Below are positions 1-64,000 of a stretch of DNA of 64,000 nucleotides, one piece after another (positions within the stretch are counted from its first letter, which is position 1; the number at the start of each line of letters is the position of its first letter). Source of the DNA: Desulfobaccales bacterium (GTDB taxonomy: Bacteria; Desulfobacterota; Desulfobaccia; Desulfobaccales; 0-14-0-80-60-11); contig JBBFLF010000002.1 of assembly GCA_037481655.1 (NCBI GenBank), positions 65,856-129,855 of the forward strand, given 5' to 3'. Made by a program: the position numbers and the translations under genes. The notes under the pieces were generated by a model. It worked only from the letters and a program-made list of their open reading frames with translations. It was not told the origin of the DNA and made no database searches.

Positions 1-1
1 G

Positions 2-895
2 AAAACCCTGTTGCGCCGCCGGCTGCATCAGGAGGCGGTCCCGGGGTGGCTCAGGGCGTATCCGGAGGCGACGGCCTTCTTCCACCGGCTGTCCGGGGCG
101 GGACTCAGCGCCTTGGTCCTGGAAAAATGGCTGGCCCAGGTCCGCCGGCTCCTGAACGGCCATCGGGGTCCAGAGAAGGAGAGCCAGGTGGCGCTTCGGG
201 CGCTGATGCACCTCTTGCCGGTCGGTCTGCCGGCAAGGTCCGAGAAAGGCTGCCCCCGGCGCATGGTGCTGGTGGGGGCAAGCGGCGTGGGCAAGACCAC
301 CACCCTGGCCAAATTGGCCATCAAGGCCGCCTTGGTGGAGGGCAGACGGGTGGGCCTCATCTCCCTGGATCATGAGCGGTTGGGGGCGGTGGAGCAGTTG
401 GCCGGCTTTGCCCGCCTGGCCGGTCTCCCCTGCCTGTCGGCCACCGGTCGGGAAGAATTGCTCCAGTGCCTGGAAAGCCTGACCCATTGCCAGGACATCT
501 TCATTGACACCCCCGGCTTCAATCCCTGCCGCCCAGGCCTGGGGGAGCATCTCCGGCACCTGCTGGGGGACCTGCCGGTGGAATGCCATCTGCTGCTGCC
601 CGCTCCGGCCTCCGAAAGCCATCTGGCCCTGACCCTGCAGGCTTTCGGAGCCCTGCCGCTGGCCTCGGTTCTCTTGAGCAAGGTGGATGAAACTGAGGAT
701 ATGGCGGGGTGCATCAACCAGCTCTGCCTAAGTGGGCTTTCGGTCTCATACCTCACCACCGGTCCCCGGGTCCCGGAGGATGTGGAGGCCGCCACCGCTG
801 CCCGCTTAGCCTCACTGATCCTGGCCTCCCGGCGGCCGGAACCGGTTGTGGCCGCCGCCACCCTCTTAGGAGAGGTCGCCTTGCATGCAGACTAA
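2..895 (+). CDS. flhF: Flagellar biosynthesis GTPase FlhF, 5' end cut by window edge
   Basis: SRP54-type GTPase that places the polar flagellum and recruits early basal-body proteins at the inner membrane. The frame is open to the window edge, so the N-terminal part is missing. Counting from codon 11, the P-loop GASGVGKT lies at residues 89-96, followed by the NG-domain magnesium-site region and a DTPG motif near residue 166; an SKVDE stretch stands where the TKLDE motif normally is. The C-terminus shows the usual short tail. The stop overlaps the start of flhG by 11 bases, indicating translational coupling, and fliA follows, the classic flhF-flhG-fliA order. Family assignment is firm from motifs plus neighbours; only the true start is unseen. 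Confidence 0.93.
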   Translation, partial: KTLLRRRLHQEAVPGWLRAYPEATAFFHRLSGAGLSALVLEKWLAQVRRLLNGHRGPEKESQVALRALMHLLPVGLPARSEKGCPRRMVLVGASGVGKTTTLAKLAIKAALVEGRRVGLISLDHERLGAVEQLAGFARLAGLPCLSATGREELLQCLESLTHCQDIFIDTPGFNPCRPGLGEHLRHLLGDLPVECHLLLPAPASESHLALTLQAFGALPLASVLLSKVDETEDMAGCINQLCLSGLSVSYLTTGPRVPEDVEAATAARLASLILASRRPEPVVAAATLLGEVALHAD

Positions 896-1748
896 CAAGG
901 CTAAAAAGACGCTCTCTGTGGCCATGTGGATGCCGCCTATCCCCCGGGTCATTGCCGTCACCTCCGGGAAGGGGGGGGTGGGCAAATCCAACCTAGTGGT
1001 CAATCTCGGGCTGGCCCTGGCCCGCCAAGGCCTTAAGGTCCTCCTCATCGACGCCGATCTGGGGTTGGGGAATCTGGACATCCTCCTGGGCCTGACCCCC
1101 CACTTCACCATTCACGATGTATTGGCCCGGCGCAAAGCCCTGGCGGAAGTCGTGGTGCACGGACCCGAGGGCCTGCGCATCCTGCCCGCCTCCTCAGGGA
1201 TACCGGAAATGGCCGATCTGGAGCCGCACCAGAAACTCTTCCTCCTCCATGAGCTGGACAATTTGGGGGAGGATCTGGATGCGGTGCTCATCGACACCGG
1301 TGCGGGCATCTCCCGCAATGTGCTCTTCTTCAACCTTGCGGCCCAGGAGATCCTGGTGGTGGCCACCGGGGAGCCCACCTCCATCACCGATGCCTATGCC
1401 CTGATGAAAGTATTGGCCCTCCAGCATGGGGAGCGGCGCTTCCGCTTGGTGGTCAACGGGGTCCCCCATCCTGAAGACGGCCAGGTGGTTTACCGCACCC
1501 TGCTCAAAGTCACCGAGCGCTTCCTGGGCGAGGACATCGCCCTGGATTATCTGGGGGTTATCCCCCACGATGAGGCCATCGGCCGGGCGGTCCTGAAACA
1601 GCAGCCGGTGCTGCAGATTTATCCCAAAGCCAAGGTCAGCCGCTGGATCACCGAGCTGGCCGCCCGGCTGTGGGCTTCCAGTCCGCCCGCGGTTTCTCTC
1701 AGCAACGTGAAATTCTTCTGGCAACGGTTGGCACAGACGCCGATATGA
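885..1748 (+). CDS. flhG: Flagellar number regulator FlhG (MinD/ParA-family ATPase)
   Basis: A 287-residue MinD-like ATPase that stimulates FlhF GTPase activity and limits flagellar number. The deviant Walker A motif SGKGGVGKS spans residues 27-35, with both signature lysines, and an IDADLGLGNLD segment follows near residues 55-65 (Walker A' region). The start ATG lies inside the flhF 3' end, an 11-base overlap. The C-terminal membrane-targeting helix typical of MinD is not obvious; instead the tail is Trp/Phe-rich. The N-terminal segment before the P-loop is about 20 residues, matching FlhG better than MinD, which starts almost at the P-loop. The gene is followed 13 bases later by fliA. Confidence 0.93.
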   Translation: MQTNKAKKTLSVAMWMPPIPRVIAVTSGKGGVGKSNLVVNLGLALARQGLKVLLIDADLGLGNLDILLGLTPHFTIHDVLARRKALAEVVVHGPEGLRILPASSGIPEMADLEPHQKLFLLHELDNLGEDLDAVLIDTGAGISRNVLFFNLAAQEILVVATGEPTSITDAYALMKVLALQHGERRFRLVVNGVPHPEDGQVVYRTLLKVTERFLGEDIALDYLGVIPHDEAIGRAVLKQQPVLQIYPKAKVSRWITELAARLWASSPPAVSLSNVKFFWQRLAQTPI

Positions 1749-1761
1749 GGGTCAGGGACTG

Positions 1762-2562
1762 ATGAAGAAACAACAGTTGGCGCAGGTGCAGACGGGTGTT
1801 GGGCCGGAGCAGTGGCCGGAAGTGGTGGATGCCGCCTGGCAGGAGCAGATGGTCGTCCAGTATGCCCCCCTCATTAAATATATTGCCGGGCGCTTGGCCC
1901 TCCGGCTCCCCTCTCACATTTCCATGGACGACCTCATCAGCTCGGGGATCATCGGCCTCATCGATGCCATCCACAAATTTGATCCCAGCAAGAACATCAG
2001 TTTCAAAACCTATGCGGAATTTCGCATCAAAGGGGCCATCCTGGACGAACTGCGCAGCCTGGATTGGATTCCCCGCTCCGTGCGAAAGAAATCCCACCTT
2101 TTGGAAAAGGCCTGCGCCGAGTTGGAACGCCATCTGGGCCGGCCGCCGGAGCCCGAGGAGATCTCCCAGGCCCTGGGTCTGGAGCTGGAAGAGTTTTACC
2201 AGCTTCTGGATGAGACCAAGGCGGTATCCCTGGTGGAGCTGGAGGGCCTCTGGCGGGGCCACCGGGCTGCGCCGGAGCTCTCCGAGAGCGAGATCACCGA
2301 AATTCTCCAGGACGACAACGCCCGGGATCCCTTCCTGGCGCTCCATTTTTCCGAATTGCAGGACATCATGGTGCAGGCCATCGATTCCCTGCCGGACAAA
2401 GAAAAGCTGCTGATTTCCCTCTATTATTATGAAGAGCTCACCATGAAGGAAATCGGGGAGATCATGGGCTACACCGAATCCCGCATCTCCCAGCTGCATA
2501 CCCAGGCCATGGTGCGGCTGCGGGCCAAGCTCCGGGAAGCCCTGCAGCAGGGGGGGAAGTGA
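1762..2562 (+). CDS. fliA: RNA polymerase sigma factor for flagellar genes (sigma-28, FliA)
   Basis: A 266-residue sigma-70-family factor of the FliA/WhiG group that directs RNA polymerase to late flagellar and chemotaxis promoters. Region 2 runs from about residue 30 to 100 and includes the DDLISSGIIGLIDAIHKFDP stretch and the FKTYAEFRIKGAILDELRS core-binding/-10 segment; region 3 includes the DWIPRSVR motif; region 4 near residues 205-255 holds the -35 helix-turn-helix (YYEELTMKEIGEIMGYTESRISQ). No region 1.1 is present, as expected. It follows flhG closely and its stop overlaps the next start by a base, so all four genes are probably one transcript. The anti-sigma FlgM gene is not visible nearby. 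Confidence 0.95.
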   Translation: MKKQQLAQVQTGVGPEQWPEVVDAAWQEQMVVQYAPLIKYIAGRLALRLPSHISMDDLISSGIIGLIDAIHKFDPSKNISFKTYAEFRIKGAILDELRSLDWIPRSVRKKSHLLEKACAELERHLGRPPEPEEISQALGLELEEFYQLLDETKAVSLVELEGLWRGHRAAPELSESEITEILQDDNARDPFLALHFSELQDIMVQAIDSLPDKEKLLISLYYYEELTMKEIGEIMGYTESRISQLHTQAMVRLRAKLREALQQGGK

Positions 2563-2963
2563 TGCGGCGTCTCCTTCTCTTCGGGGCGGTGGTGGGGCTG
2601 ATGCTATCGGGGGTTGGCAATGTGTTGGCGGCCCCAGACCCTCCTCCCCTGGAGGCTCGCCCCTCCGATGGGGAAAATCCCCCGGAGTTCGGCCACCCCC
2701 GGCTGAGCACCCCTTTTTACCTCTTTCGGGAGCGGCCCCGCCAGGTGTGGCTGGAAAGGATCTATCTTTTGGTTTCTGACCCGGAAGGAGAAAAGCTGGC
2801 CCGGCAACTGGAACAACCGGGCCTGCGCGCCGCCATCTATGATGCCTTGCAGCGCAGTCAGGACAATGTGGAAGAAGAGGTCCACCGGGAGCTGGAGCGG
2901 CTCTTGGGGGAAGAGGCCAGCCGCCGGGTGGGTCTCAGCCGGGCTTTTCTCCTCGGTCCCTGA
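2562..2963 (+). CDS. Secreted protein of unknown function in the flagellar operon
   Basis: About 133 residues. A signal peptide is clear: Arg-Arg, a hydrophobic stretch of roughly 15 residues, then NVLAAPD as a likely cleavage site near residue 24. The mature part is Pro-rich at first and then helical and acidic, with a conserved-looking region RQVWLERIYLLVSDPEGEKL. The pattern of a membrane-targeted protein with a C-terminal helical domain beside fliA loosely recalls FliL-like proteins, but this is only an impression. An alternative GTG start lies three bases upstream; the ATG overlapping the fliA TGA was preferred. Translation is probably coupled to fliA. Function is not recognised. Confidence 0.75.
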   Translation: MRRLLLFGAVVGLMLSGVGNVLAAPDPPPLEARPSDGENPPEFGHPRLSTPFYLFRERPRQVWLERIYLLVSDPEGEKLARQLEQPGLRAAIYDALQRSQDNVEEEVHRELERLLGEEASRRVGLSRAFLLGP

Positions 2964-2974
2964 AGGAGGATGCC

Positions 2975-3160
2975 ATGGATGCCGGTGAGGTGCCGAAAAT
3001 TGCCGACCCCCTGATCCTGGAACGCCTGGGGGACTCGCCCGGCCAACGTCAGCCAGGGGAGCAGCGGCCCCGGTCGCCGGGAAGAAGGAGGCCTGGCCAT
3101 GAAGACCCGGGGGAGATCCCGGCGTCCGGACAAGAAGGCAAGGTGGACATCAGGGCCTGA
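2975..3160 (+). CDS. Small charged protein of unknown function, flagellar locus
   Basis: A 61-residue ORF starting 11 bases after the preceding stop. A strong Shine-Dalgarno AAGGAGG at 2963-2969 sits at good spacing before ATG 2975. The protein is very rich in Pro, Arg, Glu and Gly in the middle and ends with EGKVDIRA. Short proteins with disordered middles and a hydrophobic-acidic-hydrophobic tail occur beside fliA in related bacteria, which I recall only in general terms. The good ribosome binding site and operon position argue for a real gene; composition bias of GC-rich DNA argues for caution. Confidence 0.5.
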   Translation: MDAGEVPKIADPLILERLGDSPGQRQPGEQRPRSPGRRRPGHEDPGEIPASGQEGKVDIRA

Positions 3161-3654
3161 ACGAGGCCCACGCCCAGGAGTTGGAAGGTTTCCTCCAAGG
3201 GTCAGGACGGGGGTTGCGGGGAAAGGGTGCATGGCTGCCGACGGCGTGGAAGGAAGAGGTTCGGGACGTCCTTGGCCGGATCTCCCGATTCCCGGCTCTG
3301 TCCCGGGGCCAGAGGGCCTTGGGGGGCCAGGATGCCATACTTCTCTGCCTGTCAGATGGCAGGGCTGGGGTGCTGGGACCTGCCGGGACGAGAACCTTGA
3401 GCCGACAAAAGGAAAATGCCCTCTCGCTGACCTTGTTGGGGCCAGGGGCGGGGCGGCGGGACAATGACGGGAGCCCAATAGGCGAGGCTAGTGGAGGTCT
3501 ATATCCCTTCGGCTGACGGGAAGCCGCAGCGGGGCAATGGAGAGAGGGAAATGGGAGCGCCCTCGGCCCAGTTTTCTTAGGCGGGTCTCTTTAAGATGAA
3601 GATGGGCCCGGGACATTTGGGGAGCACCTTCCCGGAGCAGGGAGGTGAGACAAG
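3161..3654. other. 494-base gap without a convincing gene
   Basis: Several overlapping frames are open here in both directions, but they are compositionally biased and lack ribosome binding sites. No tRNA-like or terminator hairpin with a T-tract was found. The last 60 bases contain an AT-leaning segment (TTTTCTTAGG...TTTAAGATG) that may hold the promoter of the next gene, without clear -35/-10 boxes. Confidence 0.5.
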
Positions 3655-4089
3655 ATGACACACCTGGAATATTGGCTCTGGGGGCAAATCGCCCTGGAGG
3701 CCGTGCTGGTGGGGGTGGTGGCCTGGTATCTGCTGCGACTGCGCCACTTGAGCCGGTCCCTCAGCGGCCTCTCGGGGCCGGATAACCCCGCTGTGGCTGC
3801 CGTGGCGGCGCTGGAGCAGCGACTGACGGGAGTGGAACACCGGATATCTCAATTGGAGGCGGCCGCCCAGGGCCCGGAGGATCGGCTCCTGGCACCCTCG
3901 GAGGCTTCGGGAGGCTGGCCAGCCGGTGCACGGAGGTCACCCGAGCCGGGTAGCGGCGCCAGCTTGCGGGCCCAAGTGGAGGAGCTTTCCCGCCAGGGCC
4001 TGCGGCCGGAGGAGATCGCCCAGCGCCTGGGCCTGCGGCCGGCCGAGGTCAAGGTGGCTTTGGAACTGGCCCGATTGCGTCCTGCCTGA
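3655..4089 (+). CDS. Membrane-anchored coiled-coil protein with C-terminal HTH-like segment (DUF2802/DUF6115-like)
   Basis: A 144-residue protein with one N-terminal membrane helix (about residues 10-28), a heptad-like segment (AALEQRLTGVEHRISQLEAA, about 62-81), a low-complexity linker, and a C-terminal segment with the pattern GLRPEEIAQRLGLRPAEVKVALEL, which resembles a small helix-turn-helix. This architecture is shared by uncharacterised proteins found near flagellar and chemotaxis genes of proteobacteria. The ribosome binding site GGGAGGTGAG precedes ATG 3655. It is separated from the flhF-fliA operon by about 500 bases, so it may have its own promoter. The exact function is unknown. Confidence 0.75.
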   Translation: MTHLEYWLWGQIALEAVLVGVVAWYLLRLRHLSRSLSGLSGPDNPAVAAVAALEQRLTGVEHRISQLEAAAQGPEDRLLAPSEASGGWPAGARRSPEPGSGASLRAQVEELSRQGLRPEEIAQRLGLRPAEVKVALELARLRPA

Positions 4090-4615
4090 GGAGGTCCGGG
4101 GGCCTAAGAAATTCCCCGCCGGCAGGGAGTTGACCCCAAAAACCTGGCCGCCTCCGTCATAAAGAAGAAGGGTGGAATCTCATCGGAAAAGGTAAGAAGC
4201 ATGGTTGGGGCTGCCGGGTCCCCTCCCATTAATCCACCCCCTGTTAAGCTTTTGTTTCACCCATTACACTATTAAGGGACTGTGGCAGATAGCTTTGAGG
4301 GCCAGGGGCCGTGGATCTTTGGCCCTGCTCCCAGCCTCACTTTGTCAATCCCAAAATTTTATTAACGCCATCGAGGCCTTGATCTGAATGCCCAAAACCC
4401 AGGTTGAGGAAAGGGCGGGGGCACTGACCCCCGACTCTCCCCTCAAAAATAACTTTCGCACCGGTCCCTTTGGCTCCCGCAGGTGATATCCGCCTGGACT
4501 TGGGCTCCCCCAAGGCTGGCGGGGGTGGCCTTTTTTGGGCTTGTCCCGGGAGCCTCAGGGCGCGATAGTGCGGGAAAACTTTTCCGGCTGAATTCAGGAA
4601 GGGAAGCAAGCCGCG
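4090..4615. other. 526-base intergenic region upstream of ade, nothing definite
   Basis: Mixed composition with AT-richer patches at 4235-4280 and 4345-4385. A short hairpin with five-base G/C arms sits near 4410-4432 without a T-tract. Possible hexamers occur around 4250-4275, but none has both good -35 and -10 boxes. No tRNA, riboswitch or ORF with a ribosome binding site was recognised; purine riboswitch core bases were looked for and not seen. Confidence 0.5.
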
Positions 4616-6334
4616 ATGGACTTGCAAGACTGGCGGCGGCGGCTGACGGTGGCGAAGGGGGAGGCCCCGGCGGACCTGGTGCTCACCGGTGGCCGGGTGG
4701 CCAACGTCTTCACCGGGGAGTGGCTGACGGCGGAGGTGGCCTTGGTGGACGGTGTGGTGGCCGGGCTGGGGGAGGGCTACCCCGGCCCCAGGCTGGACCT
4801 GGAGGGCAGCTATCTTCTCCCCGGCTTCATCGATGGGCACCTTCACCTGGAAAGCAGCCTCCTCACCCCCCGGGAGCTGGCCCGGGCCCTTTTGCCCTGG
4901 GGCACCACCGCGGTGGTGGCCGACCCCCATGAAATCGCCAATGTCTGGGGCACGGCGGGCCTGGAGTATCTTCTGGCTGCCAGCGAGGGCCTGCCCCTGG
5001 ACTTTTTCTTCCTGCTGCCTTCGTGTGTGCCGGCCTCCCCCCTGGAGTCCGCCGGGGCCCGGCTGGAGGCGCCGGACCTAGCGCCCTATTGCGGCCATCC
5101 CCGGGTGCTGGGGCTGGCGGAGGTGATGAATTTCCCCGGGGTGCTGGCCGGCGATGCCAAACTTTTGGCCAAGTTGAGCCTCTTTCCTGAAGGCCCGGTG
5201 GACGGCCACGCTCCGAGCCTTTCTGGTAAGGCCCTGCAGGCCTACCGCCTGGCCGGCATCGCCTCGGACCACGAAAGCACCACCGCCCAGGAAGCCCGGG
5301 AGAAGCTCCGGGCCGGATTTTACCTCATGGCCCGGGAAGGCAGCCTGGCCAAAAACCTGGCGGCCCTCCTGCCCGGAGTGCCGCCGGCAGCCTGGCGCCG
5401 GGTCATGGTGGTCACCGATGACTGCCACCCCCTGGACCTGGAGGAAGGCCATCTCAACCGGCGGCTGGCCCGCCTGGTGGAGCTGGGTCTGGACCCCCTC
5501 TTGGCCGTGACCCTGGCGACCCTCAACCCCGCCGAATATTTCCGCCTCCGGGACCGGGGCGCCATTGCCCCGGGCTTCCGGGCCGACCTGGTGGCGGTGG
5601 AGGATCTCAGGGATTTCCGGGTGCGGCTGGTTCTCAAGGACGGCCGTCCCGTGGTTCAGGAGGGAAACCTGACTGAGGAGCTGCCGGAGCCGACCGCCCC
5701 TCCGCCGTCCCGGGGCTTTCAGGTTCAGGGACTCAGCCGGGAGGCCCTGTCGCCCCCGGTGGCCGGGGAGGTGGTGAAGGTCATCGGCCTCATCCCCGGT
5801 CAGCTCCTCACCGACAAGCTGGTGCTGCCCACGCCGGTCAAAGACGGCCGCCTGGCCGCGGACCCTGGCCGGGACCTCCTCAAGCTGGCGGTCATCGAGC
5901 GCCACCACGGCACCGGCAACCTCGGCCTCGGGCTGGTCCAGGGCTTCGGCCTGAAAAACGGAGCCCTGGCGTCCTCGGTGGCCCATGACTCCCACAACCT
6001 GGTGGTGGCGGGGGTGAGCGAGGAGGACATGCTCCTGGCGGCGGAGCACCTTATCCGCCAGGGGGGCGGCCTGGCGGTGGCGGCCGGCGGCCGGATTCTG
6101 GCGGAGCTCCCACTGCCCCTGGCCGGCCTGCTGAGCCCGGCCCCCCTCCCGGAGGTGGCGGCAGCCCTGCGGCGCCTGCACCGGGCCTACCATGACCTGG
6201 GCGGCACCCTGCCGGACCCCTTCATGGCCCTCTCTTTCCTGGCTTTGCCGGTCATCCCGGCCCTGAAGCTCACCGACCTGGGGCTGGTGGATGTGACCCG
6301 TTTCCAGGTGGTGCCTCTTTTCGGGGCGGATTAA
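4616..6334 (+). CDS. ade: Adenine deaminase
   Basis: A 572-residue amidohydrolase that converts adenine to hypoxanthine and ammonia in purine salvage. The metal-binding DGHLHLESS lies at residues 74-81, DPHEIANV at 103-110, GLAEVMNFPGV at 166-176, DGHAP at 196-200, the SDHE motif at 217-220 and VTDDCHP near 266; together these identify adenine deaminase rather than dihydroorotase or imidazolonepropionase. The C-terminal domain includes the RHHGTGNLGLG-type motif and an HDSHNLVV segment. Length matches the family (about 570-590). The gene stands alone, with over 500 bases before it. It would feed hypoxanthine to phosphoribosyltransferases, complementing the purine phosphorylase at 37.1 kb. Confidence 0.95.
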   Translation: MDLQDWRRRLTVAKGEAPADLVLTGGRVANVFTGEWLTAEVALVDGVVAGLGEGYPGPRLDLEGSYLLPGFIDGHLHLESSLLTPRELARALLPWGTTAVVADPHEIANVWGTAGLEYLLAASEGLPLDFFFLLPSCVPASPLESAGARLEAPDLAPYCGHPRVLGLAEVMNFPGVLAGDAKLLAKLSLFPEGPVDGHAPSLSGKALQAYRLAGIASDHESTTAQEAREKLRAGFYLMAREGSLAKNLAALLPGVPPAAWRRVMVVTDDCHPLDLEEGHLNRRLARLVELGLDPLLAVTLATLNPAEYFRLRDRGAIAPGFRADLVAVEDLRDFRVRLVLKDGRPVVQEGNLTEELPEPTAPPPSRGFQVQGLSREALSPPVAGEVVKVIGLIPGQLLTDKLVLPTPVKDGRLAADPGRDLLKLAVIERHHGTGNLGLGLVQGFGLKNGALASSVAHDSHNLVVAGVSEEDMLLAAEHLIRQGGGLAVAAGGRILAELPLPLAGLLSPAPLPEVAAALRRLHRAYHDLGGTLPDPFMALSFLALPVIPALKLTDLGLVDVTRFQVVPLFGAD

Positions 6335-6347
6335 AAATTTTCTGTTC

Positions 6348-6372
6348 TTGACCGCCGCACTTCTCGTATAAT
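6348..6372 (+). promoter_or_regulatory. Possible sigma-70 promoter (TTGACC / TATAAT, short spacer)
   Basis: TATAAT at 6367-6372 is a perfect -10 box. The TTGACC at 6348-6353 leaves only 13 bases between boxes, too few for a normal sigma-70 promoter; at the usual 17 the -35 would be the poor GTTCTT. The promoter is therefore plausible mainly from its -10 box and its position at the start of a structured non-coding region. Confidence 0.4.
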
Positions 6373-6374
6373 GG

Positions 6375-6608
6375 GATCGGGCAGTCAGGTTCCGGAAGGC
6401 CGCCAGAGGTTGCCTTCCTCCCTCCCCAACTCCGACTTTCTTTAATTATGGCTCACCTTTTCTAGGGGGCCTCAGGAGGTGACAGAGACTCGGGCAAGAC
6501 ATGGCCAAGCTGCTCACCTCCCGGCCCGCCCCGGGAAGCGTAGTTCGTTCCGATCTCAGCCAGTGAGGCGCACTCAATTCAGGGAGAAAGGCGTCCGCCG
6601 GACTTTTT
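6375..6608 (+). ncRNA. Candidate structured RNA or leader, family unknown
   Basis: Starts just after the TATAAT box and ends at a GTCC-GCC-GGAC hairpin followed by five T. Inside, GGAGGTGA (6475-6482) can pair perfectly with TCACCTCC (6514-6521), extended by GGGCC (6467-6471) with GGCCC (6523-6527). The same AGGTGA can instead pair with an upstream TCACCT (6453-6458). Two alternative pairings of one segment are what a switch or attenuator would show. No known riboswitch core was recognised. It could be an independent small RNA or a leader of the Cache-domain gene at 6882. Confidence 0.3.
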
Positions 6609-6881
6609 AATACTTTCCTCCCCAGTTCAAATTTTGCAGGCCACAATGCCGGGATAACCAGAGAGCCGGCCTTGACGACGGCCGCTTTCGGGCGCCCGGT
6701 CGAGGACTTCCAGCCATGAGGGCATCAAGGGCAGTATCCTCCGCCTGGGGCGGGGGTTTACTTCACCGGCCCCGGAGGCCGGGGCCAAGGAGGTGGCGGC
6801 GTCACTGCGTGCCAGGAAGACTGCCTGTGGCCAGGGTCCTGAAGTTTGGCAACGACAACAAGCCGCAAGGAGGAGGTGCCC

Positions 6882-7337
6882 ATGGTTTCCAGACGGGTTG
6901 TGGTATGGCTGACCCTGCTCTGCTTTCTCACCGTTCCCGTCCTGGCGCTGGCCCAGGCTAAGCCCGAGGACGCCCAGGCTTGGGTGAAAAAGGGGATCGA
7001 ATTTTACAAAGCCAACGGCAAAGACAAAGCTCTGGCGGCCTTCAGCGACCCCAAAGGGGAATTCATGAAGGGCGACCTCTACATCTACGTCCTGGACCTG
7101 AACGGCAAGATGCTGGCCCACCCCAAAGCCGAGCTGGTGGGGAAGGATTTCATGGTGGTCAAAGATGCGGACGGCAAAACCTTTGCCGTGGACATCGTCA
7201 AAACCGCCAAGGAGAAGGGCAGCGGTTGGGTGGACTATAAGTGGGAAAACCCCGCCACCAAGGCTGTGGACCCCAAAACCGTGTACTTTGAGAAGGTGGA
7301 CGACCTGATCATCTGCAGCGGTGCTTACAAGAAGTAA
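6882..7337 (+). CDS. Secreted single-Cache domain protein
   Basis: A 151-residue protein with a signal peptide (VSRR, hydrophobic stretch, cleavage after LALA near residue 24). The rest is one Cache-type sensor fold: a helix with KGIEFYKANGKDKALAAF, then DLYIYVLDLNGKMLAHP, a GKDFMVVKDADG turn, and a final strand with a WVDYKW motif, all typical of the sCache_2 family. Such domains usually form the periplasmic ligand-binding part of chemoreceptors and kinases; here it is free-standing with no membrane or output domain. The start was chosen at ATG 6882 after AAGGAGGAGG; an upstream TTG (6846) lacks this. A strong terminator follows, so the gene is probably monocistronic. Confidence 0.88.
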   Translation: MVSRRVVVWLTLLCFLTVPVLALAQAKPEDAQAWVKKGIEFYKANGKDKALAAFSDPKGEFMKGDLYIYVLDLNGKMLAHPKAELVGKDFMVVKDADGKTFAVDIVKTAKEKGSGWVDYKWENPATKAVDPKTVYFEKVDDLIICSGAYKK

Positions 7338-7348
7338 GACTGGTGACA

Positions 7349-7390
7349 GGGGGGCAGGGAGGAGCATGCCCGGCCCCCCTTTGTCTTTTT
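7349..7390 (+). terminator. Rho-independent terminator after the Cache gene
   Basis: GGGGGGC (7349-7355) pairs with GCCCCCC (7373-7379), with an inner GGG/CCC after one mismatch; the T-rich run TTTGTCTTTTT follows. It lies 12 bases after the stop codon. Confidence 0.85.
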
Positions 7391-7547
7391 CCTGGTTCTC
7401 TAAAATTTTACAGAAAATCAAGGTGTTGGCCTTAACATACCCAAGTCGGGAAAGGATTTTAAGAGGCGGCGGGAGGCCCTGGTCTCCCGGTCTCCCTGCT
7501 CATCCCTAACGCACCGGTCCTAACGCCGGCCACGCGCTGGCAAAGCC

Positions 7548-7586
7548 GGCCAATCGGGCGGCCAGCCCGGTTGGCCTCTTTGTTTT
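7548..7586 (+). terminator. Rho-independent terminator-like hairpin upstream of proS
   Basis: A 12-bp stem (7548-7559 with 7565-7576, one T-G pair) has a five-base loop and is followed by TCTTTGTTTT. It lies about 80 bases before proS and upstream of the proS promoter, about 160 bases after the terminator of the Cache gene. It might end read-through or a short transcript starting in the preceding AT-rich patch (7395-7450). Confidence 0.65.
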
Positions 7587-7616
7587 CGGATTCCGGCCCC
7601 CAGGCCCCCGCCGGCT

Positions 7617-7644
7617 TTGACGCCCCGGCGGGATTTGATAAAAT
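7617..7644 (+). promoter_or_regulatory. Sigma-70 promoter for proS-rel
   Basis: TTGACG at 7617-7622 and TAAAAT at 7639-7644 are separated by 16 bases. The expected start of transcription is about 15 bases before the ATG of proS, with GGGGAGGAAGG between. Confidence 0.65.
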
Positions 7645-7665
7645 AACCCGGGGAGGAAGGTATTG

Positions 7666-9384
7666 ATGCTCTATTCACGGCTGCTCATCCCCACCTTGAA
7701 GGAAAACCCCGCCGAGGCGGAGGCGGTCTCCCATCGCCTGCTCCTGCGGGCCGGCATGATCCGCAAGCTGGCCTCGGGCATCTATAATTACCTGCCCCTG
7801 GGGCTCAGGGTGTTGCGCAAGGTGGAGGCCATCGTCCGGGAGGAGATGAACCGGGCCGGGGCCCAGGAGGTGCTCCTGCCCGCGGTGCAGCCCGCCGAAC
7901 TGTGGCTGGAGTCCGGCCGCTGGCAGGTCTACGGCAAGGAACTGCTGCGCTTCAAGGACCGGCATCAGCGGGACTGCTGCTTCGGGCCCACCCACGAGGA
8001 AGTGATCACCGACCTGGTGCGCCGGGAGGTGCATTCCTACCGGCAGCTCCCCTTGAACCTCTACCAGATCCAGGTGAAGTTCCGGGACGAGATCCGGCCC
8101 CGTTTCGGGCTGATCCGGGGCCGGGAATTCATCATGAAAGACGGCTACAGCTTCGACGTGGACGAAGCCCAGGCCGAGGTCACTTACCAGGCCATGTACG
8201 AAGCCTACAGCCGCATCTTCAAGCGCTGCGGCCTGGACTTCAAGGTGGTGGAGGCGGACACCGGCCCCATCGGCGGCAGCTTCTCCCATGAATTCATGGT
8301 CCTGGCCGACACCGGCGAGGACACCCTGGCCTCCTGCACCGCTTGCGATTACGCCGCCAACCTGGAGAAGGCCGAAGCGGTGGCCCCCAACCCCCGGCCA
8401 GCCCCGGCACCGGAGGCGGAGCCGTATCGGGAAGTGGCCACTCCCGAGGTGCGCACGGTGGAGGAGGTGGCCGCCTTTTTCGGGGCCTCCCCGGCCCAGA
8501 TCATCAAGACCCTCATCTACGAGACGGAGCAGGGGCCGGTGGCGGTGCTCCTGAGGGGCGATCATGAGGTCAACGAGGTCAAGGTGAAAAATCTTCTGGG
8601 GGTCACCGACCTCTATCTGGCCGGGCCCGCCCGGGTGGAGGATCTCACCGGTGCCGAGGTAGGCTTCAGCGGCCCGGTGGGCCTTGATCTCCCCCTGTAT
8701 GTGGACCAGGCGGTGATGGCCCTGGCCGCCTGCATTACCGGCGCCAACAAAAGCGGCTATCACCTGGCGGGGGTGGTGCCGGGCCGGGATTTTCAGCCCT
8801 ACCGGGTGGCGGACCTGCGCCAGGTCACCGAAAGCGATCCCTGCCCCCGCTGCGGCGGCCGCCTCACCTTGCTCAAGGGCATTGAGGTGGGCCACATCTT
8901 CAAGCTGGGGACCAAATACTCCCAGGCCCTCAAGGCCACCTTCCTGGACGCCGCCGGGGAAGAGCGCTTTCTGTTCATGGGCTGCTACGGCATCGGGGTG
9001 TCCCGCATCGTGGCGGCGGCCATCGAGCAGGGGCACGACGCCGACGGCATCATCTGGCCCATGGCCCTGGCCCCCTTCCAGGTGATGCTCATCCCCATCA
9101 ATTTGGAGGAAGAGGCCACCCGGGCGGCCACCTTGCGGGTCTATGAGGAGCTCACCGCCGCCGGGGTGGAAGTCCTCCTGGACGACCGGGATGAGCGGCC
9201 GGGAGTGAAATTCAAGGACTGCGACCTGCTGGGGATCCCTCTGCGGGTGGTGCTGGGGCCCAAAACCCTGGCCAAAGGCCAAGCCGAGGTCCGGCAGCGC
9301 CGCACCCGGGAAACCACCTTCGTCGAGCTGGACAAATTGAAAGACGTGCTCACAGCCAGGATCAACCAGGAACTCCATGGGTAG
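7666..9384 (+). CDS. proS: Prolyl-tRNA synthetase
   Basis: A 572-residue bacterial-type class II synthetase that charges tRNA-Pro. The N-terminal catalytic part contains the GFGPTHEEV-like motif ([12 protein letters not shown]), [27 protein letters not shown] (motif 2 region) and, after the insertion, [18 protein letters not shown] (motif 3). Between about residues 240 and 375 lies the YbaK-type editing domain that clears Ala-tRNA-Pro. The C-terminal anticodon-binding domain follows (about 470-560). ATG 7666 was chosen over a TTG one codon earlier. Its last eight bases overlap rel, so the two are co-transcribed. Confidence 0.97.
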
Positions 9385-11512
9385 GATCATCCGCCTCCAG
9401 GACATTGAAGAGGAAGTCCTCAAACACCACCCGGGGGCGGATACCTCCCTCATCCAGAAGGCCTACATTTTCTCCGCCAAGGCCCATGAGGGCCAGACCC
9501 GCTTAAGCGGCGAACCCTACCTCTCCCACCCCCTGGAAGTGGCCTACATCCTGGCCCAGATGGGTTTGGGCCCCATCACCGTCTCCTGCGGCCTCCTGCA
9601 CGACACGGTGGAGGATACCGCCGCCACCCTGGACGAACTGGACGAATACTTCGGGGAGGAAGTCACCGACATCGTCAACGGGGTGACCAAGATCGGCCAG
9701 CTCACCTTTGGGGACAAGCTCACCCAGCAGGCGGAGTACCTCCGGAAGATGGTCCTGTCCATGTCCAAGGACATCCGGGTGCTCCTGGTGAAGCTGGCCG
9801 ACCGGGTGCACAACATGCGCACCCTGGGGCACATGGAACCCCACAAGCAGAAGCGCATCGCCCAGGAGACCCTGGACATCTATGCGCCTTTGGCCGGCCG
9901 CCTGGGGATGTTCCGCCTCAAGGCCGAACTGGAGGATCTGTCCTTCTTTTATCTGGAACCCGAGGCCTACCAGCAGATCCAGGAAGGCCTGATGCGCAAA
10001 AAGGGGGAGCGGGAGAAATATATCGAGGAGGTCTGCGAGCTCCTGCGGGCCAAGCTCAAGGAGCACGGCCTGGACGGGGAAGTGAGCGGCCGCCTGAAGA
10101 ATTTTTACAGCATTTACCGCAAGATTCAGGCGCAGCAGATCGCCCTGGACGAGCTGCACGATATTTTGGCTTTCCGCATCATTCTCAATACCGTGGGGGA
10201 ATGCTACGAGGCCTTAGGCATCATCCACCACTATTTCCGGCCGGTGCCGGGCAGGCTCAAGGACTACATCGGCATGCCCAAGGCCAACCTCTACCAGTCC
10301 ATCCACACCACGGTCATCGGCCCGTACGGGGAGCGCATGGAAGTGCAGATCCGCACCCATGAGATGCACCGGGTGGCGGAGGAGGGCATCGCCGCCCACT
10401 GGGGCTACAAAGAGAAGCGGGCCCTGGTGGAAAAGGACGCCCAACGCTTTGCCTGGCTGAGGCAGATGGTGGACCTGCAGCGGGACCTCACCAGCCCGGA
10501 GGAGCTCATCGAGGGGGTGCGCCTGGAGCTCTACCCCGATGAGGTTTACGTCTTCACTCCCCGGGGGGAGGTAAAAGAGCTGCCCCGGGGCTCCACCCCG
10601 GTGGATTTCGCCTACGCCATCCACACCGAAGTGGGGAACACCTGCGTGGGGGCCAAGGTCAACGGCCGCATGGTGCCCCTGCGCTACGAGCTGCAAAACG
10701 GCGACACGGTGGAGATCCTCACCTCCCCCAACCAGCGCCCCAACCGGGACTGGCTCCAGTTTGTCAAGACCTCTCGGGCCCGCACCAAGATCCGCCAGTG
10801 GCTCAAGGCGGCGGAGCGGGATCAGAGCATCGCCCTCGGCAAGGAGCTTTTGGAGCGGGAACTGCGCAAGCACGGGCTCATCAAGCTCCTCAAGGAGGGG
10901 GAGGAGCTCCGCAAGGTGGCCCAGGAGCTCTCCTTGGTGCGCCTGGATGACCTGTTTGAAGCCATCGGCCACGGCAAGTATTCCGCCGGCCAGGTGGTGG
11001 GGCGACTCCTCAAGACCCAGGCCCCCGAACCCGAGCCCGTCACCGAGCTGGAGGTCAAGCCCCCCAAGGACCTGGGCCCCATCCGCATCAAGGACCTCCA
11101 GGACCTCCTCATCCGCCTGGCCAGCTGCTGCCAGCCCATTCCCGGCGATGCCATCATCGGCTACATCACCCGGGGCAAAGGGGTCACCATCCATCGGGCC
11201 GACTGCCCCTATCTGGCCCGCACCGAATCCTTCCGCCAGATCCCGGCGGAATGGGACGGCCACCAGCAGAAACTCTATCCGGCCCGCATCCAGGTGATCA
11301 CGGTGGACAAGCCCGGGGTGCTGGCGGACATCACCGGGGCCCTGAAGGCGGCGGATGTCAACGTCACCAAGGCCTCGGTGGAGACCACTGCCGACCACCG
11401 GGGGATCGCCAACTTCACCGTGCAGGTGTCGGATCAGCAGCACTTGGAGCGGGTGCTGGCGGCCATTAAGCGCCTCAAGGAAGTGATCTCGGTCAGGCGG
11501 GTGACGGGGTAA
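9377..11512 (+). CDS. rel: Bifunctional (p)ppGpp synthetase/hydrolase (Rel/SpoT)
   Basis: A 711-residue RelA/SpoT homologue that makes and degrades (p)ppGpp in the stringent response. The HD hydrolase domain is intact: His51, the HD pair at 75-76 and ED at 79-80. The synthetase domain (about 225-350) has [20 protein letters not shown]; the RxKD motif is that of bifunctional enzymes, not the ExDD of synthetase-only RelA. A TGS domain (about 385-445) and a C-terminal ACT domain (about 635-711) follow. It overlaps proS by eight bases, an uncommon pairing that ties a tRNA synthetase to the alarmone enzyme. No second relA is in the window. Confidence 0.95.
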
Positions 11513-11756
11513 GGGAAATCCGGGAGCCGGCCGGGAGATTTGCGGAGGGCGCTCCCGAGGCGGGAAAGGGAAATATACGGCCGGGGTGCCAAAGGGCCTT
11601 CTGGGAGAGGCCGGGAAGCCCGACCTCCCCGCCCCACCTCAGATCAGGCTCCCAACCCCCTGGAGGAGCGGAAGAAGTGAGGGTGAGACCCTTGCCCCTC
11701 TCCCTTAAGACACGGGCACATCGCTAGCCGGTCTGGCCCCTCCCCGCCCGGGAGCC

Positions 11757-11948
11757 TCAGGCCGGCTTGACCACCGCGCCGGAGCGCAGGCAGCGGGTGC
11801 ACACCCGGATATAGCGCACCGTCCCGGACGTAAGCGCCCGCACCCGCCGGAGGTTCGGCTTCCAGCGCCGTTTGGTGCGGTTGTTGGCGTGGCTGACGTT
11901 GTTGCCCACCTGGGGGCGTTTGCCGCAGATCTCACAGGTATATGCCAT
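11757..11948 (-). CDS. rpmB: 50S ribosomal protein L28
   Basis: A 63-residue ribosomal protein of the large subunit. The start [20 protein letters not shown] and the [10 protein letters not shown] region are diagnostic of L28. Two CxxC pairs (CEIC near the N-terminus, CTRC near the C-terminus) indicate the zinc-binding form. Two in-frame ATGs are present; the second (11948) was chosen because AAGGAG then lies nine bases upstream, and because family members begin MAYTC or MAxxC. The gene is alone on the minus strand, diverging from the protease gene at 12015. Confidence 0.95.
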
Positions 11949-11976
11949 GGTCATCTTCTCCTTCCCAAACTCAGTA

Positions 11977-12004
11977 AATGTAACCCAAAAAGCCGAAATG
12001 GCAA
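11977..12004 (-). promoter_or_regulatory. Probable promoter of rpmB
   Basis: Reading the minus strand, TTGCCA (plus 11999-12004) and TACATT (plus 11977-11982) are 16 bases apart, and the -10 box lies about 30 bases from the rpmB start. The match is moderate. Confidence 0.45.
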
Positions 12005-12014
12005 GGGTGGGACG

Positions 12015-12866
12015 GTGAAATTTCTCAGGCGGCTGGTGATGGCGGCCCTGCTGGGGGCCGGGCTAACCGCGTCCGCGGCGGCGGCTGACCCCCCGGCACC
12101 GGGCCCGGAGGAGCGGGCCCTCTATGATCTCAGGCGTCTGGGGCCGGTGGATCTGAGCCCCAAGACGGTGAAGGTGGAGGTCTATATCGCCCCCTTAGAG
12201 GAGACGAAGGCCTTTGCCCGGGCCTTCCCCCAGGTGTGGGAGAAGGTGCAGGCTTTTTACCGGCGCCTGGGGGTGGAGCTGGTGCATCTCCCGGCCGGTG
12301 CCCGGCCCGGACCGGTGGCCCCGGCAGAGCGCCTGCGTCTGGAGGTCCTGCCGTATCAGGAATGGCTGAACCGCACCTATGAGGCCTTTCAGGTGGCGCC
12401 GCCCTTCCGCCTCAGCTTCCTCTCCGTCTGCCGCAACAAATACGCCTTCGCGCATCTGCCCCTGTCGGTGATTCACTTCTCCTACCGGCGCTTCCATGAC
12501 CAGGTGCTGCGGCCGGAGGCGGATTCCGAACGGCTCAAGACCCAGCTCCTGGCCCATCTCCTCATCCATGAACTGGGCCATCTGATGGGGCTCTATCACA
12601 GCCATGAATTCGTGAATGATCCGGTGGAGGACCATCTGCCGGACGGCCTCACCCCCAATTTCATGAGCCACGATCTCACCTATGCCGGAGAGCTGGGGTT
12701 TGTCCCCTGGCAGCGGCAGATAATTCACAGCTATCTTTCCAAAGGCCGGGTCTATGAGCAATACCGCCGGGTGGACTTTGACCTGCTGCGCTACCTGGAG
12801 CGGGTGAAGGAGGCCAACGGCTTCAAAGAACCGGCCAAGCGGCCGCCGGAAGCCCCGGCGGGCTGA
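12015..12866 (+). CDS. Predicted secreted zinc metalloprotease (metzincin-type)
   Basis: A 283-residue protein with a signal peptide (KFLRR, hydrophobic stretch, ASAAAADPP cleavage region). The extended zinc site [11 protein letters not shown] (His185, Glu186, His189, His195) matches HExxHxxGxxH of metzincins, and NFMSHD about 20 residues later supplies a Met-turn (Met217). These features predict a zinc endopeptidase outside the cytoplasm. Substrate is unknown; the domain is smaller than most matrixins and resembles archaemetzincin- or matrixin-like proteins only at the motif level. The start is a GTG at 12015 chosen because it gives a proper signal peptide; the ribosome binding site is weak. 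The frame is open upstream, so a different start cannot be excluded. Confidence 0.8.
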
Positions 12867-12872
12867 GGCGCT

Positions 12873-13745
12873 TTATTGCGTGCCGATGAAGAAGGGGCGG
12901 AAGGTGTCCTCAGGGCGGCTCAGGGCCGCCTCGATAAGGGCCAGAAGCCGCTCCCGGGCCTCGGGCAGGGGCCCGCTCAGGTCCAGATAGTTGGTGTAGT
13001 GATCGCTCACCACCTGAGTGGGCACCTCAATGGCGCTGATCAGGGTGCGGGCTTCCTTCAGGACCTCGTGGGGGCTGCACAGCCGGAAGCGGCCGGAGAG
13101 CACGTCCTTAAGGAGGGGCGTGTTGATCTTGGGCACCAGGGTGCGCAGGCGCACAAAAGCAGGCTGGGCGGCATTGATGACCTGGGCGGAGGCCAGGGCA
13201 TGGCGGCGGCTCCCTTCCGGGCCGGCCAGCCCCAGGATAATATAGGCGGAGAGCTCAATTCCTGCCTCCCTAAGCCACTGTCCCGCCTGAACGTGCTGGG
13301 CCGCAGTAGCTCCTTTTTTTACCTTTGCCAGGAGTTCATCCTCGCCGCTTTCAAAACCGGCGTGGATGCGGCTTAGGCCCGCCTCGGCCAGCGCCTTGAG
13401 CCCCTCCCGGCCATGGCGCAGGATGAATTGGGAGGAGCCATACACAGTAATCCGCTGAAGCCGGGGAAAGAGGCGGCGGGCGTGGGCGCAGAGGGCCGCC
13501 AGGTCCCGGGTGGGCATGGCGATGGTGTTCCCGGCGGGGAAAAAGAGGGTCCGGACCCGGTCGCCGAACTCGGTCCGGGCCTCCGCCAGGTCCTCGATAA
13601 TCTCCGGCAGCGGCCGGATCTTGAAGCGGGTCTGTTTGTAGACCATGCAGAAGGTGCAGCGGTTATGGGGGCAGCCCACCGTGGCCTGGATGAGGAGGCT
13701 GTCCGCTTCGCTGGGCGGCCGGTAGATGGGGCCTTCATAGCGCAT
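12873..13745 (-). CDS. Radical SAM protein of unknown substrate
   Basis: A 290-residue radical SAM protein. Cys25, Cys30 and Cys33 form a C-x4-C-x2-C cluster motif (GCPHNRCTFC), a spacing seen in a family of uncharacterised B12-independent radical SAM proteins with the GC-xxx-RCTFC-xMYK pattern, rather than the canonical Cx3Cx2C. A TIM-barrel pattern follows, including SRIHAGFESGEDELLAKVKKG, a signature shared with the Elp3/MiaB/HemN radical SAM core. The C-terminal region has DHYTNYLDLSGPLP, common in this family. It converges with the protease gene and diverges from the DUF488 gene. The reaction is unknown. Confidence 0.85.
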   Translation of the reverse strand: MRYEGPIYRPPSEADSLLIQATVGCPHNRCTFCMVYKQTRFKIRPLPEIIEDLAEARTEFGDRVRTLFFPAGNTIAMPTRDLAALCAHARRLFPRLQRITVYGSSQFILRHGREGLKALAEAGLSRIHAGFESGEDELLAKVKKGATAAQHVQAGQWLREAGIELSAYIILGLAGPEGSRRHALASAQVINAAQPAFVRLRTLVPKINTPLLKDVLSGRFRLCSPHEVLKEARTLISAIEVPTQVVSDHYTNYLDLSGPLPEARERLLALIEAALSRPEDTFRPFFIGTQ

Positions 13746-13797
13746 GGCATTTCTGTCCGGGGAAAACCTTAGTTATTCTACCACGGAGGGGTTGAGG

Positions 13798-14190
13798 GTG
13801 CTCCCGTCAGGCACGATCAAGGTGAAACGGATTTATGAGCCGCCGGCCCCGGAGGATGGGGAGCGTTTCCTGGTGGACCGCCTGTGGCCCCGGGGGGTGA
13901 GCCGGGAAGCGGCGGCCCTCACGGGGTGGCTGCGGGAGCTCGCCCCCTCCGAGGAACTGCGGCGCTGGTTTGCCCACGAGCCCAGCCGCTGGCCCGAGTT
14001 CCGGGAGCGCTACCGCCGGGAGCTTCAGGCCCCCAAGGCGCAGAAACTGCTCCAGGAGGTGGCCGAACGGGCCAAGAGCGGCCCGGTCACCCTGGTCTTT
14101 GCCGCCCACGACCCTGAGAGGAATAATGCCCGGGTGCTCCAAGCGGTCATAGAGGAGCTGCTGGCCGTTTCCCGGGAAGCAGGGGCATAA
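13798..14190 (+). CDS. DUF488 family protein (YeaO-like)
   Basis: About 130 residues. The motifs KRIYEPP, DGERFLVDRLWPRGVSRE, WLRELAPSEELRRWF and the C-terminal VTLVFAAHDPERNNARVL are typical of the DUF488 family, whose function is not known. The start is taken as GTG 13798, about nine bases after GGAGGGG; an upstream ATG at 13744 would add 18 residues unlike the family. The PAS-domain gene begins four bases after the stop, so the two are probably co-transcribed. Confidence 0.88.
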   Translation: MLPSGTIKVKRIYEPPAPEDGERFLVDRLWPRGVSREAAALTGWLRELAPSEELRRWFAHEPSRWPEFRERYRRELQAPKAQKLLQEVAERAKSGPVTLVFAAHDPERNNARVLQAVIEELLAVSREAGA

Positions 14191-14194
14191 GGCC

Positions 14195-14650
14195 ATGCTC
14201 GCTCTGCCGGAGCTGTGCTGCCGGATCCTTCAGGAAGCCCGGGACGCCGTCATCTTCGCCGATCCTGAGGGCATCATCCGCCTCTGGAACCGGGGCGCCA
14301 TGGAGATCTTCGGCTATGCCGCGGCGGAGGCCGTGGGCCAATCTTTGGATATTATCATTCCGGAACGCCACCGGGAGCGCCATTGGCAGGGCTACCGCCG
14401 GGTAATGGCCACCGGGGTGACCCGCTACGGCAGCCAGGTCCTGGCCGTGCCGGGCCGCCATCGGGACGGCCGTAGCCTCTCCCTGGAGTTCACCGTCACC
14501 CTGGTGCGGGATGACCACCATCGCCTGCTGGGGGTGGCCGCCATCCTGCGGGACGTGACCGCCCGCTGGCAACGGGAGCAGGAGTTGCGGCGCCGTCTGG
14601 CCGAGGGCTTAGGTCCGGCGGGAACGACGGCTCAGGGGACCCCCCTTTGA
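14195..14650 (+). CDS. Stand-alone PAS domain protein
   Basis: A 151-residue protein made almost wholly of one PAS domain (about residues 8-128): DAVIFADPEGIIRLWNRGAM, the EIFGYAAAEAVGQSLDIIIP core, and the closing GVAAILRDVTARWQREQELR helix that normally leads into an output domain. No output domain follows; the protein stops after a short tail. It may sense redox state or a small ligand, or act by binding another signalling protein. It follows DUF488 by four bases. Confidence 0.85.
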   Translation: MLALPELCCRILQEARDAVIFADPEGIIRLWNRGAMEIFGYAAAEAVGQSLDIIIPERHRERHWQGYRRVMATGVTRYGSQVLAVPGRHRDGRSLSLEFTVTLVRDDHHRLLGVAAILRDVTARWQREQELRRRLAEGLGPAGTTAQGTPL

Positions 14651-14796
14651 GGTTTGAGGCCTTGGCCTCGAAGGAATCAATATAATCTCAGAGGGGTGGG
14701 GGGGTGAGGTAAGGGGGCAGGTATGCCGGCCCCCGGCCCCCCTTCCGAAAGCTATCTGTCACCATTTCACGTTAAACCTGGCGTGGCCGGCCCGCC

Positions 14797-14991
14797 TCAC
14801 TCTTCCCAGGAGATGGCCGACACCGGGCAGGCCTCCATGGCCTCCTTGATGCAGGCCTCATCCCCGCCTTCGGGCTTGATCACCCGGGATTTTCCCAAAA
14901 CTTCATCCAGCTCAAAGATCTCCGGACATAAGGAGGCGCAGGTGCCGCAGCCCAGGCAGGCCTCCTGATCCACCACCACTTTTTTGGGCAT
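14797..14991 (-). CDS. Single-cluster [4Fe-4S] ferredoxin
   Basis: A 64-residue ferredoxin carrying low-potential electrons. Cys12, Cys15 and Cys18 (CLGCGTC) and Cys55 (CPVSA) are placed to bind one [4Fe-4S] cluster; Cys22 and Cys47 lie where Desulfovibrio-type ferredoxins have an extra pair that can form a disulfide. A second full cluster motif is missing. The ribosome binding site AAGGAGG is excellent. It is monocistronic by spacing; 166 bases separate it from the upstream cupin gene. The partner enzyme is not evident here. Confidence 0.93.
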   Translation of the reverse strand: MPKKVVVDQEACLGCGTCASLCPEIFELDEVLGKSRVIKPEGGDEACIKEAMEACPVSAISWEE

Positions 14992-15157
14992 CTTGTGTCC
15001 TCCTTAGGCCTCAGGGCGATGCCTGTGGGCCTGGATGTGCCGGCCCGCGGCGTGAAATCCCCCGCCCCGTGCAGGCGGGGAAATCAGTCCACCTCAGCAG
15101 AGCGTGTGGGGGGTCAGCGATCCTTGGCCCCCTCACTTTCCTGGCTGCTGCCCATCA

Positions 15158-15475
15158 TCAAATGGGGGGCGCGATGGTGACGAGCAGCCTGAGGTCCGTC
15201 GTGGCCCTAAGGCCATGGGGCTCGGCAATGTCGCACACCACCACGTCCCCGGCCTTGGCCGGCAGCCGGGCGCCGTCTTTCCCCAGAAATTCCCCCTCCC
15301 CCTCCAGGATCACCAGGCTGAGCTGCCCCTCCACGTTGTGGGAGTGGATGGGGAGCTCCTGGCCGGCCCGGAAATTGAAATTGATGATTTTGAAATATGG
15401 GGAATCATGCACCAGAAAGCGCTTGAAGGCGGTGTCGCTGAAGTCATTGGCCTCAAAGAGATTGACCTTCTGCAT
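15158..15475 (-). CDS. Small cupin-domain protein
   Basis: A 105-residue single-domain cupin. Motif 1 is IHSHNVEGQLSLVILEGEGEF, with metal-ligand candidates His44, His46 and Glu49, and motif 2 contains GDVVVCDIAEPHGLRA with a further His near residue 87. Such proteins may be metal-dependent dioxygenases, isomerases or sensors; no specific role can be given. It starts downstream of the AICARFT gene, which is on the same strand about 80 bases upstream, so co-transcription is possible. Confidence 0.85.
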   Translation of the reverse strand: MQKVNLFEANDFSDTAFKRFLVHDSPYFKIINFNFRAGQELPIHSHNVEGQLSLVILEGEGEFLGKDGARLPAKAGDVVVCDIAEPHGLRATTDLRLLVTIAPPI

Positions 15476-15558
15476 GGGGCCCTCCTGTCGTGGGGGTGAG
15501 GGCTGTGACCGGGCCGGGGAAGACAGGGGGAGAACTGCCGGCCCCTCCCGGCCCGCCG

Positions 15559-16848
15559 TTAATGTTTGAAGGCCCGCTGGCCGGTGAAGACCATGGCCAC
15601 CGGGGGGTCGGCCTCGTTGCAGGCCTCGATGACCTCCCAGTCCCGGATGGAGCCGCCGGGATGGCAGACCGCGGTGATGCCCTGGCGGATGCCCACATCC
15701 ACCCCGTCCCGGAAGGGGAAAAAGGCGTCGGAAATCATCACGGCGCCCATGAGCCCGCCCTTGGCCGCCTCGGTCTCCTGGTCGATCTCCACCTTGTCGG
15801 AGACCGGCTTTTTGCCCTGCTCAATTTCCAGCTCCAGGGTTTTGTACGGGATGCCGAAGCGCTGGAAGCAGAGCTTGTCGGCGTATTTGGTGTAGGCCTT
15901 GAAAACGGCGATCTCCGCCACCCCCACCCGGTCCTGCTCGCCGGTGCCGATGCCCATGGTGACCCCGTCCTTGACGAAGAGGACGGAGTTGGAGGTGACC
16001 CCCTGCTCCACCCACCAGCCGAAAAGGAGGTCCTCATATTCCCGGTCGGTGGGCTGCCGTTTGGGCCGGTATTCCTTGCCCTGGTGCACGGCCACGGCGG
16101 GCTTGAAGTCCTCCTTGCTCAGGATGGCGCACAGCGGGGACTGCTGCACGATGAGGCCGCCGTCAATCAGGCTTTTGAAGTCCACAAACCGTTTGTGGAG
16201 GAGTTCGGTGAGGCGGTCGAAGCGGGGCACCTGGATGATGCGCAGGTCCTTGGCCTTTTTCAGGAGGTCCAGGGTGCCGGCTTCATAATCCGGGGCGGCC
16301 ACCACCTCCAGGTAATTGCGGCGGATGAGCTCGGCGGTGTCCTTGTCCACCGGCCGGTTGAAGACCGCGCAACCCCCGAAGGCAGCGATGCGGTCCGCCA
16401 TGTTGGCCTTGTCGTAAGCCTCGGCCAGGCTGGCCCCCCAGGCGGCGCCGCAGGGGTTGTTGTGCTTGAGAATCACCGCTGCCGGCTTGGCGGACAGGAA
16501 TTTGATGATGTTGAGGCCGTTGTCCAGGTCGGTGAGGTTGATCTTGCCGGGGTGTTTGCCCGCCTGGAGCATGGCCGCCTCGTCGATGGCGCTGGTGAGG
16601 CCAAGACCGGGCTCGATGAAGCGGCACTTCCCCAGCACCAGGTTGCCGTTGATGAGCTCATAGAGGGCGGCCTCCTGGTCCGGGTTTTCGCCGTAGCGCA
16701 GGCCGCTTTCGATGAGCTCGCCCTTCTCGTTTCTGATTTTCCAGGTGCGTTTGCGGTAAATGAGCTTCTGGTCGCCGAAGCTGATGGTGAGCTCCGGCGG
16801 GAAATGGTCGGTGAGGATGGTGCGGTACATGGCCTTGAAATCGCCCAT
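15559..16848 (-). CDS. purH: Stand-alone AICAR transformylase (PurH C-terminal domain only)
   Basis: A 429-residue protein that should transfer a formyl group from 10-formyl-tetrahydrofolate to AICAR, the ninth step of IMP synthesis. The domain begins early: GLRYGENPDQEA is at about residues 49-60, ILKHNNPCGAAWG near 126-138, AFGGCAVFNRPVD near 157-169 and FPFRDGVDVGI...HPGGSIRD close to the C-terminus, all PurH-AICARFT signatures. The 200-residue IMP cyclohydrolase domain that precedes it in standard PurH is absent. ATG 16848 follows AAGGAGAGG at good spacing; an upstream frame extension is low-complexity. The ring-closing enzyme must be elsewhere. Confidence 0.9.
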   Translation of the reverse strand: MGDFKAMYRTILTDHFPPELTISFGDQKLIYRKRTWKIRNEKGELIESGLRYGENPDQEAALYELINGNLVLGKCRFIEPGLGLTSAIDEAAMLQAGKHPGKINLTDLDNGLNIIKFLSAKPAAVILKHNNPCGAAWGASLAEAYDKANMADRIAAFGGCAVFNRPVDKDTAELIRRNYLEVVAAPDYEAGTLDLLKKAKDLRIIQVPRFDRLTELLHKRFVDFKSLIDGGLIVQQSPLCAILSKEDFKPAVAVHQGKEYRPKRQPTDREYEDLLFGWWVEQGVTSNSVLFVKDGVTMGIGTGEQDRVGVAEIAVFKAYTKYADKLCFQRFGIPYKTLELEIEQGKKPVSDKVEIDQETEAAKGGLMGAVMISDAFFPFRDGVDVGIRQGITAVCHPGGSIRDWEVIEACNEADPPVAMVFTGQRAFKH

Positions 16849-17208
16849 GGTCCTCTCCTTTGCGCGCTCAGGTAGGGGCCTTGCCCTCGGCCGCCGCGGC
16901 CCACGCCCCTCAAAGAGGCCGCCTCGGCCACGGCCGGCGACCGTGTGCCTCATTGTGCCACGGGGGGCCGGGGCTGGCAAGGGTCAGCCGCATTGACGGC
17001 GTTCGGGAGAAAGTGTAATTTTAAGTTAATTTAAGAAGGTTGGCAGCAGTCTGTGGGACAGGAGCCGAGCACCTGCCTCCCCTCCCGGGAGATTCCCAGG
17101 GGACAGGTCCGGAGGCTTTCGCCCGCAGAAAAACGTAACTGGAAGCAAAAAAAGTCGTTTGCAGCTTCCACTCATCGCTCACCTCCTTTTGCCGGAGCGG
17201 ACGGCGGC
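16849..17208. other. 360-base divergent intergenic region
   Basis: Separates the minus-strand AICARFT gene from a plus-strand operon of small genes. An AT-rich stretch at about 17011-17040 may carry promoters, but no clear pair of boxes is seen. An open frame (plus strand) continues upstream from the next gene without a ribosome binding site. Confidence 0.5.
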
Positions 17209-17487
17209 ATGGAGATCAGGGGTCAGGACCTCCTCTATCTGGGGTTGCTTCTGGGTTTTCTCCTGGGGGTGGGCCTCACCCTGCTGGCGGGCCGGCTGCG
17301 GCGCTGGCTGGGGCGCTCCGAGGAAGCTCGGCTGGCGGCGGAGGTCCGCACCCTGAAACGCCGCCTCCAGGAAAAGGACAAGCACATCAGCCGCATGCTG
17401 GCGGAAACGGAAAAACTGGCGGAACGACTGGCGCAAAAGAAGCCCCTCCTCAAGGCCGTGGATGAGGCCTCATCGGGGAGCGGCTGA
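17209..17487 (+). CDS. Small membrane-anchored coiled-coil protein
   Basis: A 92-residue protein: one membrane helix (DLLYLGLLLGFLLGVGLTLLAG) near the N-terminus, then basic residues and a charged helical segment (about 40-80) suited to a coiled coil. The layout is like YhcB (DUF1043), but sequence identity was not established. The start ATG 17209 has only a weak GGAG upstream; the frame extends further upstream, without the membrane-first layout. The following gene starts 14 bases after the stop. Confidence 0.65.
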   Translation: MEIRGQDLLYLGLLLGFLLGVGLTLLAGRLRRWLGRSEEARLAAEVRTLKRRLQEKDKHISRMLAETEKLAERLAQKKPLLKAVDEASSGSG

Positions 17488-17501
17488 GACACGGAGGAGA
17501 T

Positions 17502-17825
17502 ATGGCTGGCAGCGATCTCTCCTTTAAAGGCGCAGCGGTGGGGGCCCTGGCGGGGCTGGCCGCCGAGCTTACCATTCAGGAACTCACCGGCCACCACATC
17601 ACCCACGGCCTCCTGGAGCTGATGGGGGCGGCGGCGGGCCTCTGGCGGCTGGACCGGCGCCTGGCCGAGGCCTTGCGGGACACCCTGACCCAGGCCAAAG
17701 AGTACGACGAGCAGGATTACCGGGAAGTCAAACGCCGCATTCACGAACTGACCGATGACCTGCCGGAGCTCCGGGAGATCCTGGACAACCTCCTGGACGC
17801 CGGCATCTCGGCCCAGAAGGCGTAA
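17502..17825 (+). CDS. Hypothetical protein, helical
   Basis: A 107-residue protein with an N-terminal Gly/Ala-rich segment (FKGAAVGALAGLAAELTIQELTG in part) that could insert in or bind the membrane, then an amphipathic acidic-basic helical region. The ribosome binding site GGAGG (17494-17498) sits well before ATG 17502. It belongs to a run of three small genes upstream of tadA. No family is recognised. Confidence 0.68.
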   Translation: MAGSDLSFKGAAVGALAGLAAELTIQELTGHHITHGLLELMGAAAGLWRLDRRLAEALRDTLTQAKEYDEQDYREVKRRIHELTDDLPELREILDNLLDAGISAQKA

Positions 17826-17835
17826 AGACAGGATC

Positions 17836-17898
17836 GGGAGAGGGGACCAGGGGGCGGTGGCCCCCTGCCCCCTCTCCCGGGCCCTCTCCCCCAACCCC
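17836..17898. repeat. GC-rich inverted-repeat element, copy A1
   Basis: A 63-base element of G- and C-runs with a long internal hairpin. Its reverse complement matches the element at 18827-18888 closely and that at 21297-21359. A1 and A2 face each other and enclose the 17915 gene and tadA. Confidence 0.7.
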
Positions 17899-17914
17899 GT
17901 AAAGGGAACATTCC

Positions 17915-18292
17915 ATGTTCGGTGTCGGCATTCTGGTGGGACTGGGCAGGCGGCTGGTGGCCGCGGTGGCGGCGGACAGCGGCCTTCTGCCTGCCGGGTA
18001 TTACCGCCACCGGGTGCTGGCAGCTCTGGAGGAGGAGGATTTCGAGGCCGCCCTCCGGTATCTCCCCTGGGCCGAGGATGCGGTCCTCACCCAGGTGGTC
18101 ATCCTGCGCTTGCGGTTGCTCCAGGCCCGGCATGGCAAGCGGCAGGATGTCTGCCGCCAGGCCCTGGAAAAGCCCGGCACCCCGGAGCAGAAAGCCAGAC
18201 TTCGCCAGGTGTTGGCGGCGGAGGCTCAGGCGGCCAGGCTTCTCAGGGAATACGAGGGTCGGGCCAAGGCATTGCTGCCGCAGGCTACCTAA
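17915..18292 (+). CDS. Hypothetical protein, helical repeat-like
   Basis: A 125-residue mostly helical protein. The segment YYRHRVLAALEEEDFEAALRYLPWAEDAVL resembles a TPR-like helical pair, but no repeat was proved. An N-terminal hydrophobic stretch (VGILVGLGRRLVAAVAA) may associate with the membrane. It lies between two inverted copies of a GC-rich repeat, just before tadA (18 bases). No function is recognised. Confidence 0.65.
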   Translation: MFGVGILVGLGRRLVAAVAADSGLLPAGYYRHRVLAALEEEDFEAALRYLPWAEDAVLTQVVILRLRLLQARHGKRQDVCRQALEKPGTPEQKARLRQVLAAEAQAARLLREYEGRAKALLPQAT

Positions 18293-18310
18293 AGGGGCGG
18301 ACAGGGAGAG

Positions 18311-18826
18311 GTGTCCACGGTTTTGCCGGCCGAACGCCCGGATGAGGACTACATGGGCGAAGCCCTGGACCAGGCCCGGCTGGCCCTGGCGGCGGGCGAA
18401 GTGCCGGTGGGCGCGGTGCTGGTGGGGCCGGACGGCGCGGTGCTGGGCCGGGCCCACAACCTGCCCATCTCCTTGAGCGATCCCACCGCCCACGCCGAGG
18501 TGCTGGCCCTCCGGCAGGCCGCGGCCCGGGTGGGGAATTACCGGTTGCCGGGCACCACCCTCTATGTTACCATTGAGCCTTGTCTGATGTGTGTGGGCGC
18601 CCTCATCCAGGCCCGGGTGGCCCGGGTGGTCTTCGGGGCGGCGGATCCCAAGGCCGGGGCCTGCGTGTCTTTGTATCGCATCCCTGAGGACCGGCGGCTC
18701 AATCATCGCTTTCAGGTGACCGGCGGGGTGCGGGAGGAGGAATGCCGGGAGCTTTTGACGGAGTTCTTCCGGGCCCGGCGGGGCCGGGGCGAGGACAAAG
18801 GCACGCCGACCGCGGATAAAAGTTAA
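18311..18826 (+). CDS. tadA: tRNA-specific adenosine-34 deaminase TadA
   Basis: A 171-residue zinc deaminase that converts A34 to inosine in tRNA-Arg(ACG). The catalytic HAE (His61, Glu63) and PCLMC (Pro90, Cys91, Cys94) motifs are intact, with FGAADPKAGA downstream as in TadA. The GTG start at 18311 sits close to GGGAGAG; an alternative ATG at 18353 would still keep the catalytic domain. The C-terminal tail is charged and low-complexity. It ends immediately before repeat copy A2 and upstream of two tRNA-Ser genes. Confidence 0.92.
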   Translation: MSTVLPAERPDEDYMGEALDQARLALAAGEVPVGAVLVGPDGAVLGRAHNLPISLSDPTAHAEVLALRQAAARVGNYRLPGTTLYVTIEPCLMCVGALIQARVARVVFGAADPKAGACVSLYRIPEDRRLNHRFQVTGGVREEECRELLTEFFRARRGRGEDKGTPTADKS

Positions 18827-18888
18827 GGGGTGGGGGGAGAGGGCTTGGGAGAGGGGGCAGGGGTCTCCGATCCCTGGCCCCCTCTCCC
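18827..18888. repeat. GC-rich inverted-repeat element, copy A2
   Basis: A 62-base element in the opposite orientation to A1. It contains GGGAGAGGGGGCAGGGG and, after a short loop, the near complement CCCTGGCCCCCTCTCCC. No T-tract follows closely, so it is not a standard terminator, though it could act as one. Confidence 0.7.
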
Positions 18889-18915
18889 AAATGAAATAAA
18901 ATATTAATCATCTCG

Positions 18916-19009
18916 GGAGGGGTACCGAAGAGGCCGTAACGGGGTCGACTCGAAATCGACTTGGGGGCTCATCACCCTCACGTGGGTTCGAATCCCACCC
19001 CCTCCGCCA
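18916..19009 (+). tRNA. tRNA-Ser(CGA)
   Basis: 94 bases with a long variable arm typical of tRNA-Ser. Acceptor GGAGGGG pairs with CCCCTCC; the anticodon stem GTCGA/TCGAC encloses loop CTCGAAA, giving anticodon CGA. The T-loop GTTCGAATC is present and CCA is encoded at 19007-19009. Confidence 0.95.
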
Positions 19010-19026
19010 GACAAGTTCACCCATGC

Positions 19027-19119
19027 GGAGAGATGCCCGAGCGGCTGAAGGGGCACGACTGGAAATCGTGTGTGGGTCCAAAAGACCCACCGAGGGTTCG
19101 AATCCCTCTCTCTCCGCCA
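19027..19119 (+). tRNA. tRNA-Ser(GGA)
   Basis: 93 bases with a long variable arm. Acceptor GGAGAGA pairs with TCTCTCC; the stem CACGA/TCGTG encloses loop CTGGAAA, anticodon GGA. CCA is encoded. It lies 17 bases after tRNA-Ser(CGA), so both are probably processed from one transcript. Confidence 0.95.
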
Positions 19120-19254
19120 GCCAGCGATCAGCAGGGAAAGGGCCAGCTGTCCGCCCTCCTTTTGCCATAAACCTCACCCTTGCCGGCGGCGAGCGGCACG
19201 CCGGGCAGGGGCGGGGATAAAACCCATGACTTACCCTCCTGAGAATCTCATCCT

Positions 19255-20862
19255 ATGACCTACCAGGTCCTGGCCCGGAAGTGGCGGCCCCAGACCTTTG
19301 AGGAGGTGGTGGGCCAGGAGCCCATCACCCGCACCCTGAAAAACGCCCTGGCCCAGGGCCGGGTGGCCCATGCCTTTCTGTTCTCCGGCCCCCGGGGGGT
19401 GGGGAAGACCTCGGTGGCCCGCATCCTGGCCAAGGCCTTAAACTGCGCCCACGGCCCCACGCCTGAGCCCTGCAATACATGCCCCCAGTGCCGGGAAATC
19501 GTCAGCGGCGCCAGCCTGGATGTGCTAGAAATCGACGGCGCCAGTAACCGGGGCATTGATGAGGTGCGGGACCTCCGGGAAAAGATCAAATACGCCCCGG
19601 CGGCGGGCAAATACAAGGTTTATATCATCGACGAAGTGCACATGCTCACCAAGGAGGCCTTCAACGCCCTCCTGAAAACCCTGGAGGAGCCGCCGCCCCA
19701 CGCGGTCTTTGTCCTGGCCACCACCGAGCCCCACAAGGTGCCGGCCACCATTCTTTCCCGCTGCCAGCGCTACGACTTTCGGCGCCTGCCCACCGGCGCC
19801 ATCCAGGAGTATCTGGCCACCCTGGCGGACAAGGAAGGCTGGGAGATTGAGCCCGAGGGGCTGGCCCTCATCGCCCGGGAGGCGGAGGGGAGCCTGAGGG
19901 ATGCCCAGGGATTCCTGGACCAGGTGGTGACCTTCGGCGGCACCCGGGTGAGCGCCCAGGAGATCGCCCGCATTTTGGGGGTGACGGAGCGCCGGGCCCT
20001 GCTCTCCGCCCTGGAGGCGGTGGTCCGCCGGGACGGGCTGGCCGCCCTGACGATAGTGGAGGAGCTGTACAACCTCGGCCACGATCTCAAGCGCTTCTAC
20101 CAGGACCTGGTGGGCTATGCCCGGCATCTGCTTTTGGCCGGACTGCACCCGGAAGCCCGCAGCCTGGCGCCAGTGGCGGACAGCGAATGGCAGGAACTCA
20201 CCCGCCTGGCCCGGGAAGTGCCGGCAGTGCAGCTCCACAACCTGCTGAGCGTGCTTTTGGAGGGCGAGGAGGAACTCCGGCGGGCTCCGCAACCCCGGCT
20301 GGCCCTGGAGATGCTGCTTCTGCGCCTCATCCACCTGGAGCCCCTGACCCCGGTGGGGGAGTGGCTTACACGCCTGGAGGCCCTGGAAAAGCGCCTGGCG
20401 GCGGGCGAGGCGGCCCCCAGACTGGCGGAGCCGGCCGCCACCCGCCTCCAGGCCGGGTCTGCCGCAGGGATGGCAATCCCCACCCCTCCGGGGGATGATC
20501 TGGAGACCACCTGGCGCGGCTTCCTCGCCTATGTCAAGAAACGGGAGGATGGCCCCCTGTATGCCAAGCTGGCCGCCTTATGGCCAAAACGGCGGGACGG
20601 GGGCAGGCTGTGGCTGAGCGGGGACCGGCCCCTGACCTTCGTGGGCCCCAAGCAGGAGAGCCGCTTCCGGGAGCTGGTGCAGGGCTTTTTCGGCCCCGAG
20701 GTGGAGCTGGCGGTGGAGGTGGCGGAGAAGCCCCGGTCCAATCCCGCGCCCACCGCGGCCGACCCCCCCGGGGCGCTGGATTTCACCACCCTGAAGCAAT
20801 ACGCCCTGGACATCTTCGGGGGCACCTGGGAGGCCCGCCAGGGCAAGGAGGAAAGCGAGTGA
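19255..20862 (+). CDS. dnaX: DNA polymerase III subunit gamma/tau
   Basis: A 535-residue clamp-loader ATPase. The N-terminus TYQVLARKWRPQTFEEVVGQ is diagnostic; the P-loop GPRGVGKT is at residues 45-52, zinc ligands Cys64, Cys73, Cys76 and Cys79 follow, then IIDEVHMLTKEAFNALLKTLEEPP (Walker B) and the SRC sensor motif. The C-terminal third, less conserved, should bind the polymerase. No A-AAA-AAG slippery site for a gamma frameshift product was seen. The stop overlaps the ebfC GTG, so dnaX-ebfC-recR form the usual recombination/replication cluster. Confidence 0.96.
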   Translation: MTYQVLARKWRPQTFEEVVGQEPITRTLKNALAQGRVAHAFLFSGPRGVGKTSVARILAKALNCAHGPTPEPCNTCPQCREIVSGASLDVLEIDGASNRGIDEVRDLREKIKYAPAAGKYKVYIIDEVHMLTKEAFNALLKTLEEPPPHAVFVLATTEPHKVPATILSRCQRYDFRRLPTGAIQEYLATLADKEGWEIEPEGLALIAREAEGSLRDAQGFLDQVVTFGGTRVSAQEIARILGVTERRALLSALEAVVRRDGLAALTIVEELYNLGHDLKRFYQDLVGYARHLLLAGLHPEARSLAPVADSEWQELTRLAREVPAVQLHNLLSVLLEGEEELRRAPQPRLALEMLLLRLIHLEPLTPVGEWLTRLEALEKRLAAGEAAPRLAEPAATRLQAGSAAGMAIPTPPGDDLETTWRGFLAYVKKREDGPLYAKLAALWPKRRDGGRLWLSGDRPLTFVGPKQESRFRELVQGFFGPEVELAVEVAEKPRSNPAPTAADPPGALDFTTLKQYALDIFGGTWEARQGKEESE

Positions 20863-21173
20863 AGGGCATCGGCGGCCTGATGAAACAGGCCCAACAACTG
20901 CAAAGCAAGATCCAGGCGCTCCAGGAGGAGCTGGGCAAACGCACCGTCAGCGCCCAGGCCGGCGGCGGCATGGTGGAGGCCACCGTCAACGGCCGCCAGG
21001 AACTCCTCAGCCTGCGCATCGACCCGGAAGTGGTGAGCCCCGAGGACGTGGAGATGCTCCAGGACCTCATCCTGGCGGCGGTCAACGAAGCCCTGAACCG
21101 CTCCCGGGAAATGGTGGCCCAGGAAATGGCCAAACTCACCGGCGGCCTGGGAATCCCAGGGATGATGTTATGA
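20859..21173 (+). CDS. ebfC: Nucleoid-associated protein YbaB/EbfC
   Basis: A 104-residue DNA-binding protein of the YbaB/EbfC family. The segments GLMKQAQQLQSKIQ, VEATVNGRQELLSLRIDPE and EDVEMLQDLILAAVNEAL are family hallmarks. The start is GTG 20859, overlapping the dnaX stop by four bases, with AAGGAGG six bases upstream. It forms a dimer that binds and bridges DNA; the link with recR and dnaX is widespread in bacteria. Confidence 0.94.
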   Translation: MKGIGGLMKQAQQLQSKIQALQEELGKRTVSAQAGGGMVEATVNGRQELLSLRIDPEVVSPEDVEMLQDLILAAVNEALNRSREMVAQEMAKLTGGLGIPGMML

Positions 21174-21177
21174 TTTC

Positions 21178-21234
21178 GGGGGGAGGGCCAGGGGCTTCCA
21201 AGCCCCTGCCCTCCCCCCGACCCCCTCCCAACCC
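21178..21234. repeat. GC-rich inverted-repeat element, copy B1
   Basis: GGGGGGAGGG...CCCTCCCCCC forms an almost perfect hairpin of about 18 bp and is followed by CGACCCCCTCCCAACCC. Its reverse complement resembles copies A2 and B2. It starts four bases after the ebfC stop. Confidence 0.75.
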
Positions 21235-21242
21235 GCGCATGT

Positions 21243-21282
21243 CTGCCAGGAAGTCGAGGCCGAAGCCTCGACTTCCTGGCAG
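21243..21282. repeat. Perfect 18-bp inverted repeat with CGAA loop
   Basis: The arms 21243-21260 and 21265-21282 are exact reverse complements (CTGCCAGGAAGTCGAGGC and its complement), enclosing CGAA. No T-tract follows. It sits at the centre between copies B1 and B2 of the GC-rich element, which face each other, making the whole 21178-21359 block a nested palindrome. Confidence 0.9.
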
Positions 21283-21296
21283 TATCCAAACCATAA

Positions 21297-21359
21297 GGGA
21301 TTGGGGAGGGGGTGTGGGGGAGGGGGCAAGGGGCCACCGCCCCTTGGCTCCCTCCCCCA
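21297..21359. repeat. GC-rich inverted-repeat element, copy B2
   Basis: Same orientation as A2. It begins GGATTGGGGAGGGGG and ends in a hairpin with arms GGGGGAGGGGGCAAGGGG and CCCCTTGGCTCCCTCCCCC. Its left part can also pair with the CCCCCTCCCAACCC tail of B1. Confidence 0.75.
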
Positions 21360-21384
21360 CACAGCTGGCCAAAGGAACTAGCCC

Positions 21385-21987
21385 ATGGCAAAAGGTTACC
21401 CGGAGGCGCTGAAGCGGGTGGTGGCGCTGTTGGCCAAGTGGCCGGGGTTGGGGGAGAAGAGTGCCGCCCGGCTGGCGTTGTATCTGCTCAAGGCCCCCAC
21501 AGAGGAGGTCCTGGAGCTGGCCCGGGCCTTGGCGGACTTGAAGGAAAGCATCCGCCTCTGCCGGCGCTGTTTTGCCTTTGCCGATGGGGAGTTGTGCCCG
21601 GTGTGCACCGATCCTGCCCGGGAGGCGGGGACGCTCATGGTGGTGGCCGACCCCGAGGATTTGTTGGCCATCGAACGGGTGGGCTGGTTCAGGGGGCGCT
21701 ACCACGTCCTGGGGGGATTGCTTTCTCCTCTGGAGGGGGTGAAGGAGCGGGATTTGAGGGTGACCGAGCTCAAAGACAGGGTGCAGGCCGAAGGGGTTAA
21801 GGAGGTTATCCTGGCCCTCAATCCCACCCTGGAGGGGGAGGTGACCACCACCTTTCTCTCCCAGGAGCTCAAGCCCCTGGGGGTGAAGGTGACCCGCATC
21901 GCTTATGGCCTCCCCATGGGTGGGGACATCAAGTACGCCGACCAGCAGACCCTGAAAGAAGCCCTGGGCCACCGGGTGGAGACCTGA
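21385..21987 (+). CDS. recR: Recombination protein RecR
   Basis: A 200-residue protein that with RecF/RecO loads RecA in gap repair. The N-terminal helix-hairpin-helix (LAKWPGLGEKSAARLALYLL), the zinc finger (Cys59, Cys62, Cys71, Cys74) and the Toprim domain (TLMVVADPEDLLAIERVGWF..YHVLGG) are all present, with the Walker-like GLPMGGDIKYADQQTL tail. The full length agrees with the family. It is separated from ebfC by the repeat block and followed by the AT-rich foreign-looking gene. Confidence 0.96.
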   Translation: MAKGYPEALKRVVALLAKWPGLGEKSAARLALYLLKAPTEEVLELARALADLKESIRLCRRCFAFADGELCPVCTDPAREAGTLMVVADPEDLLAIERVGWFRGRYHVLGGLLSPLEGVKERDLRVTELKDRVQAEGVKEVILALNPTLEGEVTTTFLSQELKPLGVKVTRIAYGLPMGGDIKYADQQTLKEALGHRVET

Positions 21988-22029
21988 TGGAAGAGAACTT
22001 AAGTTTGCTCTGTGTGAGAGAAGACAAAA

Positions 22030-23001
22030 ATGAATTCATCATTTCTCAAAAGAATTATAAAAAAGTTTTTATTTATATTAGATTTAATTTTGGCACCCTT
22101 AGTTTTGATTAGTGCAGTAGTTTTGAAATTGATCAGGCGGGCGGGTGTCCAGAGGATGATTGTAAGTCGGTCTATTTTTCATAAAGTTGGAGTTTTTCCA
22201 ATAATAGACCACTATTATGAACCATTATTTAATTTTAAATCAATGAAATATAGGAAAGAAGATAGAAATCTGAATGGGATTAATTTTAATGTATCGGAAC
22301 AATTAAATTTATTGAATAGTTTTAATTATAATAATGAATTATTGGAGATTCCACTGAAAAAAAATAAAGAGTTTGAATATTACTATTACAACGGGTATTT
22401 TGGCCCAGGCGATGCAGAATTTTATTATAGTATAATCAGGCATTATAAGCCCAAAAATATAATTGAGGTGGGAAGTGGATTTTCCACGTTAATGGCATTA
22501 AAGGCGAAAAGAAAAAATCAGGAATCCAACGATGTCTGCAATATTGTGTGCATAGAGCCGTTTGAAAATCCCTGGTTGGAAAAGTTAGATGTTATTTATA
22601 AAAGAAATCTGATTGAAAATATAGAGTTAAATTTCTTCACCATATTAGATAAAAATGATATATTATTTGTTGATTCATCTCATGTAATTAAGCCAGGTGG
22701 AGATGTTTTATATATTTTCCTTCATGTATTGCCTCAGCTTAAACCGGGTGTGATAATCCACATTCATGACATATTCACTCCCAAAGATTATCCCGAAGAA
22801 TGGATAGTCAAGGAAAAAAGGCTTTGGAATGAGCAGTACCTTTTAGAAGCCTTTTTGTCATTTAATAACAAATTTAAGGTGATAGGGGCTTTGAATTTTT
22901 TGAAGCACAATTTTCCACATGAAATTTCAGGAAAATGCCCAATACTTGCGAACGATTTAGCGCGATGTGAACCCGGCTCTTTTTGGATGATGAAGGTTTA
23001 A
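22030..23001 (+). CDS. AT-rich methyltransferase-like protein, probably acquired
   Basis: A 323-residue protein. An N-terminal membrane helix (about residues 12-36) is followed by a class I SAM-methyltransferase-like domain: NIIEVGSGFSTLMALKAK (motif I, about 140-157), a CIEPFENPW acidic strand (motif II), DILFVDSSHVIKPGGD (motif IV) and IIHIHDIF. This resembles Methyltransf_24-like proteins found in surface-polysaccharide clusters. Base composition and codon use (AAA, AAT, TTA, ATA) differ sharply from everything around it, so recent transfer is likely. Its ribosome binding site is poor (GAGAGAAG). It lies between recR and rodA, which are typical core genes. The acceptor substrate is unknown. 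Confidence 0.8.
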   Translation: MNSSFLKRIIKKFLFILDLILAPLVLISAVVLKLIRRAGVQRMIVSRSIFHKVGVFPIIDHYYEPLFNFKSMKYRKEDRNLNGINFNVSEQLNLLNSFNYNNELLEIPLKKNKEFEYYYYNGYFGPGDAEFYYSIIRHYKPKNIIEVGSGFSTLMALKAKRKNQESNDVCNIVCIEPFENPWLEKLDVIYKRNLIENIELNFFTILDKNDILFVDSSHVIKPGGDVLYIFLHVLPQLKPGVIIHIHDIFTPKDYPEEWIVKEKRLWNEQYLLEAFLSFNNKFKVIGALNFLKHNFPHEISGKCPILANDLARCEPGSFWMMKV

Positions 23002-23020
23002 AAGAGATAAAAATCAAAGC

Positions 23021-24127
23021 ATGTTTGACCGGCGGTTGGTGCAGAATTTCGATTATCCCCTCATCGGGCTGGTGCTGCTGTTGGCCGGTATCGGCATCCT
23101 CAATCTGTACAGCGCCGGTTTCAACCGCACTCCCGAGGGGGCGACCCCGGTCTATCTGAAGCAGATTTATTGGCTGTCAGCCGGCCTGGGGCTCATGTTC
23201 TTCAGCCTGCTCTATCATTACCGGCACTATGAAAAGATCGCCATCCCCCTCTACATCCTGAGCGTGGCGCTCTTGGTCCTGGTGATGGTGGCGGGGAAGA
23301 CGGTCTCCGGGTCCCGGCGCTGGCTGGTGTTGGGCCCCCTGACGGTGCAGCCTTCGGAGCTCACCAAGGTGGCCATCATTCTGGTGTTGGCCCGCTATTT
23401 TTCCCGGCGGCCCCAAACCGCGCCCCTGGGGCTCAGGGATCTCCTGGCGCCGGGGGCTCTGGCCTTGCTGCCGGCGTTCCTCATCATCAAGCAGCCGGAT
23501 CTGGGCTCCGGGCTGTTGGTGCTGGCCGTGGCGGGGGGGATCACCCTGTTTGCCGGGGTGCATTGGCAGACCCTGGCCTTGCTGGCGGGGACCGCCGTGA
23601 TCGGCGCGCCCTTGGCCTGGCCTTTTCTTAAGGATTACCAGAAGCAACGGCTCCTCACCTTCCTGGATCCGGAAAAGGACCCTCTGGGATCGGGGTATCA
23701 CATTATCCAGTCCAAGATCGCGGTGGGCTCCGGCCAGTTCTGGGGCAAGGGTTTTCTCTGCGGCACCCAGAGCCAGCTCTATTTCCTGCCGGAGCAGCAC
23801 ACCGACTTTGCCTTTTCGGTCTTTGCCGAGGAGTGGGGCTTTGCCGGCTCGGCGCTCTTGGTGCTCCTCTACGTGGGGCTGATCCTTTATGGCCTCATGG
23901 TGGCCCGCAACTGCCGGGACCGCTTCGGCCAGTACCTGGCGGTGGGGGTGACGGCCCTCCTCTTCTGGCAGATCTTCATTAACCTGGGCATGGTCACCGG
24001 GCTGGTGCCGGTGGTGGGCATCCCTTTGCCCTTCTTCAGCTACGGCGGCTCCTCCCTCATCACCACCTTGCTCGCCCTGGGAGTGCTGATGAACGTGCGC
24101 ATGCGCCGCCATCTCTATGGGGGGTGA
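23021..24127 (+). CDS. rodA: Rod shape-determining peptidoglycan polymerase RodA
   Basis: A 368-residue SEDS-family glycosyltransferase with about ten membrane helices that polymerises lipid II in side-wall growth. Motifs include LNLYSAG, GSRRWLVLGPLTVQPSELTKVA, IKQPDLGSG, the EQHTDFAFSVFAEEWGF loop and the C-terminal PFFSYGGSSLI. RodA is favoured over FtsW by the N-terminal DYPLIGLVLLLAGIGILNLYSA and by length. The start ATG 23021 has only a weak ribosome binding site; the AT-rich gene just upstream may have replaced the original leader. No mre genes are in the window. Confidence 0.94.
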   Translation: MFDRRLVQNFDYPLIGLVLLLAGIGILNLYSAGFNRTPEGATPVYLKQIYWLSAGLGLMFFSLLYHYRHYEKIAIPLYILSVALLVLVMVAGKTVSGSRRWLVLGPLTVQPSELTKVAIILVLARYFSRRPQTAPLGLRDLLAPGALALLPAFLIIKQPDLGSGLLVLAVAGGITLFAGVHWQTLALLAGTAVIGAPLAWPFLKDYQKQRLLTFLDPEKDPLGSGYHIIQSKIAVGSGQFWGKGFLCGTQSQLYFLPEQHTDFAFSVFAEEWGFAGSALLVLLYVGLILYGLMVARNCRDRFGQYLAVGVTALLFWQIFINLGMVTGLVPVVGIPLPFFSYGGSSLITTLLALGVLMNVRMRRHLYGG

Positions 24128-24145
24128 ATTTTTTGGGAAAAAGAT

Positions 24146-24174
24146 TTGACAGGGGGGGGAAAATAGGATACAAG
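24146..24174 (+). promoter_or_regulatory. Sigma-70 promoter of the ATP synthase operon
   Basis: A perfect TTGACA at 24146-24151 and TACAAG at 24169-24174 are 17 bases apart. Transcription would start about 95 bases before atpF'. The leader contains an AT-rich stretch and a short GCCG/CGGC pairing around TTTTTT (about 24210-24232). Confidence 0.65.
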
Positions 24175-24276
24175 GGCTTTCGTGAAAAGTTACACATGTA
24201 GGGGATGTGCCGACGCCGGACCTTTTTTCGGCTAAGCTATTAAAATTACTAATAAATTAAAAGGTGGCACCGCGGG

Positions 24277-24705
24277 ATGATTGATATCGACTGGACGCTG
24301 TTTGTTCAAATCGTCAATTTCCTCCTGCTGACCTACCTGCTCAACCTGGTGCTCTTCCGGCCCCTGCGCCAGGGCCTGAAGCAGCGCCAGGGGGTCATCG
24401 CCGGCTACGAGGGGGAGATCGCCCAGCTGAGCGAGGCGGAGCAGGCCCGGCTGTCAGAGGTGGAACGGCAACTGCTGGAGGCCCGGCGGGAAGGGCTCAA
24501 CCAGCGGGAGGCCCGGCGGCTGGAGGGCACCAAGGCGGAAGCCCAGCTCCTGGAGCAGGTGAAAAAGGAGGTGGACGCCGAGTGGGCCCAGGTCTCCGCG
24601 AAAATCAAAAGCGATGTCGCCAAAGCCCGGGAGGCCCTGTCGGCCCAGGCGCAGGAGTTTGCCCACGCCTTGGCGGTGAAACTGATCGGGAGGGAGGTGG
24701 CATGA
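24277..24705 (+). CDS. atpF': ATP synthase F0 subunit b'
   Basis: A 142-residue peripheral-stalk subunit. The N-terminal membrane helix (FVQIVNFLLLTYLLNLVLFRPL) is followed by a long charged coiled coil. Together with the next gene it gives the b'/b pair that replaces the b homodimer in several phyla, including Desulfobacterota and Cyanobacteria. It opens the operon, with AAGGTGG before ATG 24277, and its stop overlaps the atpF start (ATGA). Confidence 0.9.
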   Translation: MIDIDWTLFVQIVNFLLLTYLLNLVLFRPLRQGLKQRQGVIAGYEGEIAQLSEAEQARLSEVERQLLEARREGLNQREARRLEGTKAEAQLLEQVKKEVDAEWAQVSAKIKSDVAKAREALSAQAQEFAHALAVKLIGREVA

Positions 24706-25286
24706 GCATGCGCATGGTCAAAGCCCTGCCCCTGATGACGCTGCTCCTGGGAGTGGCCCAAGTGGCCCTGGCCGCCGGCGGCGGTGACCACGGGGGCGTC
24801 ACCGAAGCCAAGATGCAGGACCTCATCTGGCGCACCTTCAACTTCATCGTCTTTGCCGCCATCCTCATCAAGCTGGCGGTGCGCCCCGCCAAGGAATTCT
24901 TCGCCAGCCGGGCCCAGAGCATCGCCCAGAGCCTGGAGGAGCTGGAGGCCAAGAAGCAGGCCGCCGAGGCCGCCCTGGCGGCGGCGGAGACCCGCCTCAA
25001 GGAAGTGGAGAAGGAGCGGGAGCGCCTCATCCAGCAGTTTGTGGCGGAAGGTGAGCTGGAGAAGGCCGCCATCCTCAAAAAAGCCGAGATGGTGGCCCAG
25101 CGCATCAAAGAGATGGCCCGCATGACCATCGAGGCGGAGACCAAGCGGGCGGCCCAGGAGCTGAAACGGGAAGTGGCGGAGGAGGCCACCCGCCTGGCGG
25201 AAAAGATGATCCGGGAGAAACTCACCTTCACCGACCATCAGCGTCTGGTGGAGGAATACCTTGAAAAGGTGGTGGAGAAGCATTGA
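24702..25286 (+). CDS. atpF: ATP synthase F0 subunit b
   Basis: A 194-residue stalk subunit. An N-terminal hydrophobic stretch that looks like a signal peptide (LPLMTLLLGVAQVALAAGG) is followed by a second membrane helix (FNFIVFAAILIKLAV) and a long coiled coil ending REKLTFTDHQRLVEEYLEKV. A cleavable leader before subunit b occurs in related sulfate reducers. The ATG overlaps the atpF' stop, and the stop overlaps the atpH TTG start. Confidence 0.92.
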   Translation: MSMRMVKALPLMTLLLGVAQVALAAGGGDHGGVTEAKMQDLIWRTFNFIVFAAILIKLAVRPAKEFFASRAQSIAQSLEELEAKKQAAEAALAAAETRLKEVEKERERLIQQFVAEGELEKAAILKKAEMVAQRIKEMARMTIEAETKRAAQELKREVAEEATRLAEKMIREKLTFTDHQRLVEEYLEKVVEKH

Positions 25287-25831
25287 TTGACCTGACCGTT
25301 TCCCGACGCTATGCCAAGGCCCTGATGACGCTGGGCCAGGAAGATGGCAAATACAAGGAATACGGGGAGGAGCTCCTGGGCTTCGCCCAGCTCATGGAGC
25401 AGGAGCCGGAGCTCAAGCATGCCTTGCTCAACCCTATTCACGGCTTGGAGGAGCGGCGCAAATTGCTTCTCCACCTGACCGAAGTACTGCAGCTCTCCCC
25501 CATCATGGGCAACTTCCTGAAACTCCTGTTTGACAAACACCGCTTGGCGGCCCTGCCGGGCATCGCCCAGGTCTACCAGCAGCTGGTGGACGAGCTGGAG
25601 AATGTCAAACGGGCCCGGGTCAAGGCCGCCATCCCTCTGGATGAGGGCATGCAGGAGCGCCTGCGCCAGGCCCTGGAGCAGATGACCGGCTCCAAGGTGG
25701 TCATGGAAGTGGAAGAAGACCCCGCCATCATCGGCGGCATTGTCGCCCGGGTGGGGGATCTGGTGCTGGACGGCAGCATCCGCACCCAGCTCATGTCCTT
25801 ACGAGAATCCTTAATTAAAGGCGAGGTTTGA
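25283..25831 (+). CDS. atpH: ATP synthase F1 subunit delta
   Basis: A 182-residue subunit joining F1 to the peripheral stalk. The N-terminus (LTVSRRYAKALMTLGQEDG) and the C-terminal signature GGIVARVGDLVLDGSIRTQL are diagnostic of OSCP/delta. The start is TTG at 25283, overlapping the atpF stop; no better start lies near. atpA begins four bases after its stop. Confidence 0.93.
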   Translation: MIDLTVSRRYAKALMTLGQEDGKYKEYGEELLGFAQLMEQEPELKHALLNPIHGLEERRKLLLHLTEVLQLSPIMGNFLKLLFDKHRLAALPGIAQVYQQLVDELENVKRARVKAAIPLDEGMQERLRQALEQMTGSKVVMEVEEDPAIIGGIVARVGDLVLDGSIRTQLMSLRESLIKGEV

Positions 25832-25834
25832 TAC

Positions 25835-27349
25835 ATGGAAATCAGAGCCGAGGAAATCAGCCAAATTATCCGCACCCAGATCAAGGATTATGAGAAGAAG
25901 GTGGAGGTGGCCGAAACCGGCACCGTGCTGTCCGTGGGTGACGGCATCGCCCGGGTCTACGGGGTGGAGAAGTGCATGGCCATGGAGCTCCTGGAGTTCC
26001 CTGGGGGCATCTACGGCATCGCCCTCAACCTGGAGGAGGACAACGTCGGCTGCGCCATCCTGGGTGAGGACACCCACATCAAGGAAGGGGACATCGTCAA
26101 ACGGACCGGCCGCATCGCTGAGGTGCCGGTGGGCGACGCAGTCATCGGCCGGGTCATCGACCCGGTGGGCAACCCCCTGGACGGCAAAGGCCCCATTCAG
26201 GCCACGGAGTTCCGCCGCATTGAGGTGAAGGCGCCCGGCGTCATCGAGCGCCAGCCGGTGAATGAGCCCATGTACACCGGCTACAAGGCCATCGACGCCA
26301 TGACCCCCATCGGCCGGGGCCAGCGGGAGCTGATCATCGGCGACCGCCAGATCGGCAAGACCGCTCTGTGCGTGGACGCCATCATCAATCAGAAGGACTC
26401 CGGCATCATCTGCATCTACGTGGCCATCGGGCAGAAGAAGTCCACCGTGGCCCAGGTGGTGGACGCCCTGGAGCGCCACGGCGCCATGAACCACACCGTG
26501 GTGGTGAACGCCTCGGCCTCGGAGCCCGCGCCCCTGCAGTACATCGCCGCCTACGCCGGCTGCGCCATGGGCGAGTACTACCGGGACACCGGCCGCCACG
26601 CCCTCATCATTTACGATGACCTGACCAAGCAGGCCCAGGCCTATCGCCAGATCTCCCTCTTGCTCCGCCGGCCGCCGGGACGTGAGGCTTATCCGGGTGA
26701 CATCTTCTACAACCACTCCCGGCTGCTGGAGCGGGCCGCCAAGCTGAACGACGAGAAGGGCGGCGGGTCCCTCACCGCGCTTCCCATCATCGAGACCCAG
26801 CAGGGCGACGTGTCCGCCTACATCCCCACCAACGTGATCTCCATCACCGACGGCCAGGTGTACTTAGAGCCGGGTCTCTTCTTCTCCGGTGTCCGGCCCG
26901 CCATCAACGTGGGTCTGTCGGTGTCCCGGGTGGGTGGTGCGGCCCAGGTGAAGGCCATGAAGCAGGTAGCGGGCTCACTGCGCCTGGATCTGGCCCAATA
27001 CCGGGAGCTGGCCGCCTTCGCCCAGTTCGGCTCCGAGCTGGACAAGGCCACCCAGCAGCAGCTCAACCGGGGCGTGCGCCTGGTGGAGATTTTGAAGCAG
27101 CCGCAGTACCAGCCGCTCCCCATGGAGAAGCAGATCGCCATCATCTATGCCGGCACCCGGGGCTTCCTGGACAAGTACCCGGTGGAAGTGCTGGGTCAGT
27201 ATGAGGTGCAGTTCTACCGCTTCATGGAAACCCGGCACCCGGAGATTTTGCAGGAGATCCGGGAGCGCAAGGAGATCTCCCCGGACCTGGACGCCCGGAT
27301 GCAAGCCGCCCTGAATGAGTTCGACGGCGTCTTTCAGCCTGCGGCGTAA
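25835..27349 (+). CDS. atpA: ATP synthase F1 subunit alpha
   Basis: A 504-residue non-catalytic nucleotide-binding subunit. The P-loop GDRQIGKT is near residues 169-176, and the ATP synthase alpha/beta signature [14 protein letters not shown] lies near 364-377. N-terminal [22 protein letters not shown] interacts with delta. Length is normal. It is central to the operon, followed 20 bases later by atpG. Confidence 0.98.
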
Positions 27350-27369
27350 GCCACGTGAGGGGGTAGCGT

Positions 27370-28236
27370 ATGCCGACCTTACGTGACATCCGGCGGAAGA
27401 TCGCTGCGGTCAAAAAGACCCAGCAGATCACCAAGGCCATGAACATGGTGGCCGCCGCCAAACTGCGGGGCGCGCAGCAGCGCATGGAGAATTTCCGGCC
27501 CTATGCCCAGACCTTTACCAGCATGCTGGGCAACCTGGCCAGCCGCATCGAGCCGGAGATTCATCCCTTCTTCCAGCGGGCCCCGGTGGTGGAAAAGGTG
27601 GGGCTGGTGCTGATGACCGCAGACCGCGGCCTGTGCGGCAGTTTCAATGTCAACCTCATCAATGCAGCGTGGAAATTCGCCCGGGAAAAGGAAGCGGCCG
27701 GCATTGCCACCGCCTTTTACTGCGTCGGCCGCAAGGGCCGGGACTTCTTCCGGCGCCGCAAAGCGGAGATGCCCGCCTTCTGGGTGGATGTGTGGAACAA
27801 GTTTGACTTCACCAACGCCGTGGCGGTGGCCCGGGAGGTGATGAGTGCCTTCCTCACCGGCCAGGTGCAGGAGGTCTACCTCATCCACTCGGTGTTCATC
27901 AACGTGGCCATCCAGCGGCCCAAACTGGTGAAGCTCCTGCCCATCAGCGCCGAGGAGGCGGAGATCACGGGCGGGCCGGAGTACATCTTTGAGCCGCCCC
28001 TGGCCCAGTTCCTGGAATATCTGCTGCCCAAGTACATCAACACCGCGGTGTACCATGGCTTCCTGGAAAACGCCGCCAGCGAGCATGCGGCCCGCATGAC
28101 CGCCATGGACAACGCCTCCAATAACTGCAAAGAGATGATCAACCAGCTCACCCTGGTGATGAACAAGGCCCGGCAGGCGGGCATTACCAAAGAACTGATG
28201 GATATCGTGGGCGGTGCCGAGGCCCTGAAGGGCTAA
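27370..28236 (+). CDS. atpG: ATP synthase F1 subunit gamma
   Basis: A 288-residue rotor shaft subunit. The N-terminal RDIRRKIAAVKKTQQITKAM helix and the C-terminal ASEHAARMTAMDNASNNCKEMI helix, with TADRGLCGSFNVN in the middle, are unmistakable. Two short internal cysteines are present but no cyanobacterial regulatory insert. It lies between atpA and atpD as usual. Confidence 0.97.
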   Translation: MPTLRDIRRKIAAVKKTQQITKAMNMVAAAKLRGAQQRMENFRPYAQTFTSMLGNLASRIEPEIHPFFQRAPVVEKVGLVLMTADRGLCGSFNVNLINAAWKFAREKEAAGIATAFYCVGRKGRDFFRRRKAEMPAFWVDVWNKFDFTNAVAVAREVMSAFLTGQVQEVYLIHSVFINVAIQRPKLVKLLPISAEEAEITGGPEYIFEPPLAQFLEYLLPKYINTAVYHGFLENAASEHAARMTAMDNASNNCKEMINQLTLVMNKARQAGITKELMDIVGGAEALKG

Positions 28237-29676
<1,440 letters not shown>

Positions 29677-29697
29677 TTCCGCCAGGAGGCCGAGGAG

Positions 29698-30102
29698 ATG
29701 GCAAACAAAATCCTCCTGGAAGTCGTCACCCCCGACCGCAAGGTGGTCTCCACCGAGGTGGATGTGGTGGTCTGCCCCGGGGTGGAAGGCCAATTCGGCG
29801 TCCTTTACGGCCACATCCCCTTCCTCTCCGCCTTGGAGGTGGGGGAGATGTACTACAAGGACGGCCCCAAGACCGAGTACCTGGCGGTGAGCGGCGGCTT
29901 TGCCGAGGTCACCGGCAAGAAGGTGACCATCGTGGCCGAGGCCGCCGAATACGGCCGGGAGATCGATGTGGAGCGGGCCCGCCGGGCTCTGGAGCGGGCC
30001 AAAGCCCGCCTGGCCGCGGCCAAGACCGAGAACATCGACTGGGCCCGGGCCGAAGCGGCCCTGCGCCGCGCCATGGTGCGCATGAAGGTGGCCGCCCGCT
30101 GA
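29698..30102 (+). CDS. atpC: ATP synthase F1 subunit epsilon
   Basis: A 134-residue subunit with an N-terminal beta barrel (LLEVVTPDRKVVSTEVDVVVCPGVEGQFGVL) and C-terminal helical hairpin (ERARRALERAKARLAA), which regulates ATP hydrolysis. It ends the operon; a rho-independent terminator follows about 45 bases later. No a (atpB), c (atpE) or I gene is in this cluster. Confidence 0.95.
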   Translation: MANKILLEVVTPDRKVVSTEVDVVVCPGVEGQFGVLYGHIPFLSALEVGEMYYKDGPKTEYLAVSGGFAEVTGKKVTIVAEAAEYGREIDVERARRALERAKARLAAAKTENIDWARAEAALRRAMVRMKVAAR

Positions 30103-30146
30103 GGCCGAGGCCCCATCTGACCGCCGGTTAAGCTGACAACCCCACA

Positions 30147-30181
30147 CGGCAAGCCTGAAATCCGGGCTTGCCGTTTTTTTG
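30147..30181 (+). terminator. Rho-independent terminator of the ATP synthase operon
   Basis: CGGCAAGCC (30147-30155) pairs with GGCTTGCCG (30165-30173) around a nine-base loop, followed by eight or more T. Confidence 0.92.
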
Positions 30182-30207
30182 TGCGGTTTCTGGTAAAATG
30201 GACCTGT

Positions 30208-30236
30208 TTCCCACCAGCTGATTTGGCATATATAAT
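30208..30236 (+). promoter_or_regulatory. Sigma-70 promoter of glmU
   Basis: TTCCCA (30208-30213) and a perfect TATAAT (30231-30236) are 17 bases apart. The start of transcription near 30243 rules out the upstream in-frame codons as glmU starts. Confidence 0.65.
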
Positions 30237-30267
30237 GCAAAAACTTGAGATGATGAATGGTTCGCTG

Positions 30268-31911
30268 ATGAATCTGACAGCCATTCTCCTGGCGGCCGGC
30301 CAGGGGACCCGGATGAAATCCGCCCACCCCAAGGTCCTGCATGAGATCCTGGGGCGGCCCATGATCGCTTACCTCATCGATACTCTCAAATCGATAGGGG
30401 TCCCGGACATTTTGGTGGTCGTGGGTTATCAGGCTGAGAAAGTGCAGCAGGCCCTGGCGCCCTATGGGGTGCGTTTTGTAGTGCAGGAGCCCCAGCAGGG
30501 CACCGGCCACGCCGTGCAGGTGGCCATGACCGCGGTGCCGCCTAACACCGACACCGTCCTGGTGCTGTGCGGCGATGTGCCCCTCATTGCCGGGGAGAGT
30601 ATCCAGGCGCTGATGAAACTGCACCAGGCCAGCGCCGCGGCGGTGACGGTGCAGACGGTGGAGCTCCCGGATGGGGCCCACTACGGCCGGGTGGTCCGGG
30701 ATACCGCCGGGCAGGTCCTGGACGTGGTGCAGGCCAAGGACGCCCGGGACCGCCCTGAGGTTCTGGCCATCCGGGAGATCAACACCGGGGCCTACTGCTT
30801 TGACGCCGCCTTTCTGCGCCAGGCCCTGTCGGAGCTCGTCCCCAGCCCGGTGACCGGGGAGATCTACCTCACCGACATGATCAGCCTGGCCCGGCGCCAC
30901 GGCCGGCGGGTGGAGGCGCTCCTGGACCCGGACTGGGAAAATCTCCTGGGGATCAACAGCCGCCAGGAGCTGGCCCAGGCCACCCAGACCCTGAAGCGCC
31001 GCATCAATGCGGCCCACATGGCCGCCGGGGTCACCCTGGTGGACCCGGAGAGCTGCTACATCGGCCCGGAGGTGGTCATCGGCCGGGACACCGTCATCTA
31101 CCCCAACTGCTACCTGGAAGGGCGCACGATCATCGGCGAAAATTGCCGCCTGGGTCCCGAGGTGATGATCGCGGACTCCGAGCTGGCAGACGGCGTCTGG
31201 GTGAAGATGGGCTGCGTCATCACCCAAAGCCGCCTGGCTGCCGGAGTCCAGGTGGGCCCCTATGCGCACCTGAGGCCGGAGAGCGACCTGAGGGAAAACG
31301 TGCGGGTGGGCAATTTCGTGGAGGTGAAAAAGTCTATACTTTACCCCGGCGTCAAGGCCAACCATCTCACCTATCTGGGCGATGCGGAGGTGGGCGCCGG
31401 CACCAATGTGGGCGCGGGCACCATCACCTGCAACTATGACGGCGTAAAAAAGCATCGCACCATCATCGGCGAGGGGGCCTTCATCGGCAGCAACACCGCC
31501 TTGGTGGCGCCGGTGACGGTGGGCGCCGGGGCCTATGTGGGGGCCGGCTCCACCATCACCAAGGATGTGCCCCCGGGGATGCTGGGCATTTCCCGAGCCC
31601 GGCAGGTGGTGCTGCGGCGGCCGCTGAAAAGCCAGGTCGCCCGGCCGGAGCCCCTCACCGCCGCCTCCCTGGGCCCGGCCCTGGCGGCCCTGGAGCTGGC
31701 CTGCGCCGCCGAGGTGCTGGAGGAGCTGGCCCAGATCTTGCTAAAGCGTGGAGTAACCACCCTGGCGGCCCTGCGGGAACTGGCGGTGCCCCAGAACCTG
31801 GAGCTCATCCGGCGCATGTGCGCCATGGAGGGGGAAACCCCCAGCAATTACGAGATTGTGGTCAACCTGGCCAACCTGGCTCCCAGCCTGCGCAAGGGCG
31901 GCGAGGGATGA
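30268..31911 (+). CDS. glmU: Bifunctional GlmU (GlcN-1-P acetyltransferase / UDP-GlcNAc pyrophosphorylase) with C-terminal extension
   Basis: Makes UDP-GlcNAc from glucosamine-1-phosphate. The N-terminal pyrophosphorylase has ILLAAGQGTRMKSAHPKVLH; the middle shows VLCGDVPLI and the ITGEIYLTDM-like segment; the C-terminal left-handed beta helix has AGTNVGAGTITCNYDGVKKHRT with catalytic His. With ATG 30268 the protein is 547 residues, about 90 longer than the usual 450-460: after the normal end (SRARQVVLRRPLK) a helical extension continues (ALAALELACAAEVLEELAQILL to the stop). The ATGs at 30250 and 30253 are possible alternatives. It is followed by glmS, completing the branch from fructose-6-phosphate. 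Confidence 0.94.
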   Translation: MNLTAILLAAGQGTRMKSAHPKVLHEILGRPMIAYLIDTLKSIGVPDILVVVGYQAEKVQQALAPYGVRFVVQEPQQGTGHAVQVAMTAVPPNTDTVLVLCGDVPLIAGESIQALMKLHQASAAAVTVQTVELPDGAHYGRVVRDTAGQVLDVVQAKDARDRPEVLAIREINTGAYCFDAAFLRQALSELVPSPVTGEIYLTDMISLARRHGRRVEALLDPDWENLLGINSRQELAQATQTLKRRINAAHMAAGVTLVDPESCYIGPEVVIGRDTVIYPNCYLEGRTIIGENCRLGPEVMIADSELADGVWVKMGCVITQSRLAAGVQVGPYAHLRPESDLRENVRVGNFVEVKKSILYPGVKANHLTYLGDAEVGAGTNVGAGTITCNYDGVKKHRTIIGEGAFIGSNTALVAPVTVGAGAYVGAGSTITKDVPPGMLGISRARQVVLRRPLKSQVARPEPLTAASLGPALAALELACAAEVLEELAQILLKRGVTTLAALRELAVPQNLELIRRMCAMEGETPSNYEIVVNLANLAPSLRKGGEG

Positions 31912-32054
31912 GGCGAGGGGAAGAGGGGGAAGCGGCTTCCGAACGCAGTCTTACCTGAGTTCGTATGAGGGGCGCCGCTGATTCGGGCGTCTGAAACCTA
32001 CTGGCAACGGCAGATTGACGGGGGTGGCCGCAGCCACCGCCGGACGAGGACTCT

Positions 32055-33884
<1,830 letters not shown>

Positions 33885-34265
33885 CCGCCGGAGTGCCGGA
33901 GGGGCAGCGGGGGCAAAAAGGGGGGAGGAAGGCGCCCAGAAAGAGGATGGGCCAACAGGAGTGCTGCCGGCCCCATCTCGAGATGTAAACGTCTGTTGGA
34001 GGGGGGAAAGAGGGGAGTCGTCACCTGCCCTGCTCACAGACCTATCCTGCCTCCCTTGTCATTTTTGCCGTCAAGGAATGGAGGCTCGGCCTCGATTTCT
34101 CGCAGCTAAAGAGGGGGGAGGGGGTATAAGGGAAATAAGGGGAGCCACCCCTTTCCGGCCCTCCCTTTTCCAGACACTTTCGCACCAATCTCATCTCACC
34201 ACGGGCAGGGGGCAGATGGCTGAGGCCCGGGAGCCGGTTCCCTGACCGCGGCGAGGGATGCCCCC
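33885..34265. other. 381-base gap holding degraded repeat elements
   Basis: No gene is visible. The stretch is built of G- and C-runs and includes a degenerate copy of the repeat block seen at 21178-21359 (34071-34165). Confidence 0.6.
34071..34165. repeat. Degenerate copy C of the hairpin plus GC-rich element
   Basis: 34071-34105 resembles a decayed version of the 21243-21282 hairpin (shared AGGAA, GAGGC, TCGGCCTCGA and GCAG segments in order). It is followed by GAGGGGGGAGGGGG and a hairpin AAGGGGAGCCACCCCTT, matching the layout of copy B2. Confidence 0.5.
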
Positions 34266-35240
34266 ATGCCGTCCCTCCCCCTCATTACAGTGGGCCTGTC
34301 CTCACACCGGCTGGAGGCGCTGCCCCCGGCGCTGGAACTCATGGCCCGCCATGAGGCGGTGATCCTGGAGGAGGCGCCGGAGGCGGATTTCCCGGCGGTT
34401 TTGGCCGGAGACCTTGGGATTGACGATTATCTGGCGGACAAGGAGGTGGAGTTCCCCCGCTATAGCCGGGAGCAGCTTCGCGGTGTGCGCCGTCTGCAGG
34501 AGCGGGGGGTGCGCATCCTCCAAGTGGAGCCTTACCTGGAGCGCCTCATCAGCATCCATGAGGCCCTGGCGGCCGGGCAGCCCCGGGCGGCGGTGGAGGG
34601 GCGGGAGGAATTCCGGGAGGTCTATGCCGCCGAGAGCCGGGCCACGGCGGCGCTTCTGCGCTTCTATCGCCTGGCCCACACCGCACCCTTCCCGGAGGTG
34701 GTGGCCGCGGTGCAAAGCTTTGCCCGGGCCGATGCGGCCCGCTTCCGGCTCCGGGACACTCTCCGGGCGGCTGCTGTCGCCCCGCATGTGCATGAGTTTA
34801 GCCGCCTGTATGTGGAGGCCGGCTACATCCACCTGTATCTGGTCCAGGCGCTGAGGCGGCAGCTGGCGGGAAAGGCGCGGGTGCGGCCGGTCTTTCTGCT
34901 GGCGGCCCGCTCCCGGGCCCTTATGGGGCGGCCCCGGCCCCTGGGACCGGGGGACCTTCTTACCCTGAATTACATCTTCGGCAAGGCCATGAGCCCCGCC
35001 ACGGCGGCTCTTTTGGCGGCCCAAAGCCTTATCCACATCCAGTTGCTGAGCAAGGAGGAGTATCTCCCCGGCCCGGAGGCGGCCCCGCATCTGGCGGACG
35101 AAGCCCGGGCCTGGCGGCTGAGTAGCACTCTCAGCTACCAAGATTGCCAGCACCTTTATCCCCGGGTGCGTCGTCTCCCGCCTCAGGCAGCGGTGGCGGA
35201 GGTGGAGGGGTATCTGAAAGGGCGGGCGGCAGTCTCTTGA
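34266..35240 (+). CDS. Conserved-looking protein of unknown function
   Basis: A 324-residue soluble protein without signal peptide or membrane helix. The N-terminal part (ITVGLSSHRLEALPPALELMARHEAVILEEAPEAD in part) and the GVRILQVEPYLERL segment look like an alternating alpha/beta fold. The style of a short strand, then helix, then ILEEAP recalls TraB/ChaN-like proteins, but no catalytic motif could be matched. It starts at ATG 34266 after GCGAGGGATG. It stands alone between glmS and the selenoprotein candidate. Function is not recognised. Confidence 0.72.
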   Translation: MPSLPLITVGLSSHRLEALPPALELMARHEAVILEEAPEADFPAVLAGDLGIDDYLADKEVEFPRYSREQLRGVRRLQERGVRILQVEPYLERLISIHEALAAGQPRAAVEGREEFREVYAAESRATAALLRFYRLAHTAPFPEVVAAVQSFARADAARFRLRDTLRAAAVAPHVHEFSRLYVEAGYIHLYLVQALRRQLAGKARVRPVFLLAARSRALMGRPRPLGPGDLLTLNYIFGKAMSPATAALLAAQSLIHIQLLSKEEYLPGPEAAPHLADEARAWRLSSTLSYQDCQHLYPRVRRLPPQAAVAEVEGYLKGRAAVS

Positions 35241-35390
35241 GAGCCCGTCGGCGCTCAGGGGCAGGCCATCTGGACGCGGCGGCGATGAAGGTTTTTATAG
35301 CCAGGGCCAAGGGAGCCTGCACCCCGCCCTCGCCTCGACCCTTTCTCCCTGCGCTTCAAGGGGCGGGGTCGAGGGCCTGGAAAAGGGGCC

Positions 35391-35404
35391 GGGGAGCATG
35401 CCCC
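35391..35404. repeat. 14-base inverted repeat, left copy (GCATGC-type)
   Basis: GGGGAGCATGCCCC; its exact reverse complement occurs at 35812-35825, so the pair brackets the selenoprotein candidate. Within its own context it forms a hairpin GGCCGGGG/CCCCGGGCC. Confidence 0.6.
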
Positions 35405-35443
35405 GGGCCCTCTCTCCCAGAAGCCGGGCCTGGCCCTCCCCAC

Positions 35444-35704
35444 TTAGGGCATTTCCGCCACAATTTCGGGTTCGTATTCCCGGCCCAGGCTGCGACCCGC
35501 CTGGTGGATCTGGGTGAAGATCAGCCGCAGAGGAAGGCGGGTGTCATCATAATCCAGGGTAAACAGGTCCCGGGCGGCGTCATACTCCACCTGGGCCACC
35601 CCCGGCAGGGCCAGAAGGCCGGCGCGCACCGCGTCGGGGCAGCCCACTCACACGAACCCACCCTGCTGCATCATGCCCTTGACCCGGAAAGTGAGAACCG
35701 CCAT
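35444..35704 (-). CDS. HMA-like metal-binding protein with in-frame UGA: candidate selenoprotein
   Basis: Read from ATG (minus strand, ending at 35704) the frame is open for 18 codons, meets UGA at 35648-35650 (codon 19), and continues 67 more codons to TAA. Both sides fit one heavy-metal-associated fold: LTFRVKGMM before the UGA, then VGCPDAVRAGLLALPGVAQVEY and a final IHQAGRSLG helix after it. The UGA falls where the first Cys of the CxxC site belongs, giving U-V-G-C. The ribosome binding site CGGAGGG lies six bases before the ATG, so the codons before the UGA are part of the gene. The likely product is an 86-residue selenoprotein binding a soft metal or acting as a redox protein; the GM motif is separated from U by six extra residues, which is unusual. 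A Cys-to-UGA pseudogene or sequencing error is the alternative. I could not fold a SECIS. Confidence 0.65.
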
Positions 35705-35811
35705 AGCAATCCCTCCGGCGAAGGGCGGACGGCACGGCGGCCATCTGCCCCTTCGCTCTCCCCATTTATCGTGAAATTGAAGTGGCGCCCTTTACCTTGG
35801 GCTGTCCGGTT

Positions 35812-35825
35812 GGGGCATGCTCCCC
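35812..35825. repeat. 14-base inverted repeat, right copy (GCATGC-type)
   Basis: GGGGCATGCTCCCC, the exact reverse complement of 35391-35404. A related perfect palindrome, GGGGCATGCCCC, occurs at 36409-36420 beyond ridA. Confidence 0.6.
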
Positions 35826-35898
35826 TAACCCGGAAAATGGGGTGGGATGGTCCTAAGAGGCCATCTCCCTCGTGCGCTGGTTGCCTGTCAGGAAGCTT

Positions 35899-36291
35899 TT
35901 ACGCCGGCCAATCCCGGCGCAAGGCCACCGCTTCAATTTCCACCGCCGCGCCCTTGGGGAGGGCGGCCACCTGCACGGTGCTGCGGGCCGGGGGCCGCTC
36001 CGGAAAGAACTCGGCATAGACCCGGTTCATCTCCGGAAAATCCGCCAGGTCCGCCAGAAAGACGGTGGTCTTGACCACATCCTTCAAAGTGAGGCCGGCC
36101 GCAGCCAACACCGTCTTCAGGTTCTCCAGAGCCTGCACCGTTTGGACCACGATGTCGCCCTTCACCAGCTCGCCCTGGGCATCCACGGGAATCTGGCCGG
36201 AGCAGAAGACCAAGGGGCCCGCCGCCACCGCCTGGCTGTACGGGCCCAACACCGGCGGCCCTTTCTCCACGGTAACGATCTGTTTTTTCAT
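35899..36291 (-). CDS. ridA: Reactive intermediate/imine deaminase RidA
   Basis: A 130-residue member of the RidA/YjgF family, which hydrolyses reactive enamine/imine intermediates. GPYSQAVAAGPLVFCSGQIPVD and the C-terminal ARSTVQVAALPKGAAVEIEAVA (with the arginine and glutamate that define active RidA) are present. ATG 36291 starts the conserved region; the frame extends upstream without homology to the family. It lies about 190 bases upstream of the selenoprotein candidate on the same strand. Confidence 0.95.
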   Translation of the reverse strand: MKKQIVTVEKGPPVLGPYSQAVAAGPLVFCSGQIPVDAQGELVKGDIVVQTVQALENLKTVLAAAGLTLKDVVKTTVFLADLADFPEMNRVYAEFFPERPPARSTVQVAALPKGAAVEIEAVALRRDWPA

Positions 36292-36719
36292 CCGCTTATC
36301 ATCCTCAAAAAAGTTAGAGGCACATTCGCTCTGCTTGCCGCAAAAGATGCGGGGTGGCAGCCTCCATTGACTCGGCCCCTTCCCAGTCTGCCCCATCATC
36401 CCGAAGAGGGGGCATGCCCCTCTGGATTTCCCGGCCAAGGTAATGCCGGGCCCACGTTGTCAGGTGATGATGTGGTTGCCGGGTACCCTGAATCAGGTGA
36501 GCCCTGCCGTGGACCTGCCTCCGGAGGGCGCAAATTTGCCCCCTGCCCCGATCCTTGGGTGAACTGCGGCAACGGCTCCAATATATCGAAGTTTTGTTCC
36601 GGACGTAAGGGGCGCGGGCAGTTTCCCGGGCGCCAAGGGCCATCAACTCAAAGAAAATTCTTGAAGATGAGGTAAGGGTCTGTTAATGGTAAGGAAAAAC
36701 CCCCGGAGGACCGAACCAC
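36292..36719. other. 428-base gap, one GCATGC palindrome
   Basis: Divergent region between ridA (minus) and the zinc ribbon gene (plus). It contains GGGGCATGCCCC at 36409-36420 and an AT-leaning stretch at 36575-36600. No ORF with a ribosome binding site and no RNA gene was recognised. Confidence 0.5.
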
Positions 36720-37046
36720 ATGGGGTTGTGGCTCAAGTGCCCTGAGTGTCAAGAGTTGAACGCCCCCGCTGCCAAGGTGTGTTCTGCCTGCGGCGCGCCC
36801 CTCAGCAATCTGCCCCGGGAAAAACGGGTCTATTATTTCGGGCCGGCGCCGGCCCCCCGGGCCCCGGAGGCACCTGCCGCCGCCGCACCCTTTCCCGCCG
36901 CCGCCGTCTCCCCGGTGCCTGCCATCCGGGAGGAGGTCCCGGAAGCCGTCCCCGAGGCGGCCCCGGCTCCGGAGGGCGCCCCGCCGGCGGGCAATCATCC
37001 TCCCAAAAAGGGGAAGGCCAAGGGCGGCCGTAAAAAGAAAAAGTAG
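36720..37046 (+). CDS. Small zinc ribbon protein with Ala/Pro-rich tail
   Basis: A 108-residue protein. Two CxxC pairs (CPEC and CSAC, within the first 25 residues) form a zinc ribbon. The middle is Ala/Pro-rich and probably unfolded; the C-terminus is Lys-rich (KKGKAKGGRKKKK), suited to nucleic acid or ribosome binding. ATG 36720 follows CCCGGAGGACC. Such zinc-ribbon plus linker proteins are common and uncharacterised. Confidence 0.75.
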   Translation: MGLWLKCPECQELNAPAAKVCSACGAPLSNLPREKRVYYFGPAPAPRAPEAPAAAAPFPAAAVSPVPAIREEVPEAVPEAAPAPEGAPPAGNHPPKKGKAKGGRKKKK

Positions 37047-37088
37047 GGTCGTGCCGGGAGGGGCCGGATGGCGGTGCCCTCCCGTCCT

Positions 37089-37949
37089 TCATCTCCCTCC
37101 GACACCGTTGCCCTCCTCCTGACCATACCGGGCCAGGATTCCCAGAAGCAATTCCACCAGACGGGGTTCCGCCGCGGCCACCGTGGCGATGATCTCCGCC
37201 AGGTCGATGGGGGCCATGGCGTCGGGGAGGTTGACGTTGCTGATCACCGACAGCCCCAGAACTTTCAGGCCGGCGTGCACGGCGACGATGACCTCGGGCA
37301 CGGTGGACATGCCCACGGCATCGGCGCCCAGCAGGCGCAGCATGCGGGTTTCCGCCGGCGTCTCCAGCGACGGGCCCCGCACCGCCACATAAACCCCCTG
37401 GCGCAGGCGCAGGCGTCGTTCCCGGGCCACCTCCTCCGCCAGGGCCCGCAATCCCGAATCATACACCCGGCTCATGTCCGGAAACCGGGGGCCCCAGTCG
37501 TCCAGGTTGGCCCCCACCAGGGGATTGTCGCCCTGAAAGTTGATGTGGTCGGTGATGAGCATCAGGTCCCCGGCCTGAAAGAGGGGATGGAGACCGCCGG
37601 CGGCATTGCACACCGCCAGGACCTCCCCGCCCAGCGCCGCCAGGAGGCGGACCGGCAGGGTCACTTGCCGTGGACTCAAGCCCTCATAGAGATGGAAGCG
37701 TCCCTGGAAGACCAGCACCGGGACGCCGGCCAGCCGGCCCCAGGCCAGCCGCCCGGCATGGCTGGGGGTGGTGGAGGGGGGAAAATGGGGAATTTCTTCA
37801 TAGCTGAGAGCGCCGCCACCTTCCAGGTGCTCCGCCAGCCGGCCCTGGCCGGTACCCAGAATGATGCCCCAGCGGGGAACAAAGGGAAGCCTTCGCCGTA
37901 GAAAGGCCGCGCCTTCTTCTACCTGTTGGCGATAATCCATCATTGCCAT
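37089..37949 (-). CDS. punA: Purine nucleoside phosphorylase
   Basis: About 284-286 residues. The trimeric PNP family (type I) that splits guanosine or inosine with phosphate. GIILGTGQGRLAEHL, the HAGRLAWGRLAGVPVLVFQGRFHLYEG segment, CNAAGGLHP, DHINFQGDNPLVGAN and AVGMSTVPEVIVA, AISNVN-like ending are typical. The exact start among three close ATGs (37949, 37943, 37940) is uncertain; an AT-rich promoter-like region lies just upstream. It faces the DUF134 gene divergently. Confidence 0.94.
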   Translation of the reverse strand: MAMMDYRQQVEEGAAFLRRRLPFVPRWGIILGTGQGRLAEHLEGGGALSYEEIPHFPPSTTPSHAGRLAWGRLAGVPVLVFQGRFHLYEGLSPRQVTLPVRLLAALGGEVLAVCNAAGGLHPLFQAGDLMLITDHINFQGDNPLVGANLDDWGPRFPDMSRVYDSGLRALAEEVARERRLRLRQGVYVAVRGPSLETPAETRMLRLLGADAVGMSTVPEVIVAVHAGLKVLGLSVISNVNLPDAMAPIDLAEIIATVAAAEPRLVELLLGILARYGQEEGNGVGGR

Positions 37950-38009
37950 ATAATAATCTATATCTACTCGCTCAAGATCAGAGGCTTATTCAGCCTAAAG
38001 AGAATTTCC

Positions 38010-38024
38010 CTTGACGTCAAGAAG
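38010..38024. promoter_or_regulatory. Palindromic site, possible operator
   Basis: CTTGACGTCAAG (38010-38021) is a perfect 12-base palindrome in the divergent region between the PNP gene and the DUF134 regulator. A similar TGACGTCGAAGAA occurs at 38083-38095. It may be the binding site of the HTH protein encoded next to it. Confidence 0.4.
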
Positions 38025-38106
38025 CCGGAGGAGAAAAATACTCCTGCAGGCGAGGGTGAGAGTGCAGGGGGCCTTGGGGGACTGACGTCGAAGAAACGGG
38101 TCGCTG

Positions 38107-38547
38107 ATGTCCAGACCGAGAAAATGTCGCTGGGTGGAGCGGGAGCCCGGGGTGACCTATTTCAAGCCCCAGGGGGTGCCGCTGAAGAATCTGGAGCAGG
38201 TCATCATCACCGTGGATGAGCTGGAGGCCTTGCGGCTGTCGGATCTGCTGAACCACAGCCATGAAGCCACGGCCCAGCAGATGAAGGTCTCCCGGCCCAC
38301 CGTCACCCGCATGTTGGCCCGGGCCCACCGGGCCATTGCCGACGCCCTGGTGAACGGCAAGGCCATCCGCATCGAAGGAGGGGATTATATCCTGGAGACC
38401 TGCCACACCTGCTGTCCTACCTGTGGCAAGCCTCTCCATCGACTCACCCCATTACCCGACAACACCGTCTGTCACGCCTGCGAGAGGGGAGAGGAGGGAG
38501 AGGCGACTCCGGCGCCGGAGGGGGGATCCCAGGAGGGTGAAGGGTGA
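38107..38547 (+). CDS. DUF134 family helix-turn-helix protein
   Basis: A 146-residue protein of the DUF134/UPF0251 family. RPRKCRWVEREPGVTYFKPQG, the VDELEALRLSDLL segment, and an HTH (TAQQMKVSRPTVTRMLARAHRAIADAL) define the family; a Cys-rich part (CHTCCPTCGKPL, then CHAC) follows and may bind metal or an iron-sulfur cluster. Members are thought to be transcription regulators. Its stop overlaps the purM GTG start, so it is translationally coupled to purM. The start has no strong ribosome binding site. Confidence 0.9.
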   Translation: MSRPRKCRWVEREPGVTYFKPQGVPLKNLEQVIITVDELEALRLSDLLNHSHEATAQQMKVSRPTVTRMLARAHRAIADALVNGKAIRIEGGDYILETCHTCCPTCGKPLHRLTPLPDNTVCHACERGEEGEATPAPEGGSQEGEG

Positions 38548-39587
38548 GGGAGGAACTGACCTACAAAGAGGCCGGGGTGGATATCGACAAGGCGGATGCC
38601 TTTGTGGACTCCATCCGGACTCTGGTCAAATCCACTTTCCGCACCGGGGTGTTGGGGGATGTGGGGGGCTTTGGCGGCCTCTTTCACCTGGACCCCAACC
38701 GCTATCGCGACCCTGTCCTTGTCGCCTCCACCGACGGGGTGGGCACCAAGCTCAAGGTGGCCATCCTCATGGGGCGCCACGACACCATCGGCATCGATCT
38801 GGTGGCCATGTGCGTCAATGACATCCTGGTGCACGGCGCCGCGCCGTTGTTCTTCCTGGATTATCTGGCCATGGGGAGGCTGGAGCCCGAGATTGCCACC
38901 CAGATCCTGGAGGGCATCGCCGCCGGCTGCCGGCAGGCCCGGTGCGCGCTCATCGGCGGCGAAACCGCCGAGATGCCCGGGGTCTATCAGCCGGGGGACT
39001 ATGATCTGGCGGGCTTTGCGGTGGGGGTGGTGGAGCGCTCCCAGCTCCTGGACGGCTCGGACATCGGGGTGGGGGACAAAATCCTCGGTTTGGCCAGCAA
39101 CGGCCTGCATGCCAACGGCTTCTCCCTGGTGCGCAAGGTCTTCTTTGACCGCCTGGGGCTTACGGTCCACCAGGAAATTCCGGAGCTGGAGGGCCCTCTG
39201 GGGGAGGAGCTCCTCAAGCCCACCCGCATCTATGTGGAGCCGGTCCTCAACCTCATGCGGGACCTGCCTCCTCGGGGCATCGCCCACATCACCGGGGGGG
39301 GCCTGGTGGGCAATCTGCCCCGCATCCTTCCCAAGGGCTGTCAGGCGGTGCTGCACCGGGGCTCCTGGCCGGTGCCGACCATCTTCCGGGTCCTGCAGGA
39401 GCGGGGGAACATCCCGGAATCCGAGATGTGGCGCACCTTCAACCAGGGCATCGGCCTGGTGCTGGTGGTGCGGCCGGAGCAGGTGTCCGATACCCTCCTG
39501 CGTCTTCAGGGCCTCCATGAGGAGGTCCATGTCATCGGGGAGATCGTCGCCCGCCGCCCCGAGGCCCCGCCGGTGGTCTTCACCTGA
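38544..39587 (+). CDS. purM: Phosphoribosylformylglycinamidine cyclo-ligase (AIR synthetase)
   Basis: A 347-residue enzyme closing the imidazole ring to AIR in purine synthesis. TYKEAGVDIDKADAFV, STDGVGTKLKVA, DLVAMCVNDILVHGAAPLFFLDY, IGGETAEMPGVY and the C-terminal HITGGGLVGNLPRILP are diagnostic. The start is GTG 38544 overlapping the DUF134 stop by four bases. AIR is also the precursor for ThiC/BzaF, which lies 4 kb downstream. Confidence 0.96.
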   Translation: MREELTYKEAGVDIDKADAFVDSIRTLVKSTFRTGVLGDVGGFGGLFHLDPNRYRDPVLVASTDGVGTKLKVAILMGRHDTIGIDLVAMCVNDILVHGAAPLFFLDYLAMGRLEPEIATQILEGIAAGCRQARCALIGGETAEMPGVYQPGDYDLAGFAVGVVERSQLLDGSDIGVGDKILGLASNGLHANGFSLVRKVFFDRLGLTVHQEIPELEGPLGEELLKPTRIYVEPVLNLMRDLPPRGIAHITGGGLVGNLPRILPKGCQAVLHRGSWPVPTIFRVLQERGNIPESEMWRTFNQGIGLVLVVRPEQVSDTLLRLQGLHEEVHVIGEIVARRPEAPPVVFT

Positions 39588-39931
39588 ATTTCCCCCCTCC
39601 CTGAAGCTGGCAGATTGTGCATGGGACCTTGTGAAAGCGATTTTTGAGGGGGGGAGCCCAGGCGTTAGGCCCCCCGCCTTCCCCCCAAACTTTCCCCTTT
39701 AGCTTAGAGGAACCGAGTCCAAGGCCTCCGTGGGGTGGATGAGTCCGGCAGCGGGGGGAGGGGTCCGCGGCTCTGGCCTCTTCCAGAAACTAGCTGCACC
39801 AGTCTCAGCCTCAATGGCTTTCGCCGCCGGCTCCGTTCCAGCCCAAACCGGCTGGCAGACGGTAAGGATTTTGGGCCTTCTATCGGCGTTGGGGCGAGGA
39901 AAAAGGAGAGGCAGGGCAGGAGTGCTGCTTC
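39588..39931. other. 344-base gap between convergent purM and tsaB
   Basis: A hairpin of a G7 run (39648-39654) and a C6 run (39670-39675) lies 60 bases after purM and could end transcription from either side, though it lacks a proper T-tract on the plus strand. Nothing else was recognised. Confidence 0.5.
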
Positions 39932-40594
39932 TCACAGCGCCGGGCGGAGGTAAGTGGGGAGCAAGGTGGCGGGCGAGACGCCGGCACCCCGGTCGAGGCG
40001 CTCCTGTGCCAGCCGGGCCAAGGTGGCGGCCTGGGGGGAGCGCAGCTCCGGGGGGGCGAGGACCAGGCCTGGTGGCAGCAGGGGCTTCAGAAAATCTGCA
40101 TGAACGCTCAACCCCGGGCCGGTGAGGACCAGGGGGGGACGCAGCCGGGAGGGCAGGTGCCCCACCGGCAGCCGCTCCGGCTCCCCCAGGGCCACCGGGG
40201 TCGCGGCCTCGCAGCGAAACAGGCCCAGATAGACCTCCCCCCGTTTGGCGTCCACCAGCACCCCCACCGGCTCGGGGCGGAACGGCAGGCGGGCGGCGAT
40301 CACCTCCAGGGTGGAGACCGGCACCACCGGCACCTGCAGGGCGAAGGCCAGGGTCTTCACCGTGGCAATGCCGATGCGCAGGCCGGTGAAATTCCCCGGC
40401 CCTTGACTCACCGCCAGGGCCCGCACCTGGGAGAGACTGCGGCCGGCCTCCTTTAACAGGGTCTCCACCGCCGGCAGGAGATGGCGCAGGTAGGCCCCGG
40501 GGAGGGCCTGGGAGATCTCCCCCACCACCTGCCCCTCCTCCCACAGGGCCACGCTGCCCTGTTCGGTGGCCGTCTCCACTGCCAGAAGCAACAT
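39932..40594 (-). CDS. tsaB: tRNA threonylcarbamoyladenosine biosynthesis protein TsaB
   Basis: A 220-residue partner of TsaD in t6A37 synthesis. LLAVETATEQGSVALWEEG and the segment VSQGPGNFTGLRIGIATVKTLAFAL are TsaB hallmarks (ASKHA fold). It lacks the metal-binding residues of TsaD, as expected. Length is normal. It stands downstream of rseP on the same strand but 200 bases away. Confidence 0.93.
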   Translation of the reverse strand: MLLLAVETATEQGSVALWEEGQVVGEISQALPGAYLRHLLPAVETLLKEAGRSLSQVRALAVSQGPGNFTGLRIGIATVKTLAFALQVPVVPVSTLEVIAARLPFRPEPVGVLVDAKRGEVYLGLFRCEAATPVALGEPERLPVGHLPSRLRPPLVLTGPGLSVHADFLKPLLPPGLVLAPPELRSPQAATLARLAQERLDRGAGVSPATLLPTYLRPAL

Positions 40595-40795
40595 CTGTGT
40601 TTCTCTGGGTACTGCCTCAGAAAAAGATGGCGGCGCTGTGTGCTCCCTTTCTGGGAGATGCGCGCCTTACGGGCACGGTGCCCGGCCCCGTGCCGGGTCG
40701 GGGCTCGGGCATCAAAGGATGGCCCCGGTGGCCGGGGATTGTTCCCCCAACCAGCGGCCCCTTGCCTTGCAGAGCGCTTTGCCTGCCCCCGGAGA

Positions 40796-41863
40796 TTAAC
40801 CTCCATGAAAGAGGCGCTGCAGGTCCTGATAAAAGATCATCACCATCAGGGCCAGGATGATCATCAGCCCCAGGGCCTGGGCGGCCTCCCGGTATTTCAT
40901 GGCCATGGGCTTGCCCCGGATGGCTTCCCAGAGGATGAAAAGCATGTGCCCCCCGTCCAGGACGGGAATGGGGAGCAGGTTGAGGAGGGTGAGGTTGACA
41001 CTCAGGAAGGCCATGAATTGCACCAGGGCATAGACCCCCTGCTCCGCCTGCTGGCCGGCCATCTGGGCGATGAGGATGGGTCCTCCCAGGGTGCTGGCGG
41101 GCAGCTCCCGACTGATGAGCTTCCAGAGGTGCAGCGCCGTGAGTTCCGCCATCCGCCCGGTGGTGAGAATCCCCTGGCTCAGGGCGGTGAGGGGCCCCAC
41201 CTGGGAGACCGCCAGATGCTGGCCGGCGCTCACGCCGATGAGCGGCGCAGACACCTTTTTCCCAAAGAGGTCCGTGGTCTCCATGCGGCGGGGGGTGATG
41301 GTCAGGGTGAGAAGCTCGTTTCCCCGCTGCACGCTGAAGGTCAGGGGGCGCTCCCCTGCGGAGCGCACCGCCTGCACCAGTTCGTCCCAGCGGGAAATGG
41401 GGCGCCCGTCAATGGCGGTCACCAGGTCATCCTTCTTCAAGCCGGCTTCGGCCGCGGGGGAATTCGCCATCACCTCGCCCACCCGAGGGAGGACATAGGG
41501 GATGCCGCTCAGGGCGAAGATGAGGCTTAAGGCCGCCACGGCAAAGAGGAGGTTGAAGCCGGGGCCGGCCAGTACGATCAGGGCCCGGTGCCACAGGGGA
41601 TGATGCGAAAACGAGCGGTGCTCTTCTCCCGGAGGGACGGGATCGGTGGGGTTCTCCCCCAAGAGCTTGACATATCCCCCCAAGGGGATGATGGAGAGCC
41701 GGTATTCGGTTTCGCCCCATTTTTTGCTGAGGAGTTTGGGAGGGAAACCCAGGGAAAAGGCCTCCACCTTGACGCCCAAAAGTTTGGCCAAGAGAAAATG
41801 GCCGAACTCATGCACAAAGATGAGAAGGCCCAGCACCACAATGGTGGCGATGACAGTGGTCAT
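40796..41863 (-). CDS. rseP: Site-2 zinc protease RseP
   Basis: A 355-residue membrane metalloprotease. HEFGH is at about residues 18-22 in the first helix, a PDZ domain follows (VGEVMANSPAAEAGLKKDDLVTAIDG in part), and the NLLPIPVLDGGH segment provides the third zinc ligand. Start ATG 41863 gives the usual N-terminus; the frame upstream belongs to noise. It is encoded 22 bases after dxr, a common pair. It likely cleaves anti-sigma factor remnants in envelope stress. Confidence 0.95.
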   Translation of the reverse strand: MTTVIATIVVLGLLIFVHEFGHFLLAKLLGVKVEAFSLGFPPKLLSKKWGETEYRLSIIPLGGYVKLLGENPTDPVPPGEEHRSFSHHPLWHRALIVLAGPGFNLLFAVAALSLIFALSGIPYVLPRVGEVMANSPAAEAGLKKDDLVTAIDGRPISRWDELVQAVRSAGERPLTFSVQRGNELLTLTITPRRMETTDLFGKKVSAPLIGVSAGQHLAVSQVGPLTALSQGILTTGRMAELTALHLWKLISRELPASTLGGPILIAQMAGQQAEQGVYALVQFMAFLSVNLTLLNLLPIPVLDGGHMLFILWEAIRGKPMAMKYREAAQALGLMIILALMVMIFYQDLQRLFHGG

Positions 41864-41885
41864 GAGGAAAAGATCTCCCGCAGGG

Positions 41886-43058
41886 TCATGAGATGGCGCC
41901 GGCGGTCTGGCGTATGAGTTGCTCGGCCCGCTCCCGGGCCCAGTCATTGACGGCCAGCACCTGCTCCAGGTTGGCCAGAGGCTCCGGCTGATGGGCCGCC
42001 ATGGTGTCCGCCACCACCCGAGGGATGCCCATAAACGGCAGGCGGCCGGCCAGAAAGGCGGCCACCGCCACTTCGTTGGCGGCGTTGAGCACCGCCGGCA
42101 TGGTGCCGCCGATGGCCGCGGCCTCATACCCCAAAGCCAGGGCCGGAAAGCGCCCCGTATCCGGGGCCTCGAAGGTGAGCTGGGCCACCCGGGTCAGATC
42201 CAGGGGTTCGCCGTTCAGAGGCAGGCGCCGGGGGTAGGTCAAGGCATAGGCGATGGGCAGGCGCATGTCCGGCCAGCCCAGTTGGGCCAATACCGAGCCG
42301 TCCACAAATTCCACCAGGGAGTGAATGATGCTCTGGGGGTGGATGAAGACCCGGATGCGTTCCGGCGGCAGGCCGAAGAGCACCGCCGCCTCAATGACCT
42401 CCAGAGCCTTGTTCATCATGGTGGCGCTGTCAATGGTGATCTTGGCCCCCATGGCCCAGTTGGGGTGCTTCAGGGCCTCTTTGGGGGTGGCGGCGGCCAG
42501 TTGCTCCCGGGACCAGGTGCGGAAAGGGCCGCCCGAGGCGGTGAGCCAGAGGCTGCGCACCTCCTCGGAGGGGTGCCCGTGCAGGGCCTGGAAGATGGCG
42601 CTGTGCTCGCTGTCCACCGGGATCAAGGCCACACCGTGCTCCTTCACGGCCTGCATGACCAGGGAGCCGGCGGCCACCAGGGTCTCCTTGTTGGCCAGGG
42701 CCACGTCCTTGCCGGCCAGGATGGCGGCGTAGGTGGGGGCCAGGCCCACCGCTCCCACCATGGCGGAGAGCACCAGGTCCACCTCCGGCAGGGTGGCCAC
42801 GGCCTGGGGACCCTCGGGGCCCACCAGGATGTCGGGAACCGCTTCCGCCCCCAGCCGCGCCTTGAGCTCGGCCGCCACTTCCGGGGTCTCCACCGCCACC
42901 ACCGCCGGCCGGAAGCGGCGCACCTGCTCGGCCAGGCGGGCGGCATTGCGCCCCGCCGCCAGCCCCACCACCCGGAACTCCTGGGGATGCTCCGCCACCA
43001 CGGACAGGGCATTCATGCCGATGGAGCCGGTGGAGCCCAGAATGGCCAGTCCCTTCAT
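41886..43058 (-). CDS. dxr: 1-deoxy-D-xylulose 5-phosphate reductoisomerase
   Basis: A 390-residue enzyme making MEP, the first committed step of the non-mevalonate isoprenoid pathway. The NADPH motif LGSTGSIGMNAL is at residues 7-18; ALANKETLVAAG, VDSEHSAIFQAL, TASGGPFR and KITIDSATMMNK follow, as in all Dxr. It leads the dxr-rseP pair; the usual upstream cdsA, uppS genes are not here. Confidence 0.97.
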   Translation of the reverse strand: MKGLAILGSTGSIGMNALSVVAEHPQEFRVVGLAAGRNAARLAEQVRRFRPAVVAVETPEVAAELKARLGAEAVPDILVGPEGPQAVATLPEVDLVLSAMVGAVGLAPTYAAILAGKDVALANKETLVAAGSLVMQAVKEHGVALIPVDSEHSAIFQALHGHPSEEVRSLWLTASGGPFRTWSREQLAAATPKEALKHPNWAMGAKITIDSATMMNKALEVIEAAVLFGLPPERIRVFIHPQSIIHSLVEFVDGSVLAQLGWPDMRLPIAYALTYPRRLPLNGEPLDLTRVAQLTFEAPDTGRFPALALGYEAAAIGGTMPAVLNAANEVAVAAFLAGRLPFMGIPRVVADTMAAHQPEPLANLEQVLAVNDWARERAEQLIRQTAGAIS

Positions 43059-43162
43059 CTACGCCTCTTTGCAAGAATGTGACCACATTCTATCCCATTC
43101 CCGGGCAGGCTGCAAAGAAATGCGGCTTTTCGGGTCATCTTCCTTTTATGACCGGCTCCGGA

Positions 43163-43168
43163 TACAAT
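43163..43168 (+). promoter_or_regulatory. Possible -10 box upstream of the thiC-like gene
   Basis: TACAAT within GGATACAATTAAA, about 75 bases before the start codon. The -35 region is poor. No TPP (THI-box) riboswitch core was seen between dxr and this gene. Confidence 0.35.
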
Positions 43169-43241
43169 TAAAACTACTTATCAGCGGTTATGGGGCTGGA
43201 AGCACCGGCCCCGTGGGAGATACTCCGGGAAGGGAACCGGC

Positions 43242-44501
43242 ATGACGCAACGTGAGGCGGCTCTGGCAGGCAAAATCACCCCGGCCATGCAGCAGGCGGC
43301 GGCGGCCGAAGGGCTTAACCCGGAGGCCATCCGTCAGGGCCTGGCGGAGGGCCGCCTGGTGGTGCCGGCCAACATCCACCACGAGGGGCTGAAGGCCATC
43401 GCCATCGGCCGGGGAGTGAGGGTCAAGACCAACGCCAATATCGGCACCTCCCCCCACGATATCAGCCTGGACAAGGAGCTGGCCAAGCTGGCCGCGGCCC
43501 TGCAGCACGGCGCCGACGCCATCATGGACCTGTCCACCGGCGGTCCTTTGGATCTGATCCGCGCCACTCTGCTGCGGGAGTGTCCGGCGCCTTTCGGCAC
43601 CGTGCCCATCTACCAGATCATGGTGGAGGCCAAAAGCCTGGAGGAAGTGCAGGCCTCCTGGTTTCTGGACATGGTGGCCCACCACGCCGAGCAAGGGGTG
43701 GATTTTGTCACCGTGCACTGCGGCGTCACCCGGGCGGCCCTGCCCTATCTCAAGAAACGGGTCACCGGAGTGGTCTCCCGGGGCGGCTCCTTCACCGTGG
43801 CCTGGATGCGCCGCCACGGCAAGGAAAACCCGTTATTTGAACATTTTGATCAACTATTGGACATTGCCCGGACCCATGACGTCACCCTGTCTTTGGGGGA
43901 TGGCCTCAGGCCCGGGTGCCTGGCGGACGCCACCGACCGGGCCCAGCTCCATGAGCTGAAGACCCTGGGCACCTTGGTGAAACGGGCCTGGGAGGCCGGG
44001 GTGCAGGTGATGGTGGAAGGGCCGGGGCATCTGCCGTTGCACGCCATCGCCAAAAACATCCGCCTGCAGCAGAAATACTGCCACGGCGCCCCCTTCTATG
44101 TGTTGGGGCCGCTGGTCACCGACGTGGCCGCGGGTTACGATCACATCGCCGGGGCCATCGGCGGGGCCTACGCCGCCTGGCTGGGCGCCTCCTTTTTGTG
44201 CTATGTCACACCTGCCGAACACCTGAAGCTGCCGGAAGTGGAGGACGTGGTGGAGGGGGTGATCGCCGCCCGCATCGCCGCCCACGCCGCCGACGTGGCG
44301 TTGGGAATCCCCGGGGCGGCGGAGTGGGATCTCAGGATGTCCCAGGCCCGCCGGGCCTTGGACTGGCAGCGCCAGATCGAGCTCAGCATCGATCCGGACA
44401 AGGCCCGGCGCTACCGGGAGCTGAGCCAGGCCAAAGAGGACCAGTGCACCATGTGCGGCCGGTTTTGTGCCATGAAGGTCTTCGACGAGAAGTTTGACTG
44501 A
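43242..44501 (+). CDS. thiC: ThiC-family radical SAM enzyme (HMP-P synthase, or BzaF-type)
   Basis: A 419-residue enzyme turning AIR into either HMP-P (thiamine) or 5-hydroxybenzimidazole (cobamide lower ligand). VKTNANIGTSPHD, DAIMDLSTGGPLDLIR, SRGGSFTVAWMRRHGKENPLF, MVEGPGHLPLHAI and VTPAEHLKLP are ThiC motifs. The length is that of the short anaerobe type without the N-terminal domain. The C-terminal cluster motif CTMCGRFC is C-x2-C-x3-C, where long ThiC enzymes have Cx2Cx4C. There is no TPP riboswitch. BzaF is a close paralogue in related anaerobes, and a cobalamin uptake operon lies nearby, so the product needs testing. Confidence 0.88.
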   Translation: MTQREAALAGKITPAMQQAAAAEGLNPEAIRQGLAEGRLVVPANIHHEGLKAIAIGRGVRVKTNANIGTSPHDISLDKELAKLAAALQHGADAIMDLSTGGPLDLIRATLLRECPAPFGTVPIYQIMVEAKSLEEVQASWFLDMVAHHAEQGVDFVTVHCGVTRAALPYLKKRVTGVVSRGGSFTVAWMRRHGKENPLFEHFDQLLDIARTHDVTLSLGDGLRPGCLADATDRAQLHELKTLGTLVKRAWEAGVQVMVEGPGHLPLHAIAKNIRLQQKYCHGAPFYVLGPLVTDVAAGYDHIAGAIGGAYAAWLGASFLCYVTPAEHLKLPEVEDVVEGVIAARIAAHAADVALGIPGAAEWDLRMSQARRALDWQRQIELSIDPDKARRYRELSQAKEDQCTMCGRFCAMKVFDEKFD

Positions 44502-44730
44502 GGCGCCGGCAGGGAGAGGCCAGGGGCTAAGGTGCAAGAAGGGTGGAGACCTGATGGGCGGGCAGCGATGGAGGGCCCAGAAGGAGCCAGCACCCATGTG
44601 AAGATGAGGCCGGGATACCTTTCGTCCGAAAAGTCTTTTCCTCAATCCCTGGGCTGGTCCCGGAAACCCCGGAAGCTCCCCTCCCCCTACAAAGCGGTGA
44701 GTTGCGACGCTGAAAGTGCCTCTTCCCCCC

Positions 44731-44760
44731 TTGACAAAGGGGCGGAATTTTCCCTATATT
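44731..44760 (+). promoter_or_regulatory. Sigma-70 promoter of tRNA-Gln
   Basis: TTGACA at 44731-44736 and TATATT at 44755-44760 are separated by 18 bases, and the tRNA starts 12 bases downstream. Confidence 0.85.
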
Positions 44761-44771
44761 GAAAACGTAGC

Positions 44772-44845
<74 letters not shown>

Positions 44846-44908
44846 AATTTTTTGGATATTCGATGGGTTAGGGGGCGTTCAGCAGCCGGCCCCGTCTCTC
44901 CACCATGT

Positions 44909-44946
44909 CCCCGCTCGGTCAGCCGCAGAGCGGGGCTTTTTTTTTC
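44909..44946 (+). terminator. Rho-independent terminator after tRNA-Gln
   Basis: CCCCGCTC (44909-44916) pairs with GAGCGGGG (44928-44935) and is followed by C and nine T. Confidence 0.9.
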
Positions 44947-45133
44947 GGTTCACCTTCATCCTCCTGTCCCCCCGCTTTCTTGTTCGGACCCAGTCAGATC
45001 TTGGGTTTTCGGGTTTCCTTGGCGGGGAATGTGTTCCGGACGGCACCTCCGATGGCCAGGAAGGCGTGGAGTCAGCTGCCTCGGCAATAGCGGGAGCCTT
45101 GGTATTTTTCCTGACCACGCCTCGGCCCGCCCT

Positions 45134-45919
45134 TTAGATGTGAATCCCGAAATAGATCAGGATGTATTTCAGGGAGACGTATAAAAACAGCAGGCCGAAG
45201 AGGGCCTTCAGAATGTGGGGCTTGATTTTGGCCACCAGCCTGGCCCCGAAGATGGCGCCGATGAGGGCGCCCACTCCCAGAGCCACGGCAGCCGGAATAT
45301 TCACCGCTTGCTGATAGAACTTAAAGATGGCCCCCACCAGGGCCATCCAGACAAAGGCGGCCATGGAGGTGCCGATGGCCAGTTTGACCGGGGCCTTGAG
45401 GAAATAGATGTAGGAAGGGACCAAGGCGTAGCCGCCGCCCAGGCCGATGATGCCGGTGAGGGTGCCGATGGCCGAGCCCAGCACCGTTTTGGCCAGGGGG
45501 GTGCCGGGAATGGCGGTGCCCGCGGCCTGCGGGGGCCCTGTCACCAGCAGGCCTTCATACAGCATGCGCAGGGACACCACAATGAAGGCCAGGCCGATGA
45601 TCAGGTCGATGAGGGCGCCATAGGGCTTCAGATAGCCGAAGATGATGGAGCCGATGATGACCCCGAGGATGCCGCTGTAGCCGGTGAGGAGGGAGGTCTC
45701 GGCATCCACGTTTTTCATGCGCCAGTGCTGGATAGCACCGGAGGCGGCGGTGAAGACCACGGCGGTGAGGGTGGTGCCCACCGCCAGGGCTGGGTCGAAG
45801 TGAAACCCGAAGCGGATGACCGGCATCATCAGGGCGCAACCGCCGGTGCCCAGCAATCCGCCGATCACCCCGGCCGCAAGGCCGGTGACGAAATAAATGG
45901 CGTATATGGCATAAAACAT
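45134..45919 (-). CDS. TauE/SafE-family membrane permease (DUF81)
   Basis: A 261-residue protein with about seven or eight membrane helices. The paired motifs GVIGGLLGTGGCALMMPVIR in the first half and LTGIIGLGGGYALVPSY in the second are the repeat signatures of the TauE/SafE family, exporters or importers of sulfite, sulfoacetate and other organosulfur or organic anions. The start ATG 45919 removes a short non-conserved N-terminus. It stands alone between the tRNA-Gln terminator and the cobalamin operon, so its substrate is open. Confidence 0.9.
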   Translation of the reverse strand: MFYAIYAIYFVTGLAAGVIGGLLGTGGCALMMPVIRFGFHFDPALAVGTTLTAVVFTAASGAIQHWRMKNVDAETSLLTGYSGILGVIIGSIIFGYLKPYGALIDLIIGLAFIVVSLRMLYEGLLVTGPPQAAGTAIPGTPLAKTVLGSAIGTLTGIIGLGGGYALVPSYIYFLKAPVKLAIGTSMAAFVWMALVGAIFKFYQQAVNIPAAVALGVGALIGAIFGARLVAKIKPHILKALFGLLFLYVSLKYILIYFGIHI

Positions 45920-46229
45920 GAAACCTACCTGCCCTCCTGGGCGCAATGAATTTTAAAATTTATTTAATCACTATGGTTAAAATATGCAACCGTTTATCCG
46001 AATATTTAAAAAATTATTCCTCTCTTCCGCTGTCAGCTCTCCGAGAGAATTCCTTCCCAGGGCAGCGTCAAGGCTCTTCCCGCTTCTCCCAGGGTTGCTC
46101 CGGAGAGCCGGGCGGTGAATGAGGGCTGAGAAGGAGGAGGGCACCCTCGGCTTCATCCAAAGCACCTGCCGGAGCCCGCCGGCAGGCGACGGCCATGCAT
46201 ACCCCGGGGACCCGCAGGGGGAAAAGGCC
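45920..46229. other. 310-base gap downstream of btuC, strong hairpin
   Basis: CCTGCCGG (46165-46172) and CCGGCAGG (46179-46186) form a perfect hairpin with a six-base loop 44-65 bases after the btuC stop. It has no T-tract. An AT-rich stretch at 45950-46020 probably carries the promoter of the permease gene. An ABC ATPase (btuD) gene was looked for here and is not present. Confidence 0.55.
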
Positions 46230-47222
46230 TCAGCGACTTCGCAGCAGGAGAAAGATGAACAGCGGGGCGCCCACCAAGGCCGTCACCACCCCCACCGGCA
46301 TCTCCCCCGTGGCCGGCAGTACCCGGGAGAGGAGGTCGCACAACACCAGAAAGCTGGCGCCGCCCAAAAGGGAAGCCGGAAGCAGCAGGCGGTGGTCCGG
46401 GCCCACCAGCAGGCGCAGCAGATGCGGCACCACCAGGCCCACAAAGCCCACCAACCCGGAGTGACAGACCACCAGGCTCACCAGAAAGGAGGTGAGGATC
46501 AGGAGCAGGCGGGAGATGACGGCGACATTGAGCCCCAGAAAATGGGCGCTTTCCTCTCCCAGGAGGAGCAGGTTGAGGGGGCGGGCCAGTCCCATGAGCA
46601 CCACAAAGCCGGGGAGGAGAGCGGCGGCCAGATAAGGGAGATGCTCCGGCGCCGCCAGGGAGAGGTCCCCCATGAGCCAGAAGAGCAGGTGGTGCAGGCG
46701 GGCATCCTGGGTCAAAGACAAAAGAAACATGATGATGGCGCCGCAGAAGGCGTTGACCATGACCCCGGAGAGGAGCAGGGCTTCGTGGCGCCGCACCGCC
46801 TTACCCCAGGTAAGGAGCACCAGCAGGGCCAAGGTGGCCATGCTCCCGGCAAAGGCCAGGCCCGTGACCCCGGGAAAGGCAGCCCACCCCGCCAGCAGGG
46901 CCAGGATGGCCCCCACCGCCGCTCCGCCGGAAACCCCCAGGATGTAGGGCTCTGCCAGGGGATTGCGCAAGAGAGCCTGAAAAACCACCCCCGCCGCCGA
47001 CAGGGTGGCCCCCACCAGCGCAGCCAGGAGCACCCGGGGAAAACGCAGGTGCCAGATGATGACCGGCAGGATGTCTTCCGGGTCGCCAGAGCCCAAAAGA
47101 GCGCTGAAAGTAGGCCGCCAACCGGCTCCCCAGGAGCCGGCGCACAGCCCCGCCGCCAGGCTGAGGGCCAGCCCCAGGCCGCCCACGGCCAGCACCAGAA
47201 GCAAGCGGCGTCCCAGGTTCAT
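46230..47222 (-). CDS. btuC: Cobalamin ABC transporter permease BtuC-like (FecCD family)
   Basis: A 330-residue permease with about ten membrane helices. RFPRVLLAALVGATLSAAGVVFQALLRNPLAEPYILGVSGGAA in part is the FecCD family signature; GLVGFVGLVVPHLLRLLVGPDHR is the coupling-helix region that contacts the ATPase. The assignment to cobalamin rests on the riboswitch-controlled operon; iron-siderophore permeases share the fold. Its ATG overlaps the btuF stop. The expected ATPase gene does not follow. Confidence 0.85.
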   Translation of the reverse strand: MNLGRRLLLVLAVGGLGLALSLAAGLCAGSWGAGWRPTFSALLGSGDPEDILPVIIWHLRFPRVLLAALVGATLSAAGVVFQALLRNPLAEPYILGVSGGAAVGAILALLAGWAAFPGVTGLAFAGSMATLALLVLLTWGKAVRRHEALLLSGVMVNAFCGAIIMFLLSLTQDARLHHLLFWLMGDLSLAAPEHLPYLAAALLPGFVVLMGLARPLNLLLLGEESAHFLGLNVAVISRLLLILTSFLVSLVVCHSGLVGFVGLVVPHLLRLLVGPDHRLLLPASLLGGASFLVLCDLLSRVLPATGEMPVGVVTALVGAPLFIFLLLRSR

Positions 47223-48112
47223 GGCAGGGCCGCCGCCAGATCCGGGTGGAGGAGCCGGAAGACCAGCTCGAGACCATCAAATAGCCGGGGGCCGGGCCGG
47301 TCCACCAGATCGGAGTCAATGAGGTGGATCCGGCCCTGCCGGACGGCGGGGAGTTGCACCCAGCGCTGCCATCCGGCCTTGACCTGCTCAAAGAGACCTT
47401 CCCGTTCCATGGTGGTGATGATGATGACCTCCGGGCGCAGGGCCAGGACCTGCTCCTGGGAGAAGCGGGGATAAGGCGGCCCGCCCGCCGCCACATTGAT
47501 ACCGCCGGCGGTGGCGATGAGCTCATCGATGAGGGTGTGGGAGCCGGCGGAGACCAGGGGCGATACCCCGATCTGGAAGAAGACCCGGGGCCGGGAGCGC
47601 GCCTGGGACGCCAGGTTTCTGATCCGGGCCAGGCGCCGGCCCAGATCCTCGGCCAGCGCCCGGGTGGCCTCATGGACGCCGAGGCGGTTTCCCACCTCCA
47701 ACAGAGTGGCGATCACCCCCTCCAGGGTGCGGGGGTCCACCACGTGCACCGGAATCCCCACATACTGAAGGCGGGCCAGGAGATGGGGCGGGGTGCCGTC
47801 CCGCACGGCCAGCACCAGATCGGGTTTAAGAGCCACCACCCGCTCCACGTCGGGGTGGATGTAGGAGCCCACCCGGGGGAGTCCCTGAACCTGCGGTGGG
47901 TAGTCGCTGTGGCGATCCACCCCCACCAGCCGCTCCCCGGCCCCCACCGCAAAGACCATCTCCGTGAGGCTGGGGGCCAGGGTCACCAGCCGCCGGGGCG
48001 CAGCCGGTGCTAGTGAGGACTCCATCCCTACTCCCGTCGCCGCCCGGAGCAGGCCGGTCTGGAGGGTGAGTCCCACCAGCAGCAGGCAAAGGAGGGGGAT
48101 TCGTGGAGTCAC
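47219..48112 (-). CDS. btuF: Periplasmic cobalamin-binding protein BtuF-like
   Basis: A 297-residue ABC substrate-binding protein. A signal peptide is clear (LLCLLLVGLTLQTGLLRAATG). The mature part shows RRLVTLAPSLTEMVFAVGAGERLVGVDRHSDYPPQ and VGSYIHPDVERVVALKPDLVLA, a class III binding-protein pattern typical of BtuF and related proteins. It overlaps btuC by four bases. Specificity is taken from the operon. Confidence 0.87.
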   Translation of the reverse strand: MTPRIPLLCLLLVGLTLQTGLLRAATGVGMESSLAPAAPRRLVTLAPSLTEMVFAVGAGERLVGVDRHSDYPPQVQGLPRVGSYIHPDVERVVALKPDLVLAVRDGTPPHLLARLQYVGIPVHVVDPRTLEGVIATLLEVGNRLGVHEATRALAEDLGRRLARIRNLASQARSRPRVFFQIGVSPLVSAGSHTLIDELIATAGGINVAAGGPPYPRFSQEQVLALRPEVIIITTMEREGLFEQVKAGWQRWVQLPAVRQGRIHLIDSDLVDRPGPRLFDGLELVFRLLHPDLAAALP

Positions 48113-48304
48113 GGCCGGTTCTATCTTCAGGGGCGGCGGGCCGCCCTCACCTTGCTTCTCCCGCCCCTTTAAGTTGGGGAAATCGTAGCCAAAATCCTGA
48201 GGTCCTTAACCAAAGTCCCGGGTGCCCTGAGAGACTGGGAAGAGGGCCGCAGATTCCTGCCCCCCCTTCCCACCTTTCATCGCTCCCGCTGAAATTATAC
48301 TTTT

Positions 48305-50356
48305 TCAGATTTCCAGGCGCAGGCCCCCGATGATCTGGAACCGGGGCGAGGAGTAACCGAACACCTCCTCATAGTCCCGGTCGAAGAGGTTGAGGGCCCG
48401 AACCATGAGTTTCAGGCTTTTGACCTGATGCCAATTCTGCACCAGGGTATAGGAGGCGGCCAGGTCGGCGGTGAAATACCCGCCCCGGCGTTCCCGGACG
48501 GCATAGTAGGGCGGCAGGAAGGAGGGCCGGCGGTCCTCCCGCACCCCCACATACAGGCCATGGACGTTGAGTTCCAGAGGTCCCCGGACATAGCTGAGGT
48601 CAAAGCTCACGGTCTGGCGCGGCCGGCGCAGGAGGTTTTTCCCGGTGATAATGTTGATGCTGGTGATGCCGCCGTCATCCAGGACCCTGAACTGGGTGAG
48701 GTAGGTATAGGAGGCGCGCAGCGAAAAACCCCGGTAGGGTTTCGTTTGTATATAGGCCTCGATGCCCTTGGTGCGGGCGGCGGCGATATTCTCAAAGGTG
48801 CCGGTGGTGAAGCCGGTCTGCACGTATTGAATAAGGTCGGTGAAGTGATTTTCAAAATAGGTGACGCCGGCCCGCAGGCGGCCCTGCCAGAGCCACTGAT
48901 CCGCCCCCACTTCCCAGCTGACGTTCTTTTCCGGGTTCAGTTTGGGGTTGCCCCGGAAGAAGGGGTTCAGGGAGTTGGTTTCCAAAAAAGAGGGGGCCTT
49001 CACCGCCCGGCCGCCGGCGGCCCTCAGGGTGGTGTCGGTCTCCGGAAACCGCAGGGCGGCGGAGGCCCGGGGGCAGAATTCCAGCTTCTGGAAGGCCCGG
49101 TTGTCCTCCAGGCTGGCCCCCAGGTTCAGGAAGAAGCGCTCCCGGACGGCCAGCTGCTCCTGGAGATACCAGGTGACGCTCCCCCGATGGGCCTTGGTGG
49201 TGCTTTCCTTGTAGCCGGAGAAGGTCAGCCAGTCCCAGTCCCGGCTCCAGCCTTCATAGCGGGCGTGGCGCAGCTCCACCCCCAGGGTGGTGGTGCCGGC
49301 CAGACGCTCCTTGGCCCCGAAGACAAGATTCGTCCGGTAATGGGCGGTCCACTGCGTTTCCTGATCCCGGCTGAAGAAATCGAAGTCCTGAAACAGGACC
49401 TCCCGGGGGTTGGCCGGGTTGTTATAGCGCAGGAGGGTATTGAGAAAGCCCAGCTGCAGCTCGTGTTCCCACCAGGGGAAGGGGGTGTAGCGGGTGGTGA
49501 GGCCCAAAAGCAGCAGCCGGGATTTCTGGTTCTGGTCCGGGTCCAGCCCGACACCGCCTTTGTCTTTGGGGTCGAAACGGTCGCCGCTGAAGGTGGGGAA
49601 CCCATAATACGTGTCCACATAATACTGGGTGAGGGTGAAGGTCAGATTCCTCAGCGGCTCCAGGTCAAAGCGGGAATTGACCACATTGCTGGCAAAGCGG
49701 TTGTTGAAAGAGAGGATCCCGGTATCATCGTAGCGGCCATAGGCTAGGGAATAGGAGAAGGCGCCGGCGGAACCCGTGAGGCTGAGGCGCTGTTCACTGA
49801 TGAGGTTGTTGCGGCTGTGGCCCTCGGCATGGGCCCCCCAGAGGCTGGCGGCGGTCAGCCGGGGGGGACCGGACCCTTTCCGGGTGAAAAGCTGCACCAC
49901 CCCGGTCATGGCATCATTGCCATAGAGGGAGCTCATGGGCCCCCGCACCACCTCCAGACGCTCCACGTTGTCCAGGGTCAGTTTGCTGAAATCAAACAGT
50001 CCGCCGGTCTCATTGAGCCGGAAGCCGTTTAAGAGCACCAAGGTCATGTTGTTGTTGCCTCCCCTCAACAGGAGGGAGGTGGTGCCGCCCCGGCTGCCGG
50101 TCTGGGAGATGGTGGCGCCGGGCACATCCCGGAGGAAGGAGCTCACCCGGGGTTCCTGGCGGAGATCCATTTCCGGCGCCAGAAACACGGTGCTGGAGGT
50201 GGCCGTTTCCTTGCCGGGGACCTCGGTGCCGGTGGCGGTGACCACCATTTCCTCCAGGGTCTGGACCTCCGTCGCCCCCTTTTCGGCGCCCAACGCGACG
50301 GTCGCAGGGGCCAGGATCAGGAAAAGGACCGCAAACAGGAGCTGTCGTCTGTGCAT
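48305..50356 (-). CDS. btuB: TonB-dependent outer-membrane receptor, cobalamin (BtuB-like)
   Basis: A 683-residue receptor that brings cobamides across the outer membrane using TonB energy. After a signal peptide (LLFAVLFLILAPATVALG) a TonB box-like segment (EEMVVTATG) leads into the plug domain (PRVSSFLRDVPGATISQTGSRGG; LNGFRLNETGG; RLEVVRGPMSSLYGNDAMTGVV). The rest is a 22-strand barrel ending in LRLEI. A cobalamin riboswitch directly upstream supports the substrate. Two adjacent ATGs exist; the second has better spacing after GGGAGGG. Confidence 0.9.
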   Translation of the reverse strand: MHRRQLLFAVLFLILAPATVALGAEKGATEVQTLEEMVVTATGTEVPGKETATSSTVFLAPEMDLRQEPRVSSFLRDVPGATISQTGSRGGTTSLLLRGGNNNMTLVLLNGFRLNETGGLFDFSKLTLDNVERLEVVRGPMSSLYGNDAMTGVVQLFTRKGSGPPRLTAASLWGAHAEGHSRNNLISEQRLSLTGSAGAFSYSLAYGRYDDTGILSFNNRFASNVVNSRFDLEPLRNLTFTLTQYYVDTYYGFPTFSGDRFDPKDKGGVGLDPDQNQKSRLLLLGLTTRYTPFPWWEHELQLGFLNTLLRYNNPANPREVLFQDFDFFSRDQETQWTAHYRTNLVFGAKERLAGTTTLGVELRHARYEGWSRDWDWLTFSGYKESTTKAHRGSVTWYLQEQLAVRERFFLNLGASLEDNRAFQKLEFCPRASAALRFPETDTTLRAAGGRAVKAPSFLETNSLNPFFRGNPKLNPEKNVSWEVGADQWLWQGRLRAGVTYFENHFTDLIQYVQTGFTTGTFENIAAARTKGIEAYIQTKPYRGFSLRASYTYLTQFRVLDDGGITSINIITGKNLLRRPRQTVSFDLSYVRGPLELNVHGLYVGVREDRRPSFLPPYYAVRERRGGYFTADLAASYTLVQNWHQVKSLKLMVRALNLFDRDYEEVFGYSSPRFQIIGGLRLEI

Positions 50357-50419
50357 CATGCCCTCCCACAGGCGAAATGAAGGAAATGCAGATTTTCTGA
50401 GGCATGATCCACCGGACCG

Positions 50420-50455
50420 AAAAAAAAATCCCTGGGTCCGGGTGGACCCAAGGAT
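50420..50455 (-). terminator. Rho-independent terminator in the btuB leader
   Basis: Reading the minus strand, a stem of about 13 bp (ATCC and TGGGTCC with GGACCCA and GGAT, one T/G mismatch) has loop ACCC and runs into nine T. It lies between the cobalamin riboswitch and btuB, so it is the expression platform: with ligand bound, transcription should end here. Confidence 0.88.
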
Positions 50456-50544
50456 TGCACCCTGCTTCCTTGATCCCTGGGGTGCCGGGAGGCCAGCTCC
50501 CGGCGGCGTCGGCCCCAATGCCTCGTTGGGGGACGCGGTGGCTT

Positions 50545-50705
50545 ACAGGCAGGTCTTCTGGCTCCCGGATCGTCCTACTTCCTGCGCCTTCCCGCCCGCA
50601 AAGGGCAGTGGCTTTATGCAGGGTTCGTCCCCGGTGACAGCGGCGGGACCGCGCCGGAATTGCACCGGCTTCCCTTTTCAGCCCGGAGGGCACCTGTCAG
50701 CTCGT
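50545..50705 (-). promoter_or_regulatory. Cobalamin riboswitch
   Basis: On the minus strand the conserved order is visible: an AAAAGGGAA-xx-CCGGTGCAATTCCGG core, CGCGGTCCCGCCGCTGTCAC, GCCACTG, GGCGGGAAGG, and the closing AGCCAGAAGACCTGCC, pairing with the 5' GACAGGTGCC. It lies about 190 bases upstream of btuB, just after a promoter, and before a terminator. Confidence 0.93.
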
Positions 50706-50708
50706 CTC

Positions 50709-50737
50709 ATCTTAAAAGGGGGGCAGGCCGGGGTCAA
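50709..50737 (-). promoter_or_regulatory. Sigma-70 promoter of the cobalamin operon
   Basis: On the minus strand, TTGACC (plus 50732-50737) and TAAGAT (plus 50709-50714) are 17 bases apart. Transcription would start at about 50702, exactly where the riboswitch begins. Confidence 0.75.
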
Positions 50738-50971
50738 GGAAAAAATCAGGGGGGCCAAGGGGAACTTGTCGCAAGAAAGGTCACCTTGCGGGATCACCAG
50801 GACAACAGCCCTTGTGGCCCCGGATGGCAGTTTCTTGGGCTTGGCCTGAGAGCGGGCTGGGGGGTAATGCGGGGCGCCAAGGGTATGGCGGAGTCTGAGC
50901 GGGGGTTTGGCAGGGCTGCGGCGATTTAGCCCTTTCGCCCTCGGCTCCCTTCCCTCACATGCGCTCTCTTC

Positions 50972-53335
50972 CTAAGCCTGTGCCGCCCTTTCCTGGCGGA
51001 GGACCCGGTTCAGGAGCGCGGCCATCTCCTGCACCCGGTAGGGTTTTTTCAGCACCCCCTGGAAACCGTAGCGCTCATATTGGGTGAGGATGGGGTCTTC
51101 GGCATAGCCGGAGGTGACGATGGCCACCACCTGGGGGTCCACCTCCCGGAGCTTCTCCACCGACTCTTTGCCGCCCATGCCGCCGGGGACGGTGAGATCC
51201 AGGATGACGGCGTCAAAAGGCTCCCCCCGGGCGCGGGCCTCCTGGTAGGCGGCCACCGCCACCTTGCCTTCCGGGACGCATTCCGCCCGGTACCCGAGGT
51301 GTTCCAGCATCCGGCGGGCCACGTCTGCCACCTGGGGATCGTCCTCCAGGACCAGGACTCGCCGGCCCGGAGGGACGGACAGGGAGGGAGCGGGGATAGG
51401 GGCCTGGTCCCTTGTGCCCTGAGGCGCGGCGGGGAGGTAGAGAGTGAAGGTGGCCCCCTCTCCGAGAGTGGAGGAGCAGGTGAGGTAGCCGCCATGCTTT
51501 TGCAGGATGGAAAAGGCGGTGGCCAGCCCCAGGCCGCTGCCCCCCGGTTTGGTGGTGAAGTACGGATCGAAAATCTTTCCCAGCAAAGCGGGGTCGATGC
51601 CCGGTCCTTGGTCAGCGATGGCCACCCGGACATAAGGGCCGGGAGTCAGGGGCAATCCGTCTGCCTCCGTCATCCGGCAGTTTTCCGCAGTCACAGTAAT
51701 CTGGCCGCCCCCGGGCATGGCCTGGTGGGCATTGATGAGGATATCCTGCAGGGCCTGGCGCACCTGCCCCGGGTCCACATGGGCCGCCCACAGGTCCGCT
51801 GGGAGGGAACAGTGGGCCCGGGAGCGGGAGCCGGCCAGGGCCAGGGTGATGGCCTCCTGGAGGAGGGGGCCCACCGGGGTGATCTGCTTAACGGGGGTGC
51901 CGCCTTTGGCGAAGGTGAGGAGCTGCTGCGCCAAGCCCTGGGCCCTGAGACAGGCCTGCTCCGCTGCCTGCAGGGATTTCTGGGCCGCCTCCGGCAGTTC
52001 GGCCGTCAGGGTCACCAAGGTGATGTTCCCTAACAAGGCGGTGAGGAGATTGTTGAAGTCGTGGGCGATACCGCCGGCCAGAATGCCCACAGCCTCCAGT
52101 TTGTCCAGTTTGAGGCGCTCCTCTTCCTGGCGCTTGCGCTCGGTGATATCGAAGAGGATGCCCTGAAGGGTCGGGGGTTGGCCCTCCGGCCCCGCCAGGA
52201 GCTGACTGCGCTCCTGGATCCAGCGTACCTGGCCGTCCCGGGTGCGGATGCGGTATTCCCGCATCACGGCCTGCGGGGCTGCACAGGCCTGGGGAGGGAC
52301 CGGTTCCCGGTCCTCGGACAGGATGAGGTCTTGCCAGCGGAGCTGCCTCAGGTGGAAGGCTTCCCGGGAATAGCCCGTCAGGGCCTCAATTTTGTGATCA
52401 TAGAAATCGAGGCTGCCATCGGGCTGGCAGGTGAAGACCACCCCGGGGATGTTTTCCACCAGGAGGCGGTATTTTTCTTCGCTCTGCCGCAGCCGGGCCT
52501 GCGATTCCTGCAGCTCCCGGGTGCGGGCCTCCAGGATGTCCTCCACCCGGAGCAGGGCCCGTTCCCGGCGCACCTTGAAGCTGAGCTCCACCAGATAGCG
52601 GGGGTCGAAGGGTTTGCGCAGATAGCCGTCGGCCCCCCGGCTGAGGAAGTGCATGGCCAAAGTGGGGTCGGCGTCGGTGGTGATCATGATGACCGCCGGG
52701 AAGGTCGTTCCCGCGGTGAATTCCTGCAGCAACTGATCTCCCGGCACATCCGGCAGATGATAATCCAGGATGATCAGCTCCGGGGTGAAGTCTGCAAAGA
52801 GACGGCGGCCCTCGGCGCCGGTGAGGGCGATTTGGGTCTGGTAGCCGGATTCCCGGAAGGTGCGCTCCAGGAGGCGGGCCAGGGTGGGGCTGTCTTCCAC
52901 AATCAGGACCCGGGGGCAGATGGTGGGGGTCTGGCCGGAGAGGAGGCTCCGCACCACGCCTTTCAGTTCGGCGGCGCTGCAGGGCATTGAGAGGAAGGCA
53001 TCCGCCCCCAGGTCCCGGGTGATCTCCTGGGCATCCACCCCGGCAAAAGTGGCGGAGACCACCAAGAGGGGGACGTGCCGGTAGGCGGGATACTCGGCCG
53101 AGCGCAGGAGGCGGCAGAAACGCCAGCCGTCAATGCCGGGCATATGGAGGTCGGTGACCAAGAGGTCCGGCGGGCCCTCCTGCTCCATCAGGGCCAGGGC
53201 CTCGGCAACGCCGGCGGCACAGCGAACCTCCAGCCCCTCCTTGGCCAGGATGGCCGCGAGGAGGCGCAATTGCGTGGGGTCGTCATTGACCACCACGACT
53301 CTGCGGGGTGTCACCGCTGAGGTAGCATGCGGCAT
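50972..53335 (-). CDS. Hybrid sensor histidine kinase, REC-REC-PAS-HisKA-HATPase-REC
   Basis: A 787-residue soluble hybrid kinase. Two receiver domains come first (about 12-135, acceptor Asp62; about 145-265, acceptor in IILDYHLPD), then a short coiled coil, a PAS domain (about 280-395), a HisKA with AGGIAHDFNNLLTALLGN (His near 424), an HATPase (NAHQAMP; ADQGPGID; GSGLGLAT), and a third receiver (about 675-787, ILDLTVPGG). No membrane helix is present. Two N-terminal receivers suggest it takes input from other kinases as well as from its PAS domain. An Hpt gene lies 60 bases upstream on the same strand. Confidence 0.95.
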   Translation of the reverse strand: MPHATSAVTPRRVVVVNDDPTQLRLLAAILAKEGLEVRCAAGVAEALALMEQEGPPDLLVTDLHMPGIDGWRFCRLLRSAEYPAYRHVPLLVVSATFAGVDAQEITRDLGADAFLSMPCSAAELKGVVRSLLSGQTPTICPRVLIVEDSPTLARLLERTFRESGYQTQIALTGAEGRRLFADFTPELIILDYHLPDVPGDQLLQEFTAGTTFPAVIMITTDADPTLAMHFLSRGADGYLRKPFDPRYLVELSFKVRRERALLRVEDILEARTRELQESQARLRQSEEKYRLLVENIPGVVFTCQPDGSLDFYDHKIEALTGYSREAFHLRQLRWQDLILSEDREPVPPQACAAPQAVMREYRIRTRDGQVRWIQERSQLLAGPEGQPPTLQGILFDITERKRQEEERLKLDKLEAVGILAGGIAHDFNNLLTALLGNITLVTLTAELPEAAQKSLQAAEQACLRAQGLAQQLLTFAKGGTPVKQITPVGPLLQEAITLALAGSRSRAHCSLPADLWAAHVDPGQVRQALQDILINAHQAMPGGGQITVTAENCRMTEADGLPLTPGPYVRVAIADQGPGIDPALLGKIFDPYFTTKPGGSGLGLATAFSILQKHGGYLTCSSTLGEGATFTLYLPAAPQGTRDQAPIPAPSLSVPPGRRVLVLEDDPQVADVARRMLEHLGYRAECVPEGKVAVAAYQEARARGEPFDAVILDLTVPGGMGGKESVEKLREVDPQVVAIVTSGYAEDPILTQYERYGFQGVLKKPYRVQEMAALLNRVLRQERAAQA

Positions 53336-53395
53336 GGGCTCGTCTTCCGCTCTTAGTCCCTGCCACCTGGTCTGCCCGCAAGGAGGGGCGGGCGG

Positions 53396-53725
53396 TTATA
53401 AAGTCACGGCCTGTTGGAAACGGGTCAGCTCTTCCTCCACGGCCTGGAGAAGACCGGGAACGGCAGTCAGGTCTCCCTCCCTGCCGGCCTGCTCCAGTTG
53501 GGCGGCCCGATGGCTGAGGGCCTCGGCGCCCAAACCGGCGGCCGCGCCCTTGAGGGAGTGGGCCTGGTTCCAGATGGTGTGGGCATCGCCCACCGCCAGG
53601 GCGGCCTGCAGTTCCTGGATCTGAATCCAGGACTGGCTGAGGAAGAGGTCCACAAGCTCCCGGAGGAGGTCTTCATCCCCCTCCAGGCGATCCAACACTT
53701 CCGAGCGCTGAAAAATCTCCGTCAT
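53396..53725 (-). CDS. Histidine phosphotransfer (Hpt) protein
   Basis: A 109-residue single Hpt domain. The phosphoacceptor motif AHSLKGAAAGLGA places His56; flanking helices have the usual leucine pattern. The ATG at 53725 was chosen after GGAGAGGG; a longer frame has a non-homologous leader. It lies between a REC-GGDEF gene and the hybrid kinase and can pass phosphate between their receivers. Confidence 0.93.
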   Translation of the reverse strand: MTEIFQRSEVLDRLEGDEDLLRELVDLFLSQSWIQIQELQAALAVGDAHTIWNQAHSLKGAAAGLGAEALSHRAAQLEQAGREGDLTAVPGLLQAVEEELTRFQQAVTL

Positions 53726-53813
53726 GAGATTCCCTCTCCTCCTGAGACAGGCCAAACCCGCCGGGGGCAGCTGTGCCGTTTTGGGCCGGAATGGCAGGCT
53801 TTTTCACCTGAGC

Positions 53814-54875
53814 TCACATTCCTCCTGGGTCCGGGCCACGGGGACCGGCCACCCGGTTGCGACCGCCGGCCTTGGCCTGATAGAGGCACGCATCGGCCTG
53901 GGCCAGGAGGGCTTCGGCGCTCGGGGCGCCCGGTTCGCCGGGCGCTACGGCAACCACTCCGAAGCTGGCGGTCACCGGCACCGGCCCGGCGGCGGTGACG
54001 AACGGCGTGGCCGCCACCCGGTTCAGGAGGCGCCGGGCCAACGCCAGGCACCCGGGGAGACCGGTCTCCGGCAGGACCATCACAAACTCCTCGCCGCCGT
54101 AGCGGGCCAGCCAGTCCACCCCTTGCCGCACTTGGCCGGAGACTCGCCGGGTGAATTCTTTGAGGACGTCATCGCCCACGCCGTGGCCGAAGGTGTCATT
54201 GATTGCTTTAAAATGGTCCAGGTCGCACAGGATGAGCCCCAGAGGGCGGTGGTAGCGCCGGGCCCGGGCCAGTTCCCGGGGCAGATTCTCCATCAGGTAA
54301 CGGCGGTTATAGACCCCGGTGAGGGGGTCGGTGACCGCCAGCCGGGCAATCTCCCGATTGCGCTCCTTGAGAGTGCGCTCCAAAGCCAAAATGCGGCGGC
54401 CGGTGCGCATCCGGGCCAAGAGTTCCATGGGGTGCACCGGTTTCACCAGATAATCATCGGCGCCGGCCTCCAGACCGGTGAGCACATCATCCAGGGAATC
54501 CCGGGCGGTGAGGAGGATAAGATAGACGTAGGATTCCCACTCCTGGCTGCGGATGGCCCGGCACAGTTCCAGCCCGTCCATCTCCGGCATCATCCAGTCG
54601 GTGAGGACCAGGGGGCAAAAATTCTCCCCGAGGCGCTCCAGGGCTTCCCGGCCGTTGGCGGCGGTGAGCACCCTGTAGCCCTCCCGCCTCAGCTGCACTT
54701 CCAGCAGGCGGCAGGTGACGGGGTGATCGTCCACCACCATGACGGGCCAATCCTCCTCGTCAGCCACCCGCTGCTCCCTCCGGAGAGGGGGGGTGGACGT
54801 GCCCCTGGCTGCGCCGCCGACGGGCGTCATATGCCCCTCAAGCCCTTCGCCCTGCCGCATCTGCCTGGCGCTCAC
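53814..54875 (-). CDS. Response regulator diguanylate cyclase (REC-GGDEF)
   Basis: A PleD/WspR-like protein of up to 353 residues: receiver domain about 44-165 (Asp93 in LTDWMMPEMDG, Lys in VKPVHP), then GGDEF domain about 175-345 with ARYGGEEF (GGEEF at 260-264) intact, so cyclic-di-GMP synthesis is expected. The inhibitory I-site RxxD is missing; the residues before GGEEF read QGVD. The start is uncertain: GTG 54875, ATG 54860 or ATG 54830 would all keep both domains. It sits upstream of the Hpt gene. Confidence 0.92.
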   Translation of the reverse strand: MSARQMRQGEGLEGHMTPVGGAARGTSTPPLRREQRVADEEDWPVMVVDDHPVTCRLLEVQLRREGYRVLTAANGREALERLGENFCPLVLTDWMMPEMDGLELCRAIRSQEWESYVYLILLTARDSLDDVLTGLEAGADDYLVKPVHPMELLARMRTGRRILALERTLKERNREIARLAVTDPLTGVYNRRYLMENLPRELARARRYHRPLGLILCDLDHFKAINDTFGHGVGDDVLKEFTRRVSGQVRQGVDWLARYGGEEFVMVLPETGLPGCLALARRLLNRVAATPFVTAAGPVPVTASFGVVAVAPGEPGAPSAEALLAQADACLYQAKAGGRNRVAGPRGPDPGGM

Positions 54876-55188
54876 CTCCTGTGGCCTGCCATCCTGGCGG
54901 AGCCCGTCCTGGCCAAAGTCATGTGGACCGGCTCGGGCTCAGGCCTCCCCTGCCCTCGCCGCCCCCAGATGTCGTCAAACTGAAGGTTGATGTATCAGGC
55001 GCAGCCCGGGAGCCCTTATGGGGGGAGGATGAGCCTTGGTCTGTTGGTTTTCAACTTGCCCTTGGACCCGGTCCGGGGCCCGCTTCCCTCTTCCGCCCCT
55101 TTTCGCGGGGGCGGCCATCAAGGCATAACCGTCTGGTTTGGGCCGGCGCCTCCCCGCCTCCCTGTTTCAGCTCTGCTGTCCCCGGGGG
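54876..55188. other. 313-base gap between two minus-strand signalling genes
   Basis: No ORF with a ribosome binding site, terminator with T-tract, or RNA signature was recognised. G/C runs near 55080-55120 may form weak hairpins. Confidence 0.45.
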
Positions 55189-58100
55189 CTAAAAATTCAT
55201 CTCCTCCGAGTCCCAGTCGCTGGCAGCCGGGGGCGGGCCGGGTTGCCCTCCCCCCTGCACCACCCACTTGCGGATCATCTCAAAGACCGCTTCCCGCTTC
55301 ACCGGCTTGGAGATATAGTCGTTCATGCCGGCCCGCAGACAGCGCTCCCGGTCCTCCCGCATGGCGTTGGCGGTCATGGCGATGATGGGGAGGGTCACGC
55401 CCTGGCGCCGCAGCTCCCGGGTGGCGGCCAGCCCGTCCATCACCGGCATCTGCATGTCCATGAAGATGAGATCGAAGGCCTGGGGGTCGGCCAGCACCTT
55501 GGCCACCGCCTCCTGACCGTTTTCGGCCAGCTCCACCTGATACCCCCCTTTGGTGAGCATCAGCAGGGCCAGTTTCTGGTTGACGGGGTTGTCCTCCACC
55601 AGGAGGATGCGGGTGCCGTGCTTCAGCTCTTCCCACAGGGTCTGCTGGGTGACGAAGGTGGGGCTTTTGTCCGCCGCCGGGGCTTCCGCGCCCAAGAGAC
55701 GGGAGAGCATGGCCACCAGCTCCGGCCGTTTCACCGGTTTGACCAGGAAGCCGTCGAAGCCTGCCTCCAGGAAGCGGGAGCGGCGCTGATCGGTGGAGGA
55801 GGAGTAGGCCAACAGGGGCAGGCGCCCCAGCTCCCCGGCCCGGGCCCGGATGCTTTGGGCCACGGCATAGCCGTCCAGGCCGGGCATCTGAATGTCCAGG
55901 ATGGCCAGGTGGAAGGGGTCCTCGGGCGGCGCCGCCATCAGCGTCGGGAGCACCTCCTCCCCCCGGGACAGGGCGGTCACCCTGAGGCCCAGAGGCTCCA
56001 GGACCCGGCTGAGGATGTCCAGATGGGTGTCGTTGTCGTCCAGAATGAGGACCTTTTTGCCGGCCAGGCCCCGGGGGACGGCTCTCCCGGAGGGTGCCTT
56101 GTCGCTTTTCCTCACCCAGGCGGTGAAAAAGAAGATGCTCCCTTGCCCCACCTGGCTGTCCACCTGCACCTCGCCGCCCATGAGCCGGGCCAGCTGGCGG
56201 CAGATGGCCAGACCCAGGCCGGTGCCGCCATACTGCCGGGTGATGGAGCCGTCCGCCTGCTGGAAGGCGTCAAAGATCTGCTCCCGTTTGTCTTCCGGAA
56301 TCCCCACCCCGGTGTCCCGCACCTTGGTGAGGAGAAGGAGTTCGTCGTCCCGGGCCTCCGCCACCTCCAGGGAGAGCTCGATCTCGCCGGCGGGGGTGAA
56401 TTTCTCCGCATTGCTCAGGAGGTTGAGGAGCACCTGCCGGAAGCGGGCGGGATCTCCCCGGACGAAGCCGGGCACCTCGTCGCCGATGCGGCAGAGGAGC
56501 TCCACCGGTTTGTCCTTGAGGCGGGGGGAGATGAGGTCACAGACCTCGTAGGCCAGGAGTTCCGGGTCGAAATCCACCTCCTCCAGGGAGAGGTGGCCGG
56601 CCTCGATCTTGGAGAAATCCAGGATGTCGTTGATGAGGGCCAGCAGGGCCTCGGCGCTCTGTCTGACGTTGTGGACAAACCCCGCCTGTTCGTCGCTCAA
56701 GGGGGTGTCGCTCAGAAGCTCGGTAAAGCCGATGATACTGTTCATGGGGGTGCGGATTTCGTGGCTCATGCGGGCCAGAAATTCGCTTTTGGCCATGTTG
56801 GCCACCGCCGCCTGGGTGGCCAGGAGGTTGGCCTGGCCGATGGCCTCCTCCAGTTGGCGGTTGACCTCCGCCAGTTGCCGGTTGAGATCCTCTGCGGCCT
56901 CCCGGGCGGCCCGGAGCTCCGCTTCCGCCTTTTTTTGCGCCGAGATATCCACAAAACTTTCCAACAGGTGCAGCCGGCCCCCCAGGGTGATGGGCACCAC
57001 GGTCTTGAGGACCGGCAACCGCACCCCATCCCGGCGAATGATCTCCCGCTCGGCGTTGTCCACTGGGCGCCCCAGGTCGGTGATGGGGCATTGCCCGGCC
57101 TGGACCGGGCAGAGCCGCTCGTGGCAGATTTCGCCCACGAGCTCCTCCCGGGTGGCACCCAGGAGGCGCAGGGCGCTGGGATTGGCTTCCACGATGCGTT
57201 TGGTGTCTGCCTCCACGATGAGGATGCCGGCCTGCAGTTTCTCCAGGATGAGCCGGGTGCGTTCCTCGCTCTCCTCCAGAGCCCGGCGGGCCCGGCGGTG
57301 CTCGCTGATCTCCCGCTCCAAAGAGGCGTTGGCGGCCTTGAGCTCAGCGGTGCGCTGCTCCACCCGGGTCTCCAGGCTCTGATTCAGGGCGGCCAGGGCG
57401 GCCAGGTTCTGGTGCCTTTTGTGCAGAAAAGCCACCAACAGCCCGGTAGTCACCATCCCCCCCACCCCCACCATAAGCGGCAGCCAGAGGAGAAGGAGCC
57501 ACGGCGGCCGGGCCGCGGGCACCACCACGGCGCGCCACAGCCGGCTGCCCACATCCACTACTGCCACGTAGGTCCAGCTGTGAGGCCAGGCAATCTCTGA
57601 GACCGGGGGCGACTTCAGCGCCGTGGCGGTGTGCAGGGAAAAGGCCACCAGAAAGCGTTCCCCCGGGGGGGCCAGATCATCGTAAAGCTGGAGGCAGAGA
57701 TTGCTCTCTTTGAGCTCCCGGAAGGTGTGGGCCAACAGATCCGCTATCCGGAAGACCCCCAGGGCGAAGCCCTTGAGGGCCTGGCGCCGCGCCTCCACGT
57801 CGACGGGGGGCTGGTCCCCCTGATAGACCGGCCAGAAAATCAGGATGCCTTTGTGACCTTCCTGTTCCTGGGCCAAAAATAAGGGGGCGCTGGCGGCGGG
57901 GTCCCCCCGGTCCCGGGCCCAGTTGAGGGCCTGGCGCCGGGCGGGTTCGGAGCCCAGGTCATATCCCAGGAGGTCCTCCTTGCCGTGGAGGGGCTCCACC
58001 AGCGACAGGGGAAAATATTCGTCCCGGTCCCCAGCCGGGATGAAGCTGCCGTGGGAATCCTTTTCCGTGAGTTGAAAACCAAGGAGACCCTCCCGGCGCC

Positions 58101-58494
58101 GGGCCTCCTCGAAATCCCGGCGGGCCGCGGCCGGCAGCCGGGGCACCCAGCCCAGGGCCCGCAGCCCCGGATTGTAGGTGGGCTGGGTGTAGGAGAGGAA
58201 AGGCTCGGTGAAGCGCCGGAACTGCTCCCGTCCGATCTTGTCGGAGATGGCCAAGAACGAGGCCAGGCTCTGCAGGGCGGTGTGAGTCTGCTGAATGGTG
58301 CCGGCCAGCCGGCTGACGGCGTCCCGGGCTTCGTGAAGGAAGCGCAGCCGGCGGCTCTCCTCCTCCCAAGTCCAGACGGCCAGGGCGGCGCCGAGAGAAA
58401 GGCACAGGCCCAGCACCCCCACCAGCCACAAGATACCCGGCCGGGTGGGAGGCGCAGCCAGCGCTTGACGGGGTCTGAGGGAGTAGTCGTCCAT
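55189..58494 (-). CDS. Membrane hybrid sensor kinase, CHASE-PAS-HisKA-HATPase-REC-REC
   Basis: A 1101-residue kinase. Membrane helix about 21-43, extracytoplasmic CHASE domain about 75-290 (including the YFPLSLVEP...GYDL motif), second helix about 333-356, coiled coil 365-410, PAS about 412-522, HisKA with SHEIRTPMNSIIG (His578), HATPase about 685-800 (NAEKFTP, DTGVGIPE, GTGLGLAI), then two receivers (about 820-935, acceptor in LAILDIQMPG; about 965-1085, acceptor in FMDMQMPVMDG). The PAS contains several cysteines (ICHERLCPVQAGQCP) that could bind metal or sense redox. It responds to an unknown small ligand outside the cell membrane. Confidence 0.95.
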   Translation of the reverse strand: MDDYSLRPRQALAAPPTRPGILWLVGVLGLCLSLGAALAVWTWEEESRRLRFLHEARDAVSRLAGTIQQTHTALQSLASFLAISDKIGREQFRRFTEPFLSYTQPTYNPGLRALGWVPRLPAAARRDFEEARRREGLLGFQLTEKDSHGSFIPAGDRDEYFPLSLVEPLHGKEDLLGYDLGSEPARRQALNWARDRGDPAASAPLFLAQEQEGHKGILIFWPVYQGDQPPVDVEARRQALKGFALGVFRIADLLAHTFRELKESNLCLQLYDDLAPPGERFLVAFSLHTATALKSPPVSEIAWPHSWTYVAVVDVGSRLWRAVVVPAARPPWLLLLWLPLMVGVGGMVTTGLLVAFLHKRHQNLAALAALNQSLETRVEQRTAELKAANASLEREISEHRRARRALEESEERTRLILEKLQAGILIVEADTKRIVEANPSALRLLGATREELVGEICHERLCPVQAGQCPITDLGRPVDNAEREIIRRDGVRLPVLKTVVPITLGGRLHLLESFVDISAQKKAEAELRAAREAAEDLNRQLAEVNRQLEEAIGQANLLATQAAVANMAKSEFLARMSHEIRTPMNSIIGFTELLSDTPLSDEQAGFVHNVRQSAEALLALINDILDFSKIEAGHLSLEEVDFDPELLAYEVCDLISPRLKDKPVELLCRIGDEVPGFVRGDPARFRQVLLNLLSNAEKFTPAGEIELSLEVAEARDDELLLLTKVRDTGVGIPEDKREQIFDAFQQADGSITRQYGGTGLGLAICRQLARLMGGEVQVDSQVGQGSIFFFTAWVRKSDKAPSGRAVPRGLAGKKVLILDDNDTHLDILSRVLEPLGLRVTALSRGEEVLPTLMAAPPEDPFHLAILDIQMPGLDGYAVAQSIRARAGELGRLPLLAYSSSTDQRRSRFLEAGFDGFLVKPVKRPELVAMLSRLLGAEAPAADKSPTFVTQQTLWEELKHGTRILLVEDNPVNQKLALLMLTKGGYQVELAENGQEAVAKVLADPQAFDLIFMDMQMPVMDGLAATRELRRQGVTLPIIAMTANAMREDRERCLRAGMNDYISKPVKREAVFEMIRKWVVQGGGQPGPPPAASDWDSEEMNF

Positions 58495-58639
58495 GGCTCT
58501 GGTCCCGCGGCGGGCACAGTGCCCCTTTACCGGGCCACCGGCCTCCGCTTACTGCTTCATCGACCCGGGGGCCGGAAAACTTAAAGACCTGAAAGGAACC
58601 CCCTATCCCCGGGGCCACCTGCACGGAGCCACAAAGGGC

Positions 58640-58668
58640 TTGCATTCTCGTCATCGACTTGCTACATT
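58640..58668 (+). promoter_or_regulatory. Sigma-70 promoter of tRNA-Asn
   Basis: TTGCAT (58640-58645) and TACATT (58663-58668) are 17 bases apart; the tRNA begins 38 bases downstream. Confidence 0.6.
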
Positions 58669-58706
58669 GAACGGTGATGCATGTTGCCCGGCGCGGCAGC
58701 CGATGA

Positions 58707-58782
58707 TCCCCGGTAGCTCAGCAGGTAGAGCGGGTGGCTGTTAACCACTTGGTCGGCGGTTCGAGTCCGTCCCGGGGAGCCA
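58707..58782 (+). tRNA. tRNA-Asn(GTT)
   Basis: 76 bases. Acceptor TCCCCGG pairs with CCGGGGA, the anticodon loop gives GTT (in GGCTGTTAACC), the D-arm AGCTCAGCAGGTAGAGC and T-loop GGTTCGAGTCC are standard, and CCA is encoded at 58780-58782. Confidence 0.95.
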
Positions 58783-58792
58783 CAGACCATCA

Positions 58793-58820
58793 GGGGGTGG
58801 CTGAAAGGCCACCCCTTTTT
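58793..58820 (+). terminator. Rho-independent terminator after tRNA-Asn
   Basis: GGGGTGGC (58794-58801) pairs with GCCACCCC (58808-58815), loop TGAAAG, followed by five T. Confidence 0.92.
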
Positions 58821-59110
58821 AATGGTCTCGGATAATTTCCCTCCTCACCACCTCCCCGCCCCCAAATCCCGCTGAGGCTCTGGAAAAATCACCGGCTGGC
58901 TCAAGGAGGCTCCTTGGGAGTCTCGCGGGGCCGATTCCACCCGGCTGAAATCAGAGGCTGGCCGGAGGGAAGGGCCGTTCCCGGGAGGAGAAAACCCCCT
59001 CACCTGCGGGCGTCTAAAATGGGGGAGCGGCCTTGCAGAGGATGACGTGTCCTGGGACTGCCCCGGTCGCCGGCTGTGACGCGGGGAAGAGATGAGGTCC
59101 CTGGAAGGGT
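58821..59110. other. Gap after tRNA-Asn, nothing definite
   Basis: About 290 bases downstream of the convergent kinase gene. Weak G/C hairpins occur; no gene or clear terminator for the minus-strand kinase was identified. Confidence 0.45.
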
Positions 59111-60217
59111 TCAGGCAGGCGTGGAGATGCCCGGGTGTTCCAGGAGACGCAGAGGCAGTCTGATGGTGATGGTGGTTCCCCGACCCACCTGGCTGTCCAG
59201 GGTAATGGTGCCCCGGTGTTCATCCACGATCTGGCGGACGAAGACCATTCCCAGGCCGGTTCCCCCCACCTCAGTGGTGTAGAACGGCTCAAAGACCCGG
59301 GCGGCCACCTCCGGGGGCATGCCCCGGCCGCGGTCCTGGATGATGAGGACGGCCTGGTGACCCTCCACCAGGGTGGCCACCCGGACTGTTCCCTCAGGAG
59401 GAGTGGCGTCCATGGCGTTGCGCAGCAGGTGGGCCAGGGCCAGCTTGAGCAGGTGGGCATTGAGATGGGCGTACAGGTGGTTGGGGTGTAATTCCAGCTC
59501 CACGCGGAGGCCTTTGCGCTGGAATTCCTCCTGGAGGAGGTTCACGGTCTCCTGAACGATCTTATTAAGATCCACCTGGCGGAAGAAGGCCTCTTTTCTT
59601 TGCGCCAGGGACTCGAAGCGTGCCACCATCTCCTCCAGGCGCTTGGCCTCCCGGGCGATATGGGCGGCCCAGGTGCGGACCGGGTCCTCGGGCGCAGCCT
59701 TTTTGAGGAGGCGGTGGCTGAACCCGCCAATGATGTGCAGGGGGTTGCGGATGCCGTCGGCCACCCCCAGGGCCATCTCGCTCATGGTGCGCTCAATCAC
59801 CAGGGCTTCCATCTCCCGGTTCAGCTCCAGGATTTCCCGGCTGGTGGCCTCCAGCTCCCGGTGATTGGCCAGCATCCGGCGGTAAAGGCGCTGGATGTGA
59901 TGGAAAAAGAGGCACACCGAGGCGATGACCACAAAGCTGATGCTGTTGAGCCCGCCGGAGAAAGGCTGCAGCAGCCGCCACACCGAGTCATACCCCGAGA
60001 AAACCAGGAGATGCCGGAGCATATGGCCCACGCCCCGGGAAAGGGCAAAGGCCAGCAAAGCCAGGGTCAGCCAGTAAAGGAAGAGCCACTGGGCATTCTC
60101 CGGCTCCCCGGCCATCAATTGTCGCACCAGCCCCAGAGCCCGGACCGCCAGGATGATCACCAGGGCTGAGCCGACAAAATCAATGATCCAGATGGGAAAC
60201 AGGGGCAGGCTGATCAC
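59111..60217 (-). CDS. Membrane histidine kinase-like protein lacking the phosphoacceptor His
   Basis: About 368 residues. Three N-terminal membrane helices (about 9-28, 44-64, 90-108), a coiled coil (115-145), a HisKA-like helix and an HATPase domain (NAMDATPPEG; QDRGRGMPPEV; GGTGLGM). At the H-box the sequence reads GVADGIRNPLHIIGG, where normal kinases have AHEIRNPL; the His is replaced by Asp154 and the Glu by Gly. The ATP-binding motifs are intact, so it may bind ATP yet not autophosphorylate on the usual residue. The start is GTG 60217 overlapping the upstream gene's stop; spacing after GGGAGAG fits. No response regulator follows. Confidence 0.85.
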   Translation of the reverse strand: MISLPLFPIWIIDFVGSALVIILAVRALGLVRQLMAGEPENAQWLFLYWLTLALLAFALSRGVGHMLRHLLVFSGYDSVWRLLQPFSGGLNSISFVVIASVCLFFHHIQRLYRRMLANHRELEATSREILELNREMEALVIERTMSEMALGVADGIRNPLHIIGGFSHRLLKKAAPEDPVRTWAAHIAREAKRLEEMVARFESLAQRKEAFFRQVDLNKIVQETVNLLQEEFQRKGLRVELELHPNHLYAHLNAHLLKLALAHLLRNAMDATPPEGTVRVATLVEGHQAVLIIQDRGRGMPPEVAARVFEPFYTTEVGGTGLGMVFVRQIVDEHRGTITLDSQVGRGTTITIRLPLRLLEHPGISTPA

Positions 60218-60675
60218 CCGCGCATCTCTCCCGGCTTGTGGGTCAGGGCCTTCAGACCCCGATAAAACAGGTAAAAGGCCGGCACCAGAATCAGGTGGTC
60301 CATTTTGGCGACGTAGTAAACCCAGGCAGCCGCCTCGTCCATCAGCAGACGCTGGCCAAAATCCGTAGGCCGGCCCACAAACGCCTGCTCGCTTAAAAAG
60401 ACTTCGGCTGTATGACCCGCAAAAGCGAGCAGGTTCCACCAGGTATACAAGACCCCGGCCCAGATCAGGGTCCGAAATCCCCCCACCCTCTGGAGCCCCT
60501 CCCTTTTGATCATGTAAATCAGGAAGATCATGGCGCCGGCAAAGAGCAAATGGGCAAGCTGATGGACGTAGAGGCCCTCCGGATGGCCATGGCTGATGAG
60601 GGCCAAAGAGGGGCGGGGAAAGGTAAGGAGCAAAACCGGGACTACCGGCCAGACGAGGCTATGGGGGCGGATCAT
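60214..60675 (-). CDS. Membrane protein of unknown function, coupled to the kinase-like gene
   Basis: A 153-residue protein with a signal-like first helix and three further membrane helices. LISHGHPEGLYVHQLAHLLFAGAMIFLIYMIKREG in part contains several His residues that might bind heme or metal, in a pattern seen in small membrane proteins beside such kinases. Its stop overlaps the GTG start of the kinase-like gene by four bases, so the two probably act together as a membrane sensor. TTGACA lies upstream on the minus strand (plus 60705-60710) but without a good -10 box. Confidence 0.75.
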   Translation of the reverse strand: MIRPHSLVWPVVPVLLLTFPRPSLALISHGHPEGLYVHQLAHLLFAGAMIFLIYMIKREGLQRVGGFRTLIWAGVLYTWWNLLAFAGHTAEVFLSEQAFVGRPTDFGQRLLMDEAAAWVYYVAKMDHLILVPAFYLFYRGLKALTHKPGEMRG

Positions 60676-61169
60676 CTACCGTCATTTTCGCACCAAGGCA
60701 CAAAATGTCAATCACCCCACGGGTCCCTTAATTCTTCCCCTCGTCTTACCTTCCCCCGGCAGCCGCCACCGGCAGAGCCGCAACCATCAGGGGGGAGAAG
60801 CGCGGATCTTTACCGTTCTGGCGGGCGTCAAGCGGCCGGAAGGTAGTAAGGCTAATTAAGTTAAGGTAGTGCAGTTACTCAGGGTTTGTGTTACCCTGGC
60901 AATCGTTGCTCGTGACCCCCCTTGGGCTTTGCAGGACGGGCCGATGATGGGGCACCGCAGGCGCGGGGCCATTTCCACCTGGAACTCTGGCGACAATGAT
61001 TCTTAAAGAAAGAGGGCCTGGCTTCCAAGCCCTCCTCAACCTTCCAACCCACCCCCCGATAAGGCGGGAAAGGAGGCAGAAATCTGCCACCCCCTCCCCC
61101 CACGCCGATGGCGACAGTCTCAATAAAAGAAGTTGAGGGGACCACCCCAAAGAGGTGAGGTCTAAGCCC
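60676..61169. other. 494-base divergent gap with a degraded repeat and a dyad
   Basis: CAGGGT-TTGTGTT-ACCCTG (60880-60898) is a dyad in the promoter region and could be an operator for the efflux genes. Further on, 61011-61050 resembles a decayed copy of repeat B1, and GGCAGAAATCTGCC (61076-61089) is a short palindrome. No ORF with a ribosome binding site was found. Confidence 0.5.
61011..61089. repeat. Degenerate copy D of the GC-rich repeat
   Basis: AGAGGGCCTGGCTTCCAAGCC and CTCCTCAACCTTCCAACCC follow the same order as copy B1 (GAGGGCCAGGGGCTTCCAAGC, then CCCTCCCAACCC), with losses. A short GGCAG/CTGCC dyad follows, where B1 is followed by a CTGCC hairpin. Confidence 0.45.
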
Positions 61170-62345
61170 ATGAAGCAGGACCTGGAAAGCCCAAGGCCCC
61201 GTCGGATGGCGTCTCTTCTGACCGCAGTCTGCCTCGCCGCCGGGCTGACGGCCGGCTGCGGCGACAAGCCGGCCCCCGGCCCGGCCGCGCCCACCGTGGA
61301 GGTGGTAGAGGTGGTGGTCAAGGATGTGCCGGTGACCTGGGAGTGGGTGGGCACCACCGACGGCCTGGTGAACGCCAAGATCAACGCCCAGGTGCAGGGC
61401 TACCTCATCAAGCAGAACTATCAGGAAGGCGCGGTGGTGAAGAAGGGCCAGGTGCTCTTCGAGATCGACCCCCGGCCCTTCCAGGCGGCCCTGGAGCAGG
61501 CCAAGGGCCAGCTGGCCATGGCCGAGGGCCAGTTCTACACGGCCAAGGCCAACCTGGAAAAGATCCGGCCCCTGGCGGCAGTGAACGCAGTGAGCAAGAA
61601 GGACCTGGACGACGCCATCGGCCGGGAGGCCTCGGCCCGGGCCGCGGTGCAGGCCGCCAAGGCCGCGGTGCTCAAGGCCCAGATCGAGCTCAGCTTCACC
61701 AAAATTACCTCCCCCATTGACGGCATCGCCGGCATTGCCAAGGCCCAGTTGGGGGATCTGGTGGGCACCCCCGGCGGGCCGGAGCTCACCACCGTGTCCA
61801 CGGTGGACCCCATCAAGGTCTACTTCCCCATAAGCGAACAGGAATATCTGCGGTTCACCCGCAAAGGCAAAGCTCGGGGGGAGGCGGAGCCCCCGCAGGC
61901 CGGTCTGGAGCTCATCCTGGCGGACGGCAGCCTCTTTCCGTCCCCGGGGAAGGTCTCCTTTGCCGACCGCCAGGTGGACGAGCGCACCGGCACCATCAAG
62001 GTGGCGGCCCTCTTCCCCAATCCCGGCCATCTGCTGCGCCCCGGGCAGTTCGCCAAGGTCCGGGCCCTGTTGGAGACGCAAAAGGATGCACTCCTGGTGC
62101 CCCAGCGGGCGGTGCGGGAGTTGCAGGGCCGCTTCCAGGTGGCGGTGGTGGGGCCGGACAACCGGGTGGACCTGCGCTGGGTGAAGGTGGGGGAGCGCCT
62201 CGGCCCCCTGTGGGTCATTGAAGAGGGCCTGAAACCCGGGGAGCGGGTGGTGGTGGAGGGCCTTCAGAAGGTCCGGGCCGGCATGCCCGTCATTCCTAGG
62301 CCCCACCCGGAGCCCCAGGCCGCCTCCGGGGGGCAGGAAAGGTAA
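61170..62345 (+). CDS. RND efflux periplasmic adaptor (AcrA/MdtA type), lipoprotein
   Basis: A 391-residue membrane-fusion protein. A lipoprotein signal ends in the lipobox LTAGC (about residues 27-31 of the ATG 61170 product). The lipoyl/barrel-sandwich hybrid (VQGYLIKQNYQEGAVVKKGQVLFEIDPRPFQAALEQAKGQLA in part), the coiled-coil hairpin and the beta-barrel with VDERTGTIKVAALFPNPGHLLRPGQFAKV are typical of AcrA. GAGGTGAGG lies nine bases before ATG 61170; a GTG at 61155 is less likely. It precedes the pump gene by six bases. Confidence 0.94.
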   Translation: MKQDLESPRPRRMASLLTAVCLAAGLTAGCGDKPAPGPAAPTVEVVEVVVKDVPVTWEWVGTTDGLVNAKINAQVQGYLIKQNYQEGAVVKKGQVLFEIDPRPFQAALEQAKGQLAMAEGQFYTAKANLEKIRPLAAVNAVSKKDLDDAIGREASARAAVQAAKAAVLKAQIELSFTKITSPIDGIAGIAKAQLGDLVGTPGGPELTTVSTVDPIKVYFPISEQEYLRFTRKGKARGEAEPPQAGLELILADGSLFPSPGKVSFADRQVDERTGTIKVAALFPNPGHLLRPGQFAKVRALLETQKDALLVPQRAVRELQGRFQVAVVGPDNRVDLRWVKVGERLGPLWVIEEGLKPGERVVVEGLQKVRAGMPVIPRPHPEPQAASGGQER

Positions 62346-62351
62346 AGGGCC

Positions 62352-64000
62352 ATGGCGCGCTTTTTCATCCATCGGCCCATCGTGGCCATCGTCATCGCCA
62401 TCGCCATGGTGATTGTGGGCGTGGTGGCCATTTTGAGCCTGCCCGTGGCCCAGTACCCCAACATCGTGCCGCCGGAAATCATTATCAACACCACCTACGT
62501 GGGGGCCGACGCCTTAACGGTGGAGCAGTCCGTGGCCACGCCCATCGAGCAGGAAATGAGCGGCGTGGAGAACATGAACTACATGTACTCCCTGAACGCC
62601 AACAACGGCGAGCTGAAGCTGTATGTGAACTTTGACGTCAAAATGGACCCCAACACCGCCCAGGTGCTGGCTCAGATGCGCCAGTCCCAGGCCGAGGCCA
62701 AACTGCCGGAGGATGTGCGCAACTACGGGGTCACCGTCAAGAAGTCCACCGCCGCGCCCCTGATGCTGGTGAACCTTATCTCCCCGGGCGGCACCTACGA
62801 CGCCGTCTTCCTGGCCAACTACGCCTACATCAACTTAAACGACCAGATCACCCGGGTGCCCGGGATCGCCAGCGTCACGGTGTTTGGGGCCGGGCAGTAT
62901 GCCATGCGCCTCTGGGTCCGGCCGGACCAATTGGCCAAGCTCAATATCACCATTCCGGAGATCGTGGCGGCCGTCCAGAAGCAGAACACCGTCAATCCCG
63001 CGGGTCAGGTGGGGGCGGAGCCGGCCCCGCCGGGCCAGGAATACACCTATGCCATCCGCTCCCAGGGGCGCCTGGAACACCCCGAGGAGTTTGCCCAGAT
63101 TGTGCTCCGGGCCAATCCCGACGGCTCCCTGGTGCGCCTCAAAGACGTGGCCCGCATCGAGCTGGGGGCCCAGACCTACGCCATTCAGGGGCGCCTGAAC
63201 GGCAGGCCCGCCGCGGTCCTGGCCCTGTATCAGCTCCCCGGCACCAATGCCATCCAGGCGGTGGACGGGGTGAAGGCCCTCATGGCCCGGGCCAAGGGGT
63301 CCTTCCCGCCGGACATGGACTACGTCATCGCCCTGGACACCACCCAGGCGGTGCGGGAGGGCATCAAGGAGATCCTCCACACCCTGTTTGAGGCCCTGGT
63401 GCTGGTGATCATTGTGGTCTTTATCTTCCTCCAGGGCTGGCGGGCCACCCTCATCCCGGCCCTGGCGGTGCCCGTGTCCCTCATCGGCACCTTCGCCTTC
63501 TTTCCCCTCATCGGCTTTTCCATCAACACCATCGCTTTGATGGGGCTGGTCCTGGCCATCGGGCTGGTGGTGGACGACGCCATCGTGGTGGTGGAGGCGG
63601 TGGAGCACCACATTGAACAGGGCCTCTCCCCCAAAGACGCCACCCTCAGGGCTATGGAGGAGGTCTCCGGGCCGGTGGTGGCCATCGCCCTGGTGCTCTC
63701 CGCGGTCTTTTTGCCCACCATCTTCATTCCGGGGATCACCGGCCGCCTCTACCAGCAGTTCGCCGTCACCATCGCCATCAGCGTGCTCATTTCCGCCTTC
63801 AACGCCCTGACCCTCTCTCCGGCCCTGGCCGCCCTGATTTTGAAACCTAATAAGGAATCCAGAGGGCCGCTCAGTCGCTTCTACCGCTGGTTCAACGAGG
63901 TCTTCAGCCGGGCCACCAATGGCTACGTGCGCTGGTGCGGGGTGTGCATCCGCAAGGTGGGCCTCAGCCTGCTCTTTCTCCTATTGATCGCCGGGCTCAC
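62352..64000 (+). CDS. RND efflux transporter (AcrB/MdtF type), 3' end cut by window
   Basis: The first 549 codons of an inner-membrane proton-driven drug exporter. ARFFIHRPIVAIVIAIAMVIVG, SLPVAQYPNIVPPEIIINT, the GGTYDAVFLANYAYINLNDQITRVPGI region and LIPALAVPVSLIGTFAFFPLIGFSINTIALMGLVLAIGLVVDDAIVVVEAVEHH in part (with the conserved aspartates in helix 4) are diagnostic of the HAE1 family. The frame is open to the window end, so about half the gene is missing. The outer-membrane channel gene, if present, lies beyond. Confidence 0.96.
   Translation, partial: MARFFIHRPIVAIVIAIAMVIVGVVAILSLPVAQYPNIVPPEIIINTTYVGADALTVEQSVATPIEQEMSGVENMNYMYSLNANNGELKLYVNFDVKMDPNTAQVLAQMRQSQAEAKLPEDVRNYGVTVKKSTAAPLMLVNLISPGGTYDAVFLANYAYINLNDQITRVPGIASVTVFGAGQYAMRLWVRPDQLAKLNITIPEIVAAVQKQNTVNPAGQVGAEPAPPGQEYTYAIRSQGRLEHPEEFAQIVLRANPDGSLVRLKDVARIELGAQTYAIQGRLNGRPAAVLALYQLPGTNAIQAVDGVKALMARAKGSFPPDMDYVIALDTTQAVREGIKEILHTLFEALVLVIIVVFIFLQGWRATLIPALAVPVSLIGTFAFFPLIGFSINTIALMGLVLAIGLVVDDAIVVVEAVEHHIEQGLSPKDATLRAMEEVSGPVVAIALVLSAVFLPTIFIPGITGRLYQQFAVTIAISVLISAFNALTLSPALAALILKPNKESRGPLSRFYRWFNEVFSRATNGYVRWCGVCIRKVGLSLLFLLLIAGL

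Follow-up and report, generated by a model that had tools for sequence, protein, structure and literature searches.

The palindromic block between ebfC and recR in the genome of a Desulfobaccales bacterium is probably a long-form copy of an orphan REPIN-like element, a non-autonomous mobile repeat spread as single-stranded DNA by an HUH-type enzyme. The repeat is dispersed, has a defined anatomy with covarying stems, lies between genes and lacks a target duplication. The window, that is, the whole stretch of DNA that was analysed, comprises 64,000 nucleotides and belongs to a genome (G000) of 2.87 Mb in 50 contigs. In REPIN theory the repeat population is kept up by a RAYT. The genus studied here has an abundant and structurally well-kept REPIN-like population but no detectable RAYT, and its sister genera are rich in RAYTs that serve other palindromes. 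It therefore offers a natural experiment on whether repeats of this kind can persist without a mobiliser, or with a different one.

The block between ebfC and recR

An inverted-repeat search revealed two facing GC-rich hairpins with complementary tails at 21175–21362, and between them an 18-bp perfect hairpin with the loop CGAA. Hairpin units were scored with R1, a covariance model derived from 40 such units. The features of the block, its neighbouring genes and two solitary units in the window are as follows.

17834–17896, − strand: solitary B-type unit between 17825 and an ORF starting at 17915 (R1); an orthologous copy is present in G002
18829–18890, + strand: solitary B-type unit, 2 bp past the stop of a tadA-like gene (R1)
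20859–21173, + strand: ebfC (YbaB/EbfC family), its stop codon ending 1 bp short of the element
21175–21233, − strand: unit A, formed by the left hairpin (21176–21220, inverted-repeat search) and a G-rich tail; R1, 66.6 bits; the − strand reads GGGTTGGGAGGGGG
21243–21282, no strand assigned: central hairpin C, perfect 18-bp stem, loop CGAA
21298–21360, + strand: unit B, formed by the tail GGATTGGGGAGGGGG and the hairpin 21312–21362 with a bulged G; 79.2 bits
21385–21987, + strand: recR, downstream of the block

A preliminary description made from the sequence alone had reported the perfect 18-bp inverted repeat, which was recovered with arms at 21243–21260 and 21265–21282. It had also taken the outer elements to be inverted copies of a single element that can pair with each other. 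They are indeed homologous, and 21209–21229 is complementary to 21304–21324 at 90%, but they represent two distinct subtypes, A and B. The strong folding expected of the block was borne out in modelling, with −88.3 kcal/mol (z −12.1) for DNA and −157.1 kcal/mol (z −12.5) for RNA, none of 200 shuffled sequences being equally stable in either case. The predicted order of the fold is hairpin A, a tail:tail stem with the central hairpin C inside it, and hairpin B. The block matched no family in Rfam. Elsewhere in the window, at 50531–50712 on the − strand, Rfam identified a cobalamin riboswitch with 127 bits.

Of the 40 genomes searched, 24 gave matches to the block. G000 is one of these; 20 are from its family (f1), where all but one of the 21 other members matched, and three are from a second family of the order. 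In the gap between ebfC and recR, G002, of the same genus, has an orthologous block (L031), L033, which comes from a different genus, has an A-like unit, and G001, also of the same genus, has unrelated sequence and no block (L032). In other genera (L034–L040) this gap holds different inverted or palindromic repeats, including one that has a GTAG head (L037); the gap looks like a recurrent landing place. No report of repeats of this kind in Desulfobaccales-like bacteria came up in a literature search. Directly 3′ of recR lies an AT-rich gene for a Methyltransf_24-domain protein (22030–23001; ~30% GC, compared with 64% for the window). The gene order shared with G001 and G002 picks up again at 23021, so that this gene looks like a lineage-specific acquisition.

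Copies, anatomy and placement of the repeat

The preliminary description proposed a count of copies in the complete genome, and held that a single occurrence, with unrelated sequence in relatives, would speak against its reading. The block proved to be multi-copy, with at least 150 R1 matches to hairpin units in G000, nearly all above 58 bits, and G002 has it at the same place. As a DNA query, the block gave at least 102 matching pieces from the best 40 of 214 candidate places in G000. The census rests on sequence searches and sampled stretches, the latter yielding 115 distinct units in 451 kb, one per 3.9 kb, in a sample that partly favours hit-bearing stretches; contig C1, read contiguously over its first 160 kb, has one per 3.7 kb. 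The 64-kb window is poorer in units than the sampled stretches. Copies also stand at many contig ends in G000. The closest non-tandem paralogous doublets share 94% identity over about 135 bp, and an identity no higher than this argues against a recent burst of the element. In contig C1 (L111, 1334–1757) a short-form doublet and the end of the preceding gene are duplicated exactly in tandem.

Of 41 pairs of adjacent units separated by less than 200 bp, 37 are oriented tail to tail. The spacers of the doublets form two classes, 7–15 bp and 56–67 bp, with a single exception of 175 bp, the central hairpin C being confined to the long form. Judged by tail class, 30 of 36 doublets combine one A and one B unit, the remainder being mostly ambiguous. 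In the aligned units the bulged G on the 3′ arm of the stem is nearly invariant and a CGTC terminal motif is absent. The two outermost positions of the stem are variable, yet they are paired in 89% and 76% of units, compared with 62% and 30% after shuffling of the partners. A motif of four G-runs is present in 108 of 115 unit tails. A GT(A/G)G head on the 5′ side of the stem, a hallmark of REPINs and the defining feature of published RAYT-linked REPs, is absent as a conserved feature from the 115 tails checked; GTAG occurs in only three, the linker dinucleotide is variable, and GTGG appears, without conservation, where the linker happens to end in GT.

All three stems differ in sequence among copies while pairing is kept. 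The covariation score of the unit stem is 0.382, compared with 0.176 for shuffled and at most 0.174 for slid alignments, with 96.2% of cells paired and double-sided changes in 11 of 18 pairs; that of the central hairpin (46 copies from several genera) is 0.449, compared with 0.150 and at most 0.142, with 89.2% paired and both-side changes in 16 of 17 pairs. Kinship among copies inflates these scores, but the slid controls retain the kinship and score low. The structure of the spacer's central hairpin is conserved across genera. Orthologous copies in G000 and G002 present another picture: 0 compensated and 11 broken pairs at ebfC–recR, 0 and 3 at 17834, and 5, 5 and 1 compensated against 12, 22 and 11 broken at three further loci. 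Since orthologues mostly decay without compensation, stem structure looks important for spread rather than for upkeep at each site, although the evidence is mixed.

With genes called by a simple codon-usage gene caller, none of 76 loci in the sampled stretches lies inside a gene; 52 are in co-directional, 14 in convergent and 5 in divergent gaps, and 5 are at the ends of stretches. Measured from the stop codon of the gene upstream, the median distance to the element is 8 bp. The same extragenic placement has been described for published REPs (PMC3733652). No target-site duplication was detected across 36 doublets, and no clean empty site was found in G001 or G002, where the sites compared hold unrelated or eroded sequence.

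The putative mobiliser and alternative origins

The REPIN/MITE-like layout proposed in the preliminary description agrees with the many copies, the tail-to-tail doublets, the intergenic position after stop codons and the covariation; it fails in the GT(A/G)G head and in the RAYT (Y1 transposase) gene that was to be looked for. The three genomes of the genus, G000, G001 and G002, which are 95–100% complete, gave no match to Pfam Y1_Tnp, to the NCBIfam RAYT model or, at E values up to 10, to an alignment of 17 Y1 proteins from relatives. The only genes in the window that lie between inward-facing units (17834 to 18829) are an unnamed ORF and the tadA-like gene; no transposase is among them. RAYTs are abundant in sister genera. 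Six Y1 proteins examined from these match RAYT family NF047646, five of them exceeding its cut-off, and several of the RAYT genes are visibly flanked by palindromes of their own, unlike the A and B units (on each side in L083, L088, L090, L097 and L100). Among 40 Y1 loci of family members (109 kb), R1 found units in three, one of them weak, and in none was the Y1 gene flanked. Because the anatomy and distribution are those of REPINs but neither the head nor a RAYT was found, the element is classed as orphan REPIN-like rather than as a REPIN whose RAYT is known.

A classical REPIN whose own RAYT is present but was missed, in a repeat-bounded stretch lost from short-read assemblies, is unlikely. 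Many contig ends carry repeats, so a short gene enclosed by two of them could be missing from the assembly, and the sister genera are rich in RAYTs; against this, none was found in three nearly complete genomes, the sister-genus RAYTs examined are never flanked by these units but stand among other palindromes, and the head is lacking. It is also doubtful that the repeat is a functional element of the host, with RNA hairpins past the stop codons that shield 3′ ends or adjust expression within operons, and that were spread and retained for this purpose. The position just past stop codons, the small number of divergent gaps, the very stable RNA fold and the different palindromic repeats in the ebfC–recR gap of several other genera would fit such a role. 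However, the orthologues in G002 gain mostly uncompensated changes, G001 lacks the block at ebfC–recR, and fixed A/B doublets with a bulged base are more in keeping with a mobile element than with a generic stabiliser.

Two further origins can be given very little weight. The ends of the block are inverted and its copies dispersed, as in a MITE of a DDE transposon with terminal inverted repeats, but 36 doublets showed no target-site duplication, which leaves the MITE part of the preliminary description, in its DDE form, unsupported, and hairpins with a conserved bulge do not resemble ordinary terminal repeats. The strong GC-rich stems within an intergenic gap might suggest a pair of intrinsic transcription terminators, but neither hairpin is followed by a T-run, copies often stand in gaps between co-directional genes, and sequence, tails and doublet arrangement are common to the family.

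For an orphan REPIN-like repeat, the single-strand HUH route is the most likely by likeness to REPINs. Hairpins A, B and C and the stem between the tails would fold on one strand; an HUH-type single-strand transposase would recognise the stem with its bulged G and cut beside the hairpins, and the excised element would be joined into intergenic sites without target duplication. The putative mobiliser would be a Y1/HUH-type enzyme that acts in trans or has since been lost. As it was not found in the sampled genomes of the genus, it has probably been lost or acts from unlinked, unrecognised genes. A bolder proposal, rather improbable, is that of a three-hairpin REP-like family moved, now or formerly, by a non-RAYT enzyme, with a code of bulged-G stem and G-rich tails replacing the GTAG head. 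In such a family the palindromes might be maintained by copying from one hairpin arm to the other. At its present site between ebfC and recR the element is probably a passenger, and the RNA fold predicted there could modulate recR expression or mRNA stability.

Relation to known repeat systems

The closest parallels are found in three published systems. The REPINs of Pseudomonas fluorescens SBW25 (PMC3116915) are likewise inverted pairs of hairpins with inward tails, with solitary remnants and an extragenic spread, and their variable spacer can form a hairpin with compensatory changes, as here. Structured spacers and compensatory changes are known both for REPINs (PMC3116915) and for REP dimers (PMC3733652). 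The present element differs from the SBW25 REPINs in occurring in a genus without a RAYT, in lacking the GT(A/G)G head, in having two distinct unit subtypes, and in having two discrete spacer classes, the longer with a homologous third hairpin.

The CGTC REPs (PMC3733652) form palindromic dimers with structured spacers and have no dedicated transposase, and in both cases the resident tyrosine transposases are never flanked by the repeat. They are an example from the literature of palindromic dimers that lack a transposase of their own. The element described here has no CGTC terminal motif, and its stem sequence and G-rich tails are different. With the REP/BIME sequences of E. coli, the substrates of TnpA-REP (PMC8266576), it shares a conserved irregularity in the stem, which in E. 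coli is required for recognition, and the combination of two unit types, which in E. coli are the y and z units of the mosaics. The GTAG head is essential in the E. coli system; the element here has instead a long G-rich tail and a variable linker.
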